Assembly (NCBI GenBank): GCA_937996665.1
Contig: CALKUU010000290.1
Span: forward strand, 1 to 33,880
Source: an uncultured Xenococcaceae cyanobacterium
Lineage (GTDB): Bacteria; Cyanobacteriota; Cyanobacteriia; Cyanobacteriales; Xenococcaceae
Length of the DNA stretch: 33,880 nt
Reading direction: 5' to 3'
Shown here: positions 1 to 33,880 of the stretch, one piece after another
How the letters are laid out: every line of letters starts with the position of its first letter
Position numbering within the stretch: position 1 is the stretch's first letter
Translations under genes and position numbers: made by a program
The notes under the pieces: model-generated
What the model was told of the DNA's origin: nothing
What the model saw: only the letters and a program-made list of their open reading frames with translations
The model's database searches: none

Positions 1-510
1 GAAGGAGAGGAGAGAAATTTTAATTTGGTTGGTCAACTGTGGTTGTGGACGAAACAAAATGGAACTGGGGTTGGTTTTGGTTCTAGTGGTGGTTTTACTT
101 TACCTAATGGGGCAGTCCGTTCTCCTGATGCTGCTTGGATAGAGAAAGAGCGTTGGTTAAAAATAGATCGTAATTTGCGGAAACAATTCGCCCCTATTTG
201 TCCAGATTTTGTAGTTGAGTTGCGGTCTCGGCTTTACCGAGGCGTGGAGCGGTCGCAAACTGATGGCTTGCAAACTTTAAAAGAAAAGACGAGCGACCCC
301 GCGTCGTCTTACGGCGCTTGGGAACGCGCGAGGATGCAAGAGTATATCGAGAATGGTGCAAAACGGGGCTGGTTAATCGACCCTATTCAACAGAAAGTTT
401 ATATTTATCGACCTAACGTTGAGGCAGAAGAGCTAGATCAAGCTTCTAGTCTAGATGGAGAAAATGTTTTACCTGGTTTTGTTTTGGAGTTACAAGATTT
501 GGGATTTTAG
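1..510 (+). CDS. Uma2 family endonuclease-like protein, 5'-truncated by the window edge
   Basis: The reading frame is open from base 1, and the residues before the first possible internal start (a TTG at 25) already look like Uma2 sequence, so the true start lies upstream. Uma2 (DUF820) proteins have a PD-(D/E)xK nuclease-like fold and are abundant in cyanobacteria; their role is unsettled. Visible family landmarks are LPNGAVRSPDAAW, PDFVVELRS, MQEYIENG, GWLIDP and the C-terminal VLPGFVLEL. The normal run from VELRS through a QTD-L-TL-EK segment to MQEYI is interrupted twice, after VELRS and after LKEK, by in-frame GC-rich segments listed separately. They lie next to the predicted active-site acidic residue and the following lysine region, so activity may be impaired. 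The family call is secure; function is inferred. Confidence 0.85.
   Translation, partial: EGEERNFNLVGQLWLWTKQNGTGVGFGSSGGFTLPNGAVRSPDAAWIEKERWLKIDRNLRKQFAPICPDFVVELRSRLYRGVERSQTDGLQTLKEKTSDPASSYGAWERARMQEYIENGAKRGWLIDPIQQKVYIYRPNVEAEELDQASSLDGENVLPGFVLELQDLGF
229..255. repeat. 27-bp GC-rich in-frame insert in the Uma2 gene
   Basis: This segment encodes RLYRGVERS, which is not expected between VELRS and QTD in Uma2 proteins. It includes most of the small palindrome CTCGG-cttta-CCGAG, and it is flanked by near-copies of the hexamer CGGTCT/CGGTCG, as if the target had been duplicated. Its length is a multiple of three, so the frame is kept. The element's identity is unknown. Confidence 0.55.
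289..333. repeat. 45-bp GC-rich in-frame insert in the Uma2 gene
   Basis: This segment encodes 15 residues (TSDPASSYGAWERAR) between LKEK and MQEYI, where family members normally run straight through. It is much more GC-rich than the gene around it. Together with the preceding G it folds into a hairpin, GACGAGCG pairing with CGC-G-TCGTC (one bulge), followed by a second GC-rich arm. The frame is kept. It resembles small palindromic elements that insert into coding regions; no family assignment is possible here. Confidence 0.5.
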
Positions 511-792
511 TTGTTATCCAAAGGGTTTTATTCTGAAGTGTTTGGAATTTAGCGATTTAAATTTGCTGTTTGGATAATTATTAGATTGAAAAGCAAAGGT
601 GGGATGAGATCGCTTAAAAGCTCAAAGTTTTGGAATTAGTTAGGGAGTTTTGTGAAAAGTTTCTGACAAATCAATTAGTAGACAGTGGTGTTGATTAATA
701 CTGTGGAAAGGATTTAGTAGACACTTATTTTAAGTGGTTTTGGCGTGTCTAGTAATTTATAACATTCGAGACAGTCGATACTAGGGATAAGA

Positions 793-1500
793 TTAATCGA
801 GCAACCGAGCAAACTCTTTCGCAATCAGCCAATAACATTCGCAGGTGCGAGCTTCTAGCTTCTCTTGAGAATCAATATTTATCAAACCACGTTTATAGTG
901 AATAATGCCTGCTTTTTGAAATTTATGGGCAACTTCGGTAACTCCAGTACGACGTACTCCCAACATCTGAGAAATGAATTCTTGGGTTAACTGAAATTCA
1001 TTTTTTTGTATATTGTCCCGTACCGTTAGCAACCAACGAGCAAATCGCTGTTCGAGATTGTGATGGCGATTACAAGCAGCAGTTTGACCAAGCTGAATTA
1101 TTCGAGCTTGAATGTAGCGCATTAGCAGCTGTTTCAATACTCCTTGACGATCTAGCTCGTTTTGTAGTTTTTCAGCAGAAATCCGATAGCCACCATTACC
1201 CACCTGAACAATTGCTGTCGAGTTGGTATAGCTGGTGTCTAAGACAATCGGTAGTCCTACCATGCCTTCATTACCAATGACTCCAATCTCTGTGGTTGAG
1301 CCATCTTCCATGATCGCTACGGTAGAAACAATCGAATGAGAGGGAAAGTAGGCATAATTGTAATTTTCTCCCGCATGGTAAAGAATCTTATGCTGGGGAA
1401 GCTCTACTGGCTCTAAATCAAGGCAAAGGCGTTGATAGTCTTCCCTCGGTAGTGCAGCTAGCAACCGATTGATCGGTTTGCTTAAATTGGGTGAGGACAT
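793..1500 (-). CDS. Crp/Fnr family transcriptional regulator (downstream paralogue)
   Basis: The 235-residue protein has an N-terminal cyclic-nucleotide-binding-like beta roll (about 15-130), a long dimerisation helix and a C-terminal Crp-type winged helix (about 150-220). The recognition region reads SQMLGVRRTGVTEVA. The beta roll has GSTTEIGVIGNEGMVG, but the arginine-containing phosphate-binding cassette of true cAMP receptors is not visible, and there is no N-terminal cysteine cluster as in FNR, so the effector is unknown. It starts with ATG. It lies downstream of a closely related paralogue on the same strand, with which it shares the ACNxHH, ARWLL and LGVRRTGVTEVA blocks, which points to a tandem duplication. 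Confidence 0.85.
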   Translation of the reverse strand: MSSPNLSKPINRLLAALPREDYQRLCLDLEPVELPQHKILYHAGENYNYAYFPSHSIVSTVAIMEDGSTTEIGVIGNEGMVGLPIVLDTSYTNSTAIVQVGNGGYRISAEKLQNELDRQGVLKQLLMRYIQARIIQLGQTAACNRHHNLEQRFARWLLTVRDNIQKNEFQLTQEFISQMLGVRRTGVTEVAHKFQKAGIIHYKRGLINIDSQEKLEARTCECYWLIAKEFARLLD

Positions 1501-1643
1501 TTGTATGCACCATAAAACTAACTACAGTCAGCCAAAAAGTTCATAGTTCATACTTTTATTTCCTCCATAACAATTTGGAGAATTTTAAGACGAGATTCTG
1601 AGCTAGATTGCGCTCCACTTAAGATACTAACAATCTTGACAAA

Positions 1644-1667
1644 ACTTTGTCCGCTTGCGGACAAAGT
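1644..1667 (-). terminator. Perfect 11-bp hairpin between the two Crp-like genes
   Basis: ACTTTGTCCGC and its exact reverse complement are separated by two bases. Read on the minus strand it follows the stop of the upstream Crp-like gene by about 30 bases and is followed by TTTTG. It could act as a weak terminator or RNA-stability hairpin. The T tract is short, so it may instead be a palindromic repeat unit. Confidence 0.5.
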
Positions 1668-1698
1668 AATCAATAAATCTCAATAAGTTGAAATCATC

Positions 1699-2385
1699 TT
1701 AGACAAAAGACCAATCTTTGAGAACCTGATAGCATTCGCAAGCCACTGTTTCTAAGGCATCGCGGTCTAAAATCTCAATTTTTCCTCGGTGGTAATCAAT
1801 GATTCCCTGTCGCTGAATTTCTTTGGCAACTTCGGTAACTCCAGTTCGACGTACTCCCAACATCCGAGCAAGTAATTGCTGAGTCATTAACAGAGTGGAA
1901 TCATCGCTGCGGTCGTCCAGCATTAGCAGCCAACGAGCAGTTCGCTGTCGAACAGTATGATGATTGTTACAAGCAGCACATTGGCTGACCTGATTAAACA
2001 GTTTCAAAGTATAGCGGAGCAGCAGTTTTTGTAGCATTTGACCTCGATCCCATTCTGCTTGCAGTGCCTGTAGCTCGATTCGCATTGCCGTCCCTTTCCC
2101 TTGGACTATGGATTGACTGTTAGATACACCTTTCCCTAAAAACGGCAGCATTCCTACCATTCCTTCCTTGCCAATTAACCCAATTTCTGTGGTTGAGCCA
2201 TCTCCCATCACTGACATTAAAGACACTACGCCCTCAGTTGGAAAATATAAATATTCACTCTTTTGATTGGCTGCTATAAGAATTTCATTTAAAGAAAGTT
2301 GAACTGGCTCAAGACAATCCCTGAAACGTTGGTATTCTTTTTGAGGCAGGGCAGCTATTATGTGATTGTTTCGAGGGTCGTCCAA
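1699..2385 (-). CDS. Crp/Fnr family transcriptional regulator (upstream paralogue)
   Basis: The 228-residue protein has the same layout as its downstream neighbour: a cNMP-binding-like beta roll, a dimerisation helix, then a Crp-type HTH with LARMLGVRRTGVTEVA. The segment GSTTEIGLIGKEGMVG is almost identical to the paralogue's, and again no canonical cAMP-binding arginine cassette is seen. The only suitable start is TTG (TTG GAC GAC CCT), with no clear Shine-Dalgarno sequence before it. It sits 132 bp downstream of a response regulator on the same strand, so response regulator, Crp and Crp may form one transcription unit. The target genes cannot be deduced. Confidence 0.83.
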   Translation of the reverse strand: MDDPRNNHIIAALPQKEYQRFRDCLEPVQLSLNEILIAANQKSEYLYFPTEGVVSLMSVMGDGSTTEIGLIGKEGMVGMLPFLGKGVSNSQSIVQGKGTAMRIELQALQAEWDRGQMLQKLLLRYTLKLFNQVSQCAACNNHHTVRQRTARWLLMLDDRSDDSTLLMTQQLLARMLGVRRTGVTEVAKEIQRQGIIDYHRGKIEILDRDALETVACECYQVLKDWSFV

Positions 2386-2517
2386 GATAAAGGAAACTTG
2401 TTTTCCTACTGAAGTTAGCCATAATTATATTGTTTCATGCCTATCCAATAATCTTAAAATTTAACTTCTTAATCACCGCAAGGGATACAGTTATTATAAT
2501 CCTTTGCCTACTTGATT

Positions 2518-2955
2518 TCACAGCTCTATAATCTGGTCAGATTTAGTAATTATCCTCACATCTTGATAACTAGTAGCTAAATAGCGATCGCACACATCAG
2601 TTAGTTGATTCGCTAACTTCATAATGTCGAATGGCTTAGTAATTACTTCGATATCTTCAGTAATTTGCGCTCTAATTATTGTCTCTATCCGAACCATAGC
2701 CGTGACAAAAATAATGGGAATAGAACAGGTAGTCAGATTGGACTTGAGTAAATGATAGACATCTAATCCATTAAGGTTTGGCATGACTATATCTAGCAAA
2801 ATCACGTCTGGCTGTTGTAATTGTGCTAGAGCGACCCCCTTTTCTCCATCTAAAGCTGTCAAAATTTTCCAATCAGTGTCATGCTCTAAAATAAATTTTA
2901 TTAAAGCATTACAATCACCGTCATCGTCAATAACCAAAAGGCTTGAGAGAATCAA
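2518..2955 (-). CDS. Single-domain response regulator (CheY-like receiver)
   Basis: The 145-residue protein is almost entirely one receiver domain. Visible motifs are the acidic pair in LLVIDDDGDC near the N-terminus, the phospho-acceptor aspartate in VILLDIVMPNLNGLDV, the conserved threonine in IIFVTAM and the lysine in ITKPFD. No output domain follows, so it would signal by protein-protein contact. The start is TTG (no ATG or GTG is available in frame), and the frame remains open for some codons upstream without another good start. It is the first gene of a possible minus-strand unit with the two Crp-like regulators. The partner kinase is unknown. Confidence 0.82.
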   Translation of the reverse strand: MILSSLLVIDDDGDCNALIKFILEHDTDWKILTALDGEKGVALAQLQQPDVILLDIVMPNLNGLDVYHLLKSNLTTCSIPIIFVTAMVRIETIIRAQITEDIEVITKPFDIMKLANQLTDVCDRYLATSYQDVRIITKSDQIIEL

Positions 2956-3122
2956 AATCTTACGCTCTTTGATAAAATATTTTTTAAATAAGCCGATTGA
3001 ATTAATCGATTTGTTTAATTAACTTCAAGTTATCCTGGTTTTCAAGTGATGTCTGTCCAAGAACAAACACAGAGTAAATGAGCGCGAAGGAAGATCAAGA
3101 TATTGAATCGTCAAGATAATAA

Positions 3123-3236
3123 ACGTCTGATGTGAATTAGCTTCGTTCTAATTTTCTGAGATAGACAAGTAAGAAAATTTCATTTCTAGAGAACGCATCT
3201 AAAGGATTTCAAGGCTTTTTAATTCATATTAGACGT
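3123..3236. repeat. MITE-like or structured inverted-repeat element
   Basis: The ends ACGTCTGATGTGAATT and AATTCATATTAGACGT pair over 16 positions, two of them G.T wobbles. Both ends are flanked by the same five bases, AATAA, as a target-site duplication would be. Inside are nested stems CGTTCT/AGAACG and AATTTTCT/AGAAAATT. The element is 114 bp with no ORF. It could be a non-autonomous transposable element or a folded RNA. AT-richness raises the risk of chance matches. Confidence 0.45.
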
Positions 3237-3296
3237 AATAAGTAAGACATTCAATGGAAGAGGTAAAGACTTTTTTCTATCAATTCCTCGTTATTA

Positions 3297-3509
3297 TCAT
3301 TTCGGAAAAAATTGACTTGCCCAAGACAGTCCAGGACAAAGTAATTCCACCTTTCTCAGGTTTTGTCGAATTAATTCTGAGGTTCCGATAATTCCGTGAA
3401 TCGGAGCCAAAAGCGATCGCACTAAATTTTCATCCAAGTAATATTTAAGTAATCTATCTAATTCTTGTCTTTCCCCTTCAATTCCCCTGTCAAATAAAAG
3501 TTTGACCGC
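3297..3509 (-). pseudogene. Possible remnant of an unrecognised gene
   Basis: An uninterrupted minus-strand frame of about 70 codons ends in TGA and begins after an in-frame TAG. It has no ATG and no good alternative start near its beginning. The translation has a protein-like composition, with segments such as ELDRLLKYYLDENLVRSLLA and PIHGIIGTSELIRQNL. It looks like the C-terminal piece of a helical protein, but the family is not recognised. A chance ORF remains possible. Confidence 0.25.
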
Positions 3510-3636
3510 CTAACCTCATTAAGAACATTTAACGACAAGTGAAATTGCTGACTTCAAATCTAAAAAAAATGTGTAGAATCAAGATTTACCCCCAACCGTA
3601 ACGGGAACTAATTCAGTTTAGTCTGCCCCTAAAATC

Positions 3637-5502
3637 ATGGCTTCTATCGGTTCTGCTCAGGTTAAAGATCCTCGGAAAAAACGTCAAGTTGGCAGACAAC
3701 ATCAATCCAGTGTGATTTTGCTAGGGATTGGTTTGATCTTTTTTGGGGGGATTTCCTCCCGCTTGGCATACTTGCAAATAGATCAAAGAGAAGAAAACCA
3801 ACTCAAAGCCAAAAGAAATCATACCCAGGTAGTTCCCAAACCGCCTATTCGGGGCAACATCTACGATCGCAACGGCAAAGTCCTAGCTACCACCAAGCTT
3901 ACCCATGCAGCTTATATTTGGTCGAAAGCACAACAGCAAGAAGATTGGTCAGAAATTCGTAGCTTACTCGCCACCATCCTCCAAGTATCAGCAGCCGATA
4001 TCCAAAAACGAGTCGAAGAAGCTGGAGTTGATTATCCCAGTTTGATTCCCTTAGCCCCCAATCTGAGTAGTTCTCAGGTAACTGCTCTTGAAGAATATCG
4101 CCCTCAACTAAAGTGGGTCGAAACCGAGGTAAATCGCATTAGATATTACCCTCGCAATGAGTTAGCTGCCCACATTATTGGCTATACCGGGGAACTCGAC
4201 TCCCAAGAACTTAAGCAAAAAGCAGAAGATGGCTATCGCTTGGGTGATGTAGTTGGCAAAATGGGCGTAGAAAAAGCTTATGAAGAAAACCTCAGAGGAG
4301 AATGGGGTGGGCTTAACCTCGAAGTTGATGGTGCAGGTAAAGTAATTCGTATTTTGGGCGAAGATCCTCCCACCGCAGGTAAAGATCTGTATCTAACCTT
4401 AGATCTGGATCTGCAAGCTGCTGCTGAGTCTGTTTTAGGCAAACGCAAAGGGTCGATTGTGGCTTTAAACCCTCATGATGGCTCTGTGCTGGCAATGGCT
4501 AGCTATCCTCGTTTTGACCCAAATATCTTTTCCAAGCCAATTTCTTCGCAAGCTTGGCAAAAACTACAGGCGGAGGGCAATCCTTTTTTGAACCGAGCTT
4601 TGCGGGGCTTTCCTCCTGCTTCTACCTTTAAAGTTGTTACTGCCGCGGCTGGGATGGAGTCGGGTAAATTCCCTCCGAATCAAACCCTCAAGACCTTTCC
4701 TTATCTAGAAATAGGTGGTATTCGTTTTCGGGAATGGAATAAAAAAGGCTTTGGTCGGTTGGGCTATGAGGGGGCGTTGGCTTGGAGTAGTAACACCTTT
4801 TTTGGGCAAATTGGTCGGGGCTTAGGTGGTAAGAACTTAAGCAAATGGGCTAATAATTTTGGGTTTGGTAAGCCCACTGGGCTGGATATTGCTGGCGAAA
4901 CAGAAGGTTTAATTGCTGATGATGCTTGGAAGCGCAAGACTTTTAAGCAGGGCTGGACGACAGGGGATACGATTAATATGTCGATTGGTCAGGGGTTTGT
5001 GTTGGCTACGCCTTTGCAGGTAGGGGTGATGTTATCGGCGATCGCTAATGATGGGCATAAAATAACTCCCCGTTTTTTAAAAATAGATCCTCAATTTGTA
5101 GTCAAACCAACTAGCCTCAACTTAAAACCGACTACTCTCAAAACTCTCAAACAGGGTTTAAGGTCAGTTGTTAGGTGGGGAACGGGTAACAAATTAAATG
5201 TTCCTGGCTTGCCTCCTGCTGCTGGTAAAAGTGGCACAGCCGAAGCACCTCCTGGTAAACCTCATACTTGGTTTATGGCTTATGCACCTTATGAAAAATC
5301 AGAGATTGTCGTGGTTGCCTTTGCCGAACATTCCGGTGGTGGTGGTTCTTCAGTGGCAGCGCCAATGGTGCAGAAAGTGCTGGGTGCTTACTTTAAACAT
5401 AAAGAACTCCGTAAGCCCAAACCCAAACCTAAACAGTTGCAATCTCAACCCCAGCTCAAGCAGTATCCTAATAAGTTAATTAATAATCAGTTAATTAATT
5501 AA
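3637..5502 (+). CDS. mrdA: Penicillin-binding protein 2 (peptidoglycan D,D-transpeptidase)
   Basis: This is a class B PBP of 621 residues that cross-links peptidoglycan in the periplasm, normally as partner of RodA in cell elongation. It has a short basic cytoplasmic N-terminus, one transmembrane anchor (about 24-42), the dimerisation/pedestal segment beginning PPIRGNIYDRNGKVLA, and the transpeptidase domain. Active-site motifs are present: S329-T-F-K (SxxK), S384-S-N386 (SxN) and K531-S-G-T (KTG box). The lysine/proline-rich C-terminus (KPKPKPKQLQ) ends in a low-complexity tail made by an 11-bp direct repeat, so the last residues are probably dispensable. The ATG start has no strong ribosome-binding site. 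FtsI is the alternative, but the sequence reads as the PBP2 subfamily. Confidence 0.88.
   Translation: MASIGSAQVKDPRKKRQVGRQHQSSVILLGIGLIFFGGISSRLAYLQIDQREENQLKAKRNHTQVVPKPPIRGNIYDRNGKVLATTKLTHAAYIWSKAQQQEDWSEIRSLLATILQVSAADIQKRVEEAGVDYPSLIPLAPNLSSSQVTALEEYRPQLKWVETEVNRIRYYPRNELAAHIIGYTGELDSQELKQKAEDGYRLGDVVGKMGVEKAYEENLRGEWGGLNLEVDGAGKVIRILGEDPPTAGKDLYLTLDLDLQAAAESVLGKRKGSIVALNPHDGSVLAMASYPRFDPNIFSKPISSQAWQKLQAEGNPFLNRALRGFPPASTFKVVTAAAGMESGKFPPNQTLKTFPYLEIGGIRFREWNKKGFGRLGYEGALAWSSNTFFGQIGRGLGGKNLSKWANNFGFGKPTGLDIAGETEGLIADDAWKRKTFKQGWTTGDTINMSIGQGFVLATPLQVGVMLSAIANDGHKITPRFLKIDPQFVVKPTSLNLKPTTLKTLKQGLRSVVRWGTGNKLNVPGLPPAAGKSGTAEAPPGKPHTWFMAYAPYEKSEIVVVAFAEHSGGGGSSVAAPMVQKVLGAYFKHKELRKPKPKPKQLQSQPQLKQYPNKLINNQLIN
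5474..5499. repeat. Direct repeat at the 3' end of mrdA
   Basis: AGTTAATTAAT occurs twice with a 15-bp period, encoding the tail KLINNQLIN just before the stop codon. It is a small slipped-strand or repeat-derived extension of the C-terminus. Confidence 0.6.
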
Positions 5503-5591
5503 GAGTTGAGGGTTTAATCGCTGAAAATTGCCAGCCTCATTTATGATTTGGGTTCTTGCTTTACGCTTGCCTGTTTTTAAGATAATCATTT

Positions 5592-7067
5592 ATGGCTCTA
5601 ATCATTGCAGGAGAACGTTCTGGGGTGGGCAAAACCACCATCACCTTGAGCATTCTTGCTTTTTTGGCTCAGCAAAAAAATAAACGAATTCAAAGTTTTA
5701 AAGTTGGCCCCGATTATATTGACCCGATGTTTCATCGGGCGATTACGGGGGTTGCTGCTCGTAATCTAGACCCGATCCTCACTTCACCCAGTTATGTCAG
5801 TAGTTGTTTTAACCTTCATAGTACTGCTGCTGACTATAGTTTGATTGAAGGAGTGATGGGTCTGTTTGATGGGGTGAAATTTCCTGGTTCTGAGATCTTG
5901 GACTATGCCAGCACTGCTCATGTTGCCCGTATTTTGGATATTCCTGTTCTGCTGGTCTTAGACTGTGCCAAATTATCAGGATCAATCGCCGCGATCGCTA
6001 AGGGTTTTAGCATCCTCGACCCCCAAATAAAAATAATTGGAGTTGTTTTAAATCGGGTAGCTAGCGATCGTCATTTGGAACTGCTCACCGAGGCTTTAGC
6101 CCAGATTCAGATGCCGATTTTGGGAGTGCTGCGCCGTCACGAGCAAATTGCTATTCCTGATCGTCATTTAGGACTCGTTCCAACAGTTGAACTACCCGAG
6201 CTAAATCAAATTGTTGAAAAACTAGCTCATCTCGCCCAAGAAGCTTTTAATTGGCAACGATTACTTCCTCTTTTGAAATCCTCTGTTAGTAATAATCAAT
6301 CAGCAATTAGGATGCGAAGCAGTATTTCTTTAGACAATCAGCAATTAACAATCAGCAATCAGCCAATCAGAATTGCCATAGCCCGCGATCGCGCCTTTAA
6401 TTTCTATTACCAAGATAATTTGGATTTATTCGGGGAACTAGGGGCTGAGGTGATTGAGTGGAGTCCTTTAGCTGATCAAGAAGTCCCCCAAAATGTATCT
6501 GGGTTTTATTTTGGGGGTGGTTTTCCCGAAGTCTTTGCCGAAGAATTAGCTGCCAATAAAATAATTTTGCAACAACTCCGAAGCTTGATCGCGAGCAATA
6601 TTCCGGTCTATGCCGAATGTGGGGGGTTAATGTATCTTTGCGATCGCCTGATTGACTTAGAAGGTAGAAGTTGGCAACTGGTGGGGTCAATCCCCGCTAC
6701 TACAACTATGCAAGCTAGGCTTAAGCTTGGTTATCGTCAAGTTCTTCCCTTGAATTTGGCTCTTAATTCACCTTTCCAAAAACCGACTTCCCTCAATAAA
6801 AACTCCCTACTCTCTTCATTGCCAATCCCTCATCAGCTCTGGGGACACGAATTTCATCGCTCCGAGCTAACCACAAAGATTTCTCATCCACTTTGGCAAG
6901 TTCGCGGACTTGGTGATTTAAGTAAATCGAATAGCCAAGGGAGAATAGAAGGGTGGAACTACAAAAATATTCATGCCTCCTATATTCATCTTCATTGGGG
7001 CGAATCTAAATTTTTATTTACAAAATGGCTTGATTCTTGTCGAGATTATCGAAATCAGTTAGCATAA
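5592..7067 (+). CDS. cobB: Cobyrinic acid a,c-diamide synthase (CobB/CbiA)
   Basis: The 491-residue enzyme amidates the a and c side chains of (hydrogeno)cobyrinate with ATP and glutamine in cobalamin biosynthesis. The N-terminal dethiobiotin-synthetase-like ATPase domain opens with the P-loop GERSGVGKTT (K14) and contains KVGPDYIDPMFH and EGVMGLFDG. The C-terminal class I glutaminase domain has the nucleophile C343 in YAECGGLMYL and the late histidine region YIHLHWGE. The linker between the domains (about 235-256) is longer than usual and is built from repeats of a short sequence (separate entry). It starts with ATG, 89 bp after mrdA. The ECF Co/Ni uptake genes about 16 kb away would supply a relevant metal if the substrate is cobalt. 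Confidence 0.93.
   Translation: MALIIAGERSGVGKTTITLSILAFLAQQKNKRIQSFKVGPDYIDPMFHRAITGVAARNLDPILTSPSYVSSCFNLHSTAADYSLIEGVMGLFDGVKFPGSEILDYASTAHVARILDIPVLLVLDCAKLSGSIAAIAKGFSILDPQIKIIGVVLNRVASDRHLELLTEALAQIQMPILGVLRRHEQIAIPDRHLGLVPTVELPELNQIVEKLAHLAQEAFNWQRLLPLLKSSVSNNQSAIRMRSSISLDNQQLTISNQPIRIAIARDRAFNFYYQDNLDLFGELGAEVIEWSPLADQEVPQNVSGFYFGGGFPEVFAEELAANKIILQQLRSLIASNIPVYAECGGLMYLCDRLIDLEGRSWQLVGSIPATTTMQARLKLGYRQVLPLNLALNSPFQKPTSLNKNSLLSSLPIPHQLWGHEFHRSELTTKISHPLWQVRGLGDLSKSNSQGRIEGWNYKNIHASYIHLHWGESKFLFTKWLDSCRDYRNQLA
6297..6374. repeat. Short CAATCAGCAATTA-type repeats in the cobB interdomain linker
   Basis: CAATCAGCAATTA appears twice exactly (6297-6309, 6335-6347), followed by shorter variants (6349-6360, 6364-6374). 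The repeats encode asparagine/glutamine-rich linker residues such as NNQSAI and DNQQLTISNQP, between the ATPase and glutaminase domains. They resemble the short tandem repeats common in cyanobacterial spacers, here tolerated inside a gene. Confidence 0.6.
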
Positions 7068-7104
7068 TCTCATTCGAAAGAACAAAATAACCATTTAGGA
7101 ATAT

Positions 7105-7371
7105 AGGAGGTGATGCCCATGATTGAAAGTAGTATTATCTTGGGTTTCCAGATCGATAATAGCCGACTGTGTGCCGAGGCTGTTCTCTAAGGAACTGCTT
7201 CTAGTCCTATCTCCGATAGGCAGCATAGATGTGACTTGCTTGAGTTCCTCTCGGCAGTCAGGTTTCGGTTAGGAAACCCTACTAGACCGCTTTCACTTAT
7301 TAGGCAGAAAATAGGTTGTAATTTACTTTACTCCTGGTTCTGTTGTCCTAGTGAAAGCGGATAGCTTTTTT
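7105..7371 (+). ncRNA. Candidate two-domain structured RNA between cobB and the J-domain gene
   Basis: A rod-like domain is closed by GGGTTTCC (7142-7149) pairing with GGAAACCC (7272-7279). Inside it are a roughly 15/12-nt internal loop, then GAC plus TGCCGAG pairing with CTCGGCA plus GTC, then AGGAACT/AGTTCCT, then an apical hairpin CCTATC-tcc-GATAGG. A second domain follows at once: an 11-bp perfect stem CCGCTTTCACT (7287-7297)/AGTGAAAGCGG (7350-7360), with minor inner pairing, and a T6 run (7366-7371). A single rod with a central bubble recalls 6S RNA, and a cyanobacterial 6Sa gene is one candidate, but I do not recognise the sequence. RNase P RNA, tmRNA and cobalamin-riboswitch signatures were not seen. 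A cis-acting leader for the J-domain gene is the other option. The 5' end is not defined. Confidence 0.5.
7119..7190 (+). CDS. Possible 23-residue peptide ORF with very strong Shine-Dalgarno
   Basis: ATG is preceded, at 8 nt spacing, by AGGAGG within AGGAGGTGAT (7105-7114), a 10-base complement to the 16S rRNA 3' end and the strongest ribosome-binding site noticed in the window. The ORF encodes a 23-residue peptide beginning MIESSIILGF and ends in TAA inside the structured RNA. Its codons cover the 5' arm of the closing stem, so translation would compete with RNA folding. It could be a leader peptide, or the site may recruit ribosomes for another reason. No homologue is known to me. Confidence 0.3.
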   Translation: MIESSIILGFQIDNSRLCAEAVL

Positions 7372-7419
7372 AAGAGGTATTTTGCTTTTTAGGGATGTTT
7401 CTTAGCAGGGGTTTTTCGA

Positions 7420-8145
7420 GTGAACCATTATCAAACTCTTCAGGTTAGTCCTCAGGCATCAATAAAAGAAATAAAGTTGGCTTATCGTAAGTTAGCTAAG
7501 CTCTATCATCCCGATACTAATGCTGCTGTTAAGAAGTCGTCTGCCCAGGCTGTTTCTCCTAGCAACGATAAAATTATTACCATTAACGCTGCTTACGAAA
7601 TTTTGAGTAATCCTCAGTCTCGTCGTCAGTACGATCAGTTGCTGCAATTAGGCACTACTTACGAATCTCTTTGTGAAAGACAGGCTCGCACCGCAAAAGC
7701 CTCTCAAGCTTACAGTCGTAATCGTCGTCGTCCGGACAGTAGGCGACAAACCCTTAGCTATCAAGAATGGATTCAGGTTGTCTATATTCCTAGCGATCAC
7801 AGTATCCAAGATATTATTCAACCATTAGACATCGAAATCGAGAATTTATCCGCAGACCCTTTCGATGACGAGCTATTGGCAGATTTTCAGATCTACTTAG
7901 AAGACTGTCGTCATCATTTACAACTTGCCAAGCAGAGATTTGCCATCTATCCGAATCCGCCGCAGTTAGCTAATGTCGCAGTCAACTTCTACTACTGTCT
8001 AAATCATATTGAGGATGGGATTAAAGAGCTAGAATATTTTGCCCTTAATTATGATGAACATTATATTCATACTGGACAGGAGCTTTTCAGAATTGCTAGC
8101 GGTCTAAGATCTGAAGCTGAAAATAGTGTCAGTTCTGTATTTTAA
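7420..8145 (+). CDS. J-domain (DnaJ-like) protein
   Basis: The 241-residue protein has an N-terminal J domain (about 1-78) with YRKLAKLYHPDTN; the HPD tripeptide needed to stimulate Hsp70 ATPase is at 30-32, and the helix IV end EILSNPQSRRQYDQLL is clear. There is no G/F region, zinc-finger domain or C-terminal substrate domain of DnaJ, so it is a type III J protein. The remaining 160 residues are mostly helical and acidic (FDDELLADFQIYLEDC) and probably give client or localisation specificity. The start is GTG with a weak AGGGG nearby. It follows the structured RNA by about 50 bp, so that RNA may be its leader. Confidence 0.82.
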   Translation: MNHYQTLQVSPQASIKEIKLAYRKLAKLYHPDTNAAVKKSSAQAVSPSNDKIITINAAYEILSNPQSRRQYDQLLQLGTTYESLCERQARTAKASQAYSRNRRRPDSRRQTLSYQEWIQVVYIPSDHSIQDIIQPLDIEIENLSADPFDDELLADFQIYLEDCRHHLQLAKQRFAIYPNPPQLANVAVNFYYCLNHIEDGIKELEYFALNYDEHYIHTGQELFRIASGLRSEAENSVSSVF

Positions 8146-8168
8146 GTTAATCAATCTCTAAAACAAAG

Positions 8169-8195
8169 ATGACCTGCCCAAGTTGGACAGGTCAT
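8169..8195 (-). terminator. Terminator downstream of gap2, possibly shared with the J-domain gene
   Basis: On the minus strand ATGACCTGTCC pairs with GGGCAGGTCAT (11 bp, one wobble, 5-nt loop) and is followed by the T-rich CTTTGTTTT. It lies between the converging ends of gap2 and the J-domain gene. Polarity favours gap2. Confidence 0.72.
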
Positions 8196-8271
8196 TATGA
8201 TGCCATTTCAATTCTATTTAAATGGCTTGTTGAGGTAGTTGTCAATTCAACTATCGCTCTACTTGTTGTGC

Positions 8272-9282
8272 TTACATTTTGGAAGCAACAACTTCAGCCA
8301 AGTCAACAACTCTTTGAGAGTAGCCCCACTCGTTGTCATACCAGGCAATGACTTTGATCATGTTGCCGTCCATAACTAAGGTCAACTGACTATCAACAGT
8401 GGAAGATACATCAGTACCTTTAAAGTCAGAGGAAACAAGAGGCAATTCAGTATAACCAAGAATTCCTTTCAATTCACCTTCTGAAGCAGCTTTAAGGACA
8501 TTATTGATTTCTTCAGGGATTGTGCTTTTCTCTACCTGAGCAACTAAATCTACTACGGAAACATTAGGAGTAGGAACACGCATGGCAATACCATTCAATT
8601 TTCCTTTCAATTCAGGTAATACTAAAGCAACCGCTTCAGCCGCACCAGTAGAAGTAGGAACGATATTGATAGCTGCTGCTCTTGCACGTCTTAGGTCACG
8701 GTGGCTAGCATCTAGAATACGTTGGTCTCCAGTGTAACTGTGAGTAGTTGTCATCATCCCTTTGATAATGCCAAATTTATCATTGATAACCTTAACAATA
8801 GGTGCAAGACAGTTAGTCGTACAACTAGCGTTACTAACGATGTCAAATTCGCTAGGGTCGTAAGCATCTTCGTTTACACCGACAACATAAGTTCCAATTC
8901 CAGGACCTTTACCAGGAGCAGTAATTAGAACTTTTTTAGCTCCCGCTTCAAGGTGCATACCTGCGCCTTTCTGATCGCGGAAAACACCTGTAGATTCAAT
9001 AACAATATCAATATCCCATTCTTTCCAGGGAAGATTCAAAGGATTGCGATCCGATACACATTTGATTGTTTTTCCGTTAACAATTAAAGAGTTGCTATCA
9101 GCTTGGATATCAGCATCACAAATACCCAACATCGAATCGTACTTAAGTAGAATCGCATTATTTGCAGGTGTAGAGGTATCGTTGATCCCTACTACCTCGA
9201 TATTGCTGTTTTCTCTACCAACCCAACATCTTAAAAAATTACGTCCAATACGTCCGAAACCGTTAATTGCTACTCTTACCAC
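8272..9282 (-). CDS. gap2: Glyceraldehyde-3-phosphate dehydrogenase, Gap2 (photosynthetic) type
   Basis: The 336-residue tetrameric enzyme reduces 1,3-bisphosphoglycerate to glyceraldehyde 3-phosphate with NADPH or NADH in the Calvin cycle. The Rossmann motif [13 protein letters not shown] opens the protein. The catalytic Cys is in [11 protein letters not shown], the catalytic His is in the [19 protein letters not shown] region, and the C-terminus is [17 protein letters not shown]. The blocks [16 protein letters not shown] and [15 protein letters not shown] match the chloroplast GapA/Gap2 lineage rather than glycolytic Gap1. The GTG start has an AGAGGA ribosome-binding site upstream. The gene is divergent from murC, with a possible small ORF in the spacer. 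Assignment to Gap2 is by motif recognition. Confidence 0.93.
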
Positions 9283-9426
9283 TATTTATTTCCTCTAATA
9301 AATTTCTTAGGTTTATAGAATAAATGATTCTTAATATCACTCATCATATCGTAAAGTATGAACAATTCCATAACTCAATTCCAATCTCTAATCCACCTTG
9401 TTTGCTACAAAAGTAGTTTATACATA

Positions 9427-9570
9427 CTATTTTGTAACAGTAGGATATTGTTCTGGTGCGTTTAATATCGCTAAAAAAACTGCAATCAACCGATGAGCTA
9501 ATTCAAAATTGGCTTCAGGTTCGAATTTAAACTCTGAGAATTCACGACTCCGAAAAATTACTGTTATCAT
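9427..9570 (-). CDS. Possible 47-residue small protein upstream of gap2
   Basis: An ATG-started frame ends in TAG and encodes 47 residues beginning MITVIFRSREFSEFKFEPEA, with a later helical hydrophobic stretch HRLIAVFLAIL. The composition is protein-like and charged, unlike random AT-rich frames. It lies on the gap2 strand about 145 bp upstream of it, and its start is 72 bp from the divergent murC start. The ribosome-binding site is weak (GGGAC just before ATG). Function is unknown; it could be a short regulator or a chance ORF. Confidence 0.42.
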   Translation of the reverse strand: MITVIFRSREFSEFKFEPEANFELAHRLIAVFLAILNAPEQYPTVTK

Positions 9571-9642
9571 GTCCCGTATTATCCATGATAATCAGAAGCT
9601 GTTCAGAGTAATGGTTATGCCGGAGTTTTAGGAGGGCTGAGG

Positions 9643-11172
9643 GTGAACAAAGTAGATTTAGGTGGCAGACCGCTTCATTTTATTGGTGTTGGGGGGATTG
9701 GCATGTCTGCCTTGGCGCAGATTGTCGTTCAAAGACAATTGCCTGTTTCTGGCTCAGATATCAAGGGCAACCACATTACAGATCGTTTAGAGTCTTTAGG
9801 CACAAAAGTATTTTATTCTCAAGATGCCGCCAATCTAGAATCGATTTCCCAGTCGGCAGGAAGTCCAAGGGAGACGAATCATCAAACGATAAATCGAAAG
9901 TCAGGCGGTTTTTCTACCCAAGCTTCTGCGGCAACCCACAATTTAAAAGTGGCAACTGCTCTTAGTGAAAAAGTCGATCCTCAATTAGCTTGCAATTCAC
10001 CTCAGGTTATCTGCTCAACAGCGATCGCTAAATCCAATCCCGAATATCAGGCAGCGCTGAAGTTGGACTATCCTATTTTTCATCGTTCTGATCTTTTGGC
10101 AGCGTTAATTGATCAATATAAAGGTATTGCCGTTTCAGGAACTCATGGCAAAACCACGACTAGTAGTCTTGTCGGCTATGTTCTTTTGCAAGCAGGTTTA
10201 GATCCCACTATCATTATTGGCGGTGAAGTTGATGCTTGGCAGGGAAATGCTAGGGCAGGTCAAGGCGAATATTTGGTTGCGGAAGCTGATGAGTCTGATG
10301 GATCTTTAGTTAAGCACTCTCCTAGTATTGGCATTATTACCAATATCGAGCTGGATCATCCTGATAAATATAGTTCGTTAGACGAAGTGATCGGTGTTTT
10401 TCAGACATTTGCTCGACAATGTGGGTTGGTCATTGGTTGTCTTGATGATCAGGTTGTTAGAGACAATATCTCTATTGATATTAGCTATAGCCTCGATGCC
10501 CAGAGTAATGCAGACTATATAGCTCGTGATGTTAACTATCATGCTCAAGGTGTGCAAGCTCAGATCTGGGAGCGAGGAAAGCTCTTGGGTTCACTAAATC
10601 TACAGTTGTTAGGAAATCATAATTTGAGTAATGCCTTAGCAGCGATCGCCGTAGGCAGAAAAGTTGGTTTGGAATTTTCTGTTATCGCTGAGGCGCTAGC
10701 AACTTTTTCTGGTACGAAAAGACGCTTTGAGCTGAAAGGAGAAGCTAATGGGATTAAATTTATTGATGATTATGCTCATCATCCCAGCGAAATTAAAGTC
10801 ACTTTAGAATCAGCAAAAATAAAAACTCAAGAATCTGATGTCAAAAGAGTAGTTGCTATTTTTCAGCCTCATCGATTTAGCAGAACAGAAACTTTCTTGG
10901 CAGAATTTGCTGAATCTTTTCAAGATGCCGATGTTGTGATTATTACAAGTATTTACAGTGCGGGAGAAACTAATACTAATAATATTAGTGGCAGAGATTT
11001 AGCGGAAAAAATTCGGCAGAGAGGTCTGCAAACTCATTATGTTGAGGAGCTTAGTTCTATCCCTAAATTTCTTAAAGAAGATATTCTTCAGCCAAAGGAT
11101 CTTGCTTTATTTTTGGGGGCAGGAAATTTAAATCAATATATCGAGAAAACGATTGAACTCTATCCAAATTAA
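9643..11172 (+). CDS. murC: UDP-N-acetylmuramate--L-alanine ligase
   Basis: The 509-residue cytoplasmic ligase adds L-alanine to UDP-MurNAc, the first peptide step of peptidoglycan precursor synthesis. The N-terminal UDP-binding domain has FIGVGGIGMSALA. The central ATPase domain has the P-loop GTHGKTT (about 166-172), EADESDGS and the TNIELDHPDKY region. The C-terminal domain has DDYAHHPSEI and FQPHRFSRT. The GTG start has GGAGGG 6 nt upstream. Between DAANLES and PQVICSTAI the N-terminal domain carries about 50 extra residues (roughly 69-118) of low conservation. murB follows 316 bp later, the usual cyanobacterial order. Confidence 0.95.
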   Translation: MNKVDLGGRPLHFIGVGGIGMSALAQIVVQRQLPVSGSDIKGNHITDRLESLGTKVFYSQDAANLESISQSAGSPRETNHQTINRKSGGFSTQASAATHNLKVATALSEKVDPQLACNSPQVICSTAIAKSNPEYQAALKLDYPIFHRSDLLAALIDQYKGIAVSGTHGKTTTSSLVGYVLLQAGLDPTIIIGGEVDAWQGNARAGQGEYLVAEADESDGSLVKHSPSIGIITNIELDHPDKYSSLDEVIGVFQTFARQCGLVIGCLDDQVVRDNISIDISYSLDAQSNADYIARDVNYHAQGVQAQIWERGKLLGSLNLQLLGNHNLSNALAAIAVGRKVGLEFSVIAEALATFSGTKRRFELKGEANGIKFIDDYAHHPSEIKVTLESAKIKTQESDVKRVVAIFQPHRFSRTETFLAEFAESFQDADVVIITSIYSAGETNTNNISGRDLAEKIRQRGLQTHYVEELSSIPKFLKEDILQPKDLALFLGAGNLNQYIEKTIELYPN

Positions 11173-11488
11173 TACTCTTGTTCTACTGAAGGAAAGACTT
11201 AAGTAAAATTAGTTATTTTTTAGCCTGATTATTAAACATCCAATAATTTTCTATATACAAATAAGGAATGATCGGTTAGATTGTCGTTGACAACTTTCCT
11301 CATCTACGCATAAAGATTTACGAGTTAGTTTTTATGTCGATAGGGGAGTTGCTAGTAATACTATCTAATTCTTAATTAAAAGTAAGTAGTTTAAGGTTAT
11401 CTGCAACTTATTAATTGCTTTAAGGAATTAATTAATTTAAGGATTTTGTATTGCTGGTGTTTAATTAAATTCGTTCCCACTCTAAATA
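11173..11488. other. AT-rich spacer between murC and murB
   Basis: No gene, repeat family or terminator is recognised in these 316 bp. The segment near murB is strongly AT-rich with TTAATTAA-type runs. Confidence 0.5.
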
Positions 11489-12379
11489 ATGATTGATCCT
11501 ACAAAACGTCTAATTCAATCTGAGATTTCTTTGGCTAGTCAGACTTCCTATCGAGTTGGTGGAAATGCTCAGTGGTATGCTGCGCCTAGAAATTGGCAAG
11601 AATTATCGGCTTGTTTTGAATGGTACCAAACTCAAGATATGCCCCTGATGCTTTTGGGTGCAGGGTCGAACCTTTTAATTAGCGATCGCGGAATTCCTGG
11701 TTTGACAATTAGTACCCGTTATTTTCGCAGTTACGAATTTCAGGATGATAGTGGTTTACTAACAGCCGATGCTGGAGAGCCAATTGCCAATTTAGCTTGG
11801 AAAGCTGCTAAAAAAGGGCTAAAAGGGTTAGAGTGGGCAGTGGGAATTCCTGGTACAGTCGGTGGTGCAGTTGTTATGAATGCAGGAGCGCACCAACAGT
11901 CAATTTCCGATATTTTGGTCAGTGCAACCATTATTGATTCCAATGGCAATATCGAAGACCTTAACCCAGAAAAATTAGCTTATAGTTATCGCACCTCTAA
12001 TCTACAAGGAAGCAATAAGTTTGTGGTTAAGGCAACTTTCCGCTTAGAGCCAGGTTATACCAGACAAGAGGTAATGGAGCTGGCAAACAGCAATTGGACA
12101 CAGCGAAAAACAACTCAACCTTATCATTTACCCAGTTGTGGCAGTGTTTTTAGAAATCCATATCCAAAAGCAGCAGCTAAATTAATTGAGCAGTTGGGTT
12201 TGAAAGGTCACAAAATTGGCGATGCCCAAATAGCTGAGCGTCATGCTAATTTCATTCTTAACTGTGGTTCGGCTAAAGCTAGTGATATTTTTCAATTAAT
12301 TCGCTACATTCAAGAGAAAGTAGAATATCATTGGTCTGTATCTTTGGAGCCAGAAGTGAAACTGCTAGGGGAGTTCTAA
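11489..12379 (+). CDS. murB: UDP-N-acetylenolpyruvoylglucosamine reductase
   Basis: The 296-residue FAD enzyme reduces the enolpyruvyl ether to UDP-MurNAc with NADPH, the step before MurC. FAD-domain motifs are YRVGGNAQW, LLGAGSNLLISD and GIPGTVGGAVVMNAG. Catalytic-domain motifs are SYRTSN, the serine of LPSCGSVFRNP that donates the proton, and the C-terminal glutamate in LEPEVKLLGEF. The length and compact C-terminal part fit the type II enzymes common in cyanobacteria. It starts with ATG and is followed by ebfC on the same strand after 155 bp. Confidence 0.95.
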   Translation: MIDPTKRLIQSEISLASQTSYRVGGNAQWYAAPRNWQELSACFEWYQTQDMPLMLLGAGSNLLISDRGIPGLTISTRYFRSYEFQDDSGLLTADAGEPIANLAWKAAKKGLKGLEWAVGIPGTVGGAVVMNAGAHQQSISDILVSATIIDSNGNIEDLNPEKLAYSYRTSNLQGSNKFVVKATFRLEPGYTRQEVMELANSNWTQRKTTQPYHLPSCGSVFRNPYPKAAAKLIEQLGLKGHKIGDAQIAERHANFILNCGSAKASDIFQLIRYIQEKVEYHWSVSLEPEVKLLGEF

Positions 12380-12534
12380 TTAATTGGCTATTGTTGAGGC
12401 TATCTAAAGATAAAGCTTGACGATCTAAATAATTAAGAAATTTCCTTACTAAGGGCGCTTTTGCTGCTAAGTCTGATTTCATGGAATTCGTAGAACCGAT
12501 TGTATCCATTTATAGTTAAAAGAATTAACGAGAT

Positions 12535-12861
12535 ATGCCAAATCCTTTTGGAAAAATGAAAGATCTTGCTAACGCTTTTCAGCAAGCGCAACAAGTTCAG
12601 CAAGGAGCACAAGAACTTCAAGCAGAATTGGAAAAACTAGAAATTGAAGGAACTTGCGCAAGTGGATTAGTAAAAGTTGTGATGAGTGGTAATCAAGAGC
12701 CACTCCGTGTCGAAATCGCTCCCGATTCTTTGTCTCAAGGAGCAGAGGCTGTTTCTGGAATGGTGACAGAGGCTATGCAGGATGCATACACCAAGTCTTC
12801 TGAAAATATGCGATCGCGAATGGAAGAATTGACCAGTGGTTTAAATTTACCTGGCTTTTAG
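12535..12861 (+). CDS. ebfC: YbaB/EbfC family nucleoid-associated protein
   Basis: The 108-residue protein has the classic YbaB/EbfC layout. A glycine/phenylalanine-containing start (MPNPFGKMKDLANAFQQAQ) leads into a long N-terminal helix rich in Gln and Glu. Then comes the beta-sheet core with VKVVMSGNQEPLRVEIAPD and a C-terminal helix ending in LTSGLNLPGF. Family members are dimers that bind DNA as tweezers and organise the nucleoid. The ATG start directly follows a purine-containing spacer (ACGAGAT). Location after murB is typical of cyanobacteria. Confidence 0.9.
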   Translation: MPNPFGKMKDLANAFQQAQQVQQGAQELQAELEKLEIEGTCASGLVKVVMSGNQEPLRVEIAPDSLSQGAEAVSGMVTEAMQDAYTKSSENMRSRMEELTSGLNLPGF

Positions 12862-13905
12862 TTAGTTGATTAAACTGAGGTTTTGCCAACAAGCTTCTGC
12901 AAAAAATTAATTGCCTTAGCTTGTTGGTTAGTTGAAGATTTGATTTATTTGTTCTTCTAGCTACTTCATTGATGTCTTATTGCGGTTGCTTTCTTAAGGT
13001 AGCTCACTTAATTAAGCCTTAATTGGTAAAGGTTTCGCTTACTTGCTCGCGTATCTTACCGAAGCTAAATTTATTAGCTTAAATATTGGCTGTCAAAAAA
13101 GAAACTTGTAACCTTGCTTTTCCTTAGATCAGCTATTTTTTGTTAGTGATAGCCATTTCTTCATTTACTTATTCTGTTCGCAAATATATTTTTTCTCCTT
13201 AAAAGTTAATTAAATAAGAGTCGTGTTTGTCTGCACTCTTCTAGCAATTTAGGGGCTGTCTTATAACCTTATTAGCTGAGTAATTTTAGCTGAGACTATT
13301 GACCCAATTTGGTTCTCTGTAGATGGTTATAGTTGTTAGCGCTTAATCTTATTATTATTCGATTAGAAATTTTTTGATGGTAAATCTTAATCGTTTATCT
13401 TGCTAAAAATAAACGGTGATCCTGATTGAGTGGGAAAACTGTTTGTTTTAATACAGCAGTAAAGATAGTTATTCCTTCATGATTTATTGTTTGGAGATCG
13501 CAACTAAAAATAAGTCGACGATATTAGAATCTAAATTGAAACCACCATTAGCTGATTTCAATTTATCAGAAAATTAGGTCAATGGTTTGTCCGCACTGGC
13601 TAAAATTATCTGTACTAGCAGAAGCTAATTTTAGAGGGTTTCCCGATCAAAGTAAGACGTAATTTATGCAATCAGGAAAATTTTTATAGTTGTATTTACT
13701 GTGTTTTCGTTATTAATGGATAATTATTTGTAAATATTTAAGGTGTAACTAGTTAATTTCTTTAAAACTAAATCCATAATTGGGAACAATAATTATATGT
13801 ATTCTCTAAAGTAGGTTATTTTCGAACAAATAAATTTACTGATATTTAAGAGTAGTAGAGTACACCTTATTCTTATATTTCTTATTTGTTAAGCTTTACA
13901 CAACG
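12862..13905. other. 1.04-kb gene-free region upstream of the CheA-like gene
   Basis: No ORF worth calling is seen on either strand. It contains a hairpin just after ebfC (separate entry) and a perfect 9-bp inverted repeat CTAAAATTA/TAATTTTAG (13600-13608 and 13626-13634). It may hold the promoter and a long leader for the kinase gene, or an unrecognised RNA. Confidence 0.5.
12886..12927 (+). terminator. Probable terminator after ebfC
   Basis: CCAACAAGCT and AGCTTGTTGG form a perfect 10-bp stem with a 22-nt AT-rich loop, 25 bases after the ebfC stop. The following sequence is T-rich but lacks a continuous T tract, so it may be only a 3' stabilising hairpin. Confidence 0.45.
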
Positions 13906-13923
13906 TTGTCATCAACCGTCACT

Positions 13924-16900
13924 ATGAATAGCCAGGGTAATTTTTCAGAACCAAACGATCTCAAAGTTCAACAGCCAGCCAATGAATGTAATGATTCAAA
14001 TCAAAGTTCTTTGAGTGGTTCAAATACTCAGGATTCAATTTTAGAAGAGAACAATCAAATGAATGATCCTGGTGACAAACAGACAGTAGTGCAGCAAGAT
14101 TTTTCTGCTGATAAGCAAACGGTAGTACAGCAAGATGGCTTGGCTGGTAAACAGACAGTAGTACAACAAGATTTTCTTACTGATAAGCAAACAGTAGTGC
14201 AGCAAGATGGCTTGACTGACTTATCTGTAGATGATTTATCTGCATTAGATGAACTAGAGTCAGGCGATTTAAACTTAATCGATAGTACGGTTGATGATAC
14301 TAATGATTTACTTCCCTTCATTAATAGTGGGAATGGTTCTTCCGAAAACAATCTTGGAGAATTATCAGAATTAGGCGCTCAAGATTTAGAATTGGGTGAA
14401 GATGCCAACCTAGACCCATTAGATCTAAATTTAGAGGTGTCAGATATTGCTCCAAACGATATTTCAGGTAGTGATGATTTAAATCTAGACTTTGACGGTG
14501 ACTCTCTAGATCTAAATTTAGAGGTGTCAGATATTGCTCCAAACGGCATTTCAGGTAGTGATGATTTAAATCTAGACCTTGATGGCGACTCTCTAGATCT
14601 AAATTTAGAGGTGTCGGATATTGCTCCAAACGGCATTTCAGGTAGTGATGATTTAAATCTAGACTTTGATGATTCCTTAGATTCCTTAGAAGGATTCGAC
14701 TCTTCAGAAATGGAGGAGCTTTCCCAAGATAATGGTCTGGAGCTTGGTGATCTAAATCTTGGTCTTGAAGATGTCTCAGCTACTTTAGAGATGAAAGATT
14801 TAGAGCTTGACGATTCCAAGGATGCTCTAGGTGAAATGAGTTTGTTAAGTGAATTGGGAAGTCTGGATGATTTGTTGTCAGGGGCAAAAGCGAGTTCAGT
14901 ATCAACTCCAGTAGTTGGAAAAGCTCCTGTTGTCATCTCTAAGGCAACAACGTCCTACAATAGACCACAAAAAAATGTTCCGTCAAAAGTTCAAACCTTC
15001 GACCAGACTATGCGGGTGTCGGTGCGAAAATTAGATGATCTTAATAACTTGATTGGAGAGCTAGTAGTTAAAAGGAATCGTTTAGAAGAAGATCAAGAGA
15101 GAATTCGTCGCTTCATGGATAATCTTCTCAATTATGTTCAGTCTCTTGGTGAGATGGGCGGAAAAATGCACGATCTTTATGAGCGATCGCTCTTAGAAGG
15201 CGCCCTCATGGCTAGCCGAAATCAAAGTCAATCCTCTTCTGGTAAAAAACAACGTTCCAGTTTTTTGGAAGAAGATGAAGTAGAAGAAAGTAATGAATTA
15301 GATGCTCTAGAGCTAGATCGCTTTACTGGATTTCACCTTCTTTCTCAAGACATTATCGAGCTAATTGTCAGGGTAAGAGAAGCCGCTTCAGATATTCAGT
15401 TTGTTGTTGATGAAACGGACAAGGTTACTCAATCTTTAAGGCAAGTTACCTCTCAATTGCAAGATGGAATGAATTCCTCTCGCATGATGCCTTTTGGTCA
15501 AACTACAGATCGCTTACCTCGGGCAATTCGAGACATTTCTCGTAAATTGAAGAAGCAAGTTAAATTGCAAATCGAAGGGAAAGACGTTCTCATCGACAAG
15601 ATGATTGTAGAAAGTCTCTATAATCCCATGACTCACTTAGTCAACAACGCAATTACCCACGGCATTGAAACTCCTGAAGAGCGAGTTAAGCTAGGAAAGC
15701 CTGAAAACGGAACCATTTTAATTAGAGCATTTCTGCAAGGAAATCAAACGGTAATCACAATTGCTGATGACGGTGCTGGCATTGATCCAGAAAGAATAAA
15801 AGCAAAAGCCGTTGAGAAAGGAATGCTCACTTGGGCAAAAGCTCAAGAATTAACCAATCCAGAAACTTATGATTTGATTTTCCATGCTGGGTTCAGCACG
15901 AAAGATCAAGCCGATGATTTTGCCGGTCGTGGTGTTGGGATGGACGTTGTTAATACAGACCTAACCAAGATTCGGGGAACGATTAGTATTGAGTCAGAAG
16001 TCGGAAAAGGGACAACCTTTATTATTCGTCTACCACTAGTATTGAGTATTTGTAAGGCAATTAGCTGTGTCTTTAACAACACACGTATTGCCTTTCCTCT
16101 TGATGGTGTTGAAGCGCAAAAAGAATATCTACCCAACGAAATTATTACTGACCCCAATGGAGTTAAGCAGATTTCTTGGGAAGGAGATCTGCTTCCCTTC
16201 CAACCTTTAAGTAATCTTCTTCTCTATAATCGTCAGTTAAATCGAGGTGGGGTTTATAACCTCAATAAAGAGGATGATTTTATTTCGATAATTATTCTGC
16301 GGAGTGCCGATAATCTAATGGCGGTTCAGGTAGATCAGATTATTGGGGAGCAAGAAATTGTTATTAAACAAATTGAAGGACCTGTTCCCAAGCCATCGGG
16401 TATTACTGGGGCAACAGTATTGGGTGATGGCGTTGTTATGCCGATCGCTGATGTTCTCGAACTAATCGAAATTGCTCAAGGTAAGAGAACTATTGAGCTT
16501 GGATTTAATGTTTGGGAAGACAATGATAGTAAGCAAGCGGATGAGCTTTCCTCTGAGCCTACTGTATTGGTTGTCGATGACTCGATTACGGTAAGAGAAC
16601 TACTAACTCTGAGTTTTACCAAACTTGGTTATCGCGTAGAGCAAGCTAGAGATGGTCAAGAAGGCTGGGAAAAACTTCGTGGTGGCTTACCTTGTGACAT
16701 GATTTTCTGTGATATCGAAATGCCGAGAATGAACGGTTTAGAGCTGTTGTCTAATCTGCAAAAAGATGAGCAACTAAAATATATTCCGATGGCGATGTTA
16801 ACTTCTCGTGGAGCGGATAAACATCGGAAGTTGGCTACAGATTTAGGAGCTAAGGCATATTTGACCAAGCCCTACACCGAAAAGAACTTAATGGATGTGG

Positions 16901-17424
16901 CTCAAAATTTAATTGAAATTAGTAGAGCCCATAAAGAAGAGACTCAAAAGGAAAGTTCGAGAAAAGAAAAAATTGATCGTAGCAATAACAATTCGGCTAA
17001 AGTTAAAACTGACCCTGTTGTTTTGATTATTGATGATTCGGTAACCGTAAGAGCCTTGCTTTCAATGACGTTTAAAAAAGCCGGTTATCAAGTTGAACAA
17101 GCTCGTGATGGTCAAGAAGCATTAGAAAAACTAAAAGATGGTTTAGCTTGTGATATTGCTTTTTGCGACATTGAGATGCCGAGAATGAATGGTTTAGAGT
17201 TGTTAGCTAACCTTCAGGAAGATGAGGAACTCTCTGGTTTGCCAATGGCAATGCTGACCTCTCGCGGAGCACAAAAAATGAGAAATATTGCTGCCCAAAG
17301 GGGTGCTAAGGGATATTTTGTTAAGCCTTATGTTGAAGAAACATTGTTAGATGCAGCCAAAAGAATGATGGACGGTGAAGTTCTCATTGACTCTGTTAAT
17401 TTTGATGATCAAGATATGGAATAG
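13924..17424 (+). CDS. CheA-like hybrid histidine kinase with two C-terminal receiver domains and no visible HPt
   Basis: The protein is about 1166 residues. The N-terminal 300 are acidic and repetitive: four 12-residue QTVVQQD repeats, then three 29-residue LDLNLEVSDIAPN repeats. From about 360 come the CheA dimerisation region (TMRVSVRKLDDL) and the HATPase core with the N box HLVNNAITHGIE (H571), DDGAGID, FHAGFSTKD and GRGVGMDVV, then a CheW-like domain. Two receivers follow, with phospho-acceptors D930 and D1082 (both FCDIEMPRMNG-like). No HPt histidine motif is visible, so phosphotransfer probably needs a separate protein; split CheA pairs such as Hik36/Hik43 of Synechocystis PilL are the precedent. 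The role is probably twitching motility or phototaxis. I chose the first ATG over a TTG six codons upstream. No pil or che genes adjoin it. Confidence 0.85.
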   Translation: MNSQGNFSEPNDLKVQQPANECNDSNQSSLSGSNTQDSILEENNQMNDPGDKQTVVQQDFSADKQTVVQQDGLAGKQTVVQQDFLTDKQTVVQQDGLTDLSVDDLSALDELESGDLNLIDSTVDDTNDLLPFINSGNGSSENNLGELSELGAQDLELGEDANLDPLDLNLEVSDIAPNDISGSDDLNLDFDGDSLDLNLEVSDIAPNGISGSDDLNLDLDGDSLDLNLEVSDIAPNGISGSDDLNLDFDDSLDSLEGFDSSEMEELSQDNGLELGDLNLGLEDVSATLEMKDLELDDSKDALGEMSLLSELGSLDDLLSGAKASSVSTPVVGKAPVVISKATTSYNRPQKNVPSKVQTFDQTMRVSVRKLDDLNNLIGELVVKRNRLEEDQERIRRFMDNLLNYVQSLGEMGGKMHDLYERSLLEGALMASRNQSQSSSGKKQRSSFLEEDEVEESNELDALELDRFTGFHLLSQDIIELIVRVREAASDIQFVVDETDKVTQSLRQVTSQLQDGMNSSRMMPFGQTTDRLPRAIRDISRKLKKQVKLQIEGKDVLIDKMIVESLYNPMTHLVNNAITHGIETPEERVKLGKPENGTILIRAFLQGNQTVITIADDGAGIDPERIKAKAVEKGMLTWAKAQELTNPETYDLIFHAGFSTKDQADDFAGRGVGMDVVNTDLTKIRGTISIESEVGKGTTFIIRLPLVLSICKAISCVFNNTRIAFPLDGVEAQKEYLPNEIITDPNGVKQISWEGDLLPFQPLSNLLLYNRQLNRGGVYNLNKEDDFISIIILRSADNLMAVQVDQIIGEQEIVIKQIEGPVPKPSGITGATVLGDGVVMPIADVLELIEIAQGKRTIELGFNVWEDNDSKQADELSSEPTVLVVDDSITVRELLTLSFTKLGYRVEQARDGQEGWEKLRGGLPCDMIFCDIEMPRMNGLELLSNLQKDEQLKYIPMAMLTSRGADKHRKLATDLGAKAYLTKPYTEKNLMDVAQNLIEISRAHKEETQKESSRKEKIDRSNNNSAKVKTDPVVLIIDDSVTVRALLSMTFKKAGYQVEQARDGQEALEKLKDGLACDIAFCDIEMPRMNGLELLANLQEDEELSGLPMAMLTSRGAQKMRNIAAQRGAKGYFVKPYVEETLLDAAKRMMDGEVLIDSVNFDDQDME
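14074..14217 (+). repeat. Four tandem 36-bp repeats in the CheA-like gene
   Basis: The repeats encode four 12-residue units with the core KQTVVQQD and alternating ends (DFSA, DGLA, DFLT, DGLT). The units differ at several silent and coding positions, so this is an older expansion than the 87-bp repeats that follow. Confidence 0.85.
14421..14672 (+). repeat. Three tandem 87-bp repeats in the CheA-like gene
   Basis: Each unit begins AGATCTAAATTTAGAG and recurs at exactly 87-bp spacing (14421, 14508, 14595); the third copy is incomplete at its end. They encode 29-residue acidic units with LDLNLEVSDIAPN and SGSDDLNLD. Near-identity at DNA level points to recent expansion. Confidence 0.9.
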
Positions 17425-17588
17425 TCCGCAGCTTACTTTTATTGTGAAATCTTCTCTACCGAAAATCAGTTGGTTTCTAGGATTGGAAATATTATTTATT
17501 TAAGTAAAAATAGATGATTTTTCTATTCTTTAAGCTCGAAAATACATAAAAAAAGCTAAGTTTATCGTTTTATTTCTCCTGATTAAAT

Positions 17589-17618
17589 TAGATTATAGAT
17601 TCATAATCTAGCTTTTTT
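17589..17618 (+). terminator. Rho-independent-type terminator after the CheA-like gene
   Basis: TAGATTAT-agattc-ATAATCTA forms an 8-bp hairpin followed by GCTTTTTT. An upstream AAAAAAGCTA could extend pairing with TAGCTTTTTT. It separates the kinase from the diguanylate cyclase gene, so the two may be transcribed separately. Confidence 0.65.
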
Positions 17619-17692
17619 CCATTTAGTAAACTGTTGAAAATTGTTTTTTCTCCGCTGATTTAAAATAAATTTTTAGAAGTATTAACTTTATC

Positions 17693-19639
17693 GTGACCCA
17701 AATCAATAAGCCGATTAAGGTTCTAGTGATAGGAGATCGTGCGACTGAGGATCTCCTTTTTCGAAAAGATTTTTCCCCTCTAAACCATAAGCTAATTAAA
17801 TTAAAGCGATTTCAATTACTGGGAAAAAGTCTAGATTCCTTATTGGGTGAAAGTTTTGATGTTGTTATTTTGACTTTATCTTTTTCTAGTAATGAGGAAC
17901 TAGATTTAGTTAAAGAAGTTAAAACGGTTACAAAAGAAAGCCCTATTATTGTTTTAAGCAATAATAGGAATCCTGAAATTGAAGTAGCTATATCAAAAGA
18001 AGGCATCCAAGATTATTTGACTATAGATAATAACTTTGATTCTGAAGAGTTTGCTTGTTTGCTACTAAACTCGATTGCCAATGCTATTGGCAGAAATGGG
18101 TTTTTTTCCTCAACGAACCAGCAGCCAGCTTTTTATCCAGAAGTAGTTGGAGAACAATCATCATTTGTTGATGATCGTGATGAAAAGTTTCGAGTTGTTG
18201 TCAATAGCACTTCTGTTTTAATTTGGATGAGTGACCTCAACGATAGATTGACTTTTGTAAATCGATTTTGGCTTGAGTTTATTGGTAAAGATTCTGAAGC
18301 AGTTTTAGCAGAAAATTGGCTGACTAACCTTCATTTTAAGGATCGTAGGGTGAGTCAGATTGTCTATCAAAATGCTTTCAACAATCGACAATATTTTGAT
18401 TTGGAGTGTCGATTGTTGAACTCTCAGGGTGAATATCGCTGGTTTTTTATTACTGGAGTTCCTCGTTTTGAACAGGCGAATGAGTTTTTAGGCTTTGTTT
18501 GGTCTGGGGTTGATATTTCTAAGCAAAAACAAGTAGAAACTTTGCTAAAGCGACAAGCTAGAAGAAATTATATTTTGGCGAAAATTACCAGGCATATTCA
18601 TAAATCCTTTGAATTAGCCACGATTTTGCAAACTACTACCGAACAGGTTAATTACCTTTTAAATGTCGAACGAATTATTATCAGTAAAATCGAGTCTGTT
18701 GACAATTTTAAAATTTTGTCAGAGTCAACTTTTCCTAGAGATGGAGATAGTTGTAATTTGTCTCCTTTTTTAGATTTGAAATTATGGCAAGTTGATTTAA
18801 ATTTTGATTGTTTAAGAGCAGGAGAAATTATTTTTTTGGATCGCCTTAAAGAAGATAATCGACCAGAAATAACAGCTAGACTTACTGAACAAATTACTAG
18901 ACCAGAAATGATCACGAGTCATTCTGCAAGCGTTAGCTTTTCTGCGGTTGTAGTTCCGATTCGAGTTGAACAAAAATTATGGGGAGTTATTTGTGCTGAG
19001 CAATGTTCAGAAGCTAGGCAATGGACACTAGAAGAGATTTCTTTGTTAGAACAGATTACTACGCAATTAGCGATCGCGATTAAACAAGCAGAGCTTTATC
19101 AGGCTTTAGAAAACGCTAATAGGCAATTGCAACAATTAACCGTAATTGACAGTTTAACTGGCATTGCCAACCGACGAAGATTTGATGAATATCTAGGCAG
19201 TGAATGGAATCGTTTAGCGAGGGAAAATGCTTGCTTATCTTTAATTCTTTGTGATGTTGATCATTTTAAGATTTATAACGACACCTATGGTCATCTAGCA
19301 GGAGATGATTGTCTTCAGAAAATTGCCCAGACTATTCAAAAAACAGTAAAACGATCTGCTGATTTGGTTGCTCGTTATGGAGGAGAAGAAATTGCAATTA
19401 TTCTTCCCAATACTTCTCCCTCAGGGGCAAAAGCGTTAGCTTTAGATATTAGACAAAATATTCAAGATTTGCAGATTCCCCATCTTAATTCGACTACAAA
19501 TAAATATGTAACCCTTTCCTTTGGCGTTGCGGGTTGTGTTCCTCAATCTGAAAATTTTGCTCAAGGTCTAATTGTGGAAGCTGACCTTAACTTATATCAA
19601 GCTAAAGAAACTGGTCGTAATCGCGTAGTGGGGGCTTAA
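17693..19639 (+). CDS. Diguanylate cyclase with REC-like, PAS and GAF sensory domains
   Basis: The 648-residue protein has a receiver-like N-terminus (about 5-130). Its usual phospho-acceptor position reads FDVVILTLSF with no aspartate, so it is probably a pseudo-receiver. A PAS domain follows (about 160-285, with FVNRFWLEFIG and YRWFFITGVPR), then a GAF domain (about 300-460), then the GGDEF domain (about 475-645). The active-site motif is GGEEI (G563-G-E-E) and the inhibitory I-site RxxD is R554-S-A-D, five residues upstream, so it should make cyclic di-GMP under product inhibition. There is no EAL domain and no membrane segment. The start is GTG. It is 268 bp after the CheA-like gene and only 28 bp before murD. 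Confidence 0.88.
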   Translation: MTQINKPIKVLVIGDRATEDLLFRKDFSPLNHKLIKLKRFQLLGKSLDSLLGESFDVVILTLSFSSNEELDLVKEVKTVTKESPIIVLSNNRNPEIEVAISKEGIQDYLTIDNNFDSEEFACLLLNSIANAIGRNGFFSSTNQQPAFYPEVVGEQSSFVDDRDEKFRVVVNSTSVLIWMSDLNDRLTFVNRFWLEFIGKDSEAVLAENWLTNLHFKDRRVSQIVYQNAFNNRQYFDLECRLLNSQGEYRWFFITGVPRFEQANEFLGFVWSGVDISKQKQVETLLKRQARRNYILAKITRHIHKSFELATILQTTTEQVNYLLNVERIIISKIESVDNFKILSESTFPRDGDSCNLSPFLDLKLWQVDLNFDCLRAGEIIFLDRLKEDNRPEITARLTEQITRPEMITSHSASVSFSAVVVPIRVEQKLWGVICAEQCSEARQWTLEEISLLEQITTQLAIAIKQAELYQALENANRQLQQLTVIDSLTGIANRRRFDEYLGSEWNRLARENACLSLILCDVDHFKIYNDTYGHLAGDDCLQKIAQTIQKTVKRSADLVARYGGEEIAIILPNTSPSGAKALALDIRQNIQDLQIPHLNSTTNKYVTLSFGVAGCVPQSENFAQGLIVEADLNLYQAKETGRNRVVGA

Positions 19640-19667
19640 ACTAGAGCTGAAGAATAACTAGAAATAT

Positions 19668-21050
19668 ATGGGTCAAGCCGAAATTATTGGATTAGGCAGA
19701 TCTGGCATCGCTGCTGCAAAGTTGTTAAACCGTAATGGTTGGCAAGTTACTTTAGGCGATCGCGCGTCTGCTGCACAGATACAATCACGTTCTAATGCTC
19801 AAGAACTAGAATCTGCCCAATTAGAACTTCAGGCAGCAGGGATTGGGGTGAAGCTAGGACATAGTCTCGACCTTGAACAAAAAAATAAACCGCAATTAAT
19901 TGTAGTTAGCCCGGGAGTCCCCTGGGATATTCCTGTGTTGGTAGAAGCAAGAAAACAAGGAATTAAAACCATTGGTGAATTAGAATTAGCCTGGAGCTAT
20001 CTTGACTCAGTTCCTTGGTTGGGGGTAACTGGCACTAATGGTAAAACAACAACTACTGCTCTAATTTCTGCTTGTTTTAAGGCAGCAGGTTTAAATGCTC
20101 CTGCTTGTGGCAACATCGGATATGCTGCTTGTGAAGTGGCGCTTCAATCCTCCGTTCCAGATTGGGTAATTGCCGAGATTAGCAGTTATCAGATCGAGTC
20201 CAGTCAAACTTTACAACCTCAAATTGGTATCTGGACGACTTTAACCCCAGATCATTTAAGTCGGCATAAAACTTTTGAGAACTATGGCAAAATCAAGGCT
20301 TCTTTGCTACTGCGTTCTCAGCAACAAATTTTAAATGGAGATGATCCTTATCTGCAAAAATTTGATTGTAATAAGTTAAGCAATAGCTATTGGACAAGTG
20401 TCGACAATCGACTTAATTTACCCGTCAAAAAAGATCGTCAAGTTTATCTGCAAGATGGTTGGGTTGTCGCTTTTGGCGAATTAATTTTGCCGATCTCTTT
20501 GTTTAAAATGCCTGGTCTTCACAATAGGCAAAATCTTTTACTAGCAGTTGGGGCTGCTAGATTAGCTGGGATTGAGAAAAAAGCTATTACCGAAGCGATC
20601 GCTAATTTTAGCGGAGTTCCTCATCGTCTAGAGCTAATTTGTGATTATCGGGGGATTAAATTCATCAACGATAGTAAGGCTACAAATTATGATGCGGCAG
20701 AGGTAGGATTATCTTCGGTAACAGAACCCGCGATTTTAATTGCTGGGGGACAGGCAAAAGAAGGAAATGATCAAGCTTGGCTCCAAGAAATTGAACAAAA
20801 AGCGGCTTTTGTTCTTTTGATTGGGGAAGCGGCTCCTATTTTTGCCCAAAGACTTCAAGAAGTTAATTATTTTGCTTATGAAATAGTTGAAACTCTTGAC
20901 CAGGCTGTTGTCAAAAGCGTTGATCTCGCAATCAATAAATCAGCAAAAACTGTTTTGTTATCTCCCGCTTGCGCTAGCTTCGATCAATATCTCAGTTTTG
21001 AGCATCGAGGCGACTGCTTTAGAGAACTATGTCAAAAATTAAAAGACTAA
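19668..21050 (+). CDS. murD: UDP-N-acetylmuramoylalanine--D-glutamate ligase
   Basis: The 460-residue ligase adds D-glutamate to UDP-MurNAc-L-Ala in the cytoplasm. The N-terminal domain starts EIIGLGRSGIAAAKLL; the ATP-binding segment is GVTGTNGKTTTTAL. Other family features are CGNIG, EISSYQIES, PDHLSRH, the C-terminal NDSKATN and the end LLSPACASFDQYLSFEHRGD. It starts with ATG 28 bp after the diguanylate cyclase stop with no terminator between, so co-transcription is plausible though functionally odd. It is separated from murC-murB by the two signalling genes. Confidence 0.95.
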   Translation: MGQAEIIGLGRSGIAAAKLLNRNGWQVTLGDRASAAQIQSRSNAQELESAQLELQAAGIGVKLGHSLDLEQKNKPQLIVVSPGVPWDIPVLVEARKQGIKTIGELELAWSYLDSVPWLGVTGTNGKTTTTALISACFKAAGLNAPACGNIGYAACEVALQSSVPDWVIAEISSYQIESSQTLQPQIGIWTTLTPDHLSRHKTFENYGKIKASLLLRSQQQILNGDDPYLQKFDCNKLSNSYWTSVDNRLNLPVKKDRQVYLQDGWVVAFGELILPISLFKMPGLHNRQNLLLAVGAARLAGIEKKAITEAIANFSGVPHRLELICDYRGIKFINDSKATNYDAAEVGLSSVTEPAILIAGGQAKEGNDQAWLQEIEQKAAFVLLIGEAAPIFAQRLQEVNYFAYEIVETLDQAVVKSVDLAINKSAKTVLLSPACASFDQYLSFEHRGDCFRELCQKLKD

Positions 21051-21120
21051 ATTGTCAGAAAATAACTCAATGTCGTAATTAGGAGATTTGTGAATTAAGG
21101 GCTATTTTTCTCCAAAAAAA

Positions 21121-21152
21121 TCAGGGAAGGTAATTACAATTACTTTCCCTGA
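21121..21152 (-). terminator. Terminator of the principal sigma factor gene
   Basis: The self-complementary arms TCAGGGAAGGTAATT and AATTACTTTCCCTGA form a stem of about 13-15 bp with one wobble. On the minus strand the stem is followed directly by a T7 run (21114-21120). Its position 26 bp after the sigma factor stop and its polarity assign it to that gene; it may also stop murD transcripts. Confidence 0.8.
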
Positions 21153-21177
21153 CCCAAGATAGATTTTAATTTAAAAT

Positions 21178-22296
21178 TTAGCGGATATATTCTTTAAGAA
21201 TACTGTTACGGTTAGGGTGACGAAGTTTGCGGAGAGCTTTGGCTTCGATTTGACGAATCCGCTCACGAGTTACATTGAAGATTTGTCCAATTTCTTCGAG
21301 AGTTTTCATTCTGCCATCATCTAAACCATAGCGTAGACGAAGAACATCTCTTTCTCTGGGGCTTAAGGTATCAAGAACACTTTCAAGATCTTCTCTTAAT
21401 AAGCTTTTAGATACTTGATCCTCTGGAGTTTCGCCATCAGCTTCAATGAAATCACCTAAGCGAGAATCTTCTTCTTTACCAATTGGTGTTTCTAGGGAAA
21501 TTGGCAATTGTGCAGATTTAGCAATGAAACGCAATTTTTCAATTGTCATTTCCATTCTTTCGGCAATCTCCTCTTCGGTAGGCTTGCGACCCATTTCCTG
21601 AGAGAGAATTTTGGTAGTTTTTTTGATGCGAGAAATAGTCTCATAAAGATGGACAGGTAGACGAATTGTCCGAGACTGATCAGCGATCGCTCTGGTAATT
21701 GCTTGTCTAATCCACCAAGTAGCATAGGTAGAAAATTTATAACCTTTTTCATGGTCAAACTTCTCTGCCGCTCTGATTAGCCCCAAAGAACCTTCTTGAA
21801 TTAGGTCTTGGAAAGATAAACCTCTATTCATGTATTTCTTGGCGATGGAGACAACCAAACGAAGGTTGGATTGCACCATTTTATCTTTGGCTCTTCTACC
21901 TAGGTAGAGGCGGCGACGGAAAGGGCGAAGCTCCATTTCAACTTCTTGAGCCCATTCTGCATCAGTAATTTCTCTTTCTAAAGAGTCTTCTACACCTTCC
22001 CGAATTCTTTCTAATTCTAGTAAATCGGCAATTTTCCGAGCTAACTCAATCTCTTCTTCTGCTCTTAGCAGTCGAATACGACCGATTTCCTGCAAATAAA
22101 TGCGGATAGAGTCTTCAGTATAAGGCTTCTTTCTACCTCTTTCTGATGTCCGACGAGTGGTCGATTTAGTACTTTTGGGAATCTCAATCGTGATTGGAAC
22201 TTCCTCTTTGACGGCGATTTTACTCTCATCAATCAAGACTTCCCAATTTTTATTAGACTCAGCGATCGTTGCTATTGCTGGATTAGCTTGGCTCAT
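21178..22296 (-). CDS. sigA: RNA polymerase principal sigma factor (group 1 sigma-70)
   Basis: The 372-residue protein begins with a poorly conserved acidic region. Then come region 1.2 ([17 protein letters not shown]), region 2 with [21 protein letters not shown] and [14 protein letters not shown], the 2.4/3.0 stretch [14 protein letters not shown], region 3, and region 4 with [17 protein letters not shown], the helix-turn-helix [18 protein letters not shown] and the C-terminal LKEYIR. The exact region 2-4 motifs and length fit the housekeeping SigA rather than group 2 paralogues. The ribosome-binding site GAGGA lies 8 nt before ATG. A good -10 box is seen about 150 bp upstream, and there is a strong terminator downstream. 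The alternative symbol is rpoD. Confidence 0.9.
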
Positions 22297-23028
22297 GCTC
22301 TTTTCCTCTTGCTCCTTCAGTAAAAAAAATTAACAATAAGCGGTTTTGTTAAACTCGCATACTGGTTTTGAAATCGCTTTCTTGCTCTGGATAAACTCTG
22401 AAAAATTGGCTTTTTAGAGGATAAATTAAGGGAAATCGGTTTTTCCATTATATAAATCCGACTTATGTCTGGAAGTGACATCAAACCTTTCTCGAGTGAA
22501 TTACCTCACTAAGTTCCTCTTTCGACGCAAACTATTCAAAATATTCATGTAAATTAGAATCGGCTTCACAATTAAAATTTTCGCTTCACAGCTTCATTAA
22601 TTTGAGGGAATTCAATTCAATGAATAAGGCTAAATCCTAGTTGTGATTTTTTTTACTCCCAAACCCCGTTAATGTGACAGTTATATAAAATGACCTCTTA
22701 TATAGCTTAGCCGCCTTTAGGGCAATTTGGCAGTAAGTAATATTGACTAGGAATTTATAATTCTTTTTGATTTTAGCCTTGATCGCTATCAATATGGTGA
22801 AGATTTGGCAGGGATTATCGGATTAAATCCGTAAAATATTAAACAAATCTTTAAGTTACTTGATTAAATTCTCTCTTACATATTGTAAGCAATAATACAA
22901 CTTTTGACATCTACCCTTTTTTTTGCAATCAAAAACTACGAAAAAACACTTACTGCTGAATATTTTGTTCTCGATATAAACACTGATAGCCTATATTGGT
23001 TAGTTGCTTGTTAAGAATTAATCAATTC
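22297..23028. other. Divergent 732-bp promoter region between sigA and the metal-uptake cluster
   Basis: No gene is seen. The sigA-proximal part has a -10 candidate (separate entry). TTATATA occurs twice in direct orientation near 22681 and 22698. No cobalamin or NiCo riboswitch signature was recognised. Confidence 0.45.
22447..22452 (-). promoter_or_regulatory. Candidate -10 box of sigA
   Basis: A perfect TATAAT lies on the minus strand, with no strong -35 at 16-18 nt (TTCCAG is the closest). It would give a leader of roughly 140 nt for sigA. Confidence 0.35.
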
Positions 23029-23895
23029 ATGCTGAAAATTATTGATCGAAAATCGGTCTTCAAAATATTGTGTGCTTTTCTTTTTTTAGTTGTAGGTTGC
23101 AATTCCACAGATAAAACTGAAAAAAATATTACATTTAAAGAAACAGCCGCTGAAAAGCAAGGAACTCTTCTAGTTGTAGCTAACGGGGAAGATTTTGTTC
23201 GCAATGGGTTCATAACTAAAGACGGTTGGGAAATCGATTTCACTAAGCTGAGGGTCAGCTTAGGTAATGTTGTTGCTTATCAAACTGAAACTAGTTTTGA
23301 CCCCGACCAAGATCAAGCTATTAATTCGAAATTGGCTATTCCTATAACCAAGGAAATTAAGGTTGTTGATTTAACCCAAGAGATTGGATCAAAAAATTTG
23401 ACTCCGCAAAATCTAACTATTGTCAAAAAAATTATGGTTCCTGTTGGCTTATATCGGGCGATTAGTTGGGAAATGCTGCCGACAAATGATTTTGGGTTTG
23501 AGGCTCAGACTATTTTTTTGCAAGGCAATGCCATGAAAAATGGTAAGAAAATTAATTTTGAGTTGGGACTCTCTGTTCCCACCAAGTATATTTGTGGCGA
23601 ATTTATCGGGGAAAATCGCAAAGGAATAGTTACCAAAGATAAATCGACTGAGTTGGAGATGACATTTCATTTTGATCATCTTTTTGGGGATAACAATCTT
23701 CCTTCTGATGATGAACTCAACCTTGGCGCTCTGGGTTTTCAGCCTCTGGCAGAGTTAGCTACAATAGGAAACTTACGACTTGATTGGCAGGAATTACAGC
23801 AAAAGTTAGACTCCGCCGATGTAGAAAAGCTAACTCAAGCGATCGCTGGTCTAGGTCATGTAGGGGAAGGACACTGTAAGGCAATATCTTTGTAA
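23029..23895 (+). CDS. Lipoprotein linked to the ECF Ni/Co uptake cluster
   Basis: The 288-residue product starts at the ATG, which gives a proper signal sequence; an in-frame TTG 11 codons upstream is less likely. A basic start and hydrophobic core end in the lipobox LVVGC, with lipidated C24. The mature part has GEDFVRNGFITKDGW, LRVSLGNVVAYQT, the histidine pair in TFHFDHLFGD and a C-terminal GHVGEGHC, which together look like metal ligands. Similar proteins lie beside nickel/cobalt ECF transporters as I remember them, but their role is not established here. It precedes the NikL-like, CbiM, CbiQ and CbiO genes on the same strand. A periplasmic or outer-surface metal-binding accessory is the inference. 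Confidence 0.7.
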   Translation: MLKIIDRKSVFKILCAFLFLVVGCNSTDKTEKNITFKETAAEKQGTLLVVANGEDFVRNGFITKDGWEIDFTKLRVSLGNVVAYQTETSFDPDQDQAINSKLAIPITKEIKVVDLTQEIGSKNLTPQNLTIVKKIMVPVGLYRAISWEMLPTNDFGFEAQTIFLQGNAMKNGKKINFELGLSVPTKYICGEFIGENRKGIVTKDKSTELEMTFHFDHLFGDNNLPSDDELNLGALGFQPLAELATIGNLRLDWQELQQKLDSADVEKLTQAIAGLGHVGEGHCKAISL

Positions 23896-24069
23896 ATTTA
23901 GATATCTGTGGAATCAATGCTTGGAAATTGATGCTTGTAACGCAATATATGAAGGTTAAATTAAGTTTTTTGACGACTTTGTGCGAAGTGTAATGAGAGT
24001 TTTCCCCTTCTTAACTCAAGTTCTACAATCATTGGAGAGTCGCCCTAAATCTAATATCATCGGCTTTTT

Positions 24070-24573
24070 ATGAAATGTTCGCGTGTACTATCGTTTTTGT
24101 TATTTACTACTTGCGGAATTTCTCAACCTGTTTTCGCCCATGGGGCAAAAATAGACTATCAGCAAACCTCTGCAATAGTGGTGAGAGCTACCTTTGACGA
24201 TGGAACGCCGATGGCAAATGCCCAAGCAATTGTCTATTCCCCCAATGATTTGGATACTCCGTGGACAAAGGGAGTTACTGATGAGTCAGGAAAATTTACC
24301 TTTGTTCCTGAATCTGGATTATCAGGGAACTGGGATGTCAAAATCCGCAAATCGGGTCATGGAAAGATTATTAGCATACCTTTTGAAATTCAGAAGCAAG
24401 TGGTCGAAGTGAATTCGCCGATCGCTAATAAAGATCAAAGTTTACCAGTAGTTTCAGAGTCTGATCCTACTGTTAACTCTGCTTATTCTTGGCAACAAAA
24501 AATGATTATGTCAGTTTCCATCACTTGGGGGTTTCTGGGTACAGCACTATTTTTTTTTCGTAAACAGACCTAA
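24070..24573 (+). CDS. NikL-like accessory subunit of an ECF nickel/cobalt transporter
   Basis: The 167-residue protein has a signal peptide with cleavage expected after PVFA23, leaving a mature N-terminus HG. A terminal histidine near the membrane is typical for metal capture in this transporter class. An Ig-like, carboxypeptidase-regulatory fold follows (about 30-110, with VVRATFDDGTPMANAQAIVY and GVTDESGKFTFVPE), then a linker and one C-terminal transmembrane helix (about 147-163) ending FFFRKQT. NikL replaces the small CbiN/NikN subunit in some NikKMLQO systems. No cbiN is found here and cbiM follows within 90 bp, which supports the assignment. Nickel is favoured over cobalt by the NikL analogy only. 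Confidence 0.72.
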   Translation: MKCSRVLSFLLFTTCGISQPVFAHGAKIDYQQTSAIVVRATFDDGTPMANAQAIVYSPNDLDTPWTKGVTDESGKFTFVPESGLSGNWDVKIRKSGHGKIISIPFEIQKQVVEVNSPIANKDQSLPVVSESDPTVNSAYSWQQKMIMSVSITWGFLGTALFFFRKQT

Positions 24574-24662
24574 TTTAAGGTACGGATCTCAAAACGTAGG
24601 TCTAAGCCCAATTGTGGTCATACAATTCTTTTAATTCCTTTCTTTTCTAGTTTTGGTAGTTC

Positions 24663-25307
24663 ATGCATATTCCCGACGGTTTTGTTGCTCCTAGTATTTG
24701 TATTGCCGGTTATGGGATTTCGGGAGGAATGATTTGGTATTCTTTGAGGGTAATAAAGCAAGATCGTTTTTCCCAGGCTAATATCCCTAAATCAGCTTTG
24801 TTTACCGCAGTTTTTTTTGTAGCTTCTCTAATTCATATTCCCGCTCCTCCCCCATTAACTAGTTTTCATTTAGTTCTTAACGGGATGATGGGTACTTTGC
24901 TTGGTTACTATGCTTTTTTGGCAATTCCGATTGGTTTATTTTTCCAGGCAGTAATGTTTCAGCATGGTGGAATGTCTACTTTAGGACTAAATGCTGTAAT
25001 CATGGGACTGCCAGCAATAGTGGCTTATTCTTTATTTCGTTTGCGGTCTAAAATTCCTCAGAAGAGACAATTTTTGGCTAAGGCTTTGGCTTTTTTGAGT
25101 GGATCTTCTGCTGTCTTGTTGTCAGCATTAATTTTTGCTTCGATCTCCATCTCCACAATTTCTCCTGAGTTTGATGCCGATGCCGAAAAATTTGCTATCT
25201 ATATTTCTTTAGGTAGTTATCTTATTCAGGCGTTCATTGAAGGGCTTTTTACTGTGATGATTGTTTCCTTTTTAGAAAGGGTGAAGCCGGAATTGCTAAA
25301 AATTTAA
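24663..25307 (+). CDS. cbiM: ECF transporter substrate-binding membrane component CbiM/NikM
   Basis: The 214-residue integral membrane S component for Co2+ or Ni2+ begins with the hallmark MHIPDGF; the N-terminal Met-His segment folds into the metal site in this family. Several membrane spans follow, with IPAPPPLTSFHLVLNGMMG and FQHGGMSTLGLNAVIMG containing the conserved histidines. The ATG at this hallmark fixes the start. It forms a complex with the CbiQ and CbiO encoded directly downstream (9 bases to the earliest possible cbiQ start). The choice between Co and Ni cannot be made from sequence. Confidence 0.92.
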   Translation: MHIPDGFVAPSICIAGYGISGGMIWYSLRVIKQDRFSQANIPKSALFTAVFFVASLIHIPAPPPLTSFHLVLNGMMGTLLGYYAFLAIPIGLFFQAVMFQHGGMSTLGLNAVIMGLPAIVAYSLFRLRSKIPQKRQFLAKALAFLSGSSAVLLSALIFASISISTISPEFDADAEKFAIYISLGSYLIQAFIEGLFTVMIVSFLERVKPELLKI

Positions 25308-25354
25308 AATCGAGAATGTATTCGTTTGATACCAGGATTACCCTTGAACTAATA

Positions 25355-26158
25355 ATGAAGTTAGCCCTTGATCGCTATGCCCATCTGAAATCGCCTATCC
25401 ATAGTTGGCAGCAAGAATATAAGTTGATTGGACTATTGGGACTAGTTTTTGCTTTTTCTTTTGTCAAAAGTCTGGTTCTGTTGCCAATAATCGTTGTTAT
25501 TTCTGTTGTACTTTTCATCTTATCCAGCTTGCCTTTTTCTTATCTAATCTCTCGTCTACGTTATCCTGGCTGGTTTATCTTGGCAGTGGTTTTGTTGATT
25601 CCTTTCACCACAGGAGATACGATTATTTGGCAATGGCGATGGCTGAGTTTAAGTCAGGAAGGCTGTCGAAGTGCAGTTCTAATTACGGTTCGTTTTTTGT
25701 GTGTTTTTACAACTAGTATTGTCTTGTTTGGAACTGCGCCTTTCCTTAAGAGTATTAAGGCATTGAAAAATTTAGGTTTGTCAAAAGTTATTGTCGATAT
25801 TGCTTTATTATCTTATCGCTATCTAGAAGAGCTAGGCGCAACCCTCAGTACTATGCAAACTGCAATTAAGCTCAGAGGTTTTAACCATCATAAAATTAAT
25901 TATTCCTACCTTAAGGTTTTAGCCAGTGTACTAGGTAGTCTGTTTGTCAGAAGCTATGAACGTTCAAATCGAATTTATCATGCCATGATTTTGCGAGGAT
26001 ATGGTCATAACCAGGAAGTTAGTGACCGAAGAAATGATTACTTATTAAGTAATAGGATGTCATCTAATAAGATAAAACTAGCCAACATTTTGGGTCTTGT
26101 TGTGTGCTTGTTGTTAGCAGTGACTATCGTATTTACAGACAATTTCGTTTTTACCTAG
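25355..26158 (+). CDS. cbiQ: ECF transporter transmembrane coupling component CbiQ
   Basis: The 267-residue membrane protein starts MKLALDRYAHLKSPIHSW, the usual CbiQ beginning; a further ATG 13 codons upstream is in frame but would add an atypical extension. It has about five hydrophobic segments and two Ala-Arg-Gly coupling motifs, AIKLRGF and AMILRGYG, which contact the ATPase subunit. It transmits ATP hydrolysis by CbiO to transport through CbiM. It lies between cbiM and cbiO in one apparent operon. Confidence 0.9.
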   Translation: MKLALDRYAHLKSPIHSWQQEYKLIGLLGLVFAFSFVKSLVLLPIIVVISVVLFILSSLPFSYLISRLRYPGWFILAVVLLIPFTTGDTIIWQWRWLSLSQEGCRSAVLITVRFLCVFTTSIVLFGTAPFLKSIKALKNLGLSKVIVDIALLSYRYLEELGATLSTMQTAIKLRGFNHHKINYSYLKVLASVLGSLFVRSYERSNRIYHAMILRGYGHNQEVSDRRNDYLLSNRMSSNKIKLANILGLVVCLLLAVTIVFTDNFVFT

Positions 26159-26255
26159 ACAAGGTTTTTTAATGGACAAAAACCAAAATTAATACAAGTA
26201 TCAGGTTGTTTGCACAGTTGGGAAAATAGGCAAGAGAGTAGACAAGGAAATATTG

Positions 26256-27020
26256 ATGAAAGAATTAACCAGAAATAATTGGGCATCAAATACTAAGCTT
26301 AGTGGCATTGCGACACAAAACCTCTGTCTAAATTATGGTCAGGGTCGGGCAGCTTTGACCGATATCAATGTTGAGATTTCTATGGGGGAGAAAGTTGGTC
26401 TGATTGGGGCAAATGGTGCGGGCAAGACTAGTTTATTTATGTCGATTTGTGGTGTCTTAACTCCTAGTTTGGGAAGTATCAAAATCCTAGGTCAGACTAT
26501 GGATCCTGGCGCGTTCAATCCGAATGTTGGTCTAGTCTTTCAAAATCCTGAAGATCAATTATTTTGTCCTACTGTTAGAGATGATGTCGCTTTTGGCCCT
26601 GAAAATATGGGTTTGTCTGAAGGAGAAGTTGCTGAGCGGGTAGAAACAGCTTTGGCTTTAACAGGTGTATCTCATTTACTAGAGCGAACACCTCATCATC
26701 TTTCTGGCGGTGAAAAATGTATGGTAGCGATCGCTTCGGTTTTGGCAATGCAACCACAGGTTATTCTTTATGACGAGCCTAGTGCCAACTTAGATTTAAA
26801 GGCAAGAAGAAGGTTAATTAAATTTTTACGAGCTTCTCAAGAAACGATCTTTGTCTCTTCTCATGATTTAGAATTGTTGATCGAAGTTTGCGATCGCGCG
26901 ATTCTCCTTAACCAGGGAAGAGTAATTGCTGATGGGAAAATCTCGGTAATTATGAGTGATAAAAATCTGATGGAAGCCAATAATTTGGAAGTTCCTCATT
27001 CTTTAACTCATTATCATTAG
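26256..27020 (+). CDS. cbiO: ECF transporter ATP-binding component CbiO
   Basis: The 254-residue ABC ATPase has Walker A GANGAGKTS, Q-loop VFQNPEDQLF with the FCPTVRDDVAFGP segment typical of ECF ATPases, signature LSGGE, Walker B VILYDEPSANLD and the switch histidine in SSHD. The ATG is preferred to the TTG one codon earlier; AAGGA lies upstream. It energises CbiM/CbiQ metal uptake at the cytoplasmic membrane. A single ATPase gene implies a homodimer. The histidine-containing tail (HSLTHYH) could bind metal, but this is speculation. Confidence 0.93.
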   Translation: MKELTRNNWASNTKLSGIATQNLCLNYGQGRAALTDINVEISMGEKVGLIGANGAGKTSLFMSICGVLTPSLGSIKILGQTMDPGAFNPNVGLVFQNPEDQLFCPTVRDDVAFGPENMGLSEGEVAERVETALALTGVSHLLERTPHHLSGGEKCMVAIASVLAMQPQVILYDEPSANLDLKARRRLIKFLRASQETIFVSSHDLELLIEVCDRAILLNQGRVIADGKISVIMSDKNLMEANNLEVPHSLTHYH

Positions 27021-27090
27021 TAGCAGATTTGTCTAAAAGCGAAGATCTAGAAGTAATTATTTATTGGTATTTCAACGGAAATTAAGCGAT

Positions 27091-28170
27091 ATGAATAGCC
27101 CTTCAATCCCAAATTCGATTAAACTCTCTGAAACTGAAATAAAAGCAAAACTAAAATCACTTTTACATAAAGAAGGCAATTGGATCGATTGGGGTAAAAC
27201 TTGCCAAGAATTGCAAAAGGCGGGTTGTAATCCTGCTGATATCTTTGAAGCTTCAGGTTTTCAGGCAAGTCAGCAGAATATTATTATTGTCGCTGCTCAA
27301 GTTTACGAGAGCGTTGCGAAGGCAGAACCCCAGACAGAAGTTTTAACTTATTATCAAGGTCCAAAAACCGATGTTCTTTATGAATTTCGGATTCTTAATC
27401 AAGAACAAAGAGCTAGTGCTGCCCAACTCGCCTTTGCCAAAAAAGTAGATGTTGATGGTGCTCATGAGATTGCTAAGATAATTCAAGATGTTTCGCGGAT
27501 GTCCCAACTGCCACAAGGATTTACGAAGCATCCTGGCGATATGGTTGCCTACACTTGTTGGAAACATGCTCGTAATCGCAAAGACTTACAAGAGAAAACC
27601 CGCTTAATTGCTAAAGCACTAAAGTTTGCTCACTCAGATTCGGCTAGGGAAACAATTGAGAAACTTTTAAGTGATTTTACTGTTGTCAAAACCCACTCAG
27701 CACCACTTCTGCCTATTTATCGTCTAGATACCGAAGAGGAAATCATTCGGATTATTCCTTTGGCGGGAACTTATCCTTTGACCAGTGAAGAGATAAAAGC
27801 TGTTAATAATGTTGAAATTCAGGAGCCTTTTCGGAGTGTAACTATTACAACACAAGGCACTTTTGTTCCTATTCCTGGTTGGCAATCAGTTTTGGGAGCA
27901 ACCGATCCGGTTGCCTATGTCTGTACTAGCGATCTTTTACCAAAAACTTTATCTGGCAAGGTTGAAAAAGTTTTAGTAATAATTGATCGAGCCAAGCAAA
28001 AATGGGATATTAATGGATATTTTTTAGTAGAGACCGAAGATTGCCTGAAGCTGCAATGGTCAGAGGTTGAGCCGCAAGTTCCAATTCTTGGTCAACTGGT
28101 CACGGTTGTCCGTCCCAAAAAGATTATTGACGAAGGCAATATTACCCAACCTTGGCAAATGGATGATTAA
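27091..28170 (+). CDS. raf1: RuBisCO accumulation factor 1 (assembly chaperone)
   Basis: The 359-residue dimeric chaperone binds RbcL dimers and promotes assembly of form IB RuBisCO before RbcS replaces it. The N-terminal helical domain starts around IKAKLKSLLHKEGNWIDWGK, and family segments such as CNPADIFEASGFQ, LTYYQGPKTDVLYEFRIL and KHPGDMVAYTCWKHA are clear. The C-terminal beta-sandwich dimerisation domain includes LLPIYRLDTEEEIIRIIPLAG. The ATG is used because the frame upstream (TTG nine codons earlier) has no conserved sequence. It follows cbiO by 70 bp on the same strand, perhaps by read-through. Presence of Raf1 fits a beta-cyanobacterium. Confidence 0.92.
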   Translation: MNSPSIPNSIKLSETEIKAKLKSLLHKEGNWIDWGKTCQELQKAGCNPADIFEASGFQASQQNIIIVAAQVYESVAKAEPQTEVLTYYQGPKTDVLYEFRILNQEQRASAAQLAFAKKVDVDGAHEIAKIIQDVSRMSQLPQGFTKHPGDMVAYTCWKHARNRKDLQEKTRLIAKALKFAHSDSARETIEKLLSDFTVVKTHSAPLLPIYRLDTEEEIIRIIPLAGTYPLTSEEIKAVNNVEIQEPFRSVTITTQGTFVPIPGWQSVLGATDPVAYVCTSDLLPKTLSGKVEKVLVIIDRAKQKWDINGYFLVETEDCLKLQWSEVEPQVPILGQLVTVVRPKKIIDEGNITQPWQMDD

Positions 28171-28858
28171 TCTTGCTTCGATTTCCAATCGCGTACATTT
28201 TGTAAATAATGAGCTAGTTATTTTTTAGCGCTATTCAGGCTGAAAATTCTTTTCTTCTCATTAGCAGTTAGACTTTCAATAAAATTTGGGAATGTTGTCA
28301 ATAAAAAAGTTATCAATGTCAAAATATTTTTGTATAAATTCCTTTTAGATAAGAAACAGGCTAAATAGGTAAAATACTCTCTACTTTTTTCATGAATGAT
28401 CAAGGTCACTGCTAATTTATGATCTTGATCTATTTTTTTTGAATAGGATTTATTGTGTTTGATTTTCTCAGAAAATTTTAATTTTATAAAGGTGAAAAAA
28501 AGTTTTTTTACGTAAACTTTCGTTTGTGAAAATACTGAGAAATATAATTTTCTTAATTAGGCTAGAAAGCTTATTTTAAAAGAGCTTTTAGGCTTAATTT
28601 ATCTTGATTCTATTTGAGTAAGACTCATTTTGAACTGTTTTTTATCTTCTTGTCAGTAACTTCCCTAATTTACAATCTGATTTGACAGTTTCTAGAATGT
28701 TAACTGAGCTGTATTAAAAAATGTTTACTTTGTCTTATTTTAAATTTAAAACAGACAATAAAAAAATCAGTATTTTTCTCTAACTGATCGCAGCCTAAAA
28801 TCTTTTAAGTTTTTGGCTTTCGATTTTTGATATTCATTTACTTTTATAAAAATCCATT
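28171..28858. other. 688-bp AT-rich spacer between raf1 and the prepilin-like gene
   Basis: It contains a good terminator (28398-28440). A 63-codon minus-strand frame (28218-28409) starts inside the terminator hairpin and is judged spurious. The last 400 bp are very AT-rich and hold no recognisable gene. Confidence 0.5.
28398..28440 (+). terminator. Rho-independent terminator downstream of raf1
   Basis: GATCAAGGTCA pairs with TGATCTTGATC (11 bp, one G.T), followed after two bases by eight T residues. It lies about 230 bp after the raf1 stop, so it closes either a long raf1 3' UTR or an unannotated small transcript. Confidence 0.68.
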
Positions 28859-30502
28859 ATGTTGGGCAAAAAAATCAGAAAACTTCTCAAAAAAAATCAA
28901 CCTAATTCTGGTTTTACTCTTACTGAAGTGCTGGCTGGGCTATTCATGAGTACATTTGTTGTAGGTGCTTTGGGTTTTGCTCTAGTTCAAATATTAAGGA
29001 CAACCGGATCTGAGCAAGCTAAATCCAATGCTAGACGTGAAACTTCTAGGGCGATCGAATTTATCTCAGATGAAGTGAGAAGAGCAAGAACGATTGAGTT
29101 AGATGCAACCAACGCAAATCGTCCTACCGCGCTTACTGGAAGTCAAACTTTGGTTTTAGCTCTAGACATACCTGAAGTCCCAGCAGGAAGAGTAATTTAT
29201 TACCTAGATACTAATACAGCTAACTGGCAAGGTCCTCAAGTACTTTATCGCTGGGGTCCCCCTCTCGATGCCAATGGAAATTATACGAATGTTGGCACAG
29301 TGGCTAGCTGGACTAATGAAGCTTTGATTGATGGGATTGACGATAATGTAATTGGCGCTAGTCCTTGTACTGGAGGAGATGCCTTAACTCCACCTATCGC
29401 AAGTAGTCCTAGCGGTTTTTATGCCTGTGTTAATGCTGCTCAAACTTCTGCTCAACTTTATTTGACTGGTGGTATTGATACGATCGCTAACAATGGCACT
29501 AGTAACGATACTAGCTATACCGCAGCGACTCAGGTTGTAGCCAGAGCAAAAAATGCTACAGTTGCGAGTTCAATCCCAACCGCTACTACTCCAATCTTTT
29601 TTAGATCTTTGGGGGCAGACTTCATTTGTGATTCAAGTACAGGTAGTGAATGGACAATGCGAATGGACTTTGCCAATAGTCCCTTCAGTGATCCTGCTGT
29701 GGATACTACCGTTGCTGATAATAGTGCTGGTGCTGATTCTTCAAGAACCGCCGCAAATCTAAATAGTGCAACTAGATGGATTCATGACGCAAATAGAAAA
29801 CCACAACCAATTAATATTGATGAAACCAACGATCTAACTATTTATAGTGTTCCTGTTACCTCTGCTGGCTGTGGTAGTCGTACAGAAAATGAGCTTCTGG
29901 CTGAAAATGCATCTCTTGACGGCATCCTCCAGAATAACTTTAATCTTTCCCATACAATTAGATTTCAGGCAGATGTTGACAACCGTCCGGATGGAAATAA
30001 CTCTGACGCCGATTTCTGGGAGACTTTTAATGGGAACAATGCAGATCCTTCAGATGCTGGTAATTATAATAATCCTAATGTAACTGCGGATGGAAGAGTG
30101 CTTGTCCTCAAAAACGGTAGCACTATAGCTGCTGGCGCTGCTATCGACACTACTAGTGACCAAGCTTCTGCACCTCTTTATGAAGGTTTTGATCCCGATG
30201 GACCTGGGGGAGTTGCTCCCAAACCAACATTAGGGGAGTTTCTTGCCGCATCTGTAGATGATAATGGTAATTCTTATGCAACTCTTATTTCAGGAAGTAT
30301 CGCTGGTGGTGACGCTGTTTATCAAGTCAACTTAGATGATGACGAGCGAATTATTGCTTTTGAAATTGGTCAGACGGATAATGGATCTGATGGGGTTGAT
30401 TATGATGGCGATGGCGATACTGAGCAGCATCCAGGATTTGATGTGACTGATAATGTTGTCTTGGTAAGAAGTGATGTTTTTGAGGAAAATCATACTCCCT
30501 AG
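28859..30502 (+). CDS. Large type IV prepilin-like protein
   Basis: The 547-residue protein begins with a basic leader ending in the prepilin peptidase motif SGFTLTEVLAG (cleavage before F) and a 25-residue hydrophobic pilin helix. A helical segment with QAKSNARRETSRAIEFISDEVRRA follows. The remaining 450 residues are Asn/Asp/Thr/Ser-rich, without a recognised domain, and contain few cysteines (CDSS, GCGSRT, SPCTGG, YACVNA). It is far larger than a major pilin and resembles minor pseudopilins such as HpsC of hormogonium polysaccharide secretion, but that identity is not secure. It is probably secreted or assembled at the cell surface. A terminator follows; no other pilus genes adjoin it. Confidence 0.75.
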   Translation: MLGKKIRKLLKKNQPNSGFTLTEVLAGLFMSTFVVGALGFALVQILRTTGSEQAKSNARRETSRAIEFISDEVRRARTIELDATNANRPTALTGSQTLVLALDIPEVPAGRVIYYLDTNTANWQGPQVLYRWGPPLDANGNYTNVGTVASWTNEALIDGIDDNVIGASPCTGGDALTPPIASSPSGFYACVNAAQTSAQLYLTGGIDTIANNGTSNDTSYTAATQVVARAKNATVASSIPTATTPIFFRSLGADFICDSSTGSEWTMRMDFANSPFSDPAVDTTVADNSAGADSSRTAANLNSATRWIHDANRKPQPINIDETNDLTIYSVPVTSAGCGSRTENELLAENASLDGILQNNFNLSHTIRFQADVDNRPDGNNSDADFWETFNGNNADPSDAGNYNNPNVTADGRVLVLKNGSTIAAGAAIDTTSDQASAPLYEGFDPDGPGGVAPKPTLGEFLAASVDDNGNSYATLISGSIAGGDAVYQVNLDDDERIIAFEIGQTDNGSDGVDYDGDGDTEQHPGFDVTDNVVLVRSDVFEENHTP

Positions 30503-30611
30503 TGAAAGTAAGGCTTTTTTTTTACTTCTTGTAATTTGTAGATAGTAAATTATTAGTTGAATTTCAATAATTTAGGATATTTTTTGAAAACTCTAAAAAA
30601 TTAGAGTTAGG

Positions 30612-30649
30612 CATTAATCATGTGTTTACGTGGTTGATGTCTTTTTTTT
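30612..30649 (+). terminator. Terminator after the prepilin-like gene
   Basis: CATTAATCATG pairs with CGTGGTTGATG (11 bp including three G.T pairs) across a 6-nt loop, followed by TC and eight T residues. A second hairpin, AACTCTAA/TTAGAGTT, lies just upstream (30589-30608). Confidence 0.6.
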
Positions 30650-30688
30650 GTGGCAAAATCAAAAAAATAAGAGTGGTATCTAATTGGT

Positions 30689-30928
30689 ATGCAAATATTT
30701 CCAGATCATCCGGACTTAAAAGTCTTTAACAATATAGTTATTTTTTTATTTACTATTGGCTTAGCTGATATTTTTTATATTTTTATTAAATCAAATTTGC
30801 TAAAGAGAAATGTGAGGACTAAAGAGCATAGCTGGCATGGATACTGGTCAATTGCGATAATTTCTTGGCTCTTTATTTGGGGGGTTTATATTCTTGACCA
30901 AGTGTATGGTGTAGACTTGATTAGGTGA
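30689..30928 (+). CDS. Small hypothetical membrane protein
   Basis: The 79-residue product has two predicted transmembrane segments, roughly FNNIVIFLFTIGLADIFYIF and WSIAIISWLFIWGVYIL, joined by a basic loop (KSNLLKRNVRTKEHSW). The ATG start has no strong ribosome-binding site. No family is recognised. It stands alone between a terminator and the metallophosphoesterase gene; protein-like residue balance favours a real gene. Confidence 0.55.
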   Translation: MQIFPDHPDLKVFNNIVIFLFTIGLADIFYIFIKSNLLKRNVRTKEHSWHGYWSIAIISWLFIWGVYILDQVYGVDLIR

Positions 30929-31120
30929 TTTTATGTTTGATTTTAATCTTATTTATGAAAATAAAATCTAAACTTAATCACTTTATTTAGGGTGGTTTAT
31001 AGATAAAAAAATATTAAACTATTCTATTCTTAAATATCTAAATTAATTTAAATAATATTATTAGGTATTTAGAATAGAGAAAAGTTTATCTTGGACAAAG
31101 TTTTAATCTAGAGAGTTGAT

Positions 31121-32011
31121 ATGGATAAGCAAGTACTGATTGCTGTTATTGGGGACGTCCACGATCGCTGGGAAGAAAAAGATAATCAAGCACTACATCA
31201 TTTGGGAGTAGATTTAGCGATTTTTGTAGGTGACTTTGGTAATGAGTCGATAGAGGTTGTCTCTCTTATTGCCAATTTAGATATTCCTAAAGCAGTTATT
31301 TTGGGTAATCACGATGCTTGGTATACAGCTACACCCTGGGGACAAAAAAAGGCTCCTTACGATCGCACAAAGGAAGATAGAGTTCAGAAGCAGCTAGATA
31401 TTTTAGGAGCAAGCCACATTGGTTATGGCAAATTAGACTTGCCTGAATTTAACCTTTCTCTTGTTGGTGGTCGTCCTTTTAGTTGGGGCGGCTCGGAGTG
31501 GAAAAACACCGAGTTTTATCATCGTTTCTTTGGGGTGAGCAGTTTCGAGGAGTCTTCTGCCAAAATATTGACACAAGTCGAGCAAACCAGTTGCCATAAT
31601 CTGATTTTCGTCGGTCATAATGGCCCTTTTGGTTTAGGCGATCAACCAGAAGATACCTGTGGCAGAGACTGGTCTCCTCTAGAGGGAGATCATGGAGATC
31701 CTGACTTAGCCGAAGCGATTGAGCGAGCCTTTGAGTTCGGGAAATCAATTCCCCTGGTGACTTTTGGGCATATGCACCACCAATTACGCCACCGTAAAGA
31801 CCGTCTCAGAACAATTATCAATAAAAACTCTCGAGGAACTGTTTATCTTAATGCTGCGTCGGTTCCCAGAATTATTGAATCAGCACAGGGAAAAGAACGA
31901 AACTTCTCGCTCGTGACTCTCCAAAATGATCTGGTGATTAAATGTAGTCTGGTTTGGCTAAAAGAAAATTTTGAAATTGCATCCGAAAAAGTGCTTTATT
32001 CGATCTCATAA
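31121..32011 (+). CDS. Calcineurin-like metallophosphoesterase (TIGR04168-like)
   Basis: The 296-residue protein carries the full metallophosphoesterase ladder: GDVHDRW near the N-terminus, VGDFGNE, LGNHDAW, VGHNGPFG and TFGHMHH. These give the Asp, Asn and His ligands of a two-metal site. The sequence around NHDAWYTATPW and the RGTVYLNAASVPRI end fit a family found in cyanobacteria and plants. The substrate is not known; phosphodiesters or nucleotides are possible. ATG start with a GAGAG-type ribosome-binding site. It converges with ribH. Confidence 0.82.
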   Translation: MDKQVLIAVIGDVHDRWEEKDNQALHHLGVDLAIFVGDFGNESIEVVSLIANLDIPKAVILGNHDAWYTATPWGQKKAPYDRTKEDRVQKQLDILGASHIGYGKLDLPEFNLSLVGGRPFSWGGSEWKNTEFYHRFFGVSSFEESSAKILTQVEQTSCHNLIFVGHNGPFGLGDQPEDTCGRDWSPLEGDHGDPDLAEAIERAFEFGKSIPLVTFGHMHHQLRHRKDRLRTIINKNSRGTVYLNAASVPRIIESAQGKERNFSLVTLQNDLVIKCSLVWLKENFEIASEKVLYSIS

Positions 32012-32087
32012 TCCAAGTTGGTGAACTTAGATGAGCAAAAAACAAGCTAAATATTCGTCAATAGCTTCTCTCAACCAGAAGAACGTA

Positions 32088-32579
32088 TTATTTGTTGATT
32101 GTCTCGACTTGACGCATCAAGTTTGCCATTTCTAAAGCATCTAGGGCATAATTCCAACCCAAATTACTTTTTATTCCTGCTCTCTCAAGTGCTTGTTGCA
32201 TTGTGTCTGTCGTTAGCACTCCGAAGATAACGGGGACTCCGGTTTGAAAACTGGCTGCGGCTATTCCTTTCGCTGCTTCTGAAGAAACATAGTCGAAGTG
32301 AGGAGTCTGACCGCGAATAACTGCACCTAAACAAATAATGGCATCGTATTGTTTTGTCAGGGCTAATTTTTTCGCCAACATGGATACCTCAAAACTTCCA
32401 GGAACCCAAACATAATCCACCTGAGTACCCTGAGGATCTACATCTATGCCATGACGTTTAAGACAGTCTTGGCACCCAGATAACAGCTTGCCAGTAACTA
32501 GATCATTAAAACGGCCAATAACGATAGCAAAGCGAAATGAGGACGAGTCGCCAGTGAAATTACCTTCAAATGTGGCCAT
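32088..32579 (-). CDS. ribH: 6,7-dimethyl-8-ribityllumazine synthase
   Basis: The 163-residue enzyme joins 5-amino-6-ribitylaminouracil and 3,4-dihydroxy-2-butanone 4-phosphate in riboflavin synthesis. Motifs are [44 protein letters not shown] (catalytic His) and [16 protein letters not shown]. The length is normal, and the protein is expected to form an icosahedral or pentameric assembly. It lies downstream of psbZ on the same strand, an arrangement widespread in cyanobacteria, with a HIP1-built hairpin between them. Confidence 0.95.
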
Positions 32580-32609
32580 AAATAAATCTTGATTGATAAA
32601 AATGAAAAA

Positions 32610-32635
32610 GCGATCGCAGCTCTAAAGGCGATCGC
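32610..32635 (-). terminator. Hairpin made of two HIP1 octamers between psbZ and ribH
   Basis: Two copies of GCGATCGC are separated by 10 bases and, being self-complementary, can pair with each other into an 8-bp GC-rich stem. On the minus strand TTTTTCATTTTT follows immediately. This fits a terminator or attenuator that lets abundant psbZ mRNA end before ribH. The alternative is two unrelated HIP1 sites. Confidence 0.5.
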
Positions 32636-32669
32636 ACCAAATGTAACAAAAATAACAGTTAGATCGACC

Positions 32670-32858
32670 TTAAATAACAAAAAAGTTTAAAACTGCTACT
32701 AACACAACCAATGCTGTCCAAACTCCAGAGCCAAGATAAAGCAAAGTTTTGGATTGTTCCCAATTCTGGGGAGAAGCATAGGCTACGGGAACGGCGACAA
32801 CCATTACAAATGAAAATAATACTAAAAGTGCTAATACAAATTGAAAGATAATTGTCAC
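32670..32858 (-). CDS. psbZ: Photosystem II reaction center protein Z
   Basis: The 62-residue thylakoid membrane protein has two transmembrane helices (about 3-27 and 38-60), joined by the conserved loop [14 protein letters not shown]. PsbZ (Ycf9) sits at the edge of the PSII core near CP43. The start is GTG with AAGGAG 11 nt upstream, which supports this start. The gene precedes ribH. Confidence 0.96.
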
Positions 32859-33076
32859 TTTTTTTAATTCTCCTTAAAATCGCAAATTTAATAAACGAGA
32901 AATCTAAATAACAACTTTATTTAGTTAATTTTATCCCTGTGTAATAAAGCTACCAAATATTGACTACATCTGAGAAGAGTTATTTGCAAGTTTCTTGGTT
33001 TTTCTGAATTTTGTCGTCTCTTTATTTAACATTTCTTAATATTTTTTGCTTTTTTGTCGAAAGAATCAGCAAAAAA

Positions 33077-33108
33077 AACAGGAGATCGATAAATTAATCT
33101 CCTGTTTC
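33077..33108 (-). terminator. Terminator of the OmpA-family gene
   Basis: AAACAGGAGAT pairs perfectly with ATCTCCTGTTT (11 bp, 10-nt loop). On the minus strand the stem runs straight into a T8 tract, 29 bp after the stop codon. Confidence 0.82.
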
Positions 33109-33136
33109 TCTAAATTCTGTGTTTGGAGCTAGAAAT

Positions 33137-33880
33137 CTATTTAACTCTAATTAAATTAACTTCCGTTCTTTGTTGACTAGAATTAGAGGGCGCGACATTA
33201 GCTAATGGAGCACTAAACCCTTTGCCTTCAGTTTGCAAGCTATTATCGATTTTTAAATTCTGTAATTCTCTAGCTACGGCTTCTGCTCTTTGGCGACTCA
33301 AAAGTAGATTGGCCTGAGCATTACCAGTTTTAGAAGTATGACCAATAATTTGGACAACAACTTTATCGGCATCAATCCCTTTAATATCCTCTGCTAAAAG
33401 ACCAACAGCCCTTTTTCCTTCTCCAGTAAGAATTGAGGAATTGTAATCAAACTGAATTGGCTCTTTTAATTCAACCGGAACAGCCTGATTTACTGCCCAC
33501 TTGTCTGATTGGAGAGAAGAATTTAATTTACTCGCAATCCCTAGACCCGCTCCACCAAGATTAGCAGCAGCATCTTTACCAGCATCAACTGCACCAGAAC
33601 CAAGTTTTCCAGCTTTACCAGCTACATCACCAGCGGCTCCACCAAGATTAGCCGCAGCATCCTTACCAGCATCAACTGCACCAGAACCAAGTTTTCCAGC
33701 TTTACCAGCTACATCACCAGCGGCTCCACCAAGATTAGCAGCAGCATCCTTACCAGCATCAACTGCACCAGAACCAAGTTCACCAGCTTTGCCAGCTACA
33801 TCACCAGCGGCTCCACCAAGATTAGCAGCAGCATCTTTACCAGCATTTTCGACAGGATCAAGATCGACTTGGGGACTATT
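33137..33880 (-). CDS. OmpA-family protein, 3' part (gene continues beyond the window)
   Basis: The frame is open from the window edge for 247 residues to a TAG stop. The C-terminal 115 residues form an OmpA-like peptidoglycan-binding domain: IQFDYNSSILTGEGK, a VQIIGHTSKTG segment with the usual Gly-His-Thr, LLSRQRAEAVARELQ, and the final QQRTEVNLIRVK. Before it stand three complete and one partial near-identical 29-residue Ala/Gly-rich repeats (cores such as GKDAAANLGG, GDVAGKAGK and LGSGAVDAG) that probably form flexible amphipathic helices in the periplasm. The N-terminus, and any membrane anchor, lies outside the window. Confidence 0.85.
   Translation of the reverse strand, partial: NSPQVDLDPVENAGKDAAANLGGAAGDVAGKAGELGSGAVDAGKDAAANLGGAAGDVAGKAGKLGSGAVDAGKDAAANLGGAAGDVAGKAGKLGSGAVDAGKDAAANLGGAGLGIASKLNSSLQSDKWAVNQAVPVELKEPIQFDYNSSILTGEGKRAVGLLAEDIKGIDADKVVVQIIGHTSKTGNAQANLLLSRQRAEAVARELQNLKIDNSLQTEGKGFSAPLANVAPSNSSQQRTEVNLIRVK
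33558..33846 (-). repeat. Near-identical 87-bp tandem repeats in the OmpA-family gene
   Basis: The segment starting AGATTAGC on the plus strand recurs at 33558, 33645, 33732 and 33819, exactly 87 bp apart, the last copy being partial. Only a few bases differ between copies, mostly silent, so the array is young and may vary between strains. Confidence 0.92.

Follow-up and report, generated by a model that had tools for sequence, protein, structure and literature searches.

The window, i.e. the whole 33,880-nt stretch of DNA analysed here (contig CALKUU010000290.1 of an uncultured Xenococcaceae cyanobacterium), carries this genome's copy of an RNA gene that is spread through the cyanobacterial class and is in all probability ncl0160, and this RNA may act as a ribosome-gated switch; we assign the reading as a whole, switch included, a probability of roughly 0.4. 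Sequence comparison leaves next to no doubt that a genuine and old gene for a structured RNA is present and that its ORF is conserved. It occupies positions ~7073-7371 of the plus strand as a stand-alone gene and comprises, in this order, promoter-like boxes, a leader motif, a Shine-Dalgarno sequence, the ORF, a rod-like structure and an intrinsic terminator. The gap is flanked by a cobB-like gene (5592-7067, CobB/CobQ domains) upstream and a J-domain gene (7420-8145, DnaJ) downstream.

The near-perfect Shine-Dalgarno sequence AGGAGGTGAT (7105-7114, plus strand) and the 23-codon ORF MIESSIILGFQIDNSRLCAEAVL (7119-7190, plus strand, stop codon TAA 7188-7190), both pointed out in an earlier note on this DNA, could be read directly from the letters; the start codon ATG (7119-7121) follows AGGAGG by 8 nt and ...GAT by 4 nt. 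The Shine-Dalgarno sequence combined with ATG at the same spacing (AGGAGGTGATNNNNATG) was found once in the 4.15-Mb assembly, and the 10-mer alone seven times as compared with eight for the reversed control. A search by DNA similarity located the element at one place each in 57 of 60 genomes, the genome of the window included; in five of them the match falls into two parts. The Shine-Dalgarno sequence and the start were present by pattern in all 57 loci, and GGAGGTG is invariant in the 41 rows of the alignment derived from full-length copies.

The plus strand of 7080-7380 was predicted to fold with -102.9 kcal/mol (z -5.0, none of 100 shuffles as stable), in agreement with the earlier statement that so much complementarity is not expected by chance. 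The minus strand of this segment also reached z -3.9 (0 of 100 shuffles), and the counts of covariation refer solely to the plus strand. The rod (7142-7279, plus strand) is closed by helix P1 (7142-7149/7272-7279 and 7150-7156/7265-7271), whose outer strands GGGTTTCC (7142-7149) and GGAAACCC (7272-7279) were read directly, and continues via P2 (7162-7168/7256-7263 and 7173-7179/7249-7255) and P3 (7182-7187/7242-7247) into a variable apical part (7188-7241). The overlap between ORF and rod described in the earlier note is real, but it extends beyond the end of the ORF, whose entire second half forms the 5' strand of the rod. The intrinsic terminator (7282-7371, plus strand) follows with the arms CTAgaCCGCTTTCACT (7282-7297) and AGTGAAAGCGGaTAG (7350-7364) and T6 (7366-7371). 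Its 11-bp stem, also noticed earlier together with the T6 and equally legible in the letters, pairs CCGCTTTCACT (7287-7297) with AGTGAAAGCGG (7350-7360) and is extended by CTA 7282-7284/TAG 7362-7364. The two arms are separated by a variable insert of 52 nt, and a simple terminator scan, which accepts loops of 3-8 nt only, did not find any terminator. The motif ACCGC and the 3' arm were detected by pattern in 53 of the 57 loci.

Covariation lends support to both the rod and the terminator. In the 41 rows their 43 pairs are formed in 98.1% of the cells as compared with 30.3-49.3% when the partners were slid by 1-3 columns, a percentage which favours the structure because the structure was derived from the same rows. 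Changes on both sides were observed for 23 of the 43 pairs (125 cells), the shuffles yielding on average 11.0 pairs and 34.5 cells, and none of 500 shuffles reached the observed values; the stems are therefore kept in relatives with compensatory changes. The rod contributes 16 of its 30 pairs, with 94.1-100% of the cells paired per helix, and the terminator 7 of 13. A local hairpin inside the ORF, CCGGC-UGNGN-GCCGG, was rejected as the main fold since only two of its pairs changed on both sides, which was matched by 130 of 500 shuffles. It is paired in 96.6% of the cells, one of its pairs being broken in four rows that keep the rod pair at this place, and it is retained only as a minor alternative.

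A 6Sa-like RNA had been suggested in the earlier note, and the long rod with internal bulges would speak for it. The probability of this assignment is close to nil since the segment did not match the Rfam model RF00013 at E 10 and the 6S RNA of this genome was detected elsewhere, on contig C92 (72.5 bits). At the gathering score no family of Rfam 15 matched the window or 20 of the 57 first loci, and none matched the segment even at E 10.

A covariance model (R1) built from the 41 full-length rows matched 242 of the 291 genomes of the class, including 219 of the 261 of high quality, and 122 of 131 genera. There was one match per genome, except for genome G096 with two (contigs C112 and C329). 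Among the 20 misses listed, of 49 in total, were six small genomes of family f34, which we read as Prochlorococcus-like, and seven members of a single genus of family f49. A draw across the whole phylum gave matches in 59 of 146 genomes, one of them outside the class. This out-of-class match (L243, G391:C14:104399-104501, E 1.8e-5) was not counted since a different hydrophobic peptide is encoded behind a similar Shine-Dalgarno sequence; at this place AAAGGAGGTGATGCCTATG precedes a short hydrophobic ORF and a hairpin, and in spite of the nearly identical start region the locus is probably unrelated to the RNA family. A search of named genomes with a pattern that already demands Shine-Dalgarno sequence, start and stop returned at least 115 stretches, and all titles listed were cyanobacterial, ranging from Pseudanabaena and Leptolyngbya to Nostoc, Planktothrix and Thermosynechococcus. 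No copy was detected with one Nostocales-type query in 72,556 plasmid and 50,697 phage records, or by exact pattern in viral contigs.

The counts that follow refer partly to 203 unique loci, a set whose filter already demanded a short ORF. Left out beforehand were L002 (6S), L224 and L229-L233, and L227 failed the filter for ORF length; L224 is a real marine member in a mis-centred reading, the same place being read as L235. Flanking ORFs were found upstream of 155 and downstream of 193 of these loci, with gene names assigned by eye from the sequence except for the two genes of the window. The upstream neighbours, always in the same orientation as the RNA, include psbD-like (35) and cobB-like (34) genes, and the downstream neighbours pterin-dehydratase-like (67), porin-like (38), cysK-like (12) and J-domain (6) genes. 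The earlier proposal of a translation-coupled leader of the J-domain gene 7420-8145 draws on an arrangement that is found in the window and a few other loci (6 of 193); in other lineages other genes are located downstream, and the covarying terminator lies between the RNA and the J-domain gene, so that such a leader appears extremely improbable. The absence of a constant neighbour together with the promoter-like boxes and the terminator rather indicates a gene of its own. A psbD-like gene was seen directly upstream in many lineages (L034, L038, L046, L050, L051 and others), and many contigs end 300-600 nt before the RNA begins, as one would expect with a multi-copy gene at that place. Elsewhere in the window, ORFs of 102 and 185 amino acids (14321-14629 and 14379-14936, minus strand) lie opposite a chemotaxis-kinase-like gene (13906-17424) and are probably shadow ORFs.

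The promoter-like boxes (TTGTCG 7037-7042 and TAGCAT 7060-7065, plus strand, 17 nt apart) are located inside the 3' end of the cobB-like gene, and transcription is predicted to start near 7073. This copy is weak: a promoter scan picks the neighbouring register (9/12) and found two sites as compared with 1.2 expected. In 13 Pleurocapsa-like loci the arrangement TTGC..-17-TATATT is kept at at least 90%, and 48 Nostocales-like loci share the consensus TgTGtTATa farther upstream (capitals at least 90%, lower case at least 60%). The conservation of the boxes may partly be explained by the coding sequence of cobB. The leader motif ACCATTTAGG (7090-7099, plus strand; consensus ACCGTTTAGGGA) is located directly 5' of the Shine-Dalgarno sequence and was present in 51 of the 57 loci by a loose and in 42 by a strict pattern. 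It is similar in Thermosynechococcus-like and Gloeobacter-like copies and was not seen in the marine form.

This marine form belongs to genomes of family f34 of about 1.9-3.7 Mb, which we read as marine-Synechococcus-like. They mostly carry AGGAGGAGGTG and a 17-codon ORF of the type MSSSCLTQGLLIAENAG followed by the stop, with a 9-bp helix starting from codon 9 and an immediate terminator. Hardly any variation is seen in the helices adjacent to the ORF, and two-sided changes, observed for 7 of 42 pairs, are confined to the terminator. In the marine-Synechococcus-like loci L214-L226 the end ...QGLLIAENAG of the 17-codon version was seen to be strongly conserved in most cases, together with a terminator type of their own. 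Thermosynechococcus-like genomes also have a 17-codon ORF (MADSSKRLGRRFG..QL), and locus L208, which is probably from Gloeobacter violaceus, has the ORF MSIPGTSLNLRTANGRLCAGAVAL. Common to all forms is a plan of Shine-Dalgarno sequence, start, about eight codons, a helix in which codons farther along the ORF take part, and a terminator.

In all probability the RNA is a member of the ncl0160 sRNA family, a match that is based on the published description and not on sequence. The sRNA ncl0160, which Mitschke et al. 2011a had already identified in Synechocystis (as cited in PMC4734099), was predicted from transcript data and described as widely conserved in cyanobacteria, with 83 homologs in 89 genomes searched, the marine lineage excluded (Brenes-Alvarez et al. 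2016, PMC4734099). According to the parts of that paper used for comparison, it encodes a conserved and probably translated peptide of 23-25 amino acids, the ribosome-binding site is always present, the starts are mostly ATG with few GTG, and the stops are 47 TAA, 34 TAG and 2 TGA. The present family shows every tested feature stated there, namely the short ORF with a ribosome-binding site, an ATG or GTG start and a TAA, TAG or TGA stop, and the wide spread in non-marine cyanobacteria (242 of 291 genomes of the class). Conservation, peptide length, ribosome-binding site, starts and all three stops are thus alike in the Synechocystis and Nostoc family as far as described in this text. The suggestion that the DNA encodes a new small RNA holds for the small RNA, and its newness is, measured against the same description (PMC4734099), mostly wrong. 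In the parts considered, and leaving the structure of its Figure S2 aside, the 2016 text does not describe a start hairpin, a marine form or a mechanism, nor does it analyse covariation (PMC4734099). Relative to that text, again leaving Figure S2 aside, the start-codon hairpin that shares its GGG with the closing helix is new here. In the literature searched the name ncl0160 occurred in no other paper and no functional study of it was found; in the part considered of the table of Voss et al. 2009 (PMC2662882) it was not recognisable.

The ORF is intact with 23 or 24 codons in 56 of the 57 unselected loci, and all 56 start with ATG and end with TAA or TAG. The sole frame-broken ORF (L042, G036:C174) was observed to have a 1-nt deletion in an otherwise conserved RNA, which is possibly a sequencing error because this genome is 86% complete. 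Among the 203 unique loci the ORF comprises 23 (162 loci), 24 (24), 17 (15), 22 (1) or 34 (1) codons, starts with ATG (200) or GTG (3) and ends with TAA (114), TAG (79) or TGA (10). On the tree of the element, the 160 ORFs of 23 codons show 216, 232 and 273 changes at codon positions 1, 2 and 3, a difference that is not significant (p 0.23). For codons 19-23 the changes amount to 6, 16 and 50, position 3 being highest in each of the five. Changes of the third base of the stop (24) and one-codon changes in length (10 on a wider tree) constitute weak evidence for translation because the 23/24-codon set was selected for those two lengths and a terminal stop; the changes in length may partly result from slippage in the AGT repeat. 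Translation therefore looks selected as far as can be judged from the codons. The loop codon 18 varies freely (C, R, S, W), which together with the non-significant signal over the whole ORF argues against a constraint on the whole peptide and not against translation, and selection may act on the last residues and not on the peptide as a whole.

These data also bear on the main rival reading, i.e. a small mRNA whose product is the 23-residue peptide and whose rod and terminator only set the translation rate and stability of the message. Such a role would be in line with the preserved frame, start and stop, with the third-position excess in codons 19-23 and with the combination of Shine-Dalgarno sequence and start that is found once in the genome. 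Codons 2, 7, 10, 11, 14 and 18, however, change freely and non-conservatively, yet the base pairs are kept at 98.1%, and the C-termini differ in the divergent lineages, where 17-codon ORFs end in LIAENAG or QL. Taking both sides into account, a plain mRNA seems somewhat unlikely.

Codons 4 and 5 are nearly fixed as AGT (143 and 154 of 160), and the synonymous AGC or TCN is absent. Conservation at the nucleotide level could point to a base-pairing dual-function sRNA that would bind target mRNAs through the open AGUAGU or the 3' strand of the rod, with the ORF of secondary importance, and a stand-alone gene with its own terminator would suit such an sRNA. The frame would then not need to be kept, and the AGUAGU repeat is missing from the marine rows of alignment A4, which makes this role quite improbable.

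Our preferred reading of a ribosome-gated switch is based on a second, competing structure. The three bases before the start codon and the start codon itself (CCCAUG) are complementary to CAUGGG in codons 7-9; in the window this start hairpin S (7116-7144, plus strand; CCCATG 7116-7121 with CTTGGG 7139-7144) forms 5 of 6 pairs, with one mismatch. Since S shares its GGG with the closing helix P1, the two exclude each other. Among 180 main-clade loci 173 have GGG at this place and seven lack it; all six pairs of S are possible in 140 of the 173, five in 31 and four in two. These counts, as well as those of codon changes, folding and the tree, were made after the divergent 23/24-codon loci L204, L205, L208, L211, L213 and L222 had been dropped, and the 34-, 22- and 17-codon forms lie outside them. 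In alignment A1 S is paired in 94.7% of the cells as compared with 17.6-48.6% in slid positions. S cannot covary and its shuffle control is uninformative (500 of 500) because one of its sides hardly varies. Of the 173 loci, 165 have C or T as the third base before GGG although the amino acid is free there, and this base underwent six pyrimidine/purine changes on the tree as compared with 32 and 25 at the two preceding bases. The second base before GGG is unpaired in 21 of the 173 loci, and the sixth, which lies outside S, is equally slow with six changes.

Partition-function folding of the 173 loci, a thermodynamic model without shuffled control, predicts an exchange between the two structures. 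In the leader alone, ending 75 nt downstream of the A of ATG, S has a mean probability of 0.89 (above 0.5 in 161 loci) and the AUG is unpaired with 0.10. When the sequence is extended to 262 nt, the mean for S drops to 0.14 (above 0.5 in 20), the AUG is unpaired with 0.42 and the GGG is paired downstream with 0.86 (above 0.5 in 153). From leader to full RNA the AUG is predicted to open by more than 0.2 in 112 of the 173 loci and to close in seven; the mean unpaired probability of the Shine-Dalgarno sequence hardly moves (0.37 to 0.45). For the window copy the modelled AUG goes from 0.43 to 0.72, and in the full RNA the Shine-Dalgarno sequence (about 7107-7116) is predicted to form a hairpin with about 7132-7141. 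In the Pseudanabaena-type L209 the AUG is predicted to open only from 0.04 to 0.18. For eight divergent loci (marine, Thermosynechococcus-like, Gloeobacter-like and others, L204, L208 and L213 being folded among these examples) no clear opening of the AUG is predicted, and in L204 it closes. Start hairpin and rod might accordingly be mutually exclusive in such a way that the start becomes accessible when the RNA is complete and the rod is opened again by translation, which we put forward tentatively on the basis of the modelling. The earlier idea of a competition between ribosome binding and folding appears to be right in principle, but the rod itself leaves the start unhidden and a separate start hairpin is predicted to hide it.

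In the proposed mechanism an RNA of about 300 nt, independently transcribed and ended by the terminator, would carry a translated 23-codon ORF. As the 5' part emerges, CCCAUG would pair with CAUGGG and shut the start codon. Once the 3' strand of the rod has been made, P1 would take over the GGG and the AUG would open beside a very strong Shine-Dalgarno sequence. An initiating ribosome would then have to pull the rod apart, since the 5' strand of the rod is formed by the second half of the ORF. The start hairpin could re-form behind the ribosome, and therefore about one ribosome would load at a time. The state of the rod, which is either folded or so opened that its conserved 3' strand is released, would report whether ribosomes are initiating, and the last residues of the peptide may modulate the stop. 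The further step, in which the RNA gates itself with the ribosome as ligand and its state, read by a putative partner, reflects the availability of initiating ribosomes, is more speculative and by itself unlikely.

A comparable order of events is known from the hok and aapA type I toxin mRNAs, in which a short-range 5' hairpin shuts the start during transcription until it is replaced by a long-range pairing. In these systems the finished full-length RNA is inactive, and they include an antisense RNA and a peptide that acts as a membrane toxin. The RNA described here resembles them in the modelled early short-range hairpin that shuts the start and is later replaced by long-range pairing, and differs from them in that the finished form is predicted to open the AUG and the peptide is not membrane-like, no long hydrophobic stretch being visible by eye in MIESSIILGFQIDNSRLCAEAVL and its relatives. 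With SgrS/SgrT and Norf4 (PMC5126843) and RNAIII (PMC1242208) it has in common, as far as the cited passages go, that a small RNA contains a short ORF; in contrast to these, the ORF is here one strand of the main covarying helix. Yfr6 of Prochlorococcus, a structured RNA of 244 nt that may code for a short peptide, is similar in these respects according to the passages considered; it differs in its frame of 33 residues, which begins at nt 97, and gave a northern signal in two of the four strains tested (Axmann et al. 2005, PMC1242208). The model of the marine form (R2), in contrast, had no credible match in six small Prochlorococcus-like genomes: it found nothing in five, and its match in the sixth (G155, E 0.034) is without such an architecture.

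An RNA with covarying pairs that most genomes of the class retain, usually in a single copy, and that has a shortened marine form and a probable Gloeobacter member, probably belongs to the core of RNA biology in cyanobacteria. The alignment, the structure, the terminator and the proposed switch between start hairpin and rod make the question testable by point mutations in tractable strains. If the proposed mechanism is true, the start of this RNA would open only once the rod is complete in the main clades of oxygenic cyanobacteria, and the ribosome loaded there would tear the rod open again.
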